NCBI RefSeq assembly: GCF_016865485.1
Contig: NZ_AP024452.1
Span: forward strand, 1,696,501 to 1,760,500
Direction: 5' to 3'
Length of the DNA: 64,000 nucleotides
Origin: Luteitalea sp. TBR-22
Lineage (GTDB): Bacteria; Acidobacteriota; Vicinamibacteria; Vicinamibacterales; Vicinamibacteraceae
Shown here in pieces: positions 1-64,000 of this stretch; the stretch's first letter is position 1, and the number at the start of each line of letters is the position of its first letter. A program made the translations under genes and the position numbers. Under the pieces are notes generated by a model. That model ran no database searches and was not told the origin of the DNA. It saw nothing but the letters and a program-made list of their open reading frames with translations.

Positions 1-662
1 GCGTCGCTCGTGACCGACGGGGCCGACCGCCCGATCGACCGCGGCCCCGGCGCGGCGCCGGGCGCGACGCGACGACCCGCGTCGAGGGCGGCGAGCACGG
101 GCGCCGGCGTCGTTCCGGCGGCCGGCGCGCCCGGCGCGACCTCGATCGTCCAGGACACGGTCGCCGTCTGCGGCGCGAAGCAGATCTTGTCGTCGCAGGC
201 CTGGTACCGCAGGCGCCCCGGCACGACGATCGGTCCCGCGGCGGCGCCGGCCGCGACGGCGACCTCCGCGCCGACCACGAAGGCGTGATCGAAGACCGCC
301 AGGGGCTGTGGCTGCCCTTCCTGCACGAAGTCCACGGGCGTCGGGTAAATCAGTTGCCGCACCTCCACACCTGCCGGGGCATCGACGGAGAGCACCGTGG
401 CGATGAGCGACGGGTCGCGGGGCGCGTCCGACTGCACGTGCAGGCCTTCGGGCAGCGAGACGGCCAGGGCGAGACGGGTGGTGCCGCCCGGCGGGACGCG
501 GGCAGCCTCGACGTGAGGCGTCACCTCGGCCTTCGGGCGGCGCATCTGCGCGTCGGCGGCGGTCGCCGCGGCCGCGAGGCACACCAGGGCGGTCAGGAGG
601 GCGGTTGCCGCGCGGCGCGACAGGTCACCGAGTCGGGGCGAGGGCACCGGGAAGGACGTCAC
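1..662 (-). CDS. DsbD-like thiol:disulfide interchange protein, N-terminal part (runs off left edge)
   Basis: Reading the minus strand from a GTG at 662 gives 220 codons open to the window edge, so the 3' end is missing. An export signal (hydrophobic stretch of Leu/Ala around residues 18-32, ending near ADAQ) is followed by an immunoglobulin-like domain with the pattern YQACDDKICFAP near residue 160. That CxxxxC-containing motif is the hallmark of the periplasmic alpha domain of DsbD/ScsB-type proteins, which pass electrons to periplasmic thiol partners. The transmembrane and thioredoxin-like parts, if present, would lie beyond base 1. An upstream ATG at 670 is closed by a TGA after two codons, so the start is GTG 662 or the in-frame GTG four codons on. 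Family known; the full domain layout is inference. Confidence 0.72.
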   Translation of the reverse strand, partial: MTSFPVPSPRLGDLSRRAATALLTALVCLAAAATAADAQMRRPKAEVTPHVEAARVPPGGTTRLALAVSLPEGLHVQSDAPRDPSLIATVLSVDAPAGVEVRQLIYPTPVDFVQEGQPQPLAVFDHAFVVGAEVAVAAGAAAGPIVVPGRLRYQACDDKICFAPQTATVSWTIEVAPGAPAAGTTPAPVLAALDAGRRVAPGAAPGPRSIGRSAPSVTSD

Positions 663-774
663 CCCTGCATCGTAGCAAGCACGGGCCGGTCCAGGGGCCG
701 ACCAGGCCCGGGCGGCGCGCGGTTGGCGGCCGGGTGAGAAAGAGGTGCCCGGGCGTTCACGCCGCAGCGGACCG

Positions 775-1026
775 TCATGCCCGTCGACGGGCTGCCGGCG
801 CCAGGCCCGCCGCTGCCGCCGGCGCTCCGTCCCGGTCCTCGATGACGAAGTCGGCCTGATGTCCGCGGTCGCGGCAGTCGTCGTGCGGGTCATCGACGAT
901 CAACAGCGCACGCGACGTCCAGGTGCGGTACAGGCCGACGCGGCAGCCGCAGGGCAGGACCCGCACCAGCAGGCACTGCGCCACCTCGAGCCGTTCCGCC
1001 GCGGTCATCATGCGTCCCACTGTCAT
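775..1026 (-). CDS. small Cys/His-containing hypothetical protein, 83 aa
   Basis: An 83-residue frame starts at ATG 1026, preceded by a GAGGTG ribosome-binding-like sequence six bases upstream. The first half resembles a small folded domain with PCGCRVGLY at residues 25-33, and the middle carries DDCRDRGHQ, giving three cysteines and several histidines that could bind a metal; this is a guess. The C-terminal 20 residues are Ala/Arg-rich and look like linker. It lies between a response-regulator gene and the DsbD-like gene, all on the same strand, but gaps of 100 bases or more argue against tight coupling. I do not recognise the family. Confidence 0.5.
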   Translation of the reverse strand: MTVGRMMTAAERLEVAQCLLVRVLPCGCRVGLYRTWTSRALLIVDDPHDDCRDRGHQADFVIEDRDGAPAAAAGLAPAARRRA

Positions 1027-1151
1027 CGGCCACCTCGTCGCGCTCGGCAGGCACTCGGCAGTTTCGACGGTGGGCGTGTTGGGAATCGGTGACACGTTGA
1101 TGGCGCCGCCGACACGGCGGTCGGCGCTGCCGGCGCGCGGCGTCGGCGCGG

Positions 1152-1892
1152 CTACTCGGCGTCGGCGAACTTGTAGCCCACGCCCCAGGCGGTGAGGATC
1201 AGGGCGGGCTGGCGGGGATCGCCCTCGAGCTTCTTCCGCAGGCGGCTCACCACGGTGTCCACGGTGCGCTCGGTGACGTATGCATCGTCCTTCCACACCG
1301 TCTGGAGGAGGCGGGCGCGGCTGAACACGATGCCCCGACGCGCCACGAGCTGGTGCAGGAGGTCGAACTCCTGGCGCGTCAGGTCGACGGGTGCGCCGTC
1401 GACGAGCACCTGCCGACGGTCGATGTCCATCGTCACGTGCGGGGCGAGCCGCAGCACGGTGGAGGGCGGCGTCGTCGGGTCGGCGCCGTCGGGCTGCGTG
1501 CGCCGCATCAGCGCGGCCACGCGGGCCTGCAGTTCCCTGACGCCGAACGGCTTGGTGAGGTAGTCGTCGGCGCCGCTGTCGAGGCCGATGACGATGTCGG
1601 CCTCGGAATCGCGTGCCGTGAGGATCAGGATGGGCGTGCCGGTGTTCACGCCGGCGGTCCGCACGGCGCGGCACAGCGAGATGCCATCCAGCCCCGGCAG
1701 CATCACGTCGAAGACCAGCAGGTCGAACTTCTGCGCGCGGGCGACGTCGAGCGCGTCGCGGCCATCGCCGATGTCCTCGACGCTGAAGCCGGCCAGCCCC
1801 AGGTGCAGGTGCAGCAACTCCCGGATGGCGGCGTCGTCCTCGACGACGAGCACGCGTCGGCCCTCGACATGCGACATGGCAGTGGGGCCCAT
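1152..1892 (-). CDS. OmpR/PhoB-family response regulator
   Basis: A 246-residue protein with an N-terminal receiver domain (acidic pair VEDD near residue 18, phospho-acceptor Asp in VFDVMLPGLDG, conserved Thr in ILTARD, Lys in LTKPFG) and a C-terminal winged-helix DNA-binding domain ending in the typical GVGYKF strand. It should bind DNA when phosphorylated by a histidine kinase. No kinase gene adjoins it; the nearest sensor kinases are more than 16 kb away, so it is an orphan in this window. ATG 1877 (MSHVEG) is an alternative start. The end of hypF lies 45 bases upstream on the same strand, so the two may be cotranscribed. Confidence 0.9.
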   Translation of the reverse strand: MGPTAMSHVEGRRVLVVEDDAAIRELLHLHLGLAGFSVEDIGDGRDALDVARAQKFDLLVFDVMLPGLDGISLCRAVRTAGVNTGTPILILTARDSEADIVIGLDSGADDYLTKPFGVRELQARVAALMRRTQPDGADPTTPPSTVLRLAPHVTMDIDRRQVLVDGAPVDLTRQEFDLLHQLVARRGIVFSRARLLQTVWKDDAYVTERTVDTVVSRLRKKLEGDPRQPALILTAWGVGYKFADAE

Positions 1893-1937
1893 GGTACGCC
1901 AGTGGGCGCCGCGGGCCGTGGCGGGTGAGCGGCGCGG

Positions 1938-4232
1938 TCAGCGCGTGCCGGCGACCACCGCCTGGCCGAGCGCCAGCCCGCCGTCGTTGGGCGGCACCTG
2001 ACGGTGCAGCAGCACGCGGAAGCCGGCGGCGTCGAGGCCCGAGGCCGCCAGGGTGGTGAGGCGGACGTTCTGGAACACCCCACCCGACAGGCCGACGACG
2101 TCCAGGCCGGTGCGCGCCCGGGCATGGCGGGCGGCCGCCACCACCGCATCGGCGACAGCGACGTGCAACCCGGCTGCCAGGCTCGCCACGTCCTCGCCCC
2201 GCTGCAGCCTGGCCACCAGGTCGCGCAGCATCGGCGCGGGATCGCACCGCATGACGTCCCCCTCGACCGGCGCGGCGAACGCCGCGAGGGGCGATGCCGT
2301 GGCGGCGTGGCCGGCCGCCGTCTCGAGCGCGATGGCCGCCTGTGCCTCGAAGGTGGCGACCTGCGCCAGGCCGAGGAGGGCAGCACACGCGTCGAACAGC
2401 CGCCCCATGCTGCTCGAGGCGACGATCCCGAGGCCGCGAGCCAGGCGCTGCGCCAGCACCTGCCGCTCCGCGTCGGGGCAGGCGCGCACGCAGGGCAGTG
2501 TGTCGCCCCACGGGATGCCCGCCGCGGTGAGATGGGCGAGGGCGAGGCGGGGCACGTGCCGCACGTCCGCGTCGCCGGCCGGCAGCGGCGTGGTCGCGAG
2601 GTGCGCGGCGCGCTCGACCGATGTGTAGCCGCCAACGAAGACCTCGCCTCCCCACACCGTGCCGTCCGGGCCGTACCCGGTGCCGTCGAACACCACGCCG
2701 ATCATGCCGGAGGCGCGCGGCAGGCCGTGCTCGGCCATCAGCGCGGCATGGTGGGCGTGGTGATGGTGCACCGCCTCGGTCGGGATGCCGCGTGAGGCGG
2801 CCCACTGGCGGGCCCAGCGCGACGACAGGTACCCGGGGTGCGGGTCGAAGGCGACGCGTGCCGGGGTGATCGCGAAGAGGTCGAGGAGGTGCGCCGCGGC
2901 CCGCTCGAAGGCGTGCAGCGTCTCGACGGTCTCCATGTCGCCGACGTGCTGGCTGAGCCACGCCTCGCGATCCTGCGCGACCGCGCACGTCGCCTTGAGT
3001 TCGGCGCCGACGGCGAGCACGGCGGGCACGGCGAACGGCAAGGCGATGGGATAAGGCGCGTAGCCGCGTGAGCGGCGCACGGGGACGGGCGCGCCCAGCA
3101 CGACGCGCACGACCGAGTCGTCGCACACCGCGTGGATGTCGCGATCGTGCAGCAGCAGGCCGTCGGCCATGGTGGTCAGCCGCTCGCGTGCTTCCTCGTT
3201 GGTCCGGGCAATCGGCTCGTCGGCGCGATTGCCCGACGTCAGCACGAGCGGCGTGTCGCCGACGATCAGCCGGTGGAGGGGCGAGTAGGGCAGCATCAGG
3301 CCGAGCGTGTCCTGGGCCGGCGCGACGGCGTCCGACACCAGGCCGGCGCCGTCGGCGCGCCGCCGCAGCAGCACGATCGGCCTGGCGCGCGACTGCAGGG
3401 CGAGCGCCTCGGCATCCGACACCACGCACAGTCGTCGTGCCGCGTCGAGCGAGTCGACCATCAGGGCGAAGGGCTTGGCGCCGCGCCCCTTCCGCGCCCG
3501 CAACTGGCGCACGGCGTCGTCGTCGGTCGCGTCGCACGCGAGATGGAAGCCGCCGATCCCCTTGATCGCGACGATGCGGCCGGCGGCGAGCCAGGCGCGC
3601 ACCTGGGCCATCGCCGATGCGGAGTCGTGGCGTGTGGCGGCAGGCGCGTCGGCGACGTCCGGACCTTCGACCCAGGCGTGCGGTCCGCACACGGGGCAGG
3701 CGGTCGGTTCGGCGTGATAGCGGCGGTCGGCCGGATCCTCGTACTCGCGCGCGCAGGCGTCGCACATCGTGAACCGCGCCATCGTCGTCGACGCGCGGTC
3801 GTACGGCAGGGCCGTGATGACGGTGAAGCGCGGGCCGCACTGCGTGCAGTTGAGGAACGGGTAGCCGTGGCGTCGGTCGGCAGGGTCGGCGAGCTCGCGC
3901 AGGCAGGCGTCGCAGGTGGCCACGTCGGGCGGGATCGACGCATGCCCGTCGCCCGACTGGCGACTGCGATCGATATGGAAGGTCGCCTCGCCCGTCGGCG
4001 CGCAGTCGACCACCTCGATGTCGCCCACGGCGGCCAGCGGCGGGGCGTCGCGGCGCAGGGCGACCGCCAGCGTGTCGAGAGCCGCCGCGGGACCTTCGGC
4101 CTCGATGATCACGGCGCCGCTCTCGTTGCGCACCCAGCCGCCGAGGCCGAGGCGGCGAGCCAGGCCGGCGACGAACGGCCGGAAGCCGACTCCCTGCACC
4201 ACGCCACGGACCACCAGTCGCCTGCGCTGCAT
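1938..4232 (-). CDS. hypF: hydrogenase maturation carbamoyltransferase HypF
   Basis: A 764-residue protein, normal for HypF. Order of parts: acylphosphatase-like domain (GVVQGVGFRPF near residue 10), two CxxC-x18-CxxC zinc fingers (CDACLRE, CTQCG, CDACARE, CPVCG), a YrdC-like nucleotide-binding domain (KGIGGFHLAC), and a Kae1-like domain with a His-rich metal motif HHHHAHH. HypF converts carbamoyl phosphate and ATP to a carbamoyl-adenylate and passes the carbamoyl group to the C-terminal Cys of HypE, the source of the cyanide ligands of [NiFe] hydrogenase. ATG 4232 is chosen because the acylphosphatase domain begins right after it; longer in-frame starts would run over hypA. It diverges from hypA across about 56 bases. 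Confidence 0.97.
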   Translation of the reverse strand: MQRRRLVVRGVVQGVGFRPFVAGLARRLGLGGWVRNESGAVIIEAEGPAAALDTLAVALRRDAPPLAAVGDIEVVDCAPTGEATFHIDRSRQSGDGHASIPPDVATCDACLRELADPADRRHGYPFLNCTQCGPRFTVITALPYDRASTTMARFTMCDACAREYEDPADRRYHAEPTACPVCGPHAWVEGPDVADAPAATRHDSASAMAQVRAWLAAGRIVAIKGIGGFHLACDATDDDAVRQLRARKGRGAKPFALMVDSLDAARRLCVVSDAEALALQSRARPIVLLRRRADGAGLVSDAVAPAQDTLGLMLPYSPLHRLIVGDTPLVLTSGNRADEPIARTNEEARERLTTMADGLLLHDRDIHAVCDDSVVRVVLGAPVPVRRSRGYAPYPIALPFAVPAVLAVGAELKATCAVAQDREAWLSQHVGDMETVETLHAFERAAAHLLDLFAITPARVAFDPHPGYLSSRWARQWAASRGIPTEAVHHHHAHHAALMAEHGLPRASGMIGVVFDGTGYGPDGTVWGGEVFVGGYTSVERAAHLATTPLPAGDADVRHVPRLALAHLTAAGIPWGDTLPCVRACPDAERQVLAQRLARGLGIVASSSMGRLFDACAALLGLAQVATFEAQAAIALETAAGHAATASPLAAFAAPVEGDVMRCDPAPMLRDLVARLQRGEDVASLAAGLHVAVADAVVAAARHARARTGLDVVGLSGGVFQNVRLTTLAASGLDAAGFRVLLHRQVPPNDGGLALGQAVVAGTR

Positions 4233-4288
4233 CGTGCTCCCGTGCCCGGCGCGCGAGGCCGTGGCCGTCCATGACACTACACTGGGAC

Positions 4289-4651
4289 GTGCACGAACTC
4301 TCCATCGCGCAGAGCCTGGTCGCGCTCGCGCAGCAGCACCTGCCGGCCGACGTGTCGCGGGTGCACGCGGTGACCGTGCGGGTGGGCGCACTGGCAGGCG
4401 TGGTCGGCGAGGCCCTGCACTTCTGTTACGACCTGGCCACCGAAGGCACGCCGCTGGCGGGCTCGTCGCTGCGCATCGAGGACGTGCCGCTGGTCATCCA
4501 CTGCGATGGCTGCGGGCAGGATCACCAACTGGCGATGCCGCCGGTGTTCCGCTGCCCGGTGTGCGACGTGCCGTGCGGCGACGTGCGGCAGGGCCGCGAA
4601 CTGGACCTCGCCTCCATCGAGTACGATACCGACGAGGACGCCCCACCATGA
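4289..4651 (+). CDS. hypA: hydrogenase nickel insertion protein HypA
   Basis: A 120-residue HypA/HybF protein. The start is taken at GTG 4289, giving Met-His-Glu-Leu-Ser-Ile: in HypA the nickel ligand is His2, so an ATG six codons upstream (4271) would bury that residue and is rejected. The zinc site is visible as CDGCG and CPVC followed by a third CG pair in the C-terminal half. HypA works with HypB to place nickel into the hydrogenase large subunit. Its stop overlaps the hypB start (ATGA), the first of a chain of overlaps through hypD. Confidence 0.95.
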   Translation: MHELSIAQSLVALAQQHLPADVSRVHAVTVRVGALAGVVGEALHFCYDLATEGTPLAGSSLRIEDVPLVIHCDGCGQDHQLAMPPVFRCPVCDVPCGDVRQGRELDLASIEYDTDEDAPP

Positions 4652-5342
4652 GCCTCACCCCGCGCGTGCTCGAGATCCGGCAGAAGGTCCTGTCGCGCAA
4701 CGACGAGCTCGCCCGCGCGCTGCGTGCCCGCCTTCGCGGGCACGGGGTGTTCACCCTCAACCTCGTCTCGAGCCCCGGCACCGGCAAGACGCGCCTGCTC
4801 GAGGTCCTGCTCCGCCGGCTCGTGGAGCGGGGCATCCGCGTCCATGCACTGGTCGGCGACCTGGCGACCGACAACGACGCGCAGCGGCTCGCGCGCAGCG
4901 GCGCGCCGGTGCGGCAGATCCTCACGCAGGGCCGATGTCATCTCGAGGCCGAGATGATCGCGCAGCACCTCGAGGGTTGGGACCTCGAAGCCTGCGACCT
5001 GCTGGTGATCGAGAACGTCGGCAACCTCGTGTGCCCGTCGAGCTACGACCTCGGGGAGGATGCCCGCATCGCCTTGCTGTCGGTCACCGAAGGCGAGGAC
5101 AAGCCGCTCAAGTACCCCGCGATCTTCAACTCCGCGGACGTGGCGGTGATCACCAAGGTGGACCTGGCTGAGGCGTGCGAGGCCGACCTCGGGGCCCTGC
5201 ACGCCAACCTGCAGGCGATACGTCCCGGCATCACCGTGTTCGAGACCTCGGCGCGGACCGGGACCGGCCTCGACGCGCTCCTCGACTGGATCACCGCCCG
5301 GCAGTCCGAGCGAGGCGCGTCCCTGCAGGGCGCGGCGCCGCG

Positions 5343-5346
<4 letters not shown>
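4648..5346 (+). CDS. hypB: hydrogenase nickel incorporation GTPase HypB
   Basis: A 232-residue SIMIBI-class GTPase. Walker A is SSPGTGKT (about residue 41), the G-domain metal site has the Cys-His pair in GRCHLE, the switch region reads [10 protein letters not shown], and the base-specificity motif is TKVD. Unlike many HypB proteins there is no His-rich nickel-storage tail at the N terminus, so it probably acts purely as the GTP-driven switch that dimerises and hands nickel to HypA. Starts inside the hypA stop and ends inside the hypD start, so translation is likely coupled. Confidence 0.96.
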
Positions 5347-6449
<1,103 letters not shown>

Positions 6450-6450
6450 C

Positions 6451-7536
6451 ATGGCCGAGACCGCATTGCCCGGACCCGGCGGCGGCCCGGACTTCGAGTC
6501 CTGGGCGTGTCCGCTGCCCTTGCGCGACTACCCGCGCGTGGTGCTCGGGCACGGCGGCGGCGGCGCGCTGTCGGAGGAACTGGTCCGGCACCTTTTCGTG
6601 CCCGCCTTCGGCAACCCGGCGCTCGACGCGCTCGGCGATGCCAGCCTCGTCGACGTTCCCGCCGGGCGGCTCGCACTCTCGACCGACGGCTTCGTCGTGC
6701 GACCGCTGGTCTTCCCGGGAGGCAGCATCGGCGAGCTCGCGGTCAACGGCACGGTCAACGATCTCGCGATGCGCGGCGCCACGCCGCTCTACCTCACCGC
6801 GGGCTTCGTGATCGAGGAAGGGCTGGCGATGTCGGTGCTCGGCACCGTGGTGGCGCGCATGGCGGCGGCGGCAGCGGCGGCCGGCGTGCAGATCGTCGCG
6901 GGCGACACCAAGGTGGTCGAGCGCGGCCACGGCGACAGCCTCTACGTGACGACGACGGGCGTCGGCGTGGTGCCGTCGGGCCTGCCGCCCATCGGCCCGG
7001 CGCAGGCCCGGCCTGGCGACAAGGTGTTGTTGAGCGGATCGATCGGCGATCACGGCATCGCCGTGATGAGCGTGCGCGAGTCGCTCGCCTTCGAGACCGC
7101 GATCGTCAGCGACTGCGCGGCCCTGCACGGCCTGGTCGGCTGCATCCTCCACGACGATGGGCGCATCCGCGTGCTGCGCGATCCGACGCGGGGCGGGCTC
7201 GCGGCCACCCTGAACGAGATCGCCACCGCCTCGGCGGTGGGCATCGTGATCGACGAGCGCCGCGTGCCGGTGAAGCCCGAGGTGCGCGGCGCCTGCGACC
7301 TGCTCGGCCTCGACCCCTGGCACGTGGCCAACGAGGGCAAGTGCGTCGCCGTCGTCGCCGCCGACGCGGCCGCCGAGGTGCTCGCCGCGTGGCGCGCGCA
7401 CCCGCTCGGTCGCGACGCGGCGATCATCGGCGAGGTCGAGGCGGGACGTCCGGGCCTGGTCGCCACGCGCACTTCCCTCGGGGCGACCCGCGTGGTGCCC
7501 ATGCCGCTCGGGGAACTGTTGCCCCGGATCTGCTGA
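6451..7536 (+). CDS. hypE: hydrogenase maturation protein HypE (carbamoyl dehydratase)
   Basis: A 361-residue member of the PurM/AIR-synthase-like family. The ATP-binding fold shows GHGGGGALSEEL, STDGFVV, VNGTVNDLAM and the glycine-rich GDTKVV. It ends in PRIC, the invariant C-terminal Cys that HypF carbamoylates and HypE dehydrates to thiocyanate. The start is one base after the hypD stop. Together with hypA, hypB and hypD it forms an unbroken plus-strand operon. Confidence 0.97.
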   Translation: MAETALPGPGGGPDFESWACPLPLRDYPRVVLGHGGGGALSEELVRHLFVPAFGNPALDALGDASLVDVPAGRLALSTDGFVVRPLVFPGGSIGELAVNGTVNDLAMRGATPLYLTAGFVIEEGLAMSVLGTVVARMAAAAAAAGVQIVAGDTKVVERGHGDSLYVTTTGVGVVPSGLPPIGPAQARPGDKVLLSGSIGDHGIAVMSVRESLAFETAIVSDCAALHGLVGCILHDDGRIRVLRDPTRGGLAATLNEIATASAVGIVIDERRVPVKPEVRGACDLLGLDPWHVANEGKCVAVVAADAAAEVLAAWRAHPLGRDAAIIGEVEAGRPGLVATRTSLGATRVVPMPLGELLPRIC

Positions 7537-7606
7537 CGCGACACCTGACGCGACTGCCGCCGCGCCAACTGTCGCACGCCCCGAGACTCTGCCCCTGGTC
7601 GATCTG

Positions 7607-8275
7607 ATGCCGTTGAGCGCCGCCATCCTTACGTGGGCCTTCGGGCTGGTGACCGGCATGCGCCATGCCCTCGAACCCGATCACGTCGCGGCCCTGTCGA
7701 CGCTGGTTGCCGAGGGGCACGGCAGTCGCCGCACGGCGTGGCTCGGCGCCTGGTGGGGCCTGGGCCACACGGCCGCGCTGCTCGTCGTCGGGGTGGCGCT
7801 CGGCGCGCTGCGCACCTCACTGCCGGCCAGCGTGGAGCATGCGCTCGAGACCGGTGTCGCGGTGATGCTGATGCTGCTCGGGGCGCGGGCCATCTGGCTG
7901 GGTGTGCAGGAGATGCGACGGGGCAGCGACGCCTGGCATCGGCACGGTGCGGCCGCGCACCATCATCCGGCCGCCGGCCGTCACCTGCACGTCGGTCGCT
8001 GGTCGCTGTCGCCGCGCGCGTTCCTGGTGGGCGTCGTGCACGGGCTGGCGGGCAGCGGCGCACTGGCCGTTCTGGCGATGAGCGAGTTTCCCGGCTTGCC
8101 TGCCCGCTTGCTGTTCGTCGCGCTCTTCGGGCTCGGGTCGGTCGCGGCGATGGCCGCACTCTCGGGTCTCGCCGGCTGGCACCTGAGCAGACTCAGCGAG
8201 AGACCCGGCGCATCGGCGTGGCTGCAGCTCTCGGCGGGGTTGTTGTCGCTGGTGGTCGGAGGTCTCTGGTTCTGA
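7607..8275 (+). CDS. nickel/cobalt permease (NiCoT/UreH-like)
   Basis: A 222-residue membrane protein with about six hydrophobic segments. The first helix carries RHALEPDH (residues 19-26), the His-x4-Asp-His signature of nickel/cobalt permeases, and a His-rich loop (HHHPAAGRHLH, near residue 122) sits between helices 3 and 4. Located 70 bases after hypE in the same direction, it most likely feeds Ni2+ to the HypA/HypB insertion step. Whether it prefers Ni or Co cannot be told from sequence. It converges with the FHA regulator gene; the two stop codons are separated by only a few bases. Confidence 0.85.
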   Translation: MPLSAAILTWAFGLVTGMRHALEPDHVAALSTLVAEGHGSRRTAWLGAWWGLGHTAALLVVGVALGALRTSLPASVEHALETGVAVMLMLLGARAIWLGVQEMRRGSDAWHRHGAAAHHHPAAGRHLHVGRWSLSPRAFLVGVVHGLAGSGALAVLAMSEFPGLPARLLFVALFGLGSVAAMAALSGLAGWHLSRLSERPGASAWLQLSAGLLSLVVGGLWF

Positions 8276-8289
8276 GCCGGCTACGGCTC
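8274..8289. terminator. short hairpin over two converging stop codons
   Basis: GAGCCG (8274-8279) and CGGCTC (8284-8289) form a perfect six-base stem around a four-base loop exactly where the nickel permease and the FHA regulator genes end head to head. It could act as a small two-way terminator. There is no T-run on either side, so this is weak. Confidence 0.3.
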
Positions 8290-8943
8290 GCGGCGGACCC
8301 GCTCCGTCCGCGCCGCCGTCGCGTCGGCCCACGCGCGATAGGTGATCGAGGCCGCGCCGAGCTCGATGAGGTCGCCGTCCTGCAGGACGCGGGGCTGCGT
8401 CACGCGCTCGCCGCGCACGAACGTGCCGTTGCTCGAGTCGAGATCCTCCACCGTGGCCTCCCCGTCGCGCACCAGGAGCCGGGCGTGTCGCCGTGACACG
8501 CCGGAGGCATCCACCCACACGTCGCTGCGCGGGTCGCGCCCGATCACGTACGTGCCGTCGGCGAGTGGAAAGGGGCGGTCGTCGCGCACCAGCCAGCACA
8601 GCGGCTCGGCGGCCCGACCCGGCTGGCGTTTCGCGAGGTCCTGCGCGGGACCGCTGAAGGCGTACCCGACGCGATGCACGGTGCGGATGAAGCTGGCCTG
8701 ACGCGAGTCGTCGCCGATCACCTGGCGTACTTCCGCGACGACGACGCTGAGGTTGGCCTCGCTCACGAACGTGTCGGGCCAGAGGTGCTCCTGGATCTCG
8801 CGCTTGGTGACCACGGCCGGGCGGCGCTCGAGCAGCAGCCGCAGCAGGTCGAACGCCTTGGGCGACAGGTGCGCGCGCGCCTCGCCGTCGAGCAACTCGC
8901 GCGTGGCGGAATCGAACGTGAAGCGGCCGAAGGCGACCTTCAT
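8281..8943 (-). CDS. winged-helix DNA-binding protein with C-terminal FHA domain
   Basis: A 220-residue protein. Residues 1-100 form an OmpR/CadC-type winged helix (LSPKAFDLLRLLLE, then VHRVGYAF), with no receiver domain in front. Residues about 130-205 form a canonical forkhead-associated domain (VIGRDPRSD, GVSRRHARL, DSSNGTF), which binds phosphothreonine peptides. The logical reading is a transcription factor that senses Ser/Thr phosphorylation directly, and it diverges by about 90 bases from the operon that encodes a Ser/Thr kinase and phosphatase. ATG 8943 is chosen since the winged helix starts there; a GTG at 9024 would add 27 residues of no evident structure. Confidence 0.85.
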   Translation of the reverse strand: MKVAFGRFTFDSATRELLDGEARAHLSPKAFDLLRLLLERRPAVVTKREIQEHLWPDTFVSEANLSVVVAEVRQVIGDDSRQASFIRTVHRVGYAFSGPAQDLAKRQPGRAAEPLCWLVRDDRPFPLADGTYVIGRDPRSDVWVDASGVSRRHARLLVRDGEATVEDLDSSNGTFVRGERVTQPRVLQDGDLIELGAASITYRAWADATAARTERVRREP

Positions 8944-9035
8944 GCGAGGGGTTGCCGAATCCTTGGAGTTCCCTTGGGACTCGCGCGCGGCGTCCGGTGC
9001 ATAGTACCCGACACCAGGGGGCACCCGGAGGGGCG

Positions 9036-9941
9036 ATGACGACGGCGAAGGCGCCCAGCGGGCGCGACATCTGGCAGGCGGTGCGAGACGAACTGCGGCT
9101 CAACCTGTACCCGCTGCCGTTCAGCACGCTGGCCCCGACCGTCTACCACGTCTACCTCCACGCCGAGGACTTCGCCGCCATCGAGGGCATCGTCCCGGCG
9201 ATCGTCGCGCAGGTGGGGCAGGCGCTCACCGCGGAGGTCGAGCGGCTCAACCGGGAGATGGGCAGCCGCGTGAAGACGATCATGGCGCGCCTGCTCGAGC
9301 GCGACCGTCTGGGAGCGATCGAGATGCCCCCGTCGGGATGGGACGTCCACATCCTTCGCGATCCGGACGAGGAACTGGCGCGCGGCCAGATCGGCATCGT
9401 GTCGACGCTGGCCATGCCCGCGCCGGTCGAGCAGGGGGGCACGCCCACCACGCGCATCGTGCGCAGCGTCGTCGGCGGCGGCGCGCGGAGCGCCGCGGTG
9501 TCGGAGGTGCCGGTGTCGTCGGTGGGCGCGTCCGGTGCGGCGGTGGGCGGGGCGGCGGCGGCTCGAGGCGCCGACGTGAGCGGCGGGCGCGATCGCGCCC
9601 GCCTGGTGTACCAGGACGATCAGGGCCCGCACACCTTCGTGATGCGCAAGGACGCCATCGCCGTCGGCCGGGGCGGCAGCGCCGTGTGGGTCGACGTGCA
9701 GATCGCCACCAGCGCGCGGGTCTCGCGCGAGCACCTGCGCATCCGGTGCGACGGCGGCGGGCGGTTCTTCGTCCAGGACGTCAGCGTGTGGGGCACCACC
9801 GTCGACGACGTCGCCATCCCGCCGGCCGTGCAGGGCGCCGAGGGCGTCCTGCAGCCGGGCGCGGAGCACCCCTTGCCGGCCCGCGCCCGCATCGGCCTGG
9901 CCGGCGCGATCGTCATCGCCTTCGAGGCGCTGGGGGCGTGA
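9036..9941 (+). CDS. FhaA-like protein: DUF3662-type N-terminal domain plus FHA domain
   Basis: A 301-residue cytoplasmic protein. The N-terminal about 130 residues resemble the DUF3662/FhaA N-domain (opening with a helix, then SGWDVHIL), a low-complexity Ala/Gly/Val linker covers about 140-190, and a C-terminal FHA-like domain follows (AVGRGG, RVSREHLRI). The usual Asn-Gly of the FHA loop is replaced by Trp-Gly-Thr, so phosphopeptide binding may be altered. GGAGGGG sits directly before ATG 9036. This is the first gene of the phospho-signalling/cell-wall operon. In actinobacteria FhaA is a kinase substrate that ties PknB to peptidoglycan synthesis; the same role here is inference. Confidence 0.8.
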   Translation: MTTAKAPSGRDIWQAVRDELRLNLYPLPFSTLAPTVYHVYLHAEDFAAIEGIVPAIVAQVGQALTAEVERLNREMGSRVKTIMARLLERDRLGAIEMPPSGWDVHILRDPDEELARGQIGIVSTLAMPAPVEQGGTPTTRIVRSVVGGGARSAAVSEVPVSSVGASGAAVGGAAAARGADVSGGRDRARLVYQDDQGPHTFVMRKDAIAVGRGGSAVWVDVQIATSARVSREHLRIRCDGGGRFFVQDVSVWGTTVDDVAIPPAVQGAEGVLQPGAEHPLPARARIGLAGAIVIAFEALGA

Positions 9942-10030
9942 TGGCCTGGCTGCACGTCCTCTTCCTCCTCTCGCTCGTCTCGGCGGTCGGCTGGATCGGC
10001 TGGCTGGCGTGGAGCCACGACCGTGACTGA
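9941..10030 (+). CDS. 29-residue single-pass membrane peptide
   Basis: ATG 9941 overlaps the stop of the upstream FHA gene (TGATG) and its own TGA (10028-10030) lies beyond the start of the phosphatase gene (GTG 10023), so it is coupled on both sides. The product starts MAWLHVLFLLSL, is one transmembrane helix with three Trp residues, and ends in the charged SHDRD. The perfect fit between two genes suggests a real, translated micro-protein that may anchor or modulate a membrane partner (kinase, phosphatase tail or SEDS-PBP). No homolog is recognised. Confidence 0.6.
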   Translation: MAWLHVLFLLSLVSAVGWIGWLAWSHDRD

Positions 10031-11618
10031 GGCCACGGCCGTCCGGGCCTGGCAGGCCGCGGCGCGGTCCGACGCGGGCCGCGTGCGCACCAACAACGAG
10101 GACCTGCCGCTGCTGGACGCAGAGCGCGGGTTGTTCGGCGTGATCGACGGCGTCGGCGGCCACGCGGCCGGCGAGCTGGCCGCCGCGATCGCCCGCGACG
10201 TCATCCTGCAGCGGCTGGCGCGCCCGCTCGGCACGCCGGCCGAGCGCGTGCGCGAGGCGATCGCGCTGGCCAACAACGAGATCTACCGCCGGGCGAGCAC
10301 CTCGCAGGAGCTCGCCGGCATGACCTGCGTGGTGACGCTGGCGCTGGTGGCCGACGGCCGCCTCACCATCGGCCACGTCGGCGACAGTCGCCTCTACACG
10401 ATGGGCGTCGAGGGGCTCCGCAAGCGCACGCACGACCACTCGCCGGTCGGCGAGCGCGAGGACGCCAACGAGATCGGCGAGATCGAGGCGATGCGACACC
10501 CGCGCCGCCACGAGGTGTTCCGCGACGTCGGCAGTGCGTTGCGCGACAAGGACGAGGCGCATTACGTCGACGTCGTGGAGGCGGCGATCGGCGAGGACGA
10601 GGCGCTGCTGGCCTGCAGTGACGGCCTCACCGACATGGTGCCGTCGTCGACGATCGAGCGGCTGGTGCGCGAGCACGCCGGCGATCCTGCCGCCGTGGCC
10701 GGGGCGCTGGTGGCTGCCGCCAACGAGGCGGGGGGGCGCGACAACGTGACGGTGGTGTACGCCGAAGGTCCGCGGTTCGCCGCGGCGCTGCGTGGCGCGC
10801 TCGTCGCGGCGCCGACCCGCGGCAGCAGCGAGGTCGGCAGGGCACGACCGGGGCCGGTGCGCCGTCTGCTGGCCAGCCGCACGACGTGGTTCGCCCTGGG
10901 AGCACTCATCGGCGTGCTCGGCGCGCTGCTGCTCGCCTGGCGGGCCGCGACGCTCACCCCGATCGGCGGTCGCACCATCGTCGCCGCGCCGCAGGCGTCG
11001 GCCAGCGTCGGCACGCTCGCGCAGGCCGTGCAGGCGGCGCGTCCCGGCGACGTCATCCGGCTCGAGCCCGGCACGTATGCCGAGGCCGTCACCGTGCCCG
11101 AGGGCGTGTCGCTCAGGGCCCGCGTCACCGGCGCGTCGGTGTTCGTCCGCCCCGCCGGCGCGGTCGGCGACTGGACGGCGGTCACGGCGACCGGCGTCCA
11201 GGGGGGGACGGTCGCGGGTATTCGCATCACGTCGACCACCGAGGCGCCCGTGCAGGTCGGCGTGCGGGTGATCGGGCAGGGGCGTGCCCTCGAACTGCTG
11301 CAGGTCGAAGGGCCGGTCACCAGCGGCGTCGAACTGGACGCCGGCGCCTCGGCGGCCCTGTCGGGCAGCACGTTTGCGGTGCCGTCGGGCGCCGTGCGCC
11401 TGGGGCCGCGCGCCGAGCTCGACGCCACCGGCAACCTGGTACAGGCCGCCGGTCGTGCGGCCGGGCCTGGCGTCGTCGTCGGCGAAGCGGCGCGCGTCGC
11501 CCTGCGCCGCAACGTGTTTGCAGGCTTTGGCGCGTCACCGGTGGCCGGCCTGCCCGACGTCGAGCGGGAACCGCTGCGCGCCGCCAACGTCGTTGTCTCC
11601 GAGTCCTCCTCCCGCTAG
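10023..11618 (+). CDS. PP2C-type Ser/Thr phosphatase with transmembrane helix and beta-helix tail
   Basis: 531 residues. Residues about 10-250 are a PP2C/PstP phosphatase: RTNNED, DGVGGHAAGE, HVGDSRLY, CSDGLTDMV and GRDNVTVVY carry the metal-binding aspartates. A transmembrane helix lies near 285-305. After it, about 220 residues begin with a parallel beta-helix-like pattern (VQAARPGDVIRLEPGTY) typical of pectate-lyase-fold/DUF1565 domains, here placed outside the cytoplasm. PstP in actinobacteria also has one helix and a short tail, but a beta-helix tail is unusual and could bind glycan. Starts at GTG 10023 inside the 29-residue gene; the kinase gene follows after 17 bases. Confidence 0.9.
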   Translation: MTEATAVRAWQAAARSDAGRVRTNNEDLPLLDAERGLFGVIDGVGGHAAGELAAAIARDVILQRLARPLGTPAERVREAIALANNEIYRRASTSQELAGMTCVVTLALVADGRLTIGHVGDSRLYTMGVEGLRKRTHDHSPVGEREDANEIGEIEAMRHPRRHEVFRDVGSALRDKDEAHYVDVVEAAIGEDEALLACSDGLTDMVPSSTIERLVREHAGDPAAVAGALVAAANEAGGRDNVTVVYAEGPRFAAALRGALVAAPTRGSSEVGRARPGPVRRLLASRTTWFALGALIGVLGALLLAWRAATLTPIGGRTIVAAPQASASVGTLAQAVQAARPGDVIRLEPGTYAEAVTVPEGVSLRARVTGASVFVRPAGAVGDWTAVTATGVQGGTVAGIRITSTTEAPVQVGVRVIGQGRALELLQVEGPVTSGVELDAGASAALSGSTFAVPSGAVRLGPRAELDATGNLVQAAGRAAGPGVVVGEAARVALRRNVFAGFGASPVAGLPDVEREPLRAANVVVSESSSR

Positions 11619-11635
11619 CCGCGAGTTCCCTTCCC

Positions 11636-13651
11636 ATGCCCTGGCAGGTCGCTGGATACGAGACCGACGCCGACAAGCCCTTCGATCAGGGCAGCTTCGG
11701 CACCGTGTGGCACGCCCGGCGCGTGCGTGACGGGTTGCGGGTGGCGCTCAAGCTGGTGCGGCGCGCGCATGGCGCCGACGCGGCCGAGCGGATCGATGCC
11801 GAGCGCCGCGGCGCCATGCTACAGAAGGCCTTCCACGAGGCGCACGGCATGGTGCCGGCGGTGTTCGACGTGGGCCATGACGCCGACGGCGACCTGTACA
11901 TCGCCATGGAGCTGATCGAGGGCGGATCGCTGGCCGAGGCGATCGCGGCCGGTCCGCTGCCGCCCGAGGTCGCGATCGGCCACGCGCTGGCGATCTGCGG
12001 GTTCCTCGAGAAGGCGCACGGCTTCGCGACCACGATCGAAGGCGATCGGTACGACCGGCTCGTGCACGCCGACCTCAAGCCCGGTCACATCGTCGCGCGC
12101 CACGGCGTGGACAGCGTGGCCGGCGACCTGGTGGTGCTCGACTTCGGCATCGCCAAGGCGCTCCACAAGGCGACGCCGCTCACCACCAACAACTGGGGGA
12201 CCTCGGCGTACATGTCGCCGGAGCGGTTGATCGACGGACGCGTCGACGAGCAGGTCGACTACTGGTCGCTCGGCGTGATCCTGTTCGAGATGCTGGCGGG
12301 GCACCGGCCCTATCGCGCCCTGCAGGCGCCGTCGCTCAAGGCGCAACTCGAGCGCGCCATCCGGGGCAACGAGCCGCGCGAGCCGCTGCCGCAGTCGGTG
12401 CCCGCCGGCCTGGTCGCCGTCGTCAACCGCCTGCTGGCGTACCAGCCGGAGCGGCGGTATCCCAGCGCGGCCCTCCTCCGCGCCGACCTGCAGGCGTGTC
12501 TCGAGGGGCGCCGGCCGTCGGCGCTGGCCGACTGGGACACGCCGGCGACGATGCGCGTCGACGAGGCGACCGAGCGGCGCGTGACGCCGATGGTCCCGCC
12601 ACCGCTGCCCGCGCTCCCCGGAGCGGCGGGAGCCGTGCCGCCGACCGAGCCGCGGGGTCTGGGCGAGGCCGACGGGCGCGGGTGGGTGCCGCCGCCCATC
12701 CCGGTGCGCACCGAAGCTGCTGGCGACGAACGGCCCGGGGCCGCGCCCGCGGCAGCGGGGCGGGCCGACGGGCCGGCGCCGCGACCACGCCGCTTTCGCC
12801 GCCTGGTGTCGGCGCTCGTCGTGCTGGTGGTGCTCTACCTGGCCATGCTCGAGGCCGTGGCGTGGCTGCAGGCCGAGCGCTTGCGCGACGTCGTGCCGAC
12901 GATCGACGGCCCGTCGCTGACGGCGGCCGAGGCCAGCTACGCACGCGTGGCGCAGAACGGCACGCTCGACCTCGGCCTGCGGCTCCGGGTGAACGGGCTA
13001 CTGCGCGAGCACCTGCTCGGCCTGGCCGGCCGCGTCGTCGAGGACTACCGGAGCGAGCAGCCGTCGCTGTCGCTCTCCGACTGGAAGCAGGCGCAGCAGG
13101 CGCTGCAATGGGCCCTCCGCCTGTCGCCGGGCGACCGTCGCCTCGAGGCGCGGCTGGCACTGTGCGAGGCGCACATCCTGCGCATCGCGCCCCGTCCGGG
13201 CCGATCGGCGGCGACGCAGGCCACCTACCGGAGGGCGATCGATCGATTCCGGGCTGCGGCGCGCCTCGACCCGGAGTCGTTCGACGCGTATCTCGGCATC
13301 TCCCGCATCGCCGTCTACGGACTCGTGCCCGCCGACGTCGAACTGGCGAGCGAGGCGATGGCCGCGGCCGAGCAGCGCGGCTACGTGCAGGGCCGACGCG
13401 AGCGCGCGCTGCTCGGCGACGGACACATGCGGCGTGGCGACACGCTGCGACGGGAGGCGCGCAGCCTCTCGGGTGCGGAGCGTGCGAGGGCCCTGGAGGG
13501 CGCGCGCGACAGCTTCACGGCGTGCGTCGAGGCCTTCGAGCCCATCCTCGGGTTCGCCAACGCCGCCCGGAACATCGAGACCTGCAAGGCGCAACTGGAC
13601 GACGTCGAGGAGGCGCTCCTCGCGGCGGCCGGAAGTGCGGAGCCAGAGTGA
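11636..13651 (+). CDS. transmembrane Ser/Thr protein kinase
   Basis: 671 residues. Kinase domain 1-300: glycine loop DQGSFGTVW, ATP-anchoring Lys39 in VALK, catalytic Asp146 in HADLKPGH, DFG at 169-171, activation-segment end YMSPERL. The residue that normally is Asn in DLKPxN is His151, a substitution at a metal-ligand position, so activity should be tested rather than assumed. A Pro-rich linker (about 310-385) leads to one transmembrane helix (about 392-412) and an extracytoplasmic region of helical repeats, TPR-like, instead of PASTA repeats. It shares its last base pair step with the SEDS-PBP start (TGATG). Likely phosphorylates the FHA proteins or the fused wall synthase. Confidence 0.92.
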   Translation: MPWQVAGYETDADKPFDQGSFGTVWHARRVRDGLRVALKLVRRAHGADAAERIDAERRGAMLQKAFHEAHGMVPAVFDVGHDADGDLYIAMELIEGGSLAEAIAAGPLPPEVAIGHALAICGFLEKAHGFATTIEGDRYDRLVHADLKPGHIVARHGVDSVAGDLVVLDFGIAKALHKATPLTTNNWGTSAYMSPERLIDGRVDEQVDYWSLGVILFEMLAGHRPYRALQAPSLKAQLERAIRGNEPREPLPQSVPAGLVAVVNRLLAYQPERRYPSAALLRADLQACLEGRRPSALADWDTPATMRVDEATERRVTPMVPPPLPALPGAAGAVPPTEPRGLGEADGRGWVPPPIPVRTEAAGDERPGAAPAAAGRADGPAPRPRRFRRLVSALVVLVVLYLAMLEAVAWLQAERLRDVVPTIDGPSLTAAEASYARVAQNGTLDLGLRLRVNGLLREHLLGLAGRVVEDYRSEQPSLSLSDWKQAQQALQWALRLSPGDRRLEARLALCEAHILRIAPRPGRSAATQATYRRAIDRFRAAARLDPESFDAYLGISRIAVYGLVPADVELASEAMAAAEQRGYVQGRRERALLGDGHMRRGDTLRREARSLSGAERARALEGARDSFTACVEAFEPILGFANAARNIETCKAQLDDVEEALLAAAGSAEPE

Positions 13652-16600
13652 TGCGCATCATCGACACGGCCGCGACGCGGCCGTCTGCCCGACGTCGGCA
13701 CCCGCGGGCCCATCGTGCCGCGGCCACGGAACTGCTCGCGCTGGTGCTGGCCTCCGCGGTGGTGACGCTGGGCGTGGCGCTTGCCGTCATGGGGCGACTG
13801 GTGCCGAGGGCGGGTGCGCCTGCGGCATCTCCGCTGCTGCTGGCCGACGTCCGTTCGCCCGAGACGCTGGCACCCCTGCTGGTCTCCTTCGACGGGCCGG
13901 GCGAGCGCCTGGCGGTGGCCGAGCGGCTGGTGCGGCACCTGGCGACGCACGAGGTGCCGAGCCATGTCGGCGCGCTCGCCGCGGTCACGATCCCGGCCGC
14001 CGACGTCCGCGCCGATCGTCGCTTCGATGCCGTCCGCGCCCGAGTCGGCGACCGCAACGGCGCGGTCCCGGTGCGGCTCCTCGCCCCCTCGGACCTGGCA
14101 GCGCTCAAGGCGCGCGTCATCGTCCGCACCGCCTCGACCTACATCCGCAGCGTCGCGATCGCGCTGGCCTGGATGCTGGCCGCCTTCTGGGGGGCGCACG
14201 CGGTGCGCCGGTGGCGGGGACGACCCGACGACCCGGTGCTGCTGCCGATCCTGCTGGTGCTGGCCGGCGTCGGCCTGATGGCGCTGGTCGGCGTGCGCGA
14301 TCCGCTGCGCGACACCATGCTCGCGCCGCCGTTCGCCCTGGGCATCGTCGCCGGCGTGGCCGTGCTGCTCGTCGCGTCCGAGATCGATTACGAATCCTGG
14401 GTGCTGCGGCGGGCGGTGGTGGCGCCGCTCGGGGCCGCGCTCGGGCTCGCCGCCCTGCTCCTCGTGTTCGGCTCGGGACCGGGCACGAGTGGCGTCAAGG
14501 TGAACCTGCTGGGCGTCCAGCCGGTCGAGATCATCCGCCTGCTCGTCGTGTTCGCGATGGCCGGCGCCCTGGCGCGCCGTCTCGACCTGCTGCGCGCGCT
14601 CTCCGAGCCCGCGACGCCCGACCGGCCATGGCTCGGCCTGCTGCGTGCGCCGCGATGGCGGGACGTGCGCCCGGTGGTCGGCAGCATGGCGCTGGTGCTG
14701 GCGTTCTTCTTCCTGCAGAAGGATCTCGGCCCGGCCCTGGTGCTGTCCGGGGTGGTGCTGGCGCTGTATGCGGTGGCCCGTGGGCGGGCCGTCGCGGTCG
14801 TCCTCGGCCTGGTGATGCTCGTCGCGGCGTTCGCGGCCGCCGAGGCCATCGGCGTGCCGGCCACGGTGGGGCAGCGTGTCCGCATCTGGAGCCAGCCGTG
14901 GAACAACGGCGTGGTGGGAGGCAACCAGATCGCGCACGGTCTATGGGCGATGGCATCCGGGGCCGGATGGGGCTCGGGGCCGGCGATTGCCTCGCCGCAG
15001 TTCATCCCCGAAGGCCACACCGACTTCGTGATCGCGGCCGTCGGTGAGCAGCTCGGTTGGGTGGGCGTGTGCGTGGTGTTCGCGCTGTACGGCCTGCTGG
15101 CCTGGCGCGGGCTCCGGGTGGCCGTGCGTGCGCCCGGCGACTACAGCGCCCTGCTCGGGATCGGGCTGACGCTGGCGTTGATGGTGCAGGCGGGCGTGAT
15201 TGCCGCCGGCGTTCTCGGCCTGCTGCCGCTCACCGGCGTGGTCACGCCGTTCCTCAGCCACGGCCGGTCGTCGATGCTGGCCAACTGCGCGGCGCTCGGC
15301 GTGCTGCTGGCCATCGCCCGTCGGCAGGGCGCGGTGCGCGAGCACCTGCGACAGCCGGTGCGGGTGCTCGCCTCGACGCTGGCGGGCGCGGCGCTGGTCA
15401 TCGTGGGGCGAGCCGGCTGGGTGCAGGTGGTGCATGCCGACGCGATCGCGACCACGCCCAGTCTCAGCGAGCAGGCCGACGGCGGCTTCCGCTTCGAGTA
15501 CAACCCACGGCTGGTGGCTGCGGCGCGGGCCCTCGAGCGCGGGACCATCACCGATCGCCAGGGGCTGGTGATCGCGACGAGCCGGCGCGCCGAGATGGCG
15601 GCGATCCCGGCGGCCTGGGAACGCGCCGGCCTGACTCCGGCGCGGCCGTGCGACGAGGACGCATCGCGCTGCTATCCGCTCGGCGGCGTCGCCTTCGGCG
15701 TGCTGGGCGACTGGGCGACGCAGGCCAACTGGGGCGCGCGCAATGCCTCGTTCATCGAGCGCGAACGAGACACGACGCTGAAAGGCTTCGACGATCACCA
15801 GCGGCTCGTCGACGTGCCCCATCCGCGCACCGGCGAGGTCCACCGGGTCGTGCTCCGCGACTACTCGGCGCTGTTGCCGATCGTCCGTCACGGCCTCGAC
15901 CGCTCCCGCCCGGACGTCGCGCTGCTGCTGTCGCGGCCGCGCGACCTGCAGGTGTCGCTCGACGCGCGCCTGCAGCAGCGGGTGGGCCAGGCCCTGCGCG
16001 CCCGCATCGAGCGCGGCGCGCACGCGCGCGGCGCGGCCGTGGTGATCGACGTGGACACCGGCGCGGTCCTCGCCTCGGTGAGCTACCCCTGGCCCGCCGA
16101 CGTCGACGGCGTTCGGCCCGACGAGGACCGCGCCCGCGACGCCTTGCTCGATCGCGCGCGCTACGGCCTCTACCCGCCCGGGTCGACCTTCAAGTTGCTG
16201 GTCGCGGCGGCCACCCTGCGCAGCCACCCGGAACTGCAGGCCGTGCCGCACGTGTGCCAGCGACTGCCGGGTGGGCGGGTCGGCGCCCACATCGACGGCT
16301 GGTCGCGGCCCGTGCGAGACGACGTGATGGACACGGTGCCGCACGGCGCGGTGGACCTGCACCGCGGCCTGGTGGTCTCCTGCAACGCCTACTTCGCCCA
16401 GCTCGCCATGGACCTCGGGCCGCGCGCCCTCATCGACGCGGTGTCGCCGTTCCAGATCGAGGTGGCGCGCCCGTCGACCGAGCGGGCGCTGCGCGGCACG
16501 CTGCCGCATGCCGCCTACGGCCAGGCCCAGGTGCTGGCCTCGCCGATGAAGATGGCGCGCGTCGCTGCGGCCATCGCGGGAGGCGGCATCGTCACGCCGA

Positions 16601-16941
16601 TCGCGTGGACCGATGGTGAGGCAGGCGCGGGGGACACGGCGACGCAGTGGCTCGCGCCCGCCGATGCCGAGAGGCTGGCGCGCGACATGCGCGACGTGGT
16701 CACCGCCGGCACCGGCCGCAGCCTGGCGGGCAACCCCACGCCGATCGCCGGCAAGACCGGCACGGCCGAGGTCGACGGCCGGCCGGCGCACTCGTGGTTC
16801 GTCGGGTTCGCCCCCCATGGCGGCGCGCGTCGGATTGCCTTTGCCGTCCTCGTCGAGCACGCCGGCTATGGCGGCCGCACCGCCGCGCCCGTCGCCGGCG
16901 ACATCGTCGACGCGGCGCGCGCCCTCGGCTACTTCCGCTGA
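13651..16941 (+). CDS. SEDS glycosyltransferase (RodA/FtsW type) fused to class B PBP transpeptidase
   Basis: A single 1,096-residue chain. After a signal-anchor and an extracytoplasmic segment, residues about 160-590 are a polytopic RodA/FtsW/SpoVE domain with FLQKDLGPAL (about 353) and the extracellular-loop signature PEGHTDF (453-459) that includes the Asp proposed as catalytic. Residues about 600-1090 are a class B penicillin-binding protein: active-site Ser845 and Lys848 in PGSTFK, SCN at 910-912, KTGTAE from 1035. Normally these are two proteins that pair to polymerise and crosslink peptidoglycan. The reading frame is continuous with no stop or frameshift between halves. Coupled to the kinase gene upstream and seven bases from the FHA gene downstream. 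Confidence 0.95.
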   Translation: MRIIDTAATRPSARRRHPRAHRAAATELLALVLASAVVTLGVALAVMGRLVPRAGAPAASPLLLADVRSPETLAPLLVSFDGPGERLAVAERLVRHLATHEVPSHVGALAAVTIPAADVRADRRFDAVRARVGDRNGAVPVRLLAPSDLAALKARVIVRTASTYIRSVAIALAWMLAAFWGAHAVRRWRGRPDDPVLLPILLVLAGVGLMALVGVRDPLRDTMLAPPFALGIVAGVAVLLVASEIDYESWVLRRAVVAPLGAALGLAALLLVFGSGPGTSGVKVNLLGVQPVEIIRLLVVFAMAGALARRLDLLRALSEPATPDRPWLGLLRAPRWRDVRPVVGSMALVLAFFFLQKDLGPALVLSGVVLALYAVARGRAVAVVLGLVMLVAAFAAAEAIGVPATVGQRVRIWSQPWNNGVVGGNQIAHGLWAMASGAGWGSGPAIASPQFIPEGHTDFVIAAVGEQLGWVGVCVVFALYGLLAWRGLRVAVRAPGDYSALLGIGLTLALMVQAGVIAAGVLGLLPLTGVVTPFLSHGRSSMLANCAALGVLLAIARRQGAVREHLRQPVRVLASTLAGAALVIVGRAGWVQVVHADAIATTPSLSEQADGGFRFEYNPRLVAAARALERGTITDRQGLVIATSRRAEMAAIPAAWERAGLTPARPCDEDASRCYPLGGVAFGVLGDWATQANWGARNASFIERERDTTLKGFDDHQRLVDVPHPRTGEVHRVVLRDYSALLPIVRHGLDRSRPDVALLLSRPRDLQVSLDARLQQRVGQALRARIERGAHARGAAVVIDVDTGAVLASVSYPWPADVDGVRPDEDRARDALLDRARYGLYPPGSTFKLLVAAATLRSHPELQAVPHVCQRLPGGRVGAHIDGWSRPVRDDVMDTVPHGAVDLHRGLVVSCNAYFAQLAMDLGPRALIDAVSPFQIEVARPSTERALRGTLPHAAYGQAQVLASPMKMARVAAAIAGGGIVTPIAWTDGEAGAGDTATQWLAPADAERLARDMRDVVTAGTGRSLAGNPTPIAGKTGTAEVDGRPAHSWFVGFAPHGGARRIAFAVLVEHAGYGGRTAAPVAGDIVDAARALGYFR

Positions 16942-16947
16942 CCTGCC

Positions 16948-17772
16948 ATGGACGTCACCACTCTCACCGCCCTGGGCCGCACCCTGCACGCGCGCCTTCG
17001 TACCTTCCTCGATGCGCCACTGGCGCCGGATGCCTCGCCACTCGAGATCGCGCAGGCCGCCCTCGACGACGTCGAGCGGCAGGCACAGCCGGCCTCGGAA
17101 GGGCGACGGGTGTTCCCCTTCACCCGGGTGACGATCCGCGTGCGCGCCCCGCAGGAGGAATGGGCCGCCTTCGAGGCCGTGCTCGACGGCATGGACGCGC
17201 GCGTCCGGGCCAGGCTGGCCGAGGTGCGATGCGAGACGCCCCGCGGGCTGGAGGTGCGCGTCACCTGTGAGCCGGTGGGCGAGGGCGGACGCGGGTTCCT
17301 CGTCGACTACGAGCGCCTGACGAGTGGCGCCCTGGCGGCCCCGCCGCCCGTCCTCGCCGTCACCGTGCTGCGGGGCAAGGCGCTGGCCGCGACGTGGCGG
17401 TTCACGGAGGGCACCGTCCTGGTCGGGCGGACCAGCGAGGCGGCGCTCGAGACCGCGCCGCTGCGCCGTCACCACCTCGCCTTCGCCGATGCGCGCGACG
17501 GCGTCACCGAGACGGTCGGTCGTTCCCACGCGCGCATCAGGTTCGACGCCGCCAGCCGGGCGTACCGCGTCTACGACGAGGGCAGCCACAACGGGACATC
17601 CGTGCTCCGGGATGGCGAGGTACTGGCGGTGCCGCGCCGCGACCCCCGCGGCCTCCGCCTCCGCCACGGCGACGAGATCCAGTTCGGGCGCGCCCTGGTG
17701 CGGATCGAGATCGCCGAGCCCGGGGTGGTCGTCGCGGCTCCGCCGGCATCGCCGCCCCCAGGGCCGGGCTAA
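16948..17772 (+). CDS. FhaA-like FHA-domain protein, second copy
   Basis: 274 residues. The N-terminal half is similar in layout to the DUF3662-type domain of the first gene in this operon (short helices, then VTIRVRAPQEEW). The C-terminal half (about 145-255) is a standard FHA domain with VGRTSE, VGRSHARI and GSHNGTSV, so unlike the first FHA gene it keeps the full phosphothreonine pocket. It follows the SEDS-PBP gene by six bases and closes the operon. A likely role is to dock onto the phosphorylated kinase or synthase. A Pro-rich tail ends the protein. Confidence 0.85.
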   Translation: MDVTTLTALGRTLHARLRTFLDAPLAPDASPLEIAQAALDDVERQAQPASEGRRVFPFTRVTIRVRAPQEEWAAFEAVLDGMDARVRARLAEVRCETPRGLEVRVTCEPVGEGGRGFLVDYERLTSGALAAPPPVLAVTVLRGKALAATWRFTEGTVLVGRTSEAALETAPLRRHHLAFADARDGVTETVGRSHARIRFDAASRAYRVYDEGSHNGTSVLRDGEVLAVPRRDPRGLRLRHGDEIQFGRALVRIEIAEPGVVVAAPPASPPPGPG

Positions 17773-17816
17773 AGCCTCCCGGATCCCTGTCGATTGGTGG
17801 GACGAGTTCGGCAGGC

Positions 17817-19991
17817 ATGCGCCTCGCCGCGGTCCCTCTCCTCCCCGAGACCTGGATGTCGTCGCCTGCCCTGCACCCTCGCAATGTCCCGAACGATGCG
17901 AGGGCGGGCGTCGAACCGGCCGCCGCTGCGCCGGCCTCCGTCCACGAAGCGGTCGCGGGCGTGCAGCAGGCCCTTCTGTGGGGCCTGGACATCGACGAGT
18001 GTCGGCACCTCGCGCTGCATGCCTGCCTCGACCTGACCGACGGCACGTGGTCGGCGCTGGTGTGCAGCCCCGGCGACGCGTCGCCCGTGGTGCTGCTCGA
18101 GCACGCGGGCCACCGGCGCGCCGCCGAGTGGGAGGCCGCGACGCTGCTGGCCGCCTGCGCCACCGAACTGCCCGACGCCTGCCGCCACCGGCAGCCCCGG
18201 GCGTTGCGCCTCCGGCGACCGGCGGCCGAGGGGCCACGGCGGGTGCGCGACGACACGCTGCTCGTCCTGCCCGTGCCGGGCGCGGCGAGTGCGCCGCCTT
18301 CGACCCTGCTGGTCGTGCGGGAGGCGCCAGCCGACGCCGATGCGTGCGCGGCGGCCCTCGACCCGCTGCTCCGGCTCACCGGCCAACTCGACGCGCTCTC
18401 GCGCGAAGTGCAGGCCCGTCGGTCGGCCGAGCGCGCCCTCGAGCGCGAGCGTCACCGCCTCCACCTGGCACTCGCGGCGTCCGACGTCGGGGTCTTCGAG
18501 TTCCACGCGCGGTCCGGCGTGCTCGAGTGGGACGAGCGCCTCTGGGCGATGCACGGCCTCGAACCGCGCGCCCAGTGGACCCTGGGCGACTGGGCCGGCG
18601 TGGTGCATCCCGACGACGCGCACGCCGCCATCGACGACCTGATGGCGGCCGTCGAGCAGCGGGCGCCACTGCAGACCCAGTACCGCGTGGTGACGCCGAC
18701 CGGGGAGGTGCGCTACATCCGCTGCAACGCGCGCGTGCTCGAGCCCGACGGCGAACCGCTGGTGGTCGGCGTCAACATCGACATCACCGCCGACATCCTG
18801 GTGCAGCAGGAACTGGCCGCCGAGCGGGCGCAGGCCGAGGCGGCGACGCGTGCCAAGTCGCAGTTCCTGGCGACGATGAGCCACGAGATCCGGACGCCGA
18901 TGAACGGCGTGCTCGGGATGCTGGAGCTGCTGCTCCGCAGTGGCCTCACGCCCGAGCAACTCGAGCGCGCCACCACGGCGCACACGTCGGCCGAGTCGCT
19001 GCTGCGCATCCTCAACGACATCCTCGACCTGTCCAAGCTCGAACAGCATCAGGTCGCCATCGAGTCGATCCCCTACCAGCCCGCGCAGGTGCTCAGCGAG
19101 GTGATGGCGCTGTTGCGGCCGCGCGCCACCGAGAAGGGGCTGGCCTTCGAACTGCACCTCGACGGCCTCGTGCCACCGTGGATTGCCGGCGACCCCATGC
19201 GCCTTCGGCAGGTCCTGCTGAACCTCACCGGCAATGCCATCAAGTTCACCAGCCAGGGCAGTGTCACGGTGCGCGCATCCCTCGATCGCGGCGACGCCGC
19301 GCGGCCGCGGCTGCGGATGGAGATCGTCGACACCGGCGAGGGCATCTCGTCGGACGCGCAGGGGCGGCTGTTCCAGCAGTTCGTGCAGGCCGATTCGTCC
19401 ACGTCGCGTCGTTTCGGCGGCACCGGTCTCGGGCTGGCGATCAGCAAGCAGCTGATCGAACTGATGGGGGGCCGCATCGGCGTCAGCAGCCGGCCGGGTG
19501 CCGGCAGCACGTTCTGGTTCGAGGTGCCCGCGATCGCGACGGTGCCGTCCGGGCCGCGCCGCCCGGTCGCGCCTGTCGTGTCGGCGCGCCCGGCGCGCCC
19601 GGGCGTGCCGCCGCTCCGGATTCTGGCCGTGGACGACAACGCCGTGAACCGCCGCATCGCGCAGGCGTTCCTGGTGCCCCACGGGCATTCCGTGACCGTC
19701 GTCGAGGGAGGCGCCGAGGCCCTGGCCAGGCTGCAGGCCGAGCCGTTCGACATGGTCCTGCTCGACGTGCAGATGCCGGTCATGGACGGTCCGGCCTGCC
19801 TCGCGCAGTTGCGCACCCTGGACGCGCCGGTGCGCGACCTGCCGGTGATCGCCGTGACCGCCAACGCGATGGCGGGCGATCGTGAGAAGTACCTCGACGC
19901 GGGGTTCGACGACTACGTGTCCAAGCCGATGACCATGGCCGGTCTCGGCGAGGCCGTGGCGCGGGCGTGGACGGGGCGGCGTCGGTCCTGA
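17817..19991 (+). CDS. hybrid sensor histidine kinase (PAS-HisKA-HATPase-receiver)
   Basis: 724 residues with no clear membrane segment, so probably cytosolic. The first 190 residues may be a GAF-like sensor; a PAS domain spans about 220-325 (FEFHARSGVLEW to VVGVNIDIT). The dimerisation box MSHEIRTPMNGVLGM gives phospho-His356; ATP-binding motifs are NLTGNAIKFT, DTGEGIS and GGTGLGLAI. A C-terminal receiver carries Asp650 in LLDVQMPVMDG and Lys in VSKPM. It lies 44 bases after the second FHA gene in the same direction and may be read through from that operon. No separate output regulator adjoins it. A second in-frame ATG lies 13 codons on. Confidence 0.92.
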   Translation: MRLAAVPLLPETWMSSPALHPRNVPNDARAGVEPAAAAPASVHEAVAGVQQALLWGLDIDECRHLALHACLDLTDGTWSALVCSPGDASPVVLLEHAGHRRAAEWEAATLLAACATELPDACRHRQPRALRLRRPAAEGPRRVRDDTLLVLPVPGAASAPPSTLLVVREAPADADACAAALDPLLRLTGQLDALSREVQARRSAERALERERHRLHLALAASDVGVFEFHARSGVLEWDERLWAMHGLEPRAQWTLGDWAGVVHPDDAHAAIDDLMAAVEQRAPLQTQYRVVTPTGEVRYIRCNARVLEPDGEPLVVGVNIDITADILVQQELAAERAQAEAATRAKSQFLATMSHEIRTPMNGVLGMLELLLRSGLTPEQLERATTAHTSAESLLRILNDILDLSKLEQHQVAIESIPYQPAQVLSEVMALLRPRATEKGLAFELHLDGLVPPWIAGDPMRLRQVLLNLTGNAIKFTSQGSVTVRASLDRGDAARPRLRMEIVDTGEGISSDAQGRLFQQFVQADSSTSRRFGGTGLGLAISKQLIELMGGRIGVSSRPGAGSTFWFEVPAIATVPSGPRRPVAPVVSARPARPGVPPLRILAVDDNAVNRRIAQAFLVPHGHSVTVVEGGAEALARLQAEPFDMVLLDVQMPVMDGPACLAQLRTLDAPVRDLPVIAVTANAMAGDREKYLDAGFDDYVSKPMTMAGLGEAVARAWTGRRRS

Positions 19992-20039
19992 ACCAGCGCC
20001 GGTAGCCCGCTCGCGCCGGCCCGTGATAGGAATGCCCTG

Positions 20040-20507
20040 ATGCCGGCCAAGGCCAGCGCGGGTGTGCTGCTGTTCCGACGACGCGACGCGGTGATCGAGG
20101 TGTGCCTCGTGCACCCCGGGGGGCCGTTCTGGGTCCGCAGGGACGTCGGCGCGTGGACCATCCCCAAGGGCGAGATCGAGCCGGGCGAGGACCCCCTCGC
20201 GGCGGCTCGCCGGGAGTTTGCCGAGGAAACCGGTTCGACGGTGGAGGGGCCGTTCACCTCCCTCGGCAGCGTCCGGATGCGCAGCGGCAAGGTGGTGCAT
20301 GCCTGGGCCGCCGAGGGGGACCTCGACGTGACCAGGATGCGCTCCAACGTGTTCACCCTCGAATGGCCGCCTCGCTCGGGGCGCCAGCAGCAGTTCCCCG
20401 AAGCCGATCGTGCGGCCTGGTTCGCGCTCGACGAGGCGCGTCGCCGCATCCTCGCCGCACAGGCGCCGTTCCTCGACGCGCTGCGGGCCTGGATCGCGTA
20501 CGTCTGA
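20040..20507 (+). CDS. Nudix hydrolase
   Basis: 155 residues with the complete Nudix box, GEIEPGEDPLAAARREFAEE followed by TG, in the pattern Gx5Ex7REUxEExGU that binds Mg2+ for hydrolysis of nucleoside diphosphates linked to another group. The N terminus (KASAGVLLFRR) and the early WTIPKG are typical of the DUF4916/Ap4A-type and NTP-pyrophosphatase-like members; the substrate is not predictable. Start ATG 20040 has no clear ribosome-binding sequence. It stands alone between a hybrid kinase gene and an exported-protein gene. Confidence 0.9.
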   Translation: MPAKASAGVLLFRRRDAVIEVCLVHPGGPFWVRRDVGAWTIPKGEIEPGEDPLAAARREFAEETGSTVEGPFTSLGSVRMRSGKVVHAWAAEGDLDVTRMRSNVFTLEWPPRSGRQQQFPEADRAAWFALDEARRRILAAQAPFLDALRAWIAYV

Positions 20508-20616
20508 AGGCCACGCGTCCCGTTCGCGACGGTGCCGCCTGATGGCGCCTGGCTTGACGGGGACGTCGAGCCGGTGCCCGGCGCGTCGGGGTCCGTCCCT
20601 GGGCCATCATGAACGC

Positions 20617-21879
20617 ATGCGCTGGATCCCGCCTGCAATTGACCGCCCGGCCGCCTGGGCGGCGCGCGCACTCGCCCTCGCCGCGCTCGCCGCGCTTGCC
20701 GTCCCGCTCGCTGCCCAGCCCTGGTACATGTACGACGCAGTGGGCACCTGGAAGCCCTGGAAGATGCAGCTCTCCTCGGGGGCGCGGGCCGCAGCGAAGG
20801 CGACGCCCGCCGAGCTCAAGGCGTTCGAGGGTGAGTTGCTGAAGTTCTCGGAGATCTGGAAGCGGGCGCCCGGCGTCGCGGAACCGAGAGGCTTCAGCGT
20901 GGAGGTCTGGGGCCATCTGTCCGGCGCTGCGGCGGTGCCGGCCGGTGCGCCGCGGGCCGCGAGGCCGCCCATCGCCGGCGGCGTGACCTTCGCCGCGTTC
21001 CCGATCTTCGAGTACGAGCGCGACGGCACGCGGGTGCGCGCCGACACGGGCGAGACCGAACTCCTCACCTTCATGGTCAACGACATCTCCGGTGCGGTGA
21101 TCGGGCGCCCCGGGCCGGAACCCTGGCGCGGTGTCGAGCACGACATCATCTTTCCCTTCGTCCAGAAGGGCGAGCGGGGCGGCTTCCCGTTCCACGAGGA
21201 GATCGTCGTCATGACGAAGCGGACGGCGCCGCTCTACCTGCCGGTCAACCTCGAGGAGGCGTGGACGATGCAGGTGAAGGTGTCGAAGAAGGAGGTCGCC
21301 GAGGCGGCCGAGGTCGTCGGCAGGTTCCAGCAGAATCTCGACAAGCACCTCGACCCGGCAGAGCGCGCCAGTCGGCAGGCCGAGTACCAGCGCAATTCCA
21401 GGGACATGCCCGATCCGGCAGCCTACTTGCGACAGATGAGCGAGGTGGAGGCCGTCACCGAGAAGAGCCTCCGCAGTGAACTGGCGCCGGGCAGCAGCAG
21501 CGTGGTGCGCCTGCGCACGACCGAGAAGGAACTCGCGGCCGCGGAGGCGGCGCTGGCGGCCCTCGCCCCCGAGCAGCGCGCCGCCGAGGCCTGCTTCGTC
21601 ACCGACGCGACGCGGGTCGAGGGGCGGTTGCGGCCCGGCCCGGCCAACGCCCGCTGCCAGGCCCTCGTACGCCCCAACACCGGGTTCTTCGACCCGTCGC
21701 TGCCGCGGTCGGCGCCGCAGATCGCCATCCTCTGGGATGCCACGCGCTGCTTCGAGCGCAAGGCGGAGCGGGAGAAATGGGACCGGAACCAGACGGTCAG
21801 GCGGGTCGCCGGCTGCGAGGCCAACAAGGCGTTGATCGCGACCTGGGACCGCGACGCGATTCTCGCGTGGCTGTGGTGA
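20617..21879 (+). CDS. exported hypothetical protein, 420 aa
   Basis: A signal peptide is clear (Arg near the start, Leu/Ala core about residues 15-30, cut near LAAQ). The mature part has no motif I know. It is mixed alpha/beta with several Trp/Tyr residues near its start (WYMYDAVGTWKPWKM), a helical charged middle region (about 215-310), and four cysteines in the last 90 residues that could form disulfides. Residues about 240-300 look like a coiled coil. ATG 20617 is used; an overlapping ATG at 20609 is in another frame. Function unknown. Confidence 0.7.
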   Translation: MRWIPPAIDRPAAWAARALALAALAALAVPLAAQPWYMYDAVGTWKPWKMQLSSGARAAAKATPAELKAFEGELLKFSEIWKRAPGVAEPRGFSVEVWGHLSGAAAVPAGAPRAARPPIAGGVTFAAFPIFEYERDGTRVRADTGETELLTFMVNDISGAVIGRPGPEPWRGVEHDIIFPFVQKGERGGFPFHEEIVVMTKRTAPLYLPVNLEEAWTMQVKVSKKEVAEAAEVVGRFQQNLDKHLDPAERASRQAEYQRNSRDMPDPAAYLRQMSEVEAVTEKSLRSELAPGSSSVVRLRTTEKELAAAEAALAALAPEQRAAEACFVTDATRVEGRLRPGPANARCQALVRPNTGFFDPSLPRSAPQIAILWDATRCFERKAEREKWDRNQTVRRVAGCEANKALIATWDRDAILAWLW

Positions 21880-21946
21880 AGTCGCTCCGCCGGCTGCCGC
21901 CTGACGCGGTTGTCGCAAGGCACTCGTCGCCTGCTGGCGGTAGCCT

Positions 21947-22825
21947 ATGCCCATGCTCACCAGAACCCTGATGCTGGTCCTCGCGCTGGCGCTGTCCGCG
22001 CCGGCGCGCGCGCAGGAACCGCGGGCGGCCGAGATCCCGCTGTGGAGCGGTGTCGCTCCCGGCTCGGAGGGGAAGTCGGGCGACGAGGTGGTCGAGACGT
22101 CGGCCAGCGGTGAACGGCGTGTCACCAACGTGCATCGCCCGAGCATCACGCCGTACCTGCCGGCGCCGGGGACGGCCACGGGCGTGGCCGTGCTGGTGAT
22201 TCCCGGCGGCGGGCACCGCCAGCTGGTGATGACGCACGAAGGCGACAACCCTGCGGCCTGGTTGCGGCAGCGCGGCATCGCCGCGTTCGTGCTGAAGCAC
22301 CGCCTGGCGCGCGAGCCCGGCTCGACCTACCGCATCGACGTCGAGGCGCTCGCCGACGCGGCGCGCGCGATGCGCACGATCCGGGCCCGGGCGACCGAGT
22401 GGGGCATCGATCCGGCGCGCATCGGCGCGATGGGCTTCTCGGCCGGCGGCGAGCTGGTGGCCATGGCGTCGATCCGCGACATGGCCGGCGACCCGGCCGC
22501 GGCCGATCCGATCGACCGCGTCAGCGCGCGCCCGGACTTCCAGGCCCTGATCTACCCGGGGCGGTCCGGCGACATCGTCCCCGACGCGCGCACGGCGCCG
22601 GCGTTCCTGGCGGCGGCCTACGACGACCGCCAGGACATCGCCGAGGGACTCGCCGAGGTCTACCTGCGGTTCAAGCGCGCCGGCGTGCCCGCGGAACTGC
22701 ACATGTACGGCAGCGGCGGGCACGGCTTCGGCGTGCGCGCGACGACCACGCGCCCGGTGGGCGCGTGGATCGATCGCTTCGAGGAGTGGCTGCGCGACCG
22801 GAAGGTGATCAGAACATCACCTTGA
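21947..22825 (+). CDS. exported alpha/beta hydrolase, esterase-like
   Basis: 292 residues with a signal peptide (cut near ARAQ). The alpha/beta-hydrolase fold shows an oxyanion GGGHRQL, nucleophile elbow GFSAGG (Ser about 166), and a C-terminal catalytic His in GSGGHGFG, the arrangement of acetyl-xylan esterase-like and BD-FAE lipases/esterases. Substrate likely an acylated plant or microbial polysaccharide, acting in the periplasm or outside; this is inference. Its last 17 bases overlap the tail of the convergent TonB receptor gene. Confidence 0.85.
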   Translation: MPMLTRTLMLVLALALSAPARAQEPRAAEIPLWSGVAPGSEGKSGDEVVETSASGERRVTNVHRPSITPYLPAPGTATGVAVLVIPGGGHRQLVMTHEGDNPAAWLRQRGIAAFVLKHRLAREPGSTYRIDVEALADAARAMRTIRARATEWGIDPARIGAMGFSAGGELVAMASIRDMAGDPAAADPIDRVSARPDFQALIYPGRSGDIVPDARTAPAFLAAAYDDRQDIAEGLAEVYLRFKRAGVPAELHMYGSGGHGFGVRATTTRPVGAWIDRFEEWLRDRKVIRTSP

Positions 22826-25800
22826 ACGCGAGCTGGATGTTGCGCTCGGTCGTGCCGCACAGCGCGCACGACGGGTTGGGCAGCATCGCCGTGATCTGGC
22901 CGAACAGCGGGTTGCCGAGCGTGCCGTTGGGCTGCGCGAACTGCGGATGGTTCAGCAGGTTGAACGCCTCGAAGCGGAACTCGGTGTTGAACCGGCCGAA
23001 GCGGGTGTTCTTGATCAGCGAGAAGTCGATGTTGAACTGGCCGGGGCCGCGCAGGATGTTGCGGCCCGAATCCCCGTAGGTGCCGGTGGTGTCGGCCGGC
23101 GCCGCGAAGGCCGACGTGTCGAACCACTTCTCGATGGTCGGGTTGTCGATCGCGCCGTCGGCGAGGCGGTTCGGGCGGTTGCCCGTGCCGGTCGACAGCA
23201 CGCCCTGCGTCTGCGTCACGGTGAAGGGCAGGCCGGAGCGCAGGTAGAGGATGCCGCTGGTCTGCCAGCCGCCGTACCACGTGTCGCGGGCCCAGGGCAG
23301 CTCGTACACCCAGCTCGAGCTCAGCGTGTGGGTGACGTCGTAGTCGGACGGGCCGCGGTTGTACTGCGGGTCGTACACGTTGGTCAGCGTCACGCCGCCG
23401 TCGTTGTCCGAGTTCAGGTCGATCGCCTTGTTCCAGGTGTACGAGTTCAGCATCGAGAAGTTGTCGGCGAAGCGGCGCTGGACCTTGATGAAGAAGCCGT
23501 GGTAGTCGAGGGTGCCGATGCTCTGCACCTGGCCGATGCTGCGCAGCGCCGGTGACACCGCGTAGTAGGGCCGGTTGATGTTCGGGTCGCTCACGCCGAC
23601 CACCGGCGGGGCCTGGTTGGGATCGCCCTTGAGCAGCATGTTGCGGCCCTGGGATCCGACGTAGGCCACCTCGATCATGTAGTTGGTGCCGAGCTGCTGC
23701 TGGAGGTTCACGTTCCAGTTGCGCGCGTAGCCGTCGCGGAAGTTGACGTCGAAGATCGAGCGCGTCGTGCCCGAGGCGGGACGGTTCGGGTCGACGCCGG
23801 GAGGCGGCGGCAGGCCATCGGACACGCGCAGCGTCGTGGCGCCGGCCGAGGTGTTCAGCGCGGTGGACTGCAGGAAGGGCGGATTCTGCGCCTTGGACGA
23901 CGACGTGCCGCCGGGCGTGAAGTTCCAGAACACGCCGAAGCCGCCGCGGATGACGGTGCGGGCGTTGCCCGACAGGTCATAGGCGAACCCGAGGCGCGGC
24001 GCGAAGTTGGTCTTCGAGTAGGTCTGGAGGTAACGGCCCACCTCGATGCCGTTGATGACCGCGTTGGGCGAGGCGACCACGAAGCGGCCGGTGGCCGGGT
24101 CGAAGTTCGACTGGCGGTCGTCGATCTCCACCCACGGGACGAACAGGTCGTAGCGCAGGCCGAGGTTCAGCGTGAGGCGGTTGCTCGCGCGCCAGTCGTC
24201 GTGGACGTAGGCGGCCCACTCGGGACGCTGCTCGGTGTAGGTGTTGGCGTCGAACAGGTTGCGCGTCTTGGTCGTCGCGTAGCCGAGCAGGAAGCTGGCC
24301 ACGTCGTAGCCGGTGGCCGCGTTGATCGTGCAACCGGAGGCCAGGCCCGCGCAGTTGGACGTCTGGTTGTTGGTGAAGGCGAAGTTGCCGACGATGGAGT
24401 CGGCATTGAGGATCTCGCGGGAGCGCAGCGTCAGGCTGCCGCCCACCTTCACGGTGTGCTTGCCCTTCAGCCACGTGACGTTGTCGAAGAACTGGAAGTC
24501 GTTCTGGTTGGTGATCAGCGGCTGGTTGCCGTTGGCGCCGAGGTTGCGCACCGTCTGGAATGCCAGCTGCGTCATCGCCGAGGTCACCTCGTTGAGGTTG
24601 ATGCCCGGGATGCCCACCGCCGCGGCCGGGTTGGTCCCGTAGGCAATCGGCGTCATGAAGAACTTGATCGAGTTCCAGCCGAAGCGCGCCTCGTTCAGCC
24701 AGTTGCTGCCGAACGTGTGCGTGTCGTTGAACGCGAAGCTCTGGGCCTTGATGTCGCCGTTGCCGGCGCCGAAGGTCGCGCCCGCGTCGCCCACGGTGGG
24801 GATGGTGGCCGGCAGGTCGCGCACCGTCTTCTGGTAGCTGTAGCGGCCGAAGAAGCGGTTGGCCTGCGTCAGCACGTGGTCGACCTTGACGTCGAACTGG
24901 TCGTCGTTGCGCGTGAGTTCCGGGTTGATCAGGTAGTTGTTGATCGGCTGCCCGCTGGCGGCGCGGCTGCCCGCCGTGTTCGGGGCAGGGAAGTACCTCT
25001 GCATGATCTGGGCGGAGGCGGGATCCCACCGGTTGGACGGGATGACGTTGCCCGGAAACGGCTGGCCCGTGAGCGGGTCATAGATGACGCGGTTGATCTC
25101 GGAGAAGTCGCCGGCGCGCATCCGCTCGGAGGGCACCGTCGAGAGGTACGTCTGGCCGGCCTTGATGCGCAGGCCCTGGTAGTCGGCGAAGAAGAACGTG
25201 CGGTCCCTGACGATCCGGCCGCCGAGCGTGCCGCCGAACTGGTTCTGCATGAAGTCCGGCTTGGGCCGACCGGCCCGATTGTTGAAGAAGTTGTTGGCGT
25301 CGAAGGCGTCGTTGCGGTGGAACTCGAAGGCGCTGCCGCGGTAGGTGTTGGCGCCCGACTTGATCTGCAGGTTGACGACGCCGCCGAGCGACCGGCCGAA
25401 TTCCGCCGAGTACGTGCTGGTCTGCAGCTTGAACTCGTCGATGGCGTCAGGACTCGGGAAGATGACCACCGTCTGCAGCCACGTCTCGTTGTTGTCCACG
25501 CCATCGAGCATGTAGTTGTTGTCGCGCGGGCGCTGGCCGTTGGCCGAGAAGGCCGCCGAGGCGCGCCACGCCAGCGAGCCCGCGCCGTCGATGTTCGACC
25601 CGGGGATGCCGCGCATCACGCCGGGGACGGTGCGCGTGAGGCTGACGAAGTTGCGGCCGTTGAGCGGCAGTGCCTTGATCTGCTCCTCTTCCACCGTCGT
25701 CGACAGGTCGGAGCTGTTGGGCTGCACCAGCGGCGTCTGCGCCACGATCTCGACGGTCTCGGCCATGTTGCCGACCTCGAGCCGCGCATCGACGCGCACG

Positions 25801-26141
25801 CGCTGGTCGACGCTCACCGTGATGCCCTCGAGCAGCACCGTCTTGAAGCCCTGGAGTTCGACGTTGACCTTGTACGTGCCGGTCGGCACCGACGGCGCCG
25901 TGTACTCGCCGTTGGCGTCGGTCACGTAGGTGCGCGTCCGCCCGGTCTCGACCTGCGTGACGGTGACCGTGACGCCGGGCATCACGCCCCCGCTGTTGTC
26001 GGTGACCGTCCCGAGGATGGTGCCGGTGACGGCCTGGCCGCGCGCCAGGGGCGCGCAACACAGGGCCAGCGCGCCGATCAGGAGGGTTGAGAGGAGGGCA
26101 CGCGTACGCCCGCGCTGCCGGTGGACCGTGGACAAGGACAT
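22809..26141 (-). CDS. TonB-dependent receptor, Oar type with carboxypeptidase-regulatory domain
   Basis: 1,110 residues. Signal peptide to about residue 36, then a CarboxypepD_reg-like beta-sandwich (GTVTDNSGGVMPGVTVTV), a plug domain (LPLNGRNFVSLTRTVPGV), and a large beta-barrel with alternating aromatic residues, ending in the outer-membrane-type Phe (AFKVMF). This is the expanded receptor family of Acidobacteriota and Myxococcota, usually importing or binding oligosaccharides, siderophores or exporting proteins. GGGAGG lies before ATG 26141. No TonB/ExbB genes in the window. Its promoter region is shared with an exported methyltransferase gene and contains a pair of direct repeats. Confidence 0.93.
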   Translation of the reverse strand: MSLSTVHRQRGRTRALLSTLLIGALALCCAPLARGQAVTGTILGTVTDNSGGVMPGVTVTVTQVETGRTRTYVTDANGEYTAPSVPTGTYKVNVELQGFKTVLLEGITVSVDQRVRVDARLEVGNMAETVEIVAQTPLVQPNSSDLSTTVEEEQIKALPLNGRNFVSLTRTVPGVMRGIPGSNIDGAGSLAWRASAAFSANGQRPRDNNYMLDGVDNNETWLQTVVIFPSPDAIDEFKLQTSTYSAEFGRSLGGVVNLQIKSGANTYRGSAFEFHRNDAFDANNFFNNRAGRPKPDFMQNQFGGTLGGRIVRDRTFFFADYQGLRIKAGQTYLSTVPSERMRAGDFSEINRVIYDPLTGQPFPGNVIPSNRWDPASAQIMQRYFPAPNTAGSRAASGQPINNYLINPELTRNDDQFDVKVDHVLTQANRFFGRYSYQKTVRDLPATIPTVGDAGATFGAGNGDIKAQSFAFNDTHTFGSNWLNEARFGWNSIKFFMTPIAYGTNPAAAVGIPGINLNEVTSAMTQLAFQTVRNLGANGNQPLITNQNDFQFFDNVTWLKGKHTVKVGGSLTLRSREILNADSIVGNFAFTNNQTSNCAGLASGCTINAATGYDVASFLLGYATTKTRNLFDANTYTEQRPEWAAYVHDDWRASNRLTLNLGLRYDLFVPWVEIDDRQSNFDPATGRFVVASPNAVINGIEVGRYLQTYSKTNFAPRLGFAYDLSGNARTVIRGGFGVFWNFTPGGTSSSKAQNPPFLQSTALNTSAGATTLRVSDGLPPPPGVDPNRPASGTTRSIFDVNFRDGYARNWNVNLQQQLGTNYMIEVAYVGSQGRNMLLKGDPNQAPPVVGVSDPNINRPYYAVSPALRSIGQVQSIGTLDYHGFFIKVQRRFADNFSMLNSYTWNKAIDLNSDNDGGVTLTNVYDPQYNRGPSDYDVTHTLSSSWVYELPWARDTWYGGWQTSGILYLRSGLPFTVTQTQGVLSTGTGNRPNRLADGAIDNPTIEKWFDTSAFAAPADTTGTYGDSGRNILRGPGQFNIDFSLIKNTRFGRFNTEFRFEAFNLLNHPQFAQPNGTLGNPLFGQITAMLPNPSCALCGTTERNIQLAFKVMF

Positions 26142-26203
26142 CTGGCCTCCCGAGACCCGTTACCGGCGCACGCGAGGTCGATGCCGCGCGCGGGGCAACA
26201 TTT

Positions 26204-26237
26204 GCACCGAAGTGAGACGAATGGGTGGCACCGAAGT
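26204..26237. promoter_or_regulatory. direct repeat pair in a divergent promoter region
   Basis: GCACCGAAGT occurs twice, at 26204-26213 and 26228-26237, start-to-start 24 bases apart, in the 160-base gap between the TonB receptor (minus) and the methyltransferase (plus). The spacing is close to two helical turns plus, so a regulator could sit on one face of the DNA. No known operator matches. Confidence 0.35.
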
Positions 26238-26301
26238 ACCACGCGTCAGCCGTTCGGGTCAATGGCGAGGCGCGTCGGCGGCGTTCCTGTACGATCCGAC
26301 C

Positions 26302-26943
26302 GTGTCACGCGTGCGCCGCCTCGCCCTCGCCTCCGCCCTCGTCCTGCTTCCCGCCGTTGCACTCGCGCAGGTCGGCGTGCGGCCCGCCCGCGAGTACATC
26401 GCGATGCTCGACGCGCCGGAGCGCGTCGAGGCGATGCGTGTGCCGGAGCTCATCGCCCGGCTCGCCGTGAAGAAGGAGATGGTGGTGGCCGACGTGGGGG
26501 CGGGATCCGGCGTGCTCACCGGCCCGCTGGCCCTGGCCACCGGGCCCGGCGGCGTGGTCTACGCCTCGGACATCGACCCCGACCTGCTCGCGCACATCGC
26601 GCGGCGCGCCGAGTCGGCGCGACTGCCGCAGGTCAGGACGGTGCTGGGTACCTTCACCGACCCGATGCTGCCGCAGGCCGTCGACCTCGCGTTGATGAAC
26701 GACGTGCTCCATCACGTGGCCGACCGCGCCGCCTACCTCAAGGCCGTGGCGCGACACCTCAAGAAGGGCGGCCGGCTCGCCATCATCGACTTCATCCCGG
26801 CGTCGAGCCCGCACGCCGGCACGCCGGACCTCGTGGTCTCGGAGGCGCAGGTCGACGACTGGGCCGCCGCGGCCGGCCTGACGCGCACCGAGGCGTTCTC
26901 GCTCTACACCGACCGCTACTTCGTCATCTACACGAAGCGCTAG
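26302..26943 (+). CDS. exported SAM-dependent methyltransferase
   Basis: 213 residues from a GTG at 26302. It begins with a clear signal peptide (RVRR, then a Leu/Ala core, cut near ALAQ), which is unexpected because the rest is a class I methyltransferase: motif I VADVGAGSG (about 58-66), an acidic YASDIDPD after strand 2, MNDVLHHV and a C-terminal strand. S-adenosylmethionine is not normally available in the periplasm, so either the enzyme sits facing inside as a membrane-anchored form or the fold is used without SAM. It diverges from the TonB receptor. Confidence 0.82.
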   Translation: MSRVRRLALASALVLLPAVALAQVGVRPAREYIAMLDAPERVEAMRVPELIARLAVKKEMVVADVGAGSGVLTGPLALATGPGGVVYASDIDPDLLAHIARRAESARLPQVRTVLGTFTDPMLPQAVDLALMNDVLHHVADRAAYLKAVARHLKKGGRLAIIDFIPASSPHAGTPDLVVSEAQVDDWAAAAGLTRTEAFSLYTDRYFVIYTKR

Positions 26944-27049
26944 TCGCGGCAGGTGCGGAAAATCTCCCGCGACGCGCCCTGCCGGCGGGCGTCCTCGGCG
27001 CGATCCCGGGCATGTGCCGTTGGCGTCCGTCGTGCATGAGCTCGACGCG

Positions 27050-28171
27050 ATGGCCTGGGTGTTTGCCGGCTTCCTCGTCGTCCACGGACTCATCCACCTG
27101 ATGGGGTTCGCCAAGGCCTTCGGGTACGCGGCGCTGCCCGACCTCACGACCCCGATCTCGCGGGCGATGGGGCTGGCCTGGCTGGCGGCTGCCGCCCTCT
27201 TCCTCGTCGCCGCCGTGCTCGTGGTCGTGTCGCCACGCACCTGGTGGATGGTCGCCGGCGCCGCGGTGCTCGTGTCGCTGTGCGTGGTGGCGGCGGCGTG
27301 GCACGACGCGCGGTTCGGCGCGCTGGCCAACGTCGTCGTGGCCGTGGGCATCGCCTTCGGCGTGCTGACGGCCGGGCCCGGCAGCCTGCGCGCCCGCTAC
27401 GAGCACGACGTGCGCGCCGCCCTCGCGGCTCGCGTGCCCGACGCGCGTCACGTCAGCGAGGCCGACCTCGCCAGCCTCCCACCGCCGGTGCAGCGCTACC
27501 TGCGACTCGCGGGTGCGGTCGGCCGACCCCGCGTCGGGGCGGTGCGGGCGCGGATGCGCGGACGGATCCGCAGCGCCAGGGACACGGTGTGGATGCCGTT
27601 GTCGGCCGAGCAGTACGACGTGTTCGGCGCCCGCCCCGCGCGCCTGTTCTATCTCACCGCGTCGCGCGCGCTGGTGCCGATCCAGGGCTTCCACCGGTTC
27701 GTCGACGGGGCCGCGTCGATGCGAATCGAGGCCATCGGGCTGGTGCCCGTGATGGAGCAATCGGGGCCGGTCGCCACGCAGGCGGAGACCGTGACCCTGT
27801 TCAACGACATCTGCATGCTGGCGCCGGCGGCGTTGCTCGACGCCCCGGTGACGTGGCTCGACGCCGGGACGCGCGACGCAGCGGGCCGCGACGTCGTGCG
27901 CGCCCGTTACGCGCCCGATGGGCGAGCCATCGAGGCCGCCCTCGTGTTCGACCAGGACGGCCGGCTCGTCGACTTCGTCTCCGACGACCGGTCGGCCACC
28001 TCGCCCGACGGCACGACGATGGTGCCCCGCCGGTGGAGCACGCCGCTGCTGGCCTATCGGCGCTTCGGGACGGCCACCCTGGCGTCTCGTGGCGAGGCGC
28101 GCTGGCACGAGGGCGTCGACAGCTGGGCCTACATCGAGCTCGAATTCGAGGCGATCGAGTACCTGCGCTGA
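27050..28171 (+). CDS. DUF6544-like membrane protein
   Basis: 373 residues. The N terminus has three to four hydrophobic helices (AWVFAGFLVVHGLIHLMG and two more by residue 110), followed by a soluble C-terminal domain of about 240 residues that includes LPPPVQRYLRLAG, a run of beta strands and WLDAG. This arrangement matches the DUF6544 family of unknown function as far as I recall. An alternative GTG start at 27014 adds 12 residues. It lies about 100 bases after the methyltransferase gene and ends 17 bases before the convergent propeller kinase. Confidence 0.7.
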   Translation: MAWVFAGFLVVHGLIHLMGFAKAFGYAALPDLTTPISRAMGLAWLAAAALFLVAAVLVVVSPRTWWMVAGAAVLVSLCVVAAAWHDARFGALANVVVAVGIAFGVLTAGPGSLRARYEHDVRAALAARVPDARHVSEADLASLPPPVQRYLRLAGAVGRPRVGAVRARMRGRIRSARDTVWMPLSAEQYDVFGARPARLFYLTASRALVPIQGFHRFVDGAASMRIEAIGLVPVMEQSGPVATQAETVTLFNDICMLAPAALLDAPVTWLDAGTRDAAGRDVVRARYAPDGRAIEAALVFDQDGRLVDFVSDDRSATSPDGTTMVPRRWSTPLLAYRRFGTATLASRGEARWHEGVDSWAYIELEFEAIEYLR

Positions 28172-28187
28172 GTCTTCGCAACCGGCG

Positions 28188-31100
28188 CTACGCGTCCGCT
28201 GGCCGGATTGGCAGCGACAGCGTGACGCGCAGGCCGCCGTCCGCCGCGGCCTCGGCCGTCAGGCGGCCACGATGGGCCTCGGCGATCGATCGGCAGATGG
28301 CCAGGCCCATGCCCATGCCTGCGGGCTTGGTCGTCACGAACGGCTCGAACAGGCGTTCGGCGACCTCGGGCGACACGCCGGGGCCGGTGTCCGAGACGGC
28401 CATCTCGACGCGGTCCTCGCGGTTGCGCGTCGTGATCGTCACCTGACGCGGTCCGTCCTGCGTCGCCATCGCCTCGCAGGCGTTCATGAGCAGGTTCACG
28501 AGCACCTGGCCGAGTTGCACGCGGCGGCCGCTGACGCGCCTCAGGTCGTCGGCCAACTCCAGGATCACGCGCACCCGATGGTCCTCGAGCTCGCGCCGGA
28601 CCAGGGGCAGCATCTCGCGGACCAGCGCCGACATGTCGATCGGCCGGTCGTCGGGAGTGCCCGATCGGAGGAACTCCCGCAGGCCGGTGATCACTTCCGA
28701 GGCGCGCAGGCCCTGCGACACGATGTCCTGCAGGATCTCGCCGAGGTCGGCCGGAGGCGTCGGGCCCGCGTCGAGGATGTGCTGTGCCGCTTCGGCGTTG
28801 GCGACGATCGCGGTGAGGGGTTGCTTGACCTCGTGGGCGAGGCTGGCGGCCAGTTCGCCGGCCAGCGCGACGCGGGAGACGTGTTCGAGCTGCGTGCGCA
28901 GGGCGGCGGCGCGCTCGTCGGCGCGGCGTTGCCGTTCCAGCGCCGCGAGGCGCTCGGCGTGGCGGCGTTCGAGCACCCCGACGCGCTGCCGGTAGAGTCC
29001 GAAGGCCAGCAGGCCCACGGTCAGCAGCCCGGCCAGTCGCGCCAGGCGCGTCTGCCACCACGCCGGCAGGATGGCCAGGTCGAGCGCGGCCGGCGCCAGG
29101 TTCCACACCCCGTCCTCGTTGCGCGCCTGCAGCAGGAAGCGGTGCCGGCCAGGGCCGCCAGGGGTGAAGGTGGCGAACCGCTGTGGACCGACGTCCACCC
29201 AGTCGCGGTCGATGCCCTCGATCCGGAACCGGTAGCGCATGCGCTCGGGGTAGAGGAGCGCCGCAGCGCTGAAGTTCAGGCGGACCCGCGCCGTGCCGGG
29301 CGGGATCTCGACGACCGGTCCGAGCGGCAGCTCGCGCTCGTCGGCCAGCACGCTGTCGATGCGGATCGTCGGGGCGATGGGGTTGAACGGGAAACGGTCC
29401 GCATCGATCCGCACGACCCCGTCGAGCGTGCCGAACCACACCCGGCCGCGACGGTCGACGTCGCCGGCGGGGAGCCCGAAGTTGGCCTCGGGCACGCCGC
29501 GTTCGGGGCCGAACACGGCCGGGGCGAGCGTGCGGCGCCTGCCCGCCACCAGGTCCTCGACGTCGCGGCGGGGCAGGACGGCCACCCCGCGGTTGGTCGC
29601 CATCCAGACCCGCCCGCGCCCATCGTCGAGCAGCCGGCTGATGGCGTTGTCGGGGAGCCCTTCGGCCGTCGTGATCCGGGTCACCTTGCCGTCGCGGAGC
29701 ACGCCGAGGCCGCCGCCGTAGGTGGCCACCCACACCTCGCCGGTCGCCGCGACCAGCACGTCGCGGACGGCGCCGCGCGGCATGCCCGCGGCCTCACCGT
29801 AGGTCCGCACGGTCGCCCCACGCACCTGGTGGATGGCGGCCGAGCCCCCGATCCAGAGCGTGTCGTCAGGCGCGAGGGTCGCGCTCACCAGGGGAGGAGG
29901 CAGCGTGTACCGCTCGAGGACGCGATCGGCCGAGACACGGCGCACGTCGCCGCCGCTGGAGACGACCCACAGCGTCCCGTCGCCGCGCGCCAGGACGGGG
30001 CCGGAGTCGCGAGGGAGCTCCACGGACGTGCGCGCCAGTCGCTTCGGGTTGCGCGCCAGCCGGTACAAGTGACCTTCCCAGCGGAGCCACACCGTGCCGT
30101 CGGGCGCCGACGCGAAGGCGTGCTCGCAGCCACCGGGGTCGATGTCCTGCTCGACGCCCGACCGGTACACGTGGGTGACGATGTCCGTCTCGTCGACGTG
30201 GAAGATGCCGTTGCAGCTGCTCGACACCCACACGCCGCCGGTCCCGTCGCGCGCCACGGCGACCACGGCGGCAATCCCGTAGTGTTCGCCGAAGCGCCTG
30301 GTGGAGTGACGGTCCACGCGGTACAGGCCGCGCCCGTTGGTGCCGATCCACAGGCTGCCCTCGGGATCGACGGCGAGCGCACGGATGACCAGCCCTGGAG
30401 GCAGGTCGAGGGGCAGGTCCTCGCGGACCCAGCGGCCGTTCCCCTGTGCCGTGAGCTGCGCCACGGCGCCGTCGCTGCCGACCCATATCGTCGTGCCATT
30501 GATCGGCAGCGCCACGCTCACGCCGGCGGTGAGGGCCGGCTGCACCTGCACCGGGGTGACGCGCCCGCCGTGCAGGCGCAACAGGCCGTGGTACGACCCG
30601 ATCCAGACGTCGCCGTCGACCCCGGCGGCGATCGCGCGCCCCTTCATCGGCAGCGGGATGGCAGCCCCGAGTGGCGAGGTGACCTCGCGCATGGTGTTCT
30701 CGAAGGACGCCCACACCGCGCCGGTGGGCGTGCTCGCGAGGTAGTTCAGCCCACCCACGCCGCCGGCCGTCGCCTTCATCGACAGTCGCCACGGGCCGAC
30801 GGCATCGCTCGTCCACACGTCGCCGTTGGCGCCTTGCGCATGGAACACGCCGCCAGCGCGCACGAGGCCGACGACCGTGCCCATCGCGGGCGCCGGTTGC
30901 AGGACGGTGCGCACGTGACCGCGCTCGAGGTGGCCGAGGTGCCCTTCCTGCGTGGTGAACCACAGCGCCTCGGGACCGGCCGGCACCATCGCGGTGATGC
31001 GGTTGGAGGCCAGGCCGGGTTCGCGCGCGATGTCGATCACCTGGAACCCGACGCCGTCGAACCGGACCAGCCCGCCGAACGTCGCCAGCCACAGCTCGCC

Positions 31101-31313
31101 GCCGGGCAACGCCACGATGTCGTTGATCGTGTTCTGCGGCAGGCCCTCGGTCGTCGTCCAGCGCGCGACGCGGACGTCACGCAGCGCGTGGCCGTCGGCG
31201 CGTGCGGCGGCTGGCGCCGCCGCGAGCAGCGCTGCGCAGAGCAGGCTGGCGTACCGGAACGGCCGGCGGCCGGGTACGCCACGTGACGACGACGTCGGGA
31301 AGCGCGAGGGCAT
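28188..31313 (-). CDS. two-component regulator propeller histidine kinase
   Basis: 1,041 residues. Signal peptide (about 1-39), then about 600 residues of seven-bladed-type Reg_prop propeller repeats with the periodic pattern GLPQNTI...GGELWLAT and GTVWL, a Y_Y_Y domain (about 640-700), a transmembrane helix near 755-775, and a cytoplasmic kinase of NtrB/HWE-like type with phospho-His827 in LAHEVKQPL, NLLMNACEA and DTGPGV. Propeller kinases sense extracellular or periplasmic ligands, classically polysaccharides in Bacteroidetes. Here no receiver or AraC domain is attached, unlike Bacteroidetes hybrid systems, and no regulator gene follows. A 16-base palindrome sits directly upstream of the start. 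Confidence 0.92.
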   Translation of the reverse strand: MPSRFPTSSSRGVPGRRPFRYASLLCAALLAAAPAAARADGHALRDVRVARWTTTEGLPQNTINDIVALPGGELWLATFGGLVRFDGVGFQVIDIAREPGLASNRITAMVPAGPEALWFTTQEGHLGHLERGHVRTVLQPAPAMGTVVGLVRAGGVFHAQGANGDVWTSDAVGPWRLSMKATAGGVGGLNYLASTPTGAVWASFENTMREVTSPLGAAIPLPMKGRAIAAGVDGDVWIGSYHGLLRLHGGRVTPVQVQPALTAGVSVALPINGTTIWVGSDGAVAQLTAQGNGRWVREDLPLDLPPGLVIRALAVDPEGSLWIGTNGRGLYRVDRHSTRRFGEHYGIAAVVAVARDGTGGVWVSSSCNGIFHVDETDIVTHVYRSGVEQDIDPGGCEHAFASAPDGTVWLRWEGHLYRLARNPKRLARTSVELPRDSGPVLARGDGTLWVVSSGGDVRRVSADRVLERYTLPPPLVSATLAPDDTLWIGGSAAIHQVRGATVRTYGEAAGMPRGAVRDVLVAATGEVWVATYGGGLGVLRDGKVTRITTAEGLPDNAISRLLDDGRGRVWMATNRGVAVLPRRDVEDLVAGRRRTLAPAVFGPERGVPEANFGLPAGDVDRRGRVWFGTLDGVVRIDADRFPFNPIAPTIRIDSVLADERELPLGPVVEIPPGTARVRLNFSAAALLYPERMRYRFRIEGIDRDWVDVGPQRFATFTPGGPGRHRFLLQARNEDGVWNLAPAALDLAILPAWWQTRLARLAGLLTVGLLAFGLYRQRVGVLERRHAERLAALERQRRADERAAALRTQLEHVSRVALAGELAASLAHEVKQPLTAIVANAEAAQHILDAGPTPPADLGEILQDIVSQGLRASEVITGLREFLRSGTPDDRPIDMSALVREMLPLVRRELEDHRVRVILELADDLRRVSGRRVQLGQVLVNLLMNACEAMATQDGPRQVTITTRNREDRVEMAVSDTGPGVSPEVAERLFEPFVTTKPAGMGMGLAICRSIAEAHRGRLTAEAAADGGLRVTLSLPIRPADA

Positions 31314-31317
31314 GCGG

Positions 31318-31333
31318 GCAGGCCGGGGCCTGC
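31318..31333. promoter_or_regulatory. 16-base perfect palindrome next to a start codon
   Basis: GCAGGCC (31318-31324), GG, GGCCTGC (31327-31333) reads the same on both strands. It lies four bases upstream of the propeller-kinase ATG (31313, minus strand), where the ribosome-binding site would be expected; no purine-rich site is visible otherwise. It could be an operator or an mRNA hairpin that controls translation. Confidence 0.35.
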
Positions 31334-31391
31334 GTTGGCATGGTATGGGGAAGGGCGGCGGGCGCGTAACCCGAAACGTCGGCGACCGGGC

Positions 31392-34034
<2,643 letters not shown>

Positions 34035-34347
34035 GCCCTGGGCTCCCCTCGGGTCGAGGAGTCGGCCGGGCAAGGCGGACGACGGCGGTACGGCAACCAG
34101 GCGGTTCCCACGGCGAGGCAATCGGCAGGGCCGTCGCGTCTCTGCAGTTCGATAGGTCGACCGTGCCGCGAACCTCGACCCGGTCGCGCAGGTGGTGCCC
34201 CTCGACTCCGTCCGCTTCCCGCGTCGCTGCCGTCATGTCATCAGCCGAGGTGGCGGAACGACGTCGGTGCGCCGCTCGGCATCCACACCGGCACCGTGCG
34301 GCCTTGCGGCTCCGCTTCCCCAACGCCGAGATGGCGGCTCACGCCGC

Positions 34348-34364
34348 TGTCGCGTTACGCGACA
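34348..34364. repeat. inverted repeat TGTCGCG-TTA-CGCGACA
   Basis: A perfect seven-base dyad with a three-base centre, in the intergenic region about 80 bases upstream of the sigma-54-like element. It could be a regulator binding site for the BON-protein gene or a terminator remnant. A further half-site, CTGTCGCG, lies at about 34406. Confidence 0.4.
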
Positions 34365-34445
34365 ACCGGTCCTGATTCCACACCCACGAGGTGCGTGAAC
34401 GTGCGGCTGTCGCGCCAGGAATGGGCCGGCCATCCGTAAGTCCAC

Positions 34446-34461
34446 GGGCACGGCTTTCGCA
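34446..34461 (+). promoter_or_regulatory. sigma-54-like (-24/-12) promoter
   Basis: GGGCAC, five bases, TCGCA matches the sigma-54 consensus TGGCAC-N5-TTGCA in 9 of 11 positions, with GG and GC correctly ten bases apart. It lies 65 bases before the BON-protein start, suitable for its promoter. One such match can arise by chance in GC-rich DNA. Confidence 0.3.
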
Positions 34462-34525
34462 CTGCAGGGAGGTGATCGCGGCCGCCGTGCCCAAGCACGG
34501 GCCTGCCGCGCAAGGAGCAACGACC

Positions 34526-35248
34526 ATGAATCGAATGATCGACGGCAGCCGCGGCCTGTTCGCGGCCGGCGCCCTCGTGGTGGCCGCCGTCCTGGCGCCC
34601 GGCGCCCAGGCGCAGACCACGGCAGACAAGGCGCGCGAGGCGGGACGCGAGACCAAGCAGGAGGCCCGCGAGGTGGGCCAGGACACCAAGCAGGCCGCCA
34701 AGGGGACGGGGAACGCCATCTCGGACTCGTGGATCACCATGAAGGTGCACGCGCAGTTCGTGCCCGAGGACGTCCTCGAGGACAGCGACATCGACGTGGA
34801 GACCCGCAAGGGCGTGGTCACCCTGATGGGCACGGTGCCGACGGCCGCCGGCAAGTCGCGCGCCGTGGCGATCGCCAGGGCCACCGACGGCGTGAAGAAC
34901 GTCGCCGATCGCCTGCGCGTGGTGCCGGGCAGCGATGACGACGACGGCAAGGCCGTCGGTGCGGCGGGCGCGGCGGCGCGCGAAGGCGCCCGCGACACGA
35001 AGGCGACGACACGCCAGGCCGGCCGTGGCATGAGCGACGGCTGGGTGACGTCGAAGATCTACGCCGACTTCATCGACGAGGATGCGCTCGAGGGCAGCGA
35101 CATCGATGTCGACGTGGAGAAGGGCGTGGTGACCCTGACCGGCACCGTGCCGACCAGGGCCGGTTCTGACCGTGCCGCCGCCGTCGCCAAGGCGATCGAC
35201 GGCGTCACGTCGGTGCGCAACAACCTCAAGGTGCGCGCACAGAAGTAG
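34526..35248 (+). CDS. exported protein with two BON domains
   Basis: 240 residues. Signal peptide ending near AQAQT, a charged coiled-coil stretch with repeated Lys/Arg/Glu-Ala (residues 27-62, as in KAREAGRETKQEAREVGQ), then two BON domains (about 68-135 and 155-235), each with DSDIDVE/GSDIDVD, a strand GVVTL and a Gly-Thr-Val-Pro turn. BON proteins bind membrane phospholipids and act in envelope stress (OsmY-type). AAGGAG precedes ATG 34526. The two domains are clearly copies of one another, likely from internal duplication. It converges tightly on the sugar-isomerase-like gene. Confidence 0.9.
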   Translation: MNRMIDGSRGLFAAGALVVAAVLAPGAQAQTTADKAREAGRETKQEAREVGQDTKQAAKGTGNAISDSWITMKVHAQFVPEDVLEDSDIDVETRKGVVTLMGTVPTAAGKSRAVAIARATDGVKNVADRLRVVPGSDDDDGKAVGAAGAAAREGARDTKATTRQAGRGMSDGWVTSKIYADFIDEDALEGSDIDVDVEKGVVTLTGTVPTRAGSDRAAAVAKAIDGVTSVRNNLKVRAQK

Positions 35249-35250
35249 GC

Positions 35251-36516
35251 CTAGCCCACCACCGGCGTCGGCGTGGTCAGCGCCGCGAGCACCTCGTCGT
35301 AGAGGTACTTCGCGCCGGCCACGCCGTCGTGCGGTCCCTGTTCGTACTCGAGCGCGAACGTGCCGCGGAAGCCCGCCGCGAGCATGATCCGCACCGACCG
35401 CTGGACGTTGTTCCGGTCGCCCCACCGATCCCAGTACTTCGCGTGCACGTTGCTGCTCGCGTACGGCGCCAGCGCCTTGAGGCCGTTCACCAGGTTGTAC
35501 TCGTGTTCCCAGTTGCCGAAGTCCGGCGACGCCTCGCAGTACGGGTGGTTCACCTCGTCGATGATGGTGCGGATGTTCATCGGATCGGCGGCCAGGCCCC
35601 AGTGGTTCTCGATGGTCACCTTGATGCCCATCCTGCCGCCGAAGTCGGCCATCTCCCGGTGTGACTCGATCGCCGCCTCGAGCAGCGGGATCAGGTCGAT
35701 GTTGCGCGGGTAGCCGTCGCCGGGCCCGCGCGCAATCGCGTTGGGACGGATGCTCGGCCCGAGCGCCTGCGGCGAGTTCATCCGCATCGACTTCACGCCG
35801 AGCACCTTGCACCCCTCGAGCCACCGCTTGGCCAGTTCGACGCCGGCCTTGCGCCGCGCGTCGGCCTCGGGCGAGCCGTAGTCGGCGAGGTTGTTGGGCG
35901 CGTTGTTGGAGATGTGCTGCACGTACGTGCCGGTCTTCACGCACGTGTTGGCGAGCTGATCGAGCCACTTGCGTCCCGACGGGCTCATCGGGTCGAACCC
36001 GCCAGGGCGGCCGTTGGCGCCCGGGAAGAACATCGTCTCGTCGGTCACGTCGCCGAACAACCCCGAGAACAGGTCCATGCGGGTCACGCCAGGGAACGTG
36101 TCCCGGGTGAACTGGGGGAAGTCCAGCATCGTGATCTCGCCGTACGTCTTCTTCATGGCCGCGGCGTCGGGCAGGTTGGCGCGCGCCGCCCGTGCGGCGT
36201 TGGCCACCGCGAGCGCCCGCGCCGCATTCGGGTTGGCCTCGATCTCGGCCTGGGCGGCGGCTGCGGCCTGCTCACGCGACTGCATCGCCGGGTTCGGCGC
36301 CCCGGCAGGACGCGGCGGCATCGGTCGCTGCTTGAAGAGCGGTCGGATTGGCCACGAGTTGCTGGCGATGCGCTCGAGGGCGGCCTTGCGCGCTGCCTCC
36401 TGTGCCCTGGCGGCGTCCTGGGGCGACAGCACGGCGCCCGCCGCGGCCACCCCCGCCGTCGCCGTCCTGAAGAAGTCCCGTCGTCCGAACCCCTGCTCGT
36501 CGTTCCGTGAGTGCAC
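35251..36516 (-). CDS. Tat-exported sugar phosphate isomerase/epimerase-like TIM barrel
   Basis: 421 residues. The N terminus has the twin-arginine motif GRRDFFRTA, followed by a hydrophobic Ala/Gly stretch. From about residue 100 it resembles xylose-isomerase-like TIM barrels with a metal-binding Glu in KVTIENHWG and Glu in FALEYEQG. The insertion at 60-110 is Ala-rich with [10 protein letters not shown] and looks like a spacer. Tat export of folded, cofactor-bearing enzymes fits a Mn/Mg-dependent enzyme; the substrate is unknown. Convergent with the BON gene (two bases apart). Confidence 0.85.
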
Positions 36517-36550
36517 GCGCGTCTCCTGGTGTCTGCCCGGTTGGTGGCGT

Positions 36551-36598
36551 GGGCCCGTGGGCCCGGCGCCCGTGTGCCCGGTGCCCGGTGCCCGGCAC
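36551..36598. repeat. low-complexity GTGCCCG/GGGCCCG repeats
   Basis: A run of heptamer-like units (GGGCCCGTGGGCCCGG, then GTGCCCGGTGCCCGGTGCCCGG) in the gap between the TIM-barrel and chemoreceptor genes. This kind of GTGCCCGG run is probably slippage in GC-rich DNA. A role is not apparent. Confidence 0.55.
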
Positions 36599-36633
36599 GT
36601 TCTCTACGCCACAGCGGCGCCCACTCTATCGCA

Positions 36634-36651
36634 CCGGCGCCGTGGCGCCGG
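36634..36651. repeat. palindrome CCGGCGCC-GT-GGCGCCGG
   Basis: A perfect eight-base dyad in the same gap, 100 bases upstream of the chemoreceptor start. As both flanking genes start away from it (divergent), an operator is possible; a chance palindrome in GC-rich sequence is equally possible. Confidence 0.35.
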
Positions 36652-36750
36652 GTTCACGTTCCGCGCGGCGGTGCCGATTGCCCGACCACATCAGAAGACG
36701 ACCGCAATCACGGCCAGCCTCCCCGGCGGTCGTGTGTGGAGGGGCATGCG

Positions 36751-38379
36751 ATGAACGCGATTGCGCACAAGGAACTGGACGGCACCGGCATGATGGACGA
36801 CCTCGCACGAGGGGCGTTGGCGCAGCGATTGGCCGACGTCGAAGCGAGGCTGGCCGCGCTCGACCGCAGTCAGGCGGTGATCGAGTTCGAGCCCGACGGC
36901 ACCATCGTGACGGCCAACGACAACTTCCTCGCGGCGATGGGGTACCGGCTCGAGGAAGTCCGCGGGCAGCACCACCGCATGTTCGTGGACCCGGTCGAGG
37001 CCGCCTCCGACGCCTACCGCCGCTTGTGGGCCGACCTCGCGGCCGGCGAGTACCGGTCGACGGAGTTCCGCCGTGTCGCCAAGGGCGGGCGGGACGTGTG
37101 GATCCGGGCCTCGTACAACCCGCTGCTCGACGCCACCGGGCGCGTGTACCGCGTGGTCAAGTACGCCACCGACGTCACCGCCGACAAGCTGCGCGCTGCG
37201 GACTTCGAGGGTCAACTCGCCGCGATCTCCAAGAGCCAGGCCGTGATCGCCTTCGACCTCGACGGGACGATCACCGACGCCAACGACAACTTCCTCGCGA
37301 CCCTGGGCTACACGCTCGAGGAGGTACGGGGGCGGCACCACCGGATGTTCGTCGATCCGGCCGAGGCCGCCAGTCCCGCGTACGCGGCGTTCTGGGCGGC
37401 GCTGGCGGCGGGCACCTACCAGGCCGGCGAGTTCCGGCGGCTGGGCCGCGACGGCCGCGAAGTGTGGATTCAGGCGTCGTACAACCCGATCCTCGACATG
37501 AGCGGTCGGCCCTTCAAGGTGGTCAAGTACGCCACCGACGTCACCGCGCGCATCGAGCAGGGGCATCGCCTGGCGCGCCTGCTGGCCGAGGTCGAGCGCA
37601 ATGCGACGGTGCTGTCGGCGGCGTCGGGGCAGCTGCAGGCCGGTAGCGAGACGATGGGCGCCAACGCCGAGGAGACGGCGGCGCAGGCCGGGGTGGTGGC
37701 CGCCGCGGCCGAGCAGGTGAGCCGCAACGTGCAGACGGTGGCCACGGGCACCGAGGAGATGGGGTCGAGCATCCGGGAGATCGCGCGCAACGCCAACGAC
37801 GCGGCGCGCGTGGCGGCGCAGGCCGTGCGCGCCACCGAGGCGACCAGTGCGTCGGTGGCCAAGCTCGGGACCAGCAGCGACGAGATCGGCAAGGTGATCA
37901 AGGTCATCACCTCCATCGCGCAGCAGACCAACCTGCTGGCGCTCAACGCGACGATCGAGGCGGCGCGGGCCGGCGAGGCCGGCAAGGGCTTCGCGGTCGT
38001 GGCCACCGAGGTGAAGGAACTGGCCAAGGCCACCGCCTCGGCCACCGAGGACATCGGCCGCAAGATCCAGGCGATCCAGGAGGACACCCGCGGCGCCACG
38101 ACGGCGATCGCGGAGATCGGCGCGGTGATCGCCCGGGTCAACGACATCTCCGCCACCATCGCCAGCGCGGTGGAGGAGCAGACGGCGACCACCAACGAGA
38201 TCGCCCGTAACGTCGCCGAGGCGGCGCGCGGCAGCGAAGAGATCGCCCGCAACATCACCGGGGTGGCCAGCGCCGCGCGGAGCACGACCCTGGCGGCCGA
38301 GGAAGCACGAGCTGCCTCGTCCGACCTGGCGCGCATGGCGCAGGACCTCTCGGCAGTGGTCTCCGGCTACAAGGCCTGA
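36751..38379 (+). CDS. cytoplasmic methyl-accepting chemotaxis protein with tandem PAS domains
   Basis: 542 residues and no transmembrane helix. Two PAS domains (about 35-150 and 155-270) are close copies sharing SQAVI-F, NDNFLA, the run HHRMFVDP and ASYNP-LD; a coiled MCP signalling domain follows (about 280-540) with the tip signature [20 protein letters not shown] and [14 protein letters not shown]. Strong ribosome-binding site GGAGGGG before ATG 36751. Such receptors sense internal redox or oxygen signals when PAS binds FAD or heme; here the cofactor is not predictable. No cheA, cheW or other chemotaxis gene is in the window, and the receptor ends without a CheR-binding pentapeptide. Confidence 0.93.
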
Positions 38380-38564
38380 TCGGACCCGCCGCCTTCGTCG
38401 CGAGCGATGTGAAATCCGGCCGGGTGGCGACTATCGGGAGGGGTGTGAAGGACCTGGGAAGGGCGTGCGGGTGTGCCGGCGGGGCGCATGAGACAAAGCT
38501 CGACGGGGCGGAACGGTCGTGCTATCTCAAGGCAGCGCCACTCGGAGCCGGTCGTCACGGCGGG

Positions 38565-38582
38565 ACGTCATCCTGACGTCAT
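38565..38582 (+). promoter_or_regulatory. Pho-box-like direct repeat
   Basis: GTCAT occurs at 38567-38571 and 38578-38582, eleven bases apart, within ACGTCATCCTGACGTCAT. The PhoB box has CTGTCAT units with the same 11-base period, so the core fits, the two leading bases do not. It lies about 50 bases before a secreted-nuclease start, a common Pho-regulon gene type. Family pattern known; binding here is inference. Confidence 0.35.
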
Positions 38583-38630
38583 CGCGGCGTGGTCGACTGG
38601 GCCGCTGGACCCTTCTTTCCCGGAGTTCGC

Positions 38631-41600
38631 ATGCCCATCGTTCGTCATCCGCGCCGTCGTCCGGCGCCGCTCGCGGCCGCCAGGTTGGTGACGGCGGCCG
38701 CGGTGGCCGCCGGCATCGGCTGGTACGCCCTGCAGCCCTCGCGCGCCGCAGGCACGATCAGCCTCACCGGTGCCGCCCCCTACACGCAGAATTTCGACAC
38801 GCTCGCCTCGACCGGCACGGCCAACACCACGGTGCCGACGGGCTGGGAGTTCTCCGAGAGCGGCAGCAACGCCAACACGACCTACCGCGCCGGCACGGGC
38901 AGTGACAACACGGGCGACACGTACAGCTTCGGGGCCACCGCCAACCCCGAACGCGCCTTCGGCGGCCTGCGCAGCGGGAGCCTCGTGCCTCTGGTCGGCG
39001 CCCAGTTCACCAACGGCACCGGCGCGACCATCACCTCGCTGACCATCAGCTACACGGGCGAGCAGTGGCGACTCGGCCAGAACGGCACGGGGCGCGCCGC
39101 CGATCGGCTCGACTTCCAGTTGAGCACCAACGCCACCAGCATCACGACCGGCACGTGGGTCGACTACAACGGGCTCGACGTCAGCAGCCCGGTCGTGGCG
39201 GGCACCGTCGGCGCGCTCGACGGCAACGCCTCGGCCAACAGGCTCTCCGTCTCCTCCACCATCACCAACCTCTCGATCCCCAACGGCGCGACCTTCTGGA
39301 TCCGCTGGGCCGACACCGACCTGATCCCCGGCGCCGATGACGGGCTCGCCATCGACGACTTCACGCTGACGCCGACCCTGGGCGTTCCCACGCCGACCCT
39401 GTCGATCACCGATCAGGTGCGCAACGAGGGCGACACCGGCACCCAGACGTACGCCTTCACCGTGACCCTCTCGACGCCGGCCGGCCCCGGCGGCGTGACC
39501 TTCGACATCGCCACGGCCGACAACACCGCGCAGGCGCCCACCGACTACGTCGCCACGGCGCTCACCCTCCAGACCATTCCTGAGGGAAGCCGCACCTACA
39601 CCTTCGACGTGCTCGTGAATGGCGACACCGGCTTCGAACCCACCGAGACCTTCTTCGTCAACGTGACCAACGTGACGGGCGCCACCGTGTCCGACGGCCA
39701 GGGCACCGGCACCATCACCAACGACGATGTCGATTGCGGCGGCCCGGCGACGCCGATCAGCGCCATCCAGGGCAGTGGGCTCACCAGCCCGTTGGTCGGG
39801 CAGGTGGTCACCATCGAGGGCATCGTCACCGCCGATTCCCAGGGCACCGGGCAGTTCGGCGGCTACTTCGTGCAGGAAGACGTGGCCGACGAGGACGGCG
39901 ACCCGGCGACCTCGGAGGGGCTGTTCGTGTTCGACACGTCGCGGCCCGTCGACGCCGGCCAGCGCGTGCGCGTGACGGGCGTGGTCACCGAGTTCATGTC
40001 CGGTGGGCAGCCGCTCACCGAACTCACCAACGTCTCGAGCGCCGGCGTCTGCGGCACGGGCGCATCGGTGACACCGGTCACCGTCACCCTCCCGGTCGAC
40101 TCGGTCGACGCCTGGGAGCGATTCGAGGGCATGCGCGTGTCCTTCACGCAGCCGCTCGTGGCTACCGACGTCTTCACGCTGGCGCGCTTCGGCGAGGTCG
40201 AACTCTCGCTCGGGGCCCGGCTCCCGATTCCCACCCACGCGGCCGCTCCCGGGGCGGCGGCCCAGGCCGTGCGGGACGGCAACCTGTTGCGCCGCATCGT
40301 GCTCGACGACGGCAACAACCAGCAGAACATCGACCCGACGATCCACCCCGTGGGCGGGCTCAGTGCCGTCAACACGCTGCGGGTCGGCAGCACGGTGAGC
40401 GGGCTCACCGGCGTGCTCGACCACCGCTTCGGCGCCTACCGCGTCCAGCCGGTGGGGCCCGTGCCCTTCACGGCCACCAACCCTCGACCCGCGCAGCCGG
40501 CCGAGGTGGGCGGCTCGTTGACGGTGGCCAGCTTCAACGTCCTGAACTACTTCAACGGTGACGGCGCCGGCGGCGGATTCCCCACCTCGCGCGGCGCCAC
40601 CACCGCCGCGGAGTTCGCGCGGCAGCGCGCCAAGACGGTCGCCGCCATCGTCGGCACCGGCGCCGACGTGATCGGCCTGATGGAACTCGAGAACGACTTC
40701 GGACCGGGGCAGGCCATCGAGGATCTCGTGGCCGGCCTCAACGACGCGACCGCGCCGGGCACCTACGCCTTCATCGACACCGGCGTCATCGGCGGCGACG
40801 AGATCCGGGTGGGGCTGGTCTACAAGCCGGCGGCGGTGTCGCCGGTGGGCAACTACGCGGTGATGACCTCGAGCGTCGACCCGGCGTTCATCGACACGCT
40901 CAACCGCCCCTCACTGGCCCAGACGTTCCGCGAGGCGGCCTCCGGGGGCACGTTCACCGTGGTGGTCAACCACCTGAAGTCGAAGGGCAGCGACTGCGCT
41001 CAGGTGGGTGACCCCGACACGGGCGACCTGCAGGGCAACTGCAACCTGACGCGCACGCGGGCCGCGGAGGCCCTCGTCCGCTGGCTCGCCACCGATCCCA
41101 CCGGCGCGCAGGACACCGACGTGCTGTTGATCGGCGACATGAACAGCTATCGCCTCGAGGACCCGATCACCGCGTTCCGCGCCGGCGGTTACCAGGACCT
41201 GCAGGCGGCGGCGGCCTACTCCTACGTGTTCGACGGCGAGTCCGGGTACCTCGATCATGCGCTGGCGAGCCCGTCGCTGGCCGCGCAGGTGACCGGCGTG
41301 ACCGAGTGGCACATCAACGCCGACGAGCCCCTCGCCCTCGACTACAACGTGGAGTTCAAGTCGGCCGGGCAGGTGGCCAGCTTCTACGCGCCCGATCCGT
41401 TCCGGTCCTCGGACCACGACCCCGTGGTGATCGGCCTCGCCCTCAAGGGCTACGCATTCACGGGGCTGCAGCGTCCGGTGGGGCGGAAGGTGGTCAAGGC
41501 CGGCAGCAGCCTGCCACTCGTCTTCGGGCTCGGTGGCGACCGCGGCCTCGACATCTTCGCGGCCGGGTACCCGGCGTCGGCGCCCATCGCCTGCGACGAG

Positions 41601-41792
41601 ACAGGGGGAGCGGCCGACGATGGCCAGGCGCTCGTGACGGCGGGGCGCAGCACGCTGCAGTACGACCCGCTGACCGACCGCTACACGTTCGTCTGGAAGA
41701 CTGCCAGGGCGTGGGCCGGCACCTGCCGGCAACTGACCCTTCGGTTCACCGACGGGTCGTGGTACCGGGTCGAGGTCGCCTTCCAGCCGTGA
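38631..41792 (+). CDS. secreted endonuclease (ExeM/NucH type) with Calx-beta and PxKF-like domains
   Basis: 1,053 residues. Signal peptide to about residue 35; a beta-sandwich N-terminal region (35-250) of the kind seen before extracellular nucleases; a Calx-beta-type Ca2+-binding repeat (about 255-365); an OB-fold-like segment; then the endonuclease/exonuclease/phosphatase core (about 625-930) with FNVLNYF, GLMELEND, VNHLKSKG, GDMNSY and SDHDPV, the DNase I-type catalytic set. The final 100 residues resemble the PxKF domain (VKAGSSLPLVFGLGG, GLDIFAAGYP, WAGTCRQL). It should cut extracellular DNA to release phosphate and nucleosides. GGAG precedes ATG 38631. Confidence 0.92.
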   Translation: MPIVRHPRRRPAPLAAARLVTAAAVAAGIGWYALQPSRAAGTISLTGAAPYTQNFDTLASTGTANTTVPTGWEFSESGSNANTTYRAGTGSDNTGDTYSFGATANPERAFGGLRSGSLVPLVGAQFTNGTGATITSLTISYTGEQWRLGQNGTGRAADRLDFQLSTNATSITTGTWVDYNGLDVSSPVVAGTVGALDGNASANRLSVSSTITNLSIPNGATFWIRWADTDLIPGADDGLAIDDFTLTPTLGVPTPTLSITDQVRNEGDTGTQTYAFTVTLSTPAGPGGVTFDIATADNTAQAPTDYVATALTLQTIPEGSRTYTFDVLVNGDTGFEPTETFFVNVTNVTGATVSDGQGTGTITNDDVDCGGPATPISAIQGSGLTSPLVGQVVTIEGIVTADSQGTGQFGGYFVQEDVADEDGDPATSEGLFVFDTSRPVDAGQRVRVTGVVTEFMSGGQPLTELTNVSSAGVCGTGASVTPVTVTLPVDSVDAWERFEGMRVSFTQPLVATDVFTLARFGEVELSLGARLPIPTHAAAPGAAAQAVRDGNLLRRIVLDDGNNQQNIDPTIHPVGGLSAVNTLRVGSTVSGLTGVLDHRFGAYRVQPVGPVPFTATNPRPAQPAEVGGSLTVASFNVLNYFNGDGAGGGFPTSRGATTAAEFARQRAKTVAAIVGTGADVIGLMELENDFGPGQAIEDLVAGLNDATAPGTYAFIDTGVIGGDEIRVGLVYKPAAVSPVGNYAVMTSSVDPAFIDTLNRPSLAQTFREAASGGTFTVVVNHLKSKGSDCAQVGDPDTGDLQGNCNLTRTRAAEALVRWLATDPTGAQDTDVLLIGDMNSYRLEDPITAFRAGGYQDLQAAAAYSYVFDGESGYLDHALASPSLAAQVTGVTEWHINADEPLALDYNVEFKSAGQVASFYAPDPFRSSDHDPVVIGLALKGYAFTGLQRPVGRKVVKAGSSLPLVFGLGGDRGLDIFAAGYPASAPIACDETGGAADDGQALVTAGRSTLQYDPLTDRYTFVWKTARAWAGTCRQLTLRFTDGSWYRVEVAFQP

Positions 41793-41798
41793 CCGGGT

Positions 41799-41829
41799 GC
41801 GGGCGTGGGGCATTGCGCCCCATGCCCGC
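41799..41829 (+). terminator. stem-loop after the nuclease gene
   Basis: A 13-base-pair stem (41799-41811 with 41817-41829, one G-U pair) closes a five-base loop, seven bases after the nuclease stop. A T-run is missing, so it is a terminator or an mRNA 3'-end stabiliser rather than a textbook intrinsic terminator. Confidence 0.55.
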
Positions 41830-41986
41830 GTCGCGCCGCCCGTGGCTGGTCCTGTCGAGGAAGTGTGGCGACCTGTCCCAGACGATCCACCAACGCGTCA
41901 CGAATCTGCCACGAAACATCCGTCTAACCACGAAGACCGTGAACGAGCCGCTCACTTGACGCAGCCGCCTCGGTCGCCTTCGAGCC

Positions 41987-42700
41987 ATGACGGACACCAC
42001 TTCGCCTTCCACGCCTGCCCCCACGACCTCCAAGAAGCGCAAGGACAAGGTCCGATCCGCCTGGATCTCCTTCGCCGGACGCGTCACCGCGCAGATCGTC
42101 GGCGCGGCAGCGACCGTCTTCCTGGGGCTGGCGGTGGTGAGCAGCCATGCGGGCAGGAACGCCGCCCCGGCGGCTCCGGCGGTCGCGCAGGCGACCGCGC
42201 TCACGCCCGTCGCGTACGTCAAGGCCAGGCGCGCCCCCGGCCCCGTCCTCGTGGTGCTCCCGTTTGCCGACTACTCGCCGGCGGCCGCCTCGGCGCCGAT
42301 CGCTGATGGCCTGACCGATGCGGTCACCACGGCGCTGGCACGCAGCGGGCGCGTCCACGTGACGTCCCGGACCTCCGCGATGCAGTACAAGCAGGCGGCC
42401 CGGCCCGTCCCGGTCATCGCCGCCGAACTCGGGGTCGACCTGGTGCTCGAGGGCTCGATCGTCCGTCAGGGCGACCGCGTGCGCGTGACGGCGCAGCTGA
42501 TCGACGCCGCCTCCGACGCCCACCTCTGGGCGCAGACCTACGAACGCGGGGCGCGTGACGTGCTCGCGCTGGACGCCGAACTCGCCGCGACCATCGAGCG
42601 CGACCTCGCCGGCGTGCTGCCGCGCCGGCTCCAGGCCCCGGCGGCCGCCTCGGCCAGCGTCGACGCTTCCACCCTGCACACCACCCGCACGACCTTCTGA
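41987..42700 (+). CDS. membrane-anchored TolB-like/FlgO-domain protein
   Basis: 237 residues. A Lys-rich N terminus (SKKRKDKVRS, about 15-24) is followed by one transmembrane helix (about 30-52), then an extracytoplasmic domain (about 85-215) with VVLPFADYSP, GLTDAVTTALA, GVDLVLEGSI and DAHLWAQTYER. This is the TolB N-domain/FlgO-like fold that elsewhere is the middle part of CadC-type regulators and adenylate cyclases, ahead of TPR repeats. Here it stands alone with no DNA-binding or kinase domain. Function unknown. Confidence 0.8.
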   Translation: MTDTTSPSTPAPTTSKKRKDKVRSAWISFAGRVTAQIVGAAATVFLGLAVVSSHAGRNAAPAAPAVAQATALTPVAYVKARRAPGPVLVVLPFADYSPAAASAPIADGLTDAVTTALARSGRVHVTSRTSAMQYKQAARPVPVIAAELGVDLVLEGSIVRQGDRVRVTAQLIDAASDAHLWAQTYERGARDVLALDAELAATIERDLAGVLPRRLQAPAAASASVDASTLHTTRTTF

Positions 42701-42766
42701 GGCGCCACAGGCGCCAGAGACACGGCTCCCGGGCGCCGCGCGAGGCGGCGCCGGGCCCTGCCAACC

Positions 42767-43117
42767 TCAGTCGCGAAAGCCGTAGTCGTCGATGAGAATC
42801 TCGATGTGGCTGCGGTGACGCGGGCTGAGGCTCGTCACCTGGAAGGCCGTGTCGATGAAGTCGTGGTTCACGTCGCGTGAACTGCGCAGGCTCCTGGCCT
42901 CGAATTCGACGCGTTCGTTCCCCGGGGTGCCATCGGGGTTGGGCAGTTGCATCCGCAGGCGGAACGCCTTGCCGATCTCGATCGGCGTCGTGCTCATCAC
43001 CAGGATGCCCTCGGTGGTGATGTCGACGAGGTGGCCGATGTCCTCACCCGTCTCATCGTCGGTCACCCGCAGGTAGTAGATGAGGGTGCGCCGTTTCAGG
43101 CGTCGTCGTTCCTGCAC
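42767..43117 (-). CDS. PilZ-domain protein
   Basis: 116 residues from GTG 43117, chosen because GGAGG lies five bases before it; a TTG at 43198 would add a poorly structured stretch. The RxxxR-like start RRRLKRRT and the (D/N)xxxxG element DITTEGI are the two parts of the PilZ motif that binds cyclic di-GMP, followed by a six-strand barrel pattern. It is a single-domain adaptor; the partner is not known. No diguanylate cyclase or phosphodiesterase gene is in the window. Confidence 0.85.
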   Translation of the reverse strand: MQERRRLKRRTLIYYLRVTDDETGEDIGHLVDITTEGILVMSTTPIEIGKAFRLRMQLPNPDGTPGNERVEFEARSLRSSRDVNHDFIDTAFQVTSLSPRHRSHIEILIDDYGFRD

Positions 43118-43184
43118 GCGGGCCTCCGGAAGCGCCGGTTCTCCCGGGGAGCGGGGGGCGCTGCGGCATGATACGCCCGAGACG

Positions 43185-43221
43185 GAAATGGCGGGCAAGC
43201 CACAATGGACTTGCCCGCCAT
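43185..43221 (-). terminator. intrinsic terminator for the 126-residue exported-protein gene
   Basis: A perfect 12-base-pair stem (43188-43199 with 43210-43221) with a ten-base loop, followed on the minus strand by TTT. It lies 24 bases after the stop of the gene at 43245. This is the strongest intrinsic-terminator-like structure in the window. Confidence 0.75.
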
Positions 43222-43244
43222 GGTCATCGCCGTGGTCGCGGCGA

Positions 43245-43625
43245 CTACTCGGGAGTCGTGGCCTTCTCGCCCTTCAGCACCGAGGCCGAGACCGCCGCTG
43301 CCGTGCCCTTGGTGGGGACACCGAGCAGCGTCACCTTACTGGCCGTGCGGGTGTCGCCCGCGGTCGAGTAATAAACCTTCACCTGCTGGCCGACGCTGGC
43401 GCCCAGGTCGGTGGCCGCCACGGTCTTCTTGCCGTCCTTGACCTCGGCGTTCTCGGCGATGACGTACGTCGTGTCGGCGCTGCCCTGACGGACCGCGATG
43501 GTGCGCGCGGCCGTGTCCACCTTGACGATGACGCCGCCGGCCCACAGGGCCGAGGGCAGGGGCTGCGCGGCAGCGACGCCGGCGAGGGTGAGGAGGCCGA
43601 GGGCGGAAGCGAGAATGGTGCGCAT
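43245..43625 (-). CDS. small exported beta-rich hypothetical protein, 126 aa
   Basis: Signal peptide (MRTILASALGLLTLAGVAAA, cut near AAAQ), then about 105 residues with regular short beta strands (GVIVKVDTAARTIAV, TTYVIAENAEVKDG, QQVKVYYSTAG, ASKVTLLG). The pattern of a strand pair with Asp/Asn turns resembles DUF5666-like envelope proteins; not certain. Ala/Lys-rich C terminus. AGGAG lies ten bases before ATG 43625. An intrinsic terminator follows, so it is probably monocistronic. Confidence 0.75.
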   Translation of the reverse strand: MRTILASALGLLTLAGVAAAQPLPSALWAGGVIVKVDTAARTIAVRQGSADTTYVIAENAEVKDGKKTVAATDLGASVGQQVKVYYSTAGDTRTASKVTLLGVPTKGTAAAVSASVLKGEKATTPE

Positions 43626-43942
43626 CTGTAAGTGACTCCTGCCGCGCCTGGATGAGGGAAGACGCCGGCGCGGCGGTGGCGTTCTATCAGGCATACGCCG
43701 CCGTCGGCCGTGGCGTTCCGGTTCATGACACACGCGCGGGAACTTCACGGACCTGCCACGCCGGTGCGACACCCGCGCGCCGATTGCATCGGAATCGCCA
43801 AGGAGCTGACAATGAATCCCGGCCATCTCTGCCGTTGATGCGTCAGAATCGGTTGGCCGACTGGACCACGTGCCCTGGCCGGCCTCGCCGGGCAGTAGAG
43901 TAGTGATGTTCCCGGCCCCCGACACCAGAACGAGACCGAACC
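43626..43942. other. 317-base divergent intergenic region with a leader-like frame
   Basis: Lies between two exported-protein genes read outward. The only striking item is a short frame with an excellent ribosome-binding site (see 43812-43838). No long conserved promoter match is visible. Confidence 0.5.
43812..43838 (+). other. possible eight-codon leader peptide
   Basis: AAGGAG, six bases, then ATG 43812 encodes MNPGHLCR and stops; a TGATG overlap leads into a second frame of 21 codons. It lies about 100 bases before the secreted repeat protein gene. Good initiation signals but no known attenuator sequence, so translation is only plausible. Confidence 0.25.
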
Positions 43943-46384
43943 ATGCTTCGCCAAACGTCGCTGCACGCGCCCGCTGCCGTCCTTGCGGCCGTCCTCACAG
44001 GGGTGTCGCCCCTGACTCCGCTCCTGCACGCGCAGGCGCCAGCCCCGGCCGCGCCGAAGGCCCCGCCGGCGCCAACGGCCCAGGCGGCCGCCACGTCGCC
44101 GACGGCCCCCAAGCCGGCGGCAGCGGCCAAGGCCGCGCCGAAGGCCAAGGCCGCCGCGCCGAGTGATGGCGGCTGGCCGCGCACGTACGCGACCGCCTCG
44201 CAGGCCACCGTCACGCTGTACGAGCCGCAGGTGGCCAGTTGGGAGAACCAGAAGCACGCGGTCATGCACTTCGCAGTCGGGTATGCCACCAAGGATGGCG
44301 CCACGCGCGCCCTTGGCACGCTCCGGGTGGAGGCCGAGACCTCGGTGAGCATCGACGAGCGGCTCGTGAACTTCTCGGACTGGAAGATCACGCGCTCGAA
44401 CTTCCCCGACCTGGCCCCCGAGAAGGTGCAGGCCGTGGTGGCCGAGGTGGCGGCGGCGGTCCCGCACGAGGATCGGGTGATCGCGCTCGACCGCGTGCTG
44501 GCCTACGTCGACAAGAGCCAGGTCATCCCCAGGAACATCGAGGGCGTCAAGGCCGATCCGCCGGTCGTGTTCCACAGCACGAGCGTCGCGGTGCTGGTCA
44601 ACCTCGATGGCGACCCGGTGTGGACGCCCGTCAAGGGCACCGATCTCGAGTTCGCGGTCAACACGAACTGGGACCTGTTCCGCGTCAAGGCGGCCTCGCA
44701 GTTCTACCTGCGGCACGACCTCTCGTGGTACGTGGCCAGTGACCTCAAGGGCCCCTGGAAGGTCGTGAGCAAGCTCCCCACGAGCTTCAGCGCGCTGCCG
44801 GCCGACGACAACTGGAAGGACGTGCGCGAGGCCATGCCGCCGCGCCCGCCGGCGTCGGGCCGGGCGCCGACCGTGTTCGTGAGCACCACGCCTGCCGAAC
44901 TGATCGTGCTGCAGGGCGAGCCGCGCTACCTGGCCGTGCCGGGCACGGGCCTGCTGTGGGTCTCCAACACCGAGAGCGACGTCTTCCGCCTCGGCAAGGC
45001 CGGCGCGTTCTACTACCTGGTCGCCGGCCGGTGGTTCTCCGCGCCGTCGCTCGACGGCCCGTGGACGTTCGCCACCCCGACCCTGCCGCCCGACTTCGGC
45101 AAGATCCCCGAGTCGCACGACCGATCGCGCGTCCTCGCCTCGGTGCCCGGCACGGCGCAGGCCGCCGAGGCCGTCCTGCTCGCGCAGGTGCCGCAGACGG
45201 CGCGTGTCAGCAAGACCGAGATCAAGGCGCCCGAGGTCCAGTACCAGGGGGAGCCGAAGTTCGAGGCCGTCGAGAAGACGACCGTGGCGCGCGCGGTGAA
45301 CACCGACAAGGACATCATCAAGGTCGGCGACCGCTACTACATGTGCTACGAGGGCGTGTGGTTCGGCGCCGACGCGCCGACCGGCCCGTGGGCCGTGACC
45401 GGCGAGGTGCCCAAGGCCATCTACGAGATCCCGGCCAGCTCGCCGTCCTACAACGTCACGCACGTGACGGTGGTGGAGGACGACAACGACGCCGTGGTGT
45501 TCGCGACGGCGGCCGCCTACACCGGGCTGATGGTGGCCTGGGGCTGCGCCGTGTGGGGCACCGGCTACTACTACCCGCCCTACGTCTGGTACGGCGGCGG
45601 TTACCCGTACTACCGCCCCTACTACCCGACCTACGGCTACAGCGCCTGGTACAACCCGTACAGCGGCACGTACGGTCGCGGCGCGGCCGTGTACGGCCCC
45701 TACGGTGGGGCTGGCGTGGGCGCCCGCTACAACCCGCGGACGGGCACCTATGCGCGCGGCGCGGCGGCCTACGGCCCGTACGGCGCGCGTGGCGTGGCCT
45801 CGGCCTACAACCCGCGCACCGGTACCTACGGCGCAACCCGCCAGGGCTCCAACGTGTACGGCAGCTGGGGCCGCACCGGCGTACAGCGCGGCGATCAGTG
45901 GGCGACCACCTCGCGCTACACCAACAACATGACGGGCACGACGACGCGGGTCGGGCAGGGGAGCGGCGGCGGCGAGTTCGTCAGCCGCAACACGCCGGGA
46001 CCCGGCGGCGGGGCCATCGCCCGCACCGGCTCGGGCGACGTCTACGCCGGGCGTGACGGCAACGTCTACCGGCGCGACGACGGCGGCTGGCAGAAGTACG
46101 ACGGCAGCGGCAACTGGAGCGGCGTGGAGGGTCCGACGACCGCGCAGCGCGAGCAGGCGAAGACCAACGCGCAGAACCGCGCCGCCTCCGGCTCGGGATC
46201 CAGCCAGGTGAGCCAGTTGAACTCCGACGCCCGCGCCCGTGCGCAGGGCGCCAACCGCACGGCACAAGCCGATGCGGCGCGCGCCCGCAGCGGCTCCTAT
46301 GGCGCGGGGACGCGCTCGTACGGCGGTTCCTATGGCGGGGCGCGCTCGATGGGCGGCGCGCGCGGCGGCGGTCGTCGGCGCTGA
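43943..46384 (+). CDS. secreted Tyr/Gly-rich repeat protein (carbohydrate-binding family V/XII-like)
   Basis: 813 residues. Signal peptide, then an Ala/Pro/Lys-rich spacer (about 30-70). A folded middle (about 70-520) contains repeated units with TPVKGTDLEFAVNTNWDLFR and WVSNTESDVFRLGKAGAFYYL, each ending GPW. From about 570 the protein is Tyr/Gly-rich with three tandem units beginning YNPxxGTY (45650, 45728 and 45806; 26 residues each). The tail is Gly/Ser/Arg-rich. This layout is familiar from proteins annotated as carbohydrate-binding family V/XII, with an envelope or matrix role presumed. No catalytic motif. Confidence 0.78.
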   Translation: MLRQTSLHAPAAVLAAVLTGVSPLTPLLHAQAPAPAAPKAPPAPTAQAAATSPTAPKPAAAAKAAPKAKAAAPSDGGWPRTYATASQATVTLYEPQVASWENQKHAVMHFAVGYATKDGATRALGTLRVEAETSVSIDERLVNFSDWKITRSNFPDLAPEKVQAVVAEVAAAVPHEDRVIALDRVLAYVDKSQVIPRNIEGVKADPPVVFHSTSVAVLVNLDGDPVWTPVKGTDLEFAVNTNWDLFRVKAASQFYLRHDLSWYVASDLKGPWKVVSKLPTSFSALPADDNWKDVREAMPPRPPASGRAPTVFVSTTPAELIVLQGEPRYLAVPGTGLLWVSNTESDVFRLGKAGAFYYLVAGRWFSAPSLDGPWTFATPTLPPDFGKIPESHDRSRVLASVPGTAQAAEAVLLAQVPQTARVSKTEIKAPEVQYQGEPKFEAVEKTTVARAVNTDKDIIKVGDRYYMCYEGVWFGADAPTGPWAVTGEVPKAIYEIPASSPSYNVTHVTVVEDDNDAVVFATAAAYTGLMVAWGCAVWGTGYYYPPYVWYGGGYPYYRPYYPTYGYSAWYNPYSGTYGRGAAVYGPYGGAGVGARYNPRTGTYARGAAAYGPYGARGVASAYNPRTGTYGATRQGSNVYGSWGRTGVQRGDQWATTSRYTNNMTGTTTRVGQGSGGGEFVSRNTPGPGGGAIARTGSGDVYAGRDGNVYRRDDGGWQKYDGSGNWSGVEGPTTAQREQAKTNAQNRAASGSGSSQVSQLNSDARARAQGANRTAQADAARARSGSYGAGTRSYGGSYGGARSMGGARGGGRRR
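45650..45838 (+). repeat. coding tandem repeat, 78-base unit
   Basis: Two full units (45650-45727 and 45728-45805) and a partial third (45806-45838) in the secreted protein gene encode YNPxxGTY-xRGAA-YGPYG-type units of 26 residues. The DNA copies are still fairly alike, suggesting recent or gene-converted duplication. Confidence 0.8.
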
Positions 46385-46400
46385 CGCGCGACTTGCCGGC

Positions 46401-46430
46401 AGGGGAGGGCGCGAGACCTTGCCCTGCCCT
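46401..46430. terminator. stem-loop between converging genes
   Basis: Ten-base arms (46401-46410, 46421-46430) with one mismatch around a ten-base loop, between the secreted repeat protein gene (ends 46384) and the hypothetical membrane gene (ends 46479, minus). Possible shared terminator; no T-run. Confidence 0.4.
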
Positions 46431-46478
46431 GTCCTGCGCTCCGCAGTGAGTGCGGCGGCCTGCCGGCGGTGCCGTCGC

Positions 46479-47195
46479 TCAGTCGGTCGCAGGCCGTCGG
46501 CCAAGGGCCGGGTCGGGACGCGCGATGCGACGCTCGGCCTCGGCCTTCACCATCCGCAGGACCACTTGTCGGATGATGACGACGCCCGGCGAGAATCGCG
46601 CCCAGTACCACCGGAACTTGCGCCGCGCCGTCGGGTCGGTGGCCACGGCGCGCGTCTCGGTCCGGAACTCTGATGTCGATGCGCTGACCGGGTCGACGCC
46701 CACCGTCCAGGCGATCTTGACGAAGCCGGGCTCGGCGAAGGCCGCGAAGGCGTCCGCGGGCAGGGGGCGGAACACGACCTCCGGCAGCCAGGGCTGCGTG
46801 ACCGCACCGACAACGACTTCCCGTCCCGGGTCTTCCGCGAGCACCCCCCAACCGATCGACGTCATCCGGGCCAGCAGGCCATCGGGACCCAGCCTGCGGT
46901 CCGGCCTGGCGCCGAGCACCAGTTCCCTGGCGCGGATGATGCCGCCGATGATCGCCGACTCCTCCAGATCGGTGTCGAGCGCTGCCGCCAGGGTGACCGA
47001 CGCGGGTGCCGACACGCGCACCCGATGCCGTTCCGCGATGTCGTACAGGGGCATGAATCGGTCGAGCCAGGGGTCGCTGTCACGCGTCTGCCGCCTCCGC
47101 CGACCGAACCTGAGATACGCGGCGCACACGGTGGCCCCATAGCCCGCCATCGCCAGTCCGAGTCCCGCGCCGATCCATCGCGTCGCGCTGGTCAT
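46479..47195 (-). CDS. membrane-anchored hypothetical protein, possibly SRPBCC-like
   Basis: 238 residues from ATG 47195, preceded by GGAGG four bases away. One N-terminal helix (TRWIGAGLGLAMAGYGATV) is followed by a domain with DRFMPLYDIAERHRV, SAPASVTLAA, GGIIRARELVLGA, GWGVLAEDPGREVVVGAVTQPW and KIAWTV. The order of strands and a long C-terminal helix resemble START/SRPBCC ligand-binding folds; I am not certain. The C terminus is Arg-rich. Upstream lies the kdpD-like relic. Confidence 0.7.
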   Translation of the reverse strand: MTSATRWIGAGLGLAMAGYGATVCAAYLRFGRRRRQTRDSDPWLDRFMPLYDIAERHRVRVSAPASVTLAAALDTDLEESAIIGGIIRARELVLGARPDRRLGPDGLLARMTSIGWGVLAEDPGREVVVGAVTQPWLPEVVFRPLPADAFAAFAEPGFVKIAWTVGVDPVSASTSEFRTETRAVATDPTARRKFRWYWARFSPGVVIIRQVVLRMVKAEAERRIARPDPALGRRPATD

Positions 47196-47322
47196 CCGCA
47201 CCTCCGACACCGTTGAAGGCATGGCGAGTGCCAACGCCGAACCCCCGAGGGGCGGGCAAGCGCGCGGCGCGCGAGCGGCCGCCGGGAAATCCTGCCCGGC
47301 GACTGCGGATTTCTGCCGACGA

Positions 47323-47368
47323 CGCGAACGCACGGTCTGGCCGAAGACGAGGTGCGTCACGCCCTCGC
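47323..47368 (-). pseudogene. relic of a kdpD-like (USP-domain) gene
   Basis: 43 of 46 bases match bases 48892-48937 inside the intact kdpD N-terminal gene. Minus-strand reading gives EGVTHLVFGQTVRSR, against EGVTHVVFGQTARSR in KdpD; the frame then diverges. It sits alone in an intergenic gap with no start or length, so it is a decayed fragment of a second kdpD/USP gene or a duplicated piece of the neighbour about 1.6 kb away. Confidence 0.6.
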
Positions 47369-47393
47369 CAGGACCTCACCTGCCCGGCCCCTG

Positions 47394-48644
47394 TCAGCGC
47401 CCGAGGGTATCGAGCGCCCGTCGCGCTCGCCTGGTCATGATCTGGTCGCCACTCCGCTCGGAGAAGGTCAGGGCGATCTGGAACTCGCGGCGCGCTCGCT
47501 CGGACTCGCCTGCCGCTGCGGCGATGTCGCCGAGTTCGCCGTGAATCCGCCCCGTCACCCAGTCGCGCGGCGCCGCTGCGAGTCCCCCCTGGAGATCGGC
47601 AATGGCGTCCGCGTGCCGGTGGAGGTGCGCCCGGGCCGTGCCTCGGTGTGCCAACCAGAGCGCCGCCTCGCCCAGGACCACCGGCGGGGCAAGCCAGACC
47701 CGATCCGAAATGCCCCGCGACAACACGTCGTCGGCCTCCTCCGGCCGATCGGCCGCCAGAGCCGCGGCGCCATGGTTGAGCCAGAGCAGGCGATTGCGCG
47801 GATACCGCTGTTCGAGATGGCGCAGGCGCTGCACCGCATTCGCGTGGCGCCCCTCGCGCGCCTCCAGGAGCATCAGCAGGAGGAGTGCGTCGGTCTCGGT
47901 GGCGCTGCCCGGTGTCGCCGCCTCACGGAGCAACGTCAGCGCGCGCGTGCGGTCGCCCGACAGGCCGGTCATATGGGCCAGCGTGCGCAGGGGCCACGCC
48001 AGCGTCGAGACCGTGTACTCGGACATCCCCAGCAGGAGCGCCGGCTCCCGCATCCGCGGGTCGTGCGCACGGGCGTCCTCCATGGCGGAGACCGCGCGCC
48101 TGCCCTGGCTGAGGGCACCCATCGTGCGGCCCTCCACCGTCGCCCGATACAGCGAGGCCAGCGCCGCCGTGGCGCCCACCTGGTAGTGTCCGTCGGCGTC
48201 GTCGTGCCGGTCCAACTGGCGGTCGGCCAGCATGGCGGCTGCCTTGAGCGACCGATGGAAGCGCGCCACCAGCGCCGGCGGCGGCGCCGGCCGCACGACG
48301 TCGTTCCTGGGAATGTCGCCCGTGAACGCCTCGAAGGTCGCGACTCCCTGCGCGAACAGGATCTCCATCCACGTCACCGCGGCGATGGCGCGCTGTGGTG
48401 CGGGATCGTCCGGGTCGGCCTCCACGGCCTGGGCGAGCGTCTCGTGGCTGGCCTCGAACTGCAGGTCGTAGGCGAGTGCAAATGCCTCTGCGGTGCGCGT
48501 CCGCGACTGCGGCGACGCTGCCGCCGGCACGGCCAGCAAGGCGGAAAGGACCATCGCCGCCGCGGCAATCAGAAGCCGGCACGTCGCGAGGCAGTGTCCC
48601 GGTCTGCAGGTCATCAGCATCCGTAGAGGCGAAACACGTGCCAT
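47394..48644 (-). CDS. exported TPR-repeat protein
   Basis: 416 residues from ATG 48644; ATG 48620 (MLMTCRPG) is equally possible and neither has a clear ribosome-binding site. A signal peptide (AAAAMVLSALLAVPAAAS) leads into about 350 residues of helical repeats of the TPR type, such as HYQVGATAALASLYRATVEG and RHANAVQRLRHLEQRYPRN. No enzyme motif. It probably mediates protein contacts in the periplasm. It adjoins the kdpD-like relic and precedes the Kdp operon on the same strand, with an intergenic gap of over 140 bases. Confidence 0.75.
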   Translation of the reverse strand: MARVSPLRMLMTCRPGHCLATCRLLIAAAAMVLSALLAVPAAASPQSRTRTAEAFALAYDLQFEASHETLAQAVEADPDDPAPQRAIAAVTWMEILFAQGVATFEAFTGDIPRNDVVRPAPPPALVARFHRSLKAAAMLADRQLDRHDDADGHYQVGATAALASLYRATVEGRTMGALSQGRRAVSAMEDARAHDPRMREPALLLGMSEYTVSTLAWPLRTLAHMTGLSGDRTRALTLLREAATPGSATETDALLLLMLLEAREGRHANAVQRLRHLEQRYPRNRLLWLNHGAAALAADRPEEADDVLSRGISDRVWLAPPVVLGEAALWLAHRGTARAHLHRHADAIADLQGGLAAAPRDWVTGRIHGELGDIAAAAGESERARREFQIALTFSERSGDQIMTRRARRALDTLGR

Positions 48645-48788
48645 CGGGGCGAGGGACGCGACGCTCGCTGCCAGCCGACACTCTGGTAAGCGGAGCACGA
48701 GTGGGCCAACGGCCGTGGGGCATTTTCCCCGCTTCTCGGGGCAGGCAGTGGCGCGTCATCCTCACCAGGGCCCGGCGTGGCCCGCGGC

Positions 48789-49949
48789 TCAATGCTGGCC
48801 GTGGCCGTTGAGCGGCACGACCTGCACCGTCGCATCGGGCACGGCCTCGAGGAAGCGGTCGAGGGTGGACCCACGCCACAACAGCTCCCAGCGCGACCGC
48901 GCGGTCTGGCCGAAGACGACGTGCGTCACGCCCTCGCGCTGTGCGAATGCGATAAGGCCCTCTGCGGGCTTGGCGGCGTGTACGCGGACAACGGTCGCGC
49001 CGAGTGACTCTGCCAGCCGGATGTTCTGCTGCAGCGCCTCCGCGTCGCGCGCCTTGATGGTGTCTGGCGTCTCGGACGGGGTCTCCACATACACCGCGTA
49101 CCAGCGCGACCCGAGGCGCCCGGCGATGCGCGCGCCGGTCCGGACTACCCGTGGCGCCTCCGGATTCGAGCTCATGCACACCATGACGCGTTCGGGAATC
49201 ACTGCCGGGGCCAGGCCTTCGCGCGCCCGGTAGTCTGCCGCCTTCCCGCCCACGTCGTCGGCCACGACGCGCAACGCCAGTTCGCGCAACGTCGAGAGGT
49301 TGCCCTTGCGGAAGAAGTTCGAGAGCGCATGCTCGATCTTCTCGGGCCGGTAGATCCGTCCCTCGCGCAGCCGCGTCCGCAGTTCCCCGACGGTGACGTC
49401 CACGTTGACGACCTCGTCGGCGCGTTCGAGGAACGTGTCGGGCACCGTCTCGCGCACGCGGACGCCGGTCGCACGCGCCACGGCGTCGTTGAGCGTCTCG
49501 AGGTGCTGGATGTTGACGGCCGTCATCACGCCGATGCCCGCGTCGAGCAGCGCCAGCACGTCCTCGTAGCGCTTGGCCCTGGCGCTCCCCGGCGCGTTGG
49601 TGTGCGCGAGTTCATCCACGACGCACACCGCCGGGTGGCGCGCGATCACGGCATCCACGTCGAGTTCCTCCAGCGTGACCCCACGGTAGGCCACCGTCCG
49701 GCGGGGCACCACCTCGAGGTCGCCGACCTGCGCCTCGGTGTCGGCGCGGCCGTACGTCTCGACGAACCCGATCACCACGTCGACGCCCTTGGCCCTGAGC
49801 CCGTGCGCGTCCTGCAGCATCGAGTAGGTCTTGCCGACGCCCGGCGCCGCGCCGATGTACACGCGCAGCCGCGCCCGCGCGGCCTGCTGGAGCTCGGCGA
49901 GGATCGCGTCCGGCGAACGTCGAGGGGCGGCCGGTGTCACGGGCATCAC
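48789..49949 (-). CDS. kdpD: KdpD N-terminal half: Kdp domain plus USP domain, no kinase
   Basis: 386 residues. A KdpD sensor domain (Walker A GAAPGVGKT near 33, VCVVDELAHTN near 107) and a universal-stress-protein-like domain (MVCMSSNPEA to VTHVVFGQTARSR) are present, but the membrane and histidine kinase parts that make up the second half of normal KdpD are missing. They are encoded separately at 56592-58121. The gene is the last of the kdp operon, four bases after kdpB. A truncated KdpD of this kind is known from Anabaena kdp operons. GTG 49949 or ATG 49946 start. Confidence 0.92.
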   Translation of the reverse strand: MMPVTPAAPRRSPDAILAELQQAARARLRVYIGAAPGVGKTYSMLQDAHGLRAKGVDVVIGFVETYGRADTEAQVGDLEVVPRRTVAYRGVTLEELDVDAVIARHPAVCVVDELAHTNAPGSARAKRYEDVLALLDAGIGVMTAVNIQHLETLNDAVARATGVRVRETVPDTFLERADEVVNVDVTVGELRTRLREGRIYRPEKIEHALSNFFRKGNLSTLRELALRVVADDVGGKAADYRAREGLAPAVIPERVMVCMSSNPEAPRVVRTGARIAGRLGSRWYAVYVETPSETPDTIKARDAEALQQNIRLAESLGATVVRVHAAKPAEGLIAFAQREGVTHVVFGQTARSRWELLWRGSTLDRFLEAVPDATVQVVPLNGHGQH

Positions 49950-49953
49950 TCCG

Positions 49954-51996
49954 TCACGCCAGGCCCAGGACGACGAGCACCATGTCGATGGCCTTGATGC
50001 CCACGAACGGGACGATCACGCCCCCGAGGCCGTAGACCAGGAGGTTGCGGCGCAGCACCGCGGCAGCGCCCAGGGGCGTGTAGCGCACGCCGCGCAGCGC
50101 CAGCGGGATCAGCACGATGATGATCAGGGCGTTGAAGATGACGGCCGACAGGATGGCCGACTCGGGAGTCGCCAGGCGCATGACGTTCAGTGCCTGCAGC
50201 CGGGGGAACGCCAGCAGGAACATCGCGGGGATGATCGCGAAGTACTTGGCCACGTCGTTGGCGATCGAGAACGTGGTCAGCGCGCCCCGCGTCATCAGCA
50301 GTTGCTTGCCGATCTCGACGATCTCGATCAGCTTGGTGGGGTTCGAGTCCAGGTCCACCATGTTGCCGGCTTCCTTGGCGGCCGTCGTGCCGCTGTTCAT
50401 CGCCACCCCGACGTCGGCCTGTGCGAGTGCCGGTGCGTCGTTGGTGCCGTCGCCGGTCATCGCCACGAGCTTGCCCGCGGCCTGTTCGCGCTTGATCAGC
50501 GCCATCTTGTCTTCCGGCCTCGCCTCCGCGAGGAAGTCGTCGACGCCGGCTTCCCTCGCGATTGCCTCGGCGGTCACGGGGTTGTCGCCCGTGATCATCA
50601 CCGTCCGGATGCCCATCGCTCGCAGCGCGTCGAACCGCTGGCGCATGCCGCCCTTGACGATGTCCTTGAGGTGGATGACCCCGAGGGCGCGCGTGTCATC
50701 GGCGACGACGAGCGGAGTGCCGCCGGAGCGCGACACGCGATCGACGAGCGCGGTGAGTTCCGTGGGCACGCGGCCGCCGAGTTCACGCACGTGGGTGGCG
50801 ATCGCCTCCGCGGCCCCCTTGCGCAGCCGCCTGGCTGGCAGGTCCACACCCGACATGCGGGTCTGGGCCGTGAAGGCCACGAAGGTGGCCTCGTGCGGCT
50901 CGAGCGTCCTGGCACGCAGGCCGAAGCGTTCCTTGGCGAGCACGACGATCGAGCGTCCCTCCGGTGTCTCGTCGGCCAGCGACGCGAGTTGCGCAGCCTC
51001 GGCCAGCTCACGCTCCTCCACGCCGGACACGGGCAGGAACTCCGCGGCCTGGCGGTCACCCAGCGTGATCGTGCCCGTCTTGTCCAACAGGAGCGTGTCC
51101 ACGTCGCCGGCGGCCTCGACGGCGCGTCCCGACATCGCGAGCACGTTGTGCTGCACGAGCCGATCCATGCCGGCGATGCCGATGGCCGAGATCAGGGCCC
51201 CGATCGTCGTCGGAATGAGGCACACCAGCAACGCGACGAGCACGGGGACGGAGATGGACGTGCCGGCGTAGCGCGCGAACGGCTCGAGGGTCGCCACGAC
51301 CAGCAGGAACACGAGGGAGAGCGCGGCCAGCAGGATGCCGAGCGCCAGCTCGTTCGGTGTCTTCTGCCGTTGTGCCCCTTCCACGAGCGCGATCATCCGG
51401 TCGAGGAACGTATGCCCCGGGTCCGCCGTGACGCGCACCACGATGACATCCGACAGCACGCGGGTGCCGCCCGTCACCGCGGAGCGGTCGCCGCCCGACT
51501 CGCGAATCACCGGGGCGGATTCTCCGGTGATCGCCGACTCGTCCACCGAGGCCACGCCCTCCACGATCTCGCCATCGGCCGGGATGAACTCGCCGGCCGA
51601 CACGCGGACGAGGTCGCCCTTCCGGAGGCTCGAGGCCGACACCTCCTCGGTATTTCCGTCGGCATCGATCCGGTGGGCCACGGTCTCGGTGCGCGTCCGG
51701 CGCAGCGTGCTGGCCTGGGCCTTCCCTCGTCCCTCGGCCATCGCCTCGGCGAAGTTGGCGAAGAGCACCGTGAACCAGAGCCAGACGGCCACCTGCCCGG
51801 TGAACAGCACGTTGCCCGTGCCGGTCGCGATCTCCTGCCCGAGGGCGAGCGTGGTGAGCAGACTGCCGGCCGTGACGAGGCACATCACGGGATTGCGCAG
51901 CTGGACCCGCGGATCGAGCTTCCTGAAGGCATCGACCGTGGCCTGGCGCACGATGGCGCCATCCCACATGGACACCTGGCGAGCATGGTCGGTCAT
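49954..51996 (-). CDS. kdpB: potassium-transporting P-type ATPase KdpB
   Basis: 680 residues. P-type ATPase with phosphorylated Asp305 in [10 protein letters not shown], actuator TGES in [11 protein letters not shown], nucleotide-domain KGAAEA and the hinge [18 protein letters not shown]. It hydrolyses ATP to drive K+ uptake through KdpA. ATG 51996 overlaps the kdpC stop by four bases. In most genomes kdpB precedes kdpC; here it follows it. All catalytic motifs are intact. Confidence 0.97.
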
Positions 51997-52592
51997 GGGA
52001 CGAGTCCTGGGTCCTTGCGGGGTGTCGGGTACTCCGCGTCGAGCGCGAGGTTGAGTCGCAGCACGTTGACGCGCCACTGGCCGAGGACGCCGAAGGTCGG
52101 CGGCTCGGTGGACGCCTCGACGAGGCGGCGGACGTCGGCGACGTCGGCGTGGCGGGCTGCCGCGACCCGGGCGACCTGCACGTCGATGGCCGTGGGGGAC
52201 AGGTGCGGATCCAGCCCCGCGCCACTCGCCGTCACGAGATCGGCCGGGACGGCACCGCGTTGCAGCGCCTCCCGCGTACGGACGGCGGCGACGCGCGCGC
52301 GCACCGCGGCGAGGTGGTCGGGATTGACCGGCCCGAGGTTGCTGCCGCCGGACGCGGCGGCGTCGTAGTCCACGGCGGACGGCCGGGGCCGGAAGTAGCC
52401 GTCACCGGTGAACGCCTGCGCAATCAGGGCCGAGCCGACGAGCCTGCCATCGGCGAGGGTGACCAGCGACCCCTGCGCCTGGTGGCGGAAAGCCGTCTGC
52501 GCGAAGCCCCAGACGACCAGCGGGTAGGCGCCGCCGAACAGCAGCATCGTGACGATCGCGAAGCGGACGCCGCGCATCAGGTCCGCGGTCAT
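51993..52592 (-). CDS. kdpC: potassium-transporting ATPase KdpC
   Basis: 199 residues, normal for KdpC: one N-terminal helix ([20 protein letters not shown]), then the periplasmic domain with [32 protein letters not shown] and the C-terminal [12 protein letters not shown]. KdpC stabilises the KdpA-KdpB complex and raises K+ affinity. Overlaps both kdpA (start within its stop) and kdpB, so the order on the transcript is kdpA, kdpC, kdpB. Confidence 0.96.
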
Positions 52593-54304
52593 CGCGTGAC
52601 TCCTTGTGAGAGGTGCTCCGCGATCGGCCCGAGCACGGCGACCGGGAGGAACATCAGCAGTCCGACGATGATCGTCACACCCCACAACATCACGCCGAAG
52701 GTGGCCGAGTCGGCCCGCAACGAGCCCGCGCTCTCGTCGGCGCGCGGCTTGGCGGCCAGCGACGCCACCAGCGCGACGGGCGCGATGATCGGGATGTAGC
52801 GCGAGCACAGCATCACGAGGCCTGTCGCCACGTTCCAGAACGGCGTGTTGTCGCCCAGGCCCTCGAATCCGGAGCCGTTGTTGGCCGCCGCCGACGTGAA
52901 CTCGTACAGCATCTCGGAGAAGCCGTGAGGTCCGGGGTTCTTCAGCCAGGCGAGCGCGGCACCCGGGCCTGGGGTCTGCACCCACACGAGGCAGGCGATC
53001 GCCGTCGTGACGAGGATGGCGAGCGGATGCCAGAGCAGCGCCAGGCTGGCCAGCTTCATCTCCCGCGCCTCGACCTTCTTGCCGAGGAACTCCGGCGTGC
53101 GGCCGACCATCATGCCGGCGACGAACACGGTCACGACCACGTAGAGCACCATGTTGATGAAGCCCACGCCGACGCCGCCGAACACGTTGTTGAGCCACAT
53201 GCCGACCAGTGGCATGAGCCCGCCGAGGGGCGTCATCGAGTCGTGCATCGCATTCACGGACCCGTTGGAGGTCACCGTCGTCGTGACCGCCCAGAGCGCT
53301 GAAAGTCCTGCTCCGAACCGCACCTCCTTGCCCTCGAACGACCCGCGCGAGGCGTCCACCCCGAGCGCGGTCAGCGGTGCGCTGCCGGCCCCTTCGGCCA
53401 GCGTCGCGGCGACGACCATCGGCACGTAGATGGCCAGCATGGTCGCGAAGAGCACCACGGCCAGACGGCGGCGCCGCACGAAGTGACCGAATGTCCACAC
53501 CATGGCCATGGGGATGGCCACGATCGACCAGGCCTCGACGAGATTGGACAGCGGCGTCGGGTTCTCGAAGGGGTGCGCCGAGTTCGACCCGAAGTAGCCG
53601 CCGCCATTGGTGCCGAGCTGCTTGATGGCGACTTCGGGTGCCACCATGCCGCGCGCGATCGTCTGCGTGCCGCCCTCCACCGTCCGGGCGGTGACGGCGC
53701 CGCGGTACGTGACGGGCGCACCCTGCCACGCGAGCACCAGCGCCACCGGCAGCGCGAGCGGCAGCAGGACCCGCACCGAAGCGCGCGTGCAGTCGCGGTA
53801 GAAGTTGCCCAGCGTGTCGAGTCGACTGCCCGCGAGCCCACGGAACACGGCGATGCCCGCGGCGATGCCGGTGGCGGCCGTCACGAACTGCAGCCAGACG
53901 ACCACGAACAACTGCGAGAACGTGGACAGGCCCGTTTCTCCGCTGTAGTGCTGCAGGTTGGTGTTGGTCGCGAAGCTCACGGCCGTGTTGAAGGCCAGCG
54001 TCGGCTCCATGCTGGCGATGCCGTCGGGATTGAGCGGCAGGGCGGCCTGCATGACCAGGAGCAGGTACGCGGCGCCCCACATGACGAGGTTGGAGGCCAG
54101 CAGGCTCATGCAGTATGCACGCCAGTCCTGTTGCGCGCTCGAAGCTCCGGTCACCCGCAGCACCATGCCCTCGACAGGCGCGAGGACAGGGTCGAGCCAG
54201 GTCGGCTGGTCGGTGAAGACCCTCCAGATGTAGCGCCCGATCGGCACGCTCGTGAGCACGAACGCGGCGATCGTCGCGAGGTTGATGACGATGTCGGCGG
54301 ACAT
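52589..54304 (-). CDS. kdpA: potassium-transporting ATPase channel subunit KdpA
   Basis: 571 residues with about ten transmembrane helices. Four pore-loop motifs of the K+ filter are visible, among them FATNTNLQHY, TNGGGYFGSNS, SNGSVNAMHD and NNGSGFEG. It conducts K+ and is powered by KdpB. Starts six bases after the kdpF stop; the end overlaps the kdpC start (ATGA). Confidence 0.97.
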   Translation of the reverse strand: MSADIVINLATIAAFVLTSVPIGRYIWRVFTDQPTWLDPVLAPVEGMVLRVTGASSAQQDWRAYCMSLLASNLVMWGAAYLLLVMQAALPLNPDGIASMEPTLAFNTAVSFATNTNLQHYSGETGLSTFSQLFVVVWLQFVTAATGIAAGIAVFRGLAGSRLDTLGNFYRDCTRASVRVLLPLALPVALVLAWQGAPVTYRGAVTARTVEGGTQTIARGMVAPEVAIKQLGTNGGGYFGSNSAHPFENPTPLSNLVEAWSIVAIPMAMVWTFGHFVRRRRLAVVLFATMLAIYVPMVVAATLAEGAGSAPLTALGVDASRGSFEGKEVRFGAGLSALWAVTTTVTSNGSVNAMHDSMTPLGGLMPLVGMWLNNVFGGVGVGFINMVLYVVVTVFVAGMMVGRTPEFLGKKVEAREMKLASLALLWHPLAILVTTAIACLVWVQTPGPGAALAWLKNPGPHGFSEMLYEFTSAAANNGSGFEGLGDNTPFWNVATGLVMLCSRYIPIIAPVALVASLAAKPRADESAGSLRADSATFGVMLWGVTIIVGLLMFLPVAVLGPIAEHLSQGVTR

Positions 54305-54309
54305 GGCGA

Positions 54310-54390
54310 TCAGAAGCGCTCCGGGCGCAGCATGGCGTAGACCAGATAGACGAACGCGACGATCGCGAGGCAGAGGGCGAGCAGGGTCAT
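54310..54390 (-). CDS. kdpF: KdpF small subunit of the potassium ATPase
   Basis: 26 residues, one transmembrane helix: MTLLALCLAIVAFVYLVY then AMLRPERF. The ending ALxxxERF/AEAF is typical of KdpF, which is buried in KdpFABC and stabilises it. GAGG lies six bases before ATG 54390. It is usually missed by gene callers because of its length. Confidence 0.9.
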   Translation of the reverse strand: MTLLALCLAIVAFVYLVYAMLRPERF

Positions 54391-54397
54391 GGAAGCC

Positions 54398-54481
54398 TCA
54401 CAGGCGCGAGCAGGCATTCACGAACGCGAGCATGGCCGCGAATCCGACCAGTCCCAGCAGCAGCATTCCGGCGGTCAGCAT
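54398..54481 (-). CDS. 27-residue membrane peptide upstream of kdpF
   Basis: Reads MLTAGMLLLGLVGFAAMLAF then VNACSRL, one hydrophobic helix with a polar Cys-Ser-Arg-Leu end. It lies between the porin stop and kdpF, seven bases from kdpF, with AGGA eight bases before its ATG. Comparable short peptides ending in CxRL next to kdpF are something I recall from other genomes, but I cannot confirm it. It may be an extra small Kdp subunit. Confidence 0.6.
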   Translation of the reverse strand: MLTAGMLLLGLVGFAAMLAFVNACSRL

Positions 54482-54490
54482 GGTGACGTC

Positions 54491-55693
54491 CTACCAGGGA
54501 CCCGACTTGTTGCCGAACCACCACACGAGGCCGGCGGTGAGGGTGTCCTGGGCGCGTCGGAGTTCGCCCGGGACCGCACTGGTGAAGTACGGCTGGTTCG
54601 ACCAGTCGCGGCGGTACTCGCCACGCACGAGGAAGCCGTCGGCGAGCCGGTATTCGCAGGTCGCCGTGAGCTCCTGCAACTGCTGGTCGATGCCGCCGAA
54701 GAGGCCCTCGTCATCGAGGTACTCGTAGCGCACCGCCAGTGCGAAGGGCCGCGCGAGCTGGTAGCGGACGTACGCGCCGAGGCCGGTGGTCGCCAACGCC
54801 TCGTCGGCTTGCCTGACCTCGCTGGTGGTGTGGTTGACGTCGAGCGCGAGCGTCAGCGCTGGTGTGGCCATCCAGGTGACGTACGTGTCCAGCACACGGA
54901 AGAACCCGTCGGGTCCGCCGGGTGCACCGTTGTCGGGCTGTTCCTGCCCGGCGTAGTAGTTGACCGTCCAGCTCACGCCCTTCGCAGGCGTGACGACCGC
55001 GGCGACATGGCTGCTCTTGAAGTCGTTGAACTCCTCGGTCTGCTGGATGCCGTTCGTGAGCATGTACATCAGCGTCAGGCGGTCGTGCACCGGCAGGCTC
55101 ACGCGCAGGCCGGCGTGGTAGTACGGCAGGAAGTTGAACAGGTACGCGCGCGAGAAGTGATGGTCGTCCCTGGCGTAGTTGGTCTCGTACCCGAGGCTCG
55201 ACGCGAACTTGCCGAAGTCGGTCTGCAGGCCGCGTCCGACGGGGAACACGTAGGTGCCGTAGGCCTGCCACAGGTTCCGGTACAGCTCGGGACGGGGCTC
55301 GTTGGCCGGGCTCCCCTGCAGCACCGCCGTGGCCTGGCCGAACTGCAGGTCCACGCGGGCGCCGAAGCGGCGGCCGGCGGCGACATCCGTGGCGCTCTCG
55401 ATGATCAGTGCCGTTTGCTGCAGGCCGAACGTGTTGGCGCGCGTGTCGTAGGCGCGCAGCAGCGAGATGCGGTCATACGGCTGGTTGGCGTTCCACTGGT
55501 AGTACCCCTCGAGCGTGACGCCGAACCGGATGTGGCGGAACGGGTCCGGATCGGGCCGCGGCACGGCGGGCGGCGCCGCGGGGGGAGCGGCCTCCTGTGC
55601 GGCGAGTCGCGTCTGTGTTCCCGCGATCGCGCACGTGAGGCCGATGATGATCCGGGCCAGGCGCCAGGTTCCGAGCACTCCCTCCGACGACAT
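54491..55693 (-). CDS. outer-membrane beta-barrel porin (porin-2/OmpL-like) of the kdp operon
   Basis: 400 residues. Signal peptide (cut near AAQE), a short Pro-rich linker, then about 16 amphipathic strands with aromatic girdle residues (GVTLEGYYQWN, LQQTALIIESATD, RVDLQFGQAT, YGTYVFPVG) and an aromatic C-terminal Trp (SGPW). A strong site GAGGAGG precedes ATG 55693. Same strand and only nine bases before the 27-residue gene, so it is the first gene of the kdp operon. It may provide outer-membrane K+ entry under limitation; this is inference. Confidence 0.88.
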   Translation of the reverse strand: MSSEGVLGTWRLARIIIGLTCAIAGTQTRLAAQEAAPPAAPPAVPRPDPDPFRHIRFGVTLEGYYQWNANQPYDRISLLRAYDTRANTFGLQQTALIIESATDVAAGRRFGARVDLQFGQATAVLQGSPANEPRPELYRNLWQAYGTYVFPVGRGLQTDFGKFASSLGYETNYARDDHHFSRAYLFNFLPYYHAGLRVSLPVHDRLTLMYMLTNGIQQTEEFNDFKSSHVAAVVTPAKGVSWTVNYYAGQEQPDNGAPGGPDGFFRVLDTYVTWMATPALTLALDVNHTTSEVRQADEALATTGLGAYVRYQLARPFALAVRYEYLDDEGLFGGIDQQLQELTATCEYRLADGFLVRGEYRRDWSNQPYFTSAVPGELRRAQDTLTAGLVWWFGNKSGPW

Positions 55694-55765
55694 CCCGCCT
55701 CCTCGCCATGAGAGTAGGGAGGTCGCCCTGAAGTCGGGATCAGGAGTGCCTCAAGAACCACTGAA

Positions 55766-55872
55766 GAACGCCGCACGCCGAACGCCGCACGCAGGCGTTG
55801 TCGAGGCCAACCGCTGACGCTGCCGGCGCCAGGGCCGGCTGGGGGGCAGGGGCGTGCGGTGTGCGGTGCGCC
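55766..55872. repeat. direct and inverted repeats of the GCCGCACGC type
   Basis: GAACGCCGCACGCC (55766-55779) is repeated immediately at 55780-55793, and 55851-55872 (GGCGTGCGGTGTGCGGTGCGCC) is an imperfect reverse complement of it. The set lies in the 207-base gap after kdpE and before the porin gene. It could fold into a hairpin that ends the kdpE message, or be a dispersed repeat. Confidence 0.5.
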
Positions 55873-55900
55873 AGCCGGTGTCCGAACGGGGAAGGCTGCC

Positions 55901-56605
55901 CTACGACGACGGCTCGCGGGTGCTGAAGCGGTAGCCCACCCAGGGCTCGCTGAGCAGGTAACGCGGCTGGGTGGGATCGATCTCGATCTTCTTGCGCAGC
56001 TGCGACATCAGCGTCCACAGATGCTCGGGCTGCTCCACCGCGTTGCCGCCCCAGATGGCCTTGAGGATGGCGCGGTGCGTGAGCACGCGGTCGTGGTTGC
56101 GGGCCAGCAGCGTCAGCAACTCGAACTCCTTCGGCGTGAGACGGATCTCGTCGCCGTCACGCACCACGCGGCGCCGGTCGTGGTCGATCACCAGGCCGCC
56201 CGCTTCGAGCACGCCGCTCGCGTCGTTCACCGCATCGGCGCGTCGTCGCAGGGCGACCCGGATGCGCGCGAGCAACTCTTCCGGACCGAACGGCTTGGTG
56301 ACGTAGTCATCGGCACCGAGGTCGAGCGCAGCGACCTTGTCGGCCTCGGCCGTACGTGCCGAAAGCACGATGATCGGCGCCGGGCCGAGTGCGCGCATGC
56401 GACGACAGACCTCGATGCCGTCGAGGTCAGGAAGGCCGAGGTCGAGCACGACGAGATCCGGCGGGGCATGCTCGGCCTGGTGCAGCGCGTCGTGCCCGGT
56501 CGCCGAGACGACCACGTCGTACCCGCGGCTTCGCAGCAGCGTCGCCACCGATCGCTGCAGCGCGACCTCGTCGTCCACGAGCAGGATGCGTTCACGTGCG
56601 GTCAT
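55901..56605 (-). CDS. kdpE: response regulator KdpE
   Basis: 234 residues, OmpR family. Receiver: DDEVALQ, Asp near 54 in LDLGLPDLDG, TKPFG; output winged helix with LTPKEFELL, SQLRKKIEID and YRLLSEPWVGYRF-like ending. It should be phosphorylated by the KdpD kinase half and switch on the kdp genes downstream on the same strand. Its first 14 bases overlap the kinase gene's end, so they are cotranscribed. Confidence 0.95.
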   Translation of the reverse strand: MTARERILLVDDEVALQRSVATLLRSRGYDVVVSATGHDALHQAEHAPPDLVVLDLGLPDLDGIEVCRRMRALGPAPIIVLSARTAEADKVAALDLGADDYVTKPFGPEELLARIRVALRRRADAVNDASGVLEAGGLVIDHDRRRVVRDGDEIRLTPKEFELLTLLARNHDRVLTHRAILKAIWGGNAVEQPEHLWTLMSQLRKKIEIDPTQPRYLLSEPWVGYRFSTREPSS

Positions 56606-58121
56606 GGCGCTCCTCGCCCTCGGGCGCCAGGGCCTCGCCCACGGGCACGCGCATCGTGAAGCGGGCGCCGCCTCCGGCGCGATTGTCGGCCCAGATGTGC
56701 CCGCCCTGCGCCGCCAGCAGGCCTCGGGCGATCCAGAGGCCCATGCCGGTGCCCGAGGGCCGACGGTCGCCGCCGGCTCCGCGATAGAAGCGCTCGAAGA
56801 TGCGCGGGAGGTCCTCGGGAGGCACGCCGGGGCCCTCGTCGTGTACGGACAGTTCGAGGGTGTCTGCGTCGATCCGGGTGGTCACGTGGATGGCCGTGCC
56901 GACGGGCGCGTACTGCGCCGCATTCTCCAGCACGTGTGCGAGCGCGGCGGCCGTCAGCCTCGGGTCGACACGGACGGCGACCTCGCCGCCCTCCTCCACC
57001 TCCACGCGATGCCCCAGGAGGGCAGGGGCGGCCTGCGCTCGAGCGGCCTCGACGATCTCCGACGGATGCGTGCGACGCCGCTCGGCGGCGACGGCGCCTG
57101 CGTCGAGGCGGGCCATGTCGAGCAGGTTCTGGAAGAGCCGGTCGAGGCGTGCGACCTCGGACAGGACGATGCTGGCCTGTGCCTCGCGCTCGTCAGGTGG
57201 CAGGTCGCCCGATCGGAGGTTCTCGGCGCCGACCCGGATGGCAGTCAGGGGGGTGCGCAGGTCGTGCCCGATCGAGGCCAGCAGCGTCGTCTTGAGCGCT
57301 TCGCTCTGCCGCGTGTGTGCCGCCTTGCGTCGCTCCTCCAGCATCTGGACTCGCTCGACTGCGAGGGCCGCGAGCCCGGCAATCGCATCGAGCGTTCCGG
57401 CATCCACGTGCCCGCGCTCGGTCGCCAGCAGGCCGATGGGGCGCGTGCCGACACGGAGGGGCACGAGGTGTATCTGCTGATCGTCGATCCGCAGGGGCCG
57501 GTGCCCGGCATAGGTGCGCGCCTCGGCATCGAACTCGAGGCGCTGACGTGCCGTGTCGAGCGCTTCGGCGAGGGCCGCCTCCGGCAGTGCCAGGGCTCGC
57601 GTGCCCGCATTGACAATGTCCCACGCCCCTCCGCCACCGGGCAACGCCAGCGCCGCGAAGGCGAGATCGAAGCGTCTCGCGATGGCGCGGGCTACGGCGA
57701 CGATCCCTTCCCGCGAGTCCTCGGTCAGCAGCACGTCGCGGCTCAGGTCGTAGAGCCGTGCGAGTTCGGCGCGCCTGGCCTGCGCCTCGTCGGCTCGTGT
57801 GCGGGCACGCGCCGACAGGTTGCTGGCCACCACGCTGACGACGAGGAAGGCCCCGAGCGCCACCCAATTCTGGGGATCGGCAACCGTCAGCGTGCGAACG
57901 GGAGGAAGGAAGAAGAAGTTGAAGCTGAGCATCGCGACCAGCGACGTCACGATCGCTGCCACCAGCGTGGACGAGGCCGCCACCAGCAGCACCACCAGCA
58001 GGAACGTCGTGGAGACGATGGCGGCGTTCTGGATGTGGAGAACCGACGTGTAGACCACGGTGAGGGTCGCGACTGCCGCGAGGCCCAGCAGCTGCACCGT
58101 GGCGTGGCGTCGCGTGCGCAT
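56592..58121 (-). CDS. kdpD: KdpD C-terminal half: DUF4118 membrane domain, GAF, histidine kinase
   Basis: 509 residues. Four hydrophobic helices (about 10-100; DUF4118), a GAF-like region (about 130-265), and HisKA/HATPase with His286 in SIGHDLRTPLTAIR, HVLENAAQYAP, DEGPGVP and GTGMGLWIARGL. It matches the second half of standard KdpD but lacks the Kdp and USP domains, which are on another gene 7 kb away. Start MRTRRHATV at ATG 58121. The split means sensing and kinase parts must meet in trans. Confidence 0.93.
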   Translation of the reverse strand: MRTRRHATVQLLGLAAVATLTVVYTSVLHIQNAAIVSTTFLLVVLLVAASSTLVAAIVTSLVAMLSFNFFFLPPVRTLTVADPQNWVALGAFLVVSVVASNLSARARTRADEAQARRAELARLYDLSRDVLLTEDSREGIVAVARAIARRFDLAFAALALPGGGGAWDIVNAGTRALALPEAALAEALDTARQRLEFDAEARTYAGHRPLRIDDQQIHLVPLRVGTRPIGLLATERGHVDAGTLDAIAGLAALAVERVQMLEERRKAAHTRQSEALKTTLLASIGHDLRTPLTAIRVGAENLRSGDLPPDEREAQASIVLSEVARLDRLFQNLLDMARLDAGAVAAERRRTHPSEIVEAARAQAAPALLGHRVEVEEGGEVAVRVDPRLTAAALAHVLENAAQYAPVGTAIHVTTRIDADTLELSVHDEGPGVPPEDLPRIFERFYRGAGGDRRPSGTGMGLWIARGLLAAQGGHIWADNRAGGGARFTMRVPVGEALAPEGEERHDRT

Positions 58122-58246
58122 GGCGTCTCATCCTACCCGCGTCCCCGCCGCGGTGCCCGCCGACAGTCTCCGCACGGCACCAGCGGTCAAGCCAGGTGAC
58201 GTGCGGGTCGCAACGGAAAGCCGAGGCCCGCCCTCGAGGCCGCGCC

Positions 58247-59137
58247 CTACAGCTTCTGGCGCTGTTCGGGTGTCAGCCAGGCGTCCTGCACGGCGCCGCT
58301 CGCGATCGCGGCCTTCAGCCTGGTACGTCCGGCGTCGCTCCTGAGCAGCGCGTTGATGGCGAGGCCGCGATTGCGTTCGGTGTACTCCGGGAAGCGCCGC
58401 ACCAGCGCAGCGGCGGCGCGCGGGTCGAGCAGGTCGCCGAGCGCGCCGATGGCGCCCATCTGCAACTCGGGATCGACCTCGCGCGACAGGTAGCGCTCGA
58501 TCTGCGCGCCGACGCGGTCGAACGGCAGGACCGCCAGCATGCGCAGCGCGTCGTAGCGGGTGCCGTTGCGCACCGCCGGGTCGTCGGCCATGCGCTCGGC
58601 CAGGTCGAGCGCCCGCGTCCACCGGGCGCGGCGCGTCGGCGCCTGCGCCAGCCAGGGCGCGATCACGTCGCGCGGCGCCGCGCCTGCCTGCGACAGGCCC
58701 ATCACGACGCCGCCGCCGAGCACCACCGCCTGCCAGTCGCGCAGCGGCGCCGCCTCGGCCGGCAGCGACACGTCCATGAGGGCCTGCAGCGCCGCCTCGT
58801 CCCGCGCGCGCCCGGCCGCCACGGCGACCCGCCAGATCCACGGAATCCTCCGGTACTCCTCCGCCTCGTCACGGTCGGGCAGGCCGGCGACCAGCGCCGT
58901 CACGACGTCGGCGGCCCTCGGCGCCGCGTCCCGCGCCAGTCCCTCGCGCGCCTTCTGGTCCCGCGTGTCGTCGAGTAGCGCCGCCGCCACCGCCTCCGGC
59001 GGCGCCACCTTTCCGTCCGGCAGCGGTGCCTGCGCAAGGACGCTGGCCGCAAGGACCACCGTGGCCGCGAGCACGAGCAGGCCGGTGCACACGCCCAGAC
59101 CACCGACCGCCGACTGCCGATCGCCACGCCCGTTCAT
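58247..59137 (-). CDS. exported HEAT-like repeat protein
   Basis: 296 residues. Signal peptide (GLLVLAATVVLAASVLAQ), then helical repeats with the LRMLAVLP and MGAIGALGDLLDPRAAAALV pattern of HEAT/Armadillo folds. It begins within the end of the CxxCH protein gene (ATGA overlap) and so is its partner in a two-gene operon. Both halves of the pair have HEAT-type repeats, suggesting a protein complex in the periplasm. No enzyme motif. Confidence 0.8.
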   Translation of the reverse strand: MNGRGDRQSAVGGLGVCTGLLVLAATVVLAASVLAQAPLPDGKVAPPEAVAAALLDDTRDQKAREGLARDAAPRAADVVTALVAGLPDRDEAEEYRRIPWIWRVAVAAGRARDEAALQALMDVSLPAEAAPLRDWQAVVLGGGVVMGLSQAGAAPRDVIAPWLAQAPTRRARWTRALDLAERMADDPAVRNGTRYDALRMLAVLPFDRVGAQIERYLSREVDPELQMGAIGALGDLLDPRAAAALVRRFPEYTERNRGLAINALLRSDAGRTRLKAAIASGAVQDAWLTPEQRQKL

Positions 59138-62100
59138 CGCGCAGCGCTCCGCGGGGCCGAGGTGAGGAAGGCGAGCAGGTGCGCCATGTCGTCGGGCGAG
59201 ATCACTTCCGAGAACGAGGCGGGCATGATCGACTGCGGCACCACGGTCATCGTCCTGATGTCACCGCGACGCACGGTGGTGGTGACGCCCGGGCCCTGGC
59301 GGAACGTGATGCTGGTGGGCGACTGCTCGCCGATCACGCCCACCAGCGGGTCGCCGCCCTGCCGCTCCACCGAGTACGTCTCGTAGTGCTGCGCGATGGA
59401 GCGATTCGGCTCGAGGATGTTCTGCAGGAGCACGGGCATCGGCTGGTGCCGCACCGTCGAGAGGTCGGGGCCGATCTCGTTGCCGCGGCGGCCGTCCACC
59501 TGGTGGCACATGGAGCAGTGCGTCGCGTACACGCCCTCGCCGCGCGCCGCGTCGCCGCGGCCGCCGAGGGCGGCCGAGTAGCGGGCGAGCCGCTCGGCGC
59601 GGGCCTCGGGCGCTTCCTCGAGCACGGTGCGGGCGCGCGCGCGTATGGCCTCGTCGCGATGCATGATGAGGCTGCGCGTGTGGCCGAAGTTCAGCATCCA
59701 GCGCTTCACGTCGCCGTTCTGCAGCGCGTCGAGCATGGCGATCGAGCCTTCCCGCCGCGCCAGGATCACCGTGGCCGCCGACGTGCGCACCGGCGTGGAG
59801 AGCGTCGGCCACTTGGAGAGCAGGAAGGTCGGCGTGCCAGCGCCCGGGATGCGCCCGAGGGCCACCACGCCGGCGATCTGCACGGCGTCGGGCTCGGTCG
59901 GCGTGATGACCGACTCGAAGAGGGCGCGCGCGGCCGGCGCGTCGGCGAGGGCGAGCAGCGTGATCGCATCGACGCGGGCCTCGGCGGGGGCCGCAGCGTC
60001 GCCCACGACGCGCCGCGCGGTGGCCATGGCCGCCGTCGCCGCCGGACCGGCGTCGATGCCGCTCACCCCGAGCAACTGCACGGCGGCGCGACGCACGCGC
60101 GGCTGCGTGCCCGTGGCGAGCGTGAGCAGCGTGTCCTGACTGGCCGCGAGGCGACGACGGTCGCCCGATCCGACCAGGCCGCGCGCCATGCCCTCGAGCA
60201 GCGAGGCGCGCCACCAGTCGCCCGCCGGACCGGTCGTGCTGCTCACGGCCGTGATGGCGCGTCCCAGTTCGTCACCCTTCTGCCGCGCGGCGAGGACGCC
60301 GCCGAGGCGATCGAAGAACCTGGCTCGCCCCGGCGTCTCGCTGGCCGTGAACGGCGAGTCCGGCTGCAGCGCGCGGTCGAAGTAGGCGGCGGCACGGTCC
60401 GACGAGGCGCTCAGCGCCGCCACCTGCACCCATTCGTCCTCCAGGTCGGCGACCAGCAGCCGCTCCTGCGCGGTGCGCGATTCGGGGGTGTCGAGCGACC
60501 CCAGCGTGGCGAGCAACTGGAAGCGCACGCGCGCATGGCGGTCGCCCGTCGTGCCGAGCAGGGCCGTGGCGACCGCGTCCTGATCGAGGAAGCGCTCGGC
60601 CAGGACGATGGCGTTCTCGCGCACGCCGGGATCCTCGTCCTTCAGCGCGAGCAGCACGTGCGCCGGTTCGAGGCGTCCGAGGCCCTCCAGCGTCCACAGC
60701 GCATGCAGGCGACCGAGCGCCGACGGCCGCGCCGCGACCATCGCCGCAAGCGCCGGCGCGGCGTCCCGCCGCCGGCCGTGCACGAGCAGCCGCTGGGCCG
60801 TGCGTCGCCACCACACGTTGCCGTGCGCCAGCGCCTCGACCAGCTGTGCGTCGGTCGCGCGCCCCAGTGCCGGCCGCATGTGCGCGCGCGTCGCCGCTGC
60901 GCCATCGGTCGCGACGACCCGGTAGATGCGGCCGCGATCCTGCCCGGTCGAGAGGATCTCCGGGTTGCGCTGCAGGTCGCTCGAGGCCCACTCCGGGTGT
61001 TCGATGTAGGGGCGGTAGTAGTCGATCACGTACAGCGCGCCGTCAGGCCCCACGTACATGTTGACGGGCCGGAACCAGGCGTCCTGCGATGCGAGGAACT
61101 CCATGTCGGCGCGGGCCCGGCTGGCCACGAACGTCGAGCCCTGCGGCCGCAGCACGTCGCGGTGGATCAGGTTGTGTACCGGCTCGGCGATGAGGGTCGT
61201 GCCTTCGTAGCCCGCCGGGAACGCCCCGCCGCCGTACACGGTGAGCGCGCACGCCGAGGTGAACTGGCCCGCCTCGGTGAGCAGGTCGAACCGCGCGCCA
61301 TGGGTGATCGGCATGATGTTGTTGTTGCCGTGATCGGAGATCTCGGCCATCGCCGTCGTGAGCAGCAGGTGCGGGTTGCGCTCGAGGTACCGCGCGGCAA
61401 TCACCTCGTGCCGCTGGTGGATCGAGTTGTTGTGCGCGAAGAAGTGCCCGTGCGCATCGAAGGCGTTGCCGTATTGCGTGCGGCTCGAGAGTCCTTCCAC
61501 CTTGAACTCGTCGGGCTTGAGGCGCACTCCCCGGCCCTTGGCGTCGAGCGCCTTGCCGTCGGGCATCGCCGCGAAGCGCAGGTCGGTGCCCTTGTCGCCG
61601 AACAGTTCTCGGTAGATGACGGGCTCGGAGCCGCCGGAGTGCGCCAGGTAGATCCAGTTGTCGAGGCCGAACACCGGGTGGTTCACGGCGTGCTGCGGGT
61701 TGGTCTTGGCAAAGCCGGTGAGCACCACCTCGCGGACGTCGGCCTTGCCGTCGCCGTTGACGTCCTCGAAGTAGAGGAGGTCGGGCGGGCTCGTCACGAG
61801 GATGCCCTTCTTGTAGCGCATCACGCCGCTCGGGAGCCGCAGGTTGTCGGCAAAGAGCGTCGCCTTGTCGACGCGCCCGTCGCCGTTGGTGTCCTCGAGC
61901 AGCTTGACCCGGCCGGTGGGCGACACGTCGAGCGGATAGCCCGGCATCTCGACGACCCAGATGCGCCCGTCCTCGTCGATGTCCATCGCCACCGGGCTCT
62001 GCACGTCCGGCTCGCTGGCCACCAGTTCCACGCGGAAGCCGGGCTCGGTGCGGATCTTCGTGATCGAGACCTCGGGGGCGTACGGGGGCGCCGCGGCAGG

Positions 62101-62190
62101 CGCGGACCCGCCCTGGCCGAGGAGTGAGCTACCGCCAGCGAGGACGGCCGTCGCGACGACGCCGCCCAGGAGGGTGTTTCGAATGAGCAC
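59134..62190 (-). CDS. exported PVC-type heme CxxCH protein (dehydrogenase-like propeller, HEAT, cytochrome c)
   Basis: 1,018 residues. Signal peptide, N-terminal beta-propeller of the membrane-bound dehydrogenase/sorbosone-like type (MDIDEDGRIWVVEMPGYP, EDTNGDGRVD, YVGPDGALYVIDYYRPY), a long HEAT-repeat section (about 420-820), and a C-terminal cytochrome c domain with the heme site CSMCH near residue 890. The family is common in planctomycetes and acidobacteria and is thought to oxidise a sugar or alcohol in the periplasm; the substrate is unknown. Shares four bases with the downstream HEAT gene. Confidence 0.9.
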   Translation of the reverse strand: MLIRNTLLGGVVATAVLAGGSSLLGQGGSAPAAAPPYAPEVSITKIRTEPGFRVELVASEPDVQSPVAMDIDEDGRIWVVEMPGYPLDVSPTGRVKLLEDTNGDGRVDKATLFADNLRLPSGVMRYKKGILVTSPPDLLYFEDVNGDGKADVREVVLTGFAKTNPQHAVNHPVFGLDNWIYLAHSGGSEPVIYRELFGDKGTDLRFAAMPDGKALDAKGRGVRLKPDEFKVEGLSSRTQYGNAFDAHGHFFAHNNSIHQRHEVIAARYLERNPHLLLTTAMAEISDHGNNNIMPITHGARFDLLTEAGQFTSACALTVYGGGAFPAGYEGTTLIAEPVHNLIHRDVLRPQGSTFVASRARADMEFLASQDAWFRPVNMYVGPDGALYVIDYYRPYIEHPEWASSDLQRNPEILSTGQDRGRIYRVVATDGAAATRAHMRPALGRATDAQLVEALAHGNVWWRRTAQRLLVHGRRRDAAPALAAMVAARPSALGRLHALWTLEGLGRLEPAHVLLALKDEDPGVRENAIVLAERFLDQDAVATALLGTTGDRHARVRFQLLATLGSLDTPESRTAQERLLVADLEDEWVQVAALSASSDRAAAYFDRALQPDSPFTASETPGRARFFDRLGGVLAARQKGDELGRAITAVSSTTGPAGDWWRASLLEGMARGLVGSGDRRRLAASQDTLLTLATGTQPRVRRAAVQLLGVSGIDAGPAATAAMATARRVVGDAAAPAEARVDAITLLALADAPAARALFESVITPTEPDAVQIAGVVALGRIPGAGTPTFLLSKWPTLSTPVRTSAATVILARREGSIAMLDALQNGDVKRWMLNFGHTRSLIMHRDEAIRARARTVLEEAPEARAERLARYSAALGGRGDAARGEGVYATHCSMCHQVDGRRGNEIGPDLSTVRHQPMPVLLQNILEPNRSIAQHYETYSVERQGGDPLVGVIGEQSPTSITFRQGPGVTTTVRRGDIRTMTVVPQSIMPASFSEVISPDDMAHLLAFLTSAPRSAAR

Positions 62191-62291
62191 CGCGGACCTT
62201 GCCTCCCGGAGGTGAGACGAACACCAAGTCTACAGCGTCCTCGCAGCCGTCGGTCGCGTGCCTGCGGTACCATCCGCGCGGAGCCCCCCGC

Positions 62292-63146
62292 ATGCGCATC
62301 GTGCCCGTCCGTGCCGCCCTCGCCGCGCTGGTCCTCACCGCGGCCCTCGCCCTCGTACCCGTGCCTGTGTCGACATCTCCCGGCGTCCAGGCGGCGCCCG
62401 TCGTCGCCGCCACGGTGGGCTGGCCGGGCGGCGCGCGCATGGCGCTCAGCCTGTCGTTCGACGATGGCCGGGCCAGTCAGGTGACGCAGGGCCTGCCGGT
62501 GTTTGCCCGACACGGGGCGCGGGTCACGCTGTACGTGGTGCCGTCGGCGGTCGAACGGTCACTCGACCTGTGGAAGCAGGCCGCCGCGGCCGGACACGAG
62601 ATCGCCAACCACTCGCTGACGCACTCCTGCAGCGGCAACTTCCCGTTCTCGCGGCAGAAGGCGCTCGAGGAGCACTCGATCGACCGCATGCGCGAGGAAC
62701 TCGCGCAGGCCAACCGTCGCATCGTCGAGTTGCTCGGCGTGCCACCGCCCCGCAGCTTCGCCTACCCGTGCGGGCAGACGTTCGTGGGCCGGGGTCGGGA
62801 CACGCGGAGCTACGTGCCGGTGGTGGCCGAGGCGTTCGTGTCGGGGCGCACGTGGATGGACGAGGCTCCCAACGATCCGGCCTACGTCGACCTCGCGCAG
62901 GCGACCGGCATCGAGATGGACGGGCGGGAGTTCGCCGACCTGCTGCCGGTGGTCGAGGGGGCGCGGACCGCGGGGGCGTGGCTCGTGCTCGCCGGGCACG
63001 ACATCGGGGCAGGCGGCCGGCAGACCACGCGCGTCGCGATGCTCGACGCGCTGCTCGCCCATGCCAGGGATCCCGCCAACGGCATCTGGCTGGCCCCGGT
63101 CGGCGACGTGGCCGATCACATCGTCAAGGCACGGGGCCACCGGTGA
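62292..63146 (+). CDS. exported polysaccharide deacetylase
   Basis: 284 residues from ATG 62292 (a longer frame from 62199 lacks a signal). Signal peptide near 5-30, then a NodB-type fold: SLSFDDGR (catalytic Asp pair), HEIANHSLTHS (metal His pair), FAYPCGQ and a C-terminal LVLAGHDIG. The Asp-His-His triad is complete. It removes N- or O-acetyl groups from glycans such as chitooligosaccharide, peptidoglycan or xylan. Divergent from the CxxCH gene and convergent with the PIG-L deacetylase gene. Confidence 0.9.
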   Translation: MRIVPVRAALAALVLTAALALVPVPVSTSPGVQAAPVVAATVGWPGGARMALSLSFDDGRASQVTQGLPVFARHGARVTLYVVPSAVERSLDLWKQAAAAGHEIANHSLTHSCSGNFPFSRQKALEEHSIDRMREELAQANRRIVELLGVPPPRSFAYPCGQTFVGRGRDTRSYVPVVAEAFVSGRTWMDEAPNDPAYVDLAQATGIEMDGREFADLLPVVEGARTAGAWLVLAGHDIGAGGRQTTRVAMLDALLAHARDPANGIWLAPVGDVADHIVKARGHR

Positions 63147-63180
63147 GCCCGCGAGTCCCTCGGGGCAGGGCGCCGGGGAC

Positions 63181-63196
63181 GCAGGCGCACGCCTGC
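63181..63196. terminator. short palindrome between converging genes
   Basis: GCAGGC-GCAC-GCCTGC forms a six-base-pair stem in the 85-base gap where the two deacetylase genes converge. Possible weak terminator; no T-run. Confidence 0.3.
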
Positions 63197-63231
63197 CGCA
63201 GCCGTTGCGGGCACGACGCGGCGGCGCGTGA

Positions 63232-63972
63232 TCAGCGCAGCACGAGGAACGGCTCCTCGTGGGTGAGGTAGCGACGATACCCGTCGGTCTCGAAGGGAGT
63301 CGGGCGCGTCGGGGTGATCACGTCGAGGTGGCTGCGGAACTGCTGCAGCGCCTGTTGTTCGAGCGCCCTGAACCCGGACACGTCGACGCCGACGCGCCGG
63401 CGCGGGACGGCCGACAGGTCGGTGTCCCGCTTCAGGGTCACGATGAACTCGAAGACCTCGCCGCAGGCCCCCGACGCCTCGCAGGCGGCGCGCGCGATGG
63501 CATTGGTGGCGACGTGCTCGGCGTGCCCCTCGAAGGGACTCGGGATGTAGAGCTCGGAGGGACGCAACTCGGCCAGCAGTGCCGTGACGCGGCGGGTCGT
63601 CTCGGCCTGCTCGGCGACCAGGCGCTCGTTCTGCACGTCGAGGAACCGGATCTCGCCCTTGCCGCCGGTGAGGATGTCCACGGACCGGCGCGTCTCGTCC
63701 TTGCGCATCGTGGACACTTCCAACTCGCTGGGGTTGCTGGTCACGCCGAACCGGCGCAGCAGCGCCCGCCCGTCGGTCACCACGACCACGACCACGCGAC
63801 GGCCTTCCGCGGCGCGCCTGGCAATCACGCCGCCGCAACCCAGCGTCTCGTCGTCGGGGTGCGGTGCGAGAACGACCACCGGACCGGCCTGGGCGGCACG
63901 CAGGCGTCCGTGGGCAGGCGCGCCCGCCAGGGCGAGGAGGAGGCCGACGAGGGCAAGACGGGAGAGCCGCAT
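63232..63972 (-). CDS. exported PIG-L family deacetylase
   Basis: 246 residues. Signal peptide (LALVGLLLALAGAPAHG), then the zinc-binding APHPDDETLGCGG (His-x-x-Asp-Asp) and the later SPFEGHAEHV His pair typical of LmbE/PIG-L de-N-acetylases, which act on N-acetylglucosamine-type sugars. ATG 63972; the window ends shortly after, so neighbours upstream are unseen. Convergent with a polysaccharide deacetylase gene, a second sugar-deacetylating enzyme. Confidence 0.9.
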   Translation of the reverse strand: MRLSRLALVGLLLALAGAPAHGRLRAAQAGPVVVLAPHPDDETLGCGGVIARRAAEGRRVVVVVVTDGRALLRRFGVTSNPSELEVSTMRKDETRRSVDILTGGKGEIRFLDVQNERLVAEQAETTRRVTALLAELRPSELYIPSPFEGHAEHVATNAIARAACEASGACGEVFEFIVTLKRDTDLSAVPRRRVGVDVSGFRALEQQALQQFRSHLDVITPTRPTPFETDGYRRYLTHEEPFLVLR

Positions 63973-64000
63973 GGAGGGGTATTAGAACGCAGAAACACCT

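Follow-up and report, generated by a model that had tools for sequence, protein, structure and literature searches.

A SEDS-PBP fusion encoded with FHA proteins, a phosphatase and a kinase in Luteitalea sp. TBR-22: a candidate phosphorylation-controlled accessory peptidoglycan synthase

Background

According to PMC6554272, actinobacterial pstP shares a transcript with rodA and pbpA, the cluster also contains pknA/pknB and fhaA/fhaB, and wall changes are reported upon knockdown. The same paper places phospho-controlled wall growth through an FHA-PP2C-kinase-RodA-PBP locus in Actinobacteria and, partly, in Firmicutes. Passages of PMC10693644 deal with SEDS proteins of Firmicutes. Among the best matches listed from open-licence PMC full text, at most 15 per search, no paper described the locus in Acidobacteria.

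The locus considered here lies at 9036-17772 of a 64,000-nucleotide stretch of the Luteitalea sp. TBR-22 genome (hereafter, the window). Acidobacteriota is a diderm phylum, unlike the hosts of the actinobacterial locus. Shared with the actinobacterial fhaA-fhaB-pstP-rodA-pbpA-pknA-pknB arrangement is the joint presence of an FhaA_N+FHA protein, a membrane PP2C, a membrane kinase, a SEDS protein and a class B PBP (bPBP), and the SEDS domains of both share a region of the tree that is distinct from FtsW/RodA. The present locus differs in that SEDS and PBP are fused, a bare 29-aa TM peptide stands in FhaB's stead, the kinase has no PASTA match in Pfam at E<=1, and a second FhaA-like gene stands at the end. 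Most actinobacterial loci examined read FHA-FHA-PP2C-SEDS-PBP-kinase, whereas the order here is FhaA-TM-PP2C-kinase-SEDSPBP-FhaA.

Three further systems are comparable. Coriobacteriia, e.g. Parvibacter caecicola (L072), carry a one-frame SEDS-PBP beside FHA, PP2C and kinase genes, and the PBP part of Atopobium parvulum (4jbf) is similar to that of the window (Z 41.9). The coriobacterial fusion, however, lies inside the actinobacterial SEDS group; since unfused rows separate the two fused forms in the tree, more than one origin of the fusion is probable. Clostridial SEDS proteins fall on the same side of the SEDS tree as the fusion and have an FHA match beside SEDS and PBP in three of the nine loci used (L086, L107, L132), but the genes are separate and those three loci show no PP2C or kinase match. 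Canonical RodA-PBP2 and FtsW-FtsI share domains, catalytic residues and the partner principle with the fusion, which nevertheless scores below the FtsW, RodA and PBP2 equivalog cut-offs and is separate in trees.

Organization of the locus

Six coupled genes of these kinds had been listed in the initial annotation; all were located from open reading frames and Pfam as a tightly packed plus-strand series reading FhaA1-TM microprotein-PP2C-kinase-SEDS-PBP-FHA2 (Table 1). Of the five junctions, three are overlaps and the other two short gaps. The FhaA1 stop and the microprotein ATG (9941) share one base, as do the kinase stop and the SEDS-PBP ATG (13651), and the PP2C start at 10023 falls within the micro-ORF; 17 bases separate PP2C from the kinase and 6 bases separate SEDS-PBP from FHA2. 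Cotranscription of the six genes is a prediction; what the sequence displays is the gene overlaps. No promoters were found by consensus, a search that says little at this GC (0.747 for the operon vs 0.72 for the window).

Table 1. Features of the locus and its divergent neighbour, in window coordinates
Feature	Coordinates	Strand	Evidence
Winged-helix (Trans_reg_C)+FHA regulator, divergent	8281..8943	-	Pfam FHA E 2.5e-21, Trans_reg_C 5.1e-17
FhaA1, FhaA_N-like domain + FHA	9036..9941	+	Pfam, orthologues, hhalign
Single-helix membrane microprotein, 29 aa	9941..10030	+	Recurrence in orthologous gaps, third-position bias
PP2C, one TM (about 286-312), C-terminal beta-helix-like region	10023..11618	+	Pfam PP2C E 7.1e-13; TM by hydropathy
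Ser/Thr kinase, TM (about 386-414), C-terminal TPR-like region	11636..13651	+	Pfam Pkinase E 2.1e-29
SEDS glycosyltransferase + class B PBP transpeptidase fusion	13651..16941	+	Pfam FTSW_RODA_SPOVE E 1.8e-47, Transpeptidase 9.6e-33
FHA2, FhaA_N-like domain (profile evidence only) + FHA	16948..17772	+	Pfam FHA E 7.5e-7

Structure and class of the SEDS-PBP fusion

Asp458 of the fusion, presumably the SEDS catalytic position, is invariant in all nine aligned fusions, as are Ser845/Lys848, Ser910/Asn912 and Lys1035-Thr-Gly. In an AF2 model (mean pLDDT 73.6) the PBP part aligns with P. aeruginosa PBP3 at Z 44.7. By hydropathy, an extra N-terminal TM pair encloses about 110 residues. This ectodomain is without Pfam match in L046, L053, L056 and the window, and its matches in L048, L051 and L052 stay below the Pfam cut-offs (E 0.07 or worse); a recognised domain (HHH_3) sits there in the Armatimonadota relative L061 alone.

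Against NCBIfam equivalogs, the fusion scores 140 bits for RodA TIGR02210 (cut-off 336.7; the genome's own RodA, 373.4), 163.2 bits for FtsW TIGR02614 (cut-off 337.5; own FtsW, 363.6) and 153.1 bits for PBP2 (cut-off 455). Six other FHA-locus SEDS proteins from three phyla likewise score below the FtsW and RodA cut-offs, with two positive controls above them. The same genome retains a canonical FtsW (between murD and murG, by eye) and a RodA beside PBP2.

Phylogeny agrees with the scores. In trees of 84 and 92 rows, made by a quick method with SH-aLRT as sole support, the SEDS half and the actinobacterial FHA-locus SEDS split from FtsW/RodA with a starred value of 100, and in the 92-row tree the acidobacterial SEDS, fused and unfused, lie outside the actinobacterial group. 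Canonical reference rows were the best-scoring 30 of 49 matches plus the own and E. coli FtsW and RodA; 15 of the remaining 19 matches are locus SEDS present in the trees under other ids, and 4 are in no tree. From several dozen actinobacterial loci, 19 were chosen for the 84-row tree and 16 for the 92-row tree. The 84-row tree omits L004, L038, L039 and L051 and has L042 shortened; the 92-row tree omits L031, L042 and 8 of 25 unfused SEDS rows, these being near-duplicates. AU tests on 47 and 53 rows, under a simpler model and with groups named after the first trees were known, rejected both a clade of the SEDS with acidobacterial RodA, at p 7.8e-13, and kinship of the PBP half with acidobacterial PBP2, at p 0.0037. 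In the PBP trees the FHA-locus PBPs are not all united in a single starred clade.

An ordinary RodA-PBP2 duplicate would also carry the SEDS and PBP Pfam domains seen here, but this origin is extremely improbable given the above RodA and PBP2 scores and AU tests, and RodA duplication is ruled out at the level of these tests. Judged from its sequence, the single polypeptide joins SEDS polymerase and transpeptidase parts whose catalytic residues are intact, and is neither the FtsW nor the RodA of this genome. Rows without a nearby FHA match occur on the non-canonical SEDS side (six of nine clostridial rows in the 84-row tree, L061 and L130), so FHA linkage is not universal there.

FHA proteins and the membrane microprotein

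Both FhaA1 and FHA2 contain an FHA domain (Pfam). The FhaA_N match of FhaA1 is below the curated Pfam cut-off (20 vs 25 bits); each of the 14 orthologues scanned has matches to both FhaA_N and FHA at E<=0.1 (best FhaA_N 3e-6), and hhalign aligns FhaA1 with actinobacterial FhaA over 210 columns at E 6.6e-24. FHA2 has no FhaA_N match in Pfam, with one match (E 0.064) among 16 members, and its N-terminus resembles those of actinobacterial FhaA by profile-profile comparison only (hhalign probability 95.6, E 1.3e-8). In the AF2 model of FHA2 (mean pLDDT 79.9) the FHA part aligns with the FhaA FHA domain 3oun at Z 13.0, in fold comparisons whose matches were dominated by FHA domains and which barely probed residues 30-122. 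No solved relative of the N-terminal domain was found in the PDB, the best sequence match being an unrelated protein at E 0.23.

Gly211, Arg212, Ser230 and His233 of FhaA1 are invariant in the 14 aligned sequences. FHA domains usually carry an NG Asn, where FhaA1 has Trp, and a Ser at the position where FHA2 has Gly. Among 14 control genomes FhaA_N was found in Corynebacterium only; PF12401 at E<=0.001 misses the window's own genome, and the PF12401 tally is therefore a lower bound.

Between FhaA and PP2C there is no FhaB (TM + FHA); the TM microprotein alone occupies the place that FhaB has in actinobacteria. A comparable small ORF is present in 12 of 14 FhaA1-PP2C gaps, vs 0.09 expected from random same-strand windows, and differences between congeners are skewed to third positions.

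The PP2C phosphatase and the Ser/Thr kinase

The motifs DGVGG, GDSR, SDG and DN are all present in the PP2C, which scores 176.9 bits against NCBIfam Stp1/IreP (NF033484), below the cut-off of 230, and has a weak NosD-type NCBIfam match at residues 332-371. Its tree, like that of the kinase, is short and poorly resolved. The window phosphatase groups weakly with acidobacterial and Chloroflexi PP2Cs rather than with PstP (89, unstarred), in a tree holding only eight fused-locus rows after filters, with L052 absent and L058 apart from the other seven.

Thirteen fused-locus kinases form one clade (100, starred) and are therefore not recent unrelated arrivals. Two kinases of G051 and that of G333 fall outside this clade, in a tree built without the G059 kinase and the third G051 kinase. 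The window kinase lies near PknB-like kinases (84, unstarred); it scores 137.8 bits against the NCBIfam PASTA kinase NF033483 (cut-off 450), and the TPR matches of its C-terminal region are below the Pfam cut-off. By eye, the branching of the fused-locus kinases resembles that of the SEDS rows.

The catalytic loop of the window kinase reads HADLKPGH vs the usual HRDLKPxN, the HRD Arg being replaced by Ala and the Asn, the metal-binding residue of kinases, by His. Because of these two replacements the kinase may be weak or inactive. HRD is present in none of the 13 kinases of the clade. The loop is HADLKPGH in the window, L043 and L044 and HNDLKPAH in L045 and L060, all five thus being without the Asn, which the remaining eight keep. 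A pseudokinase or scaffold in this clade, with the synthase governed by another of the many kinases of the genome (47 kinase-domain matches), would account for these five loops. The kinase retains the ALKLV-strand Lys, the catalytic Asp and DFG, however, and gene linkage is preserved; this alternative is considered rather unlikely.

Proposed function

Two FHA proteins, a membrane microprotein and a phosphatase and a kinase that both span the membrane are conserved along with the fusion. The favoured explanation, with a probability of roughly 0.6, is that the product is an accessory peptidoglycan synthase of a third SEDS-bPBP type under the control of Ser/Thr phosphorylation; phospho-control of wall growth by the locus is a prediction. 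The kinase and phosphatase would sense the envelope via their extracytoplasmic TPR-like and beta-helix-like parts and set threonine phosphorylation on partners, possibly each other, ligands of the FHA proteins or lipid II transport. The FhaA-like proteins could then dock phospho-partners onto the synthase, by which activity would be switched locally, and the microprotein may anchor or couple FhaA1 at the membrane, as FhaB would in actinobacteria. Since the genome still has its canonical FtsW and RodA-PBP2, the third synthase would be expected to do wall work specific to a condition or site and not general elongation or division. As a natural one-chain polymerase-transpeptidase, the fusion could be a stable object for structural work on the coupling of both activities.

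Distribution and origin

Among 396 genomes of the phylum, 12 carry the fusion, in most cases together with the gene set, as judged from matches at E<=1e-60 with two candidates scored per genome. Under the same threshold and scoring, neither G373, of the same family, nor G014, which belongs to the genus of G391, had a fusion match. The set occurs in conserved order on at least 12 contigs, i.e. in seven genomes and on at least five named contigs among the matches listed, the named relatives coming from a scan with fusion-favouring patterns; G051 has a rearranged set, and those of G333 and G059 are divergent. In an unfused form PBP and SEDS are separate genes; 16 of 50 FhaA-centred stretches read contain every one of the five gene kinds, and this form was seen in more genomes of the phylum than the fused one. 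Neither SEDS nor PBP was seen in 19 of the 50, partly because of where those stretches end. Across the phylum, many family codes contain the set.

Gene order differs among the actinobacterial, fused and unfused sets, and so do the sensor parts: L293 has SH3_3 on the kinase and a weak TPR on the PP2C, vs the TPR-like and beta-helix-like parts of the fused form. Such variation could reflect a convergent assembly in which a local PP2C and kinase were gathered around an old SEDS-PBP pair, the actinobacterial likeness being functional and only the SEDS (and FhaA-type) genes sharing descent. The weak grouping of the PP2C with acidobacterial and Chloroflexi PP2Cs and the unstarred link of the kinase to PknB are consistent with this reading, although the two trees concerned are the short, poorly resolved ones. 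Against it, FhaA-type, SEDS, PBP, PP2C and kinase genes are assembled together in both phyla, and FhaA_N is confined to one control genome. Convergent assembly is considered a somewhat unlikely alternative.

Horizontal transfer of the actinobacterial locus into acidobacteria might explain the patchy spread of the fusion and the observation that, among the matches listed, the next best in named genomes are mostly actinobacterial FHA loci. It is improbable, since the acidobacterial SEDS, whether fused or not, fall outside the actinobacterial group, the GC of the operon is near that of its neighbourhood, gene order is different and the kinase branching is, by eye, similar to that of SEDS. Recent transfer from Actinobacteria was rejected as the main reading on the SEDS placement and the GC.

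The initial annotation had regarded the locus as an acidobacterial counterpart of the actinobacterial one. Recurrence and the SEDS grouping favour that view; the gene order, the absence of PASTA and FhaB, the weak grouping of the PP2C apart from PstP and the unstarred link of the kinase to PknB-like kinases do not. The search of Acidobacteriota that it proposed found a set not private to this genome, in fused as well as unfused form, and the trees bear out that SEDS and kinase are not unrelated recent arrivals, the SEDS going with actinobacterial FHA-locus SEDS and not the own RodA, the kinases forming one clade.

Returning to the phosphorylation-controlled accessory synthase, a broader and more tentative proposal, given slightly less than even odds, is that FHA-locus SEDS-bPBP pairs form an ancient third wall-synthase class beside FtsW-FtsI and RodA-PBP2. 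Tied to phosphorylation in many lineages, the class would be present in Actinomycetota, Clostridia, Acidobacteriota and, on single MAG contigs, Chloroflexota and Armatimonadota. The 'RodA' of the actinobacterial pstP locus would then belong to this class without being orthologous to E. coli RodA, and control of wall growth by phosphorylation would predate or have crossed the monoderm-diderm divide. The recurrence of FhaA, PP2C, kinase, SEDS and PBP together, with varying extracytoplasmic sensor parts, suggests that actinobacteria-like control of wall growth is older and wider than thought. With fused and unfused sets across Acidobacteriota and SEDS of shared descent, its age and core parts become testable.

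Orthologues of the divergent winged-helix-FHA regulator adjoin the locus also in L043, L044, L045, L048 and L060. Its start was shifted from 9024 to 8943, since residue 28 is where the alignment with orthologues begins. Neither this gene nor the HADLKPGH loop of the kinase had been mentioned in the initial annotation.

The gene set and its distribution

The initial annotation had described a coupled six-gene set resembling the actinobacterial FHA-PstP-Pkn-RodA-Pbp locus, and this description is borne out. The window spans positions 1,696,501-1,760,500 of one 6,468,984-base contig, and all six genes are present on its + strand at 9036-17772, overlapping or no more than 17 bases apart; Pfam finds the domains. 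The first protein (FhaA1) combines an FHA domain with a sub-threshold FhaA_N match; beyond a membrane peptide of 29 aa follow PP2C, protein kinase, FTSW_RODA_SPOVE plus Transpeptidase (the SEDS-PBP fusion) and a last FHA protein (FHA2). By hydropathy, the PP2C and the kinase each have one transmembrane segment (at 286-312 and 386-414, respectively), and the fusion has an additional pair at its N-terminus.

Features of the window and of compared stretches (own-genome positions are those of the window; G, genome; L, locus stretch)
Location	Strand	Feature
5175-7536	+	HypD- and HypE-like hydrogenase maturation genes, upstream (translations read by eye)
8281-8943	-	Divergently oriented winged-helix and canonical FHA regulator
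9036-17772	+	Six-gene set
13651-16941	+	SEDS-PBP fusion
17394-19991	+	Hybrid histidine kinase, directly downstream (by eye)
L061:9740-10300		HHH_3 helix-hairpin-helix motifs near N-terminus of Armatimonadota SEDS-PBP fusion
G051 C10:79976-81016		Fourth SEDS match, divergent (123.6 bits)
L293:10464-12023		PP2C with weak TPR matches
L293:12102-13703		Kinase with extracytoplasmic bacterial SH3 domain (SH3_3) at C-terminal end

The set also occurs beyond this genome. With the fusion as query and two candidates scored per genome, 12 of 396 acidobacterial genomes matched at E <= 1e-60, and seven keep the order FhaA1-PP2C-kinase-SEDS-PBP-FHA2 (the own genome, G125, G362, G341, G391, G196 and G242; FHA2 of G362 is truncated at a contig end). 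G188 has all but FhaA1, its contig ending there, and in G258 the set is divided between two contigs. The parts are rearranged in G051, with different kinases, and G333 and G059 have divergent sets with FhaA_N above the Pfam cut-off and PP2C and kinase next to the fusion. The same order is found on at least five named contigs (L056, L057, L059, L060, L063), and L062 and L064 hold PBP and FHA2 at contig ends. In L058, labelled Rhodothermales, fusion and FHA2 are accompanied by a PP2C on the opposite strand; in the Armatimonadota MAG L061, neither FHA nor PP2C nor kinase genes were matched near the fusion. The gene set in the window is real and conserved. Acidobacterial fusions have an unnamed domain at the position of the L061 HHH_3 motifs.

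Of the related loci compared, only that of the congener (L043) is followed by a counterpart of the downstream histidine kinase. The divergent FHA regulator, which resembles EmbR minus its middle domain, also adjoins five related loci and could couple the transcription of the locus to phosphorylation.

Identity of the synthase

The genome has three SEDS genes: one flanked by murD and murG (flanks read by eye), one next to a PBP2 gene, and the fusion. On the NCBIfam equivalogs, the own FtsW (363.6; cut-off 337.5) and RodA (373.4; cut-off 336.7), which were the two canonical controls scanned, pass, and the fusion falls below both cut-offs (163.2 and 140.0). So do all six other FHA-locus SEDS proteins scanned: three from Actinobacteria, one from Clostridia, a fusion from Coriobacteriia and an unfused protein from Acidobacteriota.

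In SEDS trees of 84 and 92 rows, a branch with starred SH-aLRT support of 100 separates the FHA-locus rows from the 34 canonical ones, which include E. coli and acidobacterial sequences. The non-canonical side also holds rows with no FHA match in the stretch examined (L061, L130 and, in the 84-row tree, six of nine clostridial rows). L058 and L061 group with the fused acidobacterial rows; this group and that of the unfused acidobacterial rows each stand at starred 100, and the two could be sisters or could branch separately (AU p 0.546). A clade of the fusions with acidobacterial RodA was rejected (AU p 7.8e-13).

The PBP half gives a similar, weaker pattern: canonical PBP2 and FtsI unite at starred 98 with 78 rows and at only 91 with 53, and FHA-locus PBPs form no single starred group. 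Uniting the PBP half with acidobacterial PBP2 was rejected (AU p 0.0037, 53 rows). Long-branch pull behind the placement is possible; a third SEDS-bPBP class behind the gene set is credible.

L129, a MAG contig labelled Burkholderiales and perhaps misbinned, has an FHA-PP2C-SEDS-PBP-kinase set grouping with actinobacterial rows. In another MAG contig, L130 (labelled Chromatiaceae), no FHA match accompanies the PBP and SEDS genes, which fall on the non-canonical side, and G051 has FtsW, RodA and the fusion besides its fourth SEDS match.

The predicted fusion model (mean pLDDT 73.6, pTM 0.59) has a PBP part that matches P. aeruginosa PBP3 at Z 44.7; against an Atopobium parvulum protein (residues 523-950), Z is 41.9. 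Since Coriobacteriia likewise have SEDS-PBP genes in one frame, natural fusions are not new in themselves.

Signalling proteins and proposed mechanism

Of the kinases compared, 13 from fused loci make up a single clade (starred 100), joined to PknB-like kinases at 84, unstarred; two G051 kinases, the G333 kinase and extra kinases at the ends of L045 and L049 lie outside. None of the 13 has the Arg of HRD, and His replaces Asn after KPx in five (window, L043, L044, L045, L060). Seven fused-locus phosphatases unite with that of L053 (starred 97); their placement with other PP2Cs of acidobacteria and Chloroflexi is weak (89). In NCBIfam, the best-ranking models are the PASTA kinase and the Stp1/IreP phosphatase, both below cut-off.

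In FhaA1, the Gly-Arg, Ser and His of the FHA domain are invariant (14 rows); the Asn of NG is Trp in the window and retained in L051, L059 and L063. FHA2 has invariant Gly-Arg and His and a variable Ser (16 rows). Its predicted model (mean pLDDT 79.9) has an alpha/beta domain followed by an FHA domain that superposes on many FHA structures, FhaA included (Z 13.0).

Between FhaA1 and PP2C, an ORF of 25-50 aa with a hydrophobic helix occurs in 12 of 14 gaps, against 0.09 expected from random same-strand windows. The gap of the rearranged set, L051, has no such microprotein, and L050 has a longer ORF with the helix at its end. In actinobacterial loci this place is occupied by FhaB, a transmembrane FHA protein, and a stripped FhaB is our guess for the microprotein.

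The analysis shows intact catalytic residues, a predicted topology, linkage and co-conservation. In the mechanism proposed here, kinase and phosphatase would sense the envelope and set phosphorylation, which the FHA proteins would read, the synthase being switched or placed in response. As a published precedent, PMC6554272 reports that actinobacterial pstP is transcribed together with rodA and pbpA, that knockdown alters the wall, and that pknB-fhaA linkage extends to a subset of Firmicutes. A full-text search of open-licence PMC papers gave, among the matches listed, no paper describing the acidobacterial locus.

The unfused form

FhaA_N was matched at E <= 0.001 in at least 47 of the 396 genomes, a lower bound from which the window's own genome is absent, and above cut-off in 44; one of 14 control genomes (Corynebacterium) matched. 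Of 50 FhaA windows drawn from 40 genomes, 16 hold FhaA, PBP, SEDS, PP2C and kinase together, PBP and SEDS being separate genes, and pooling each genome's windows brings all five kinds together in 22 of 40. In 19 of the 50, SEDS and PBP are both missing, partly due to window ends, and FhaA stands alone in all four windows of G063. As seen so far, fused and unfused forms have different family codes.

One unfused stretch, L293, reads FhaA-PBP-SEDS-PP2C-kinase-FhaA. Sensor parts vary by form: a TPR-like kinase end and a beta-helix-like PP2C end in the fused, SH3_3 and weak TPR in the unfused. Three genomes of one family code (20-kb windows L289, L306 and L314) have no SEDS, PBP or PP2C match within the window, which may be partly due to window ends; each has two FhaA genes about 8-9 kb apart, with a kinase adjoining one of them.
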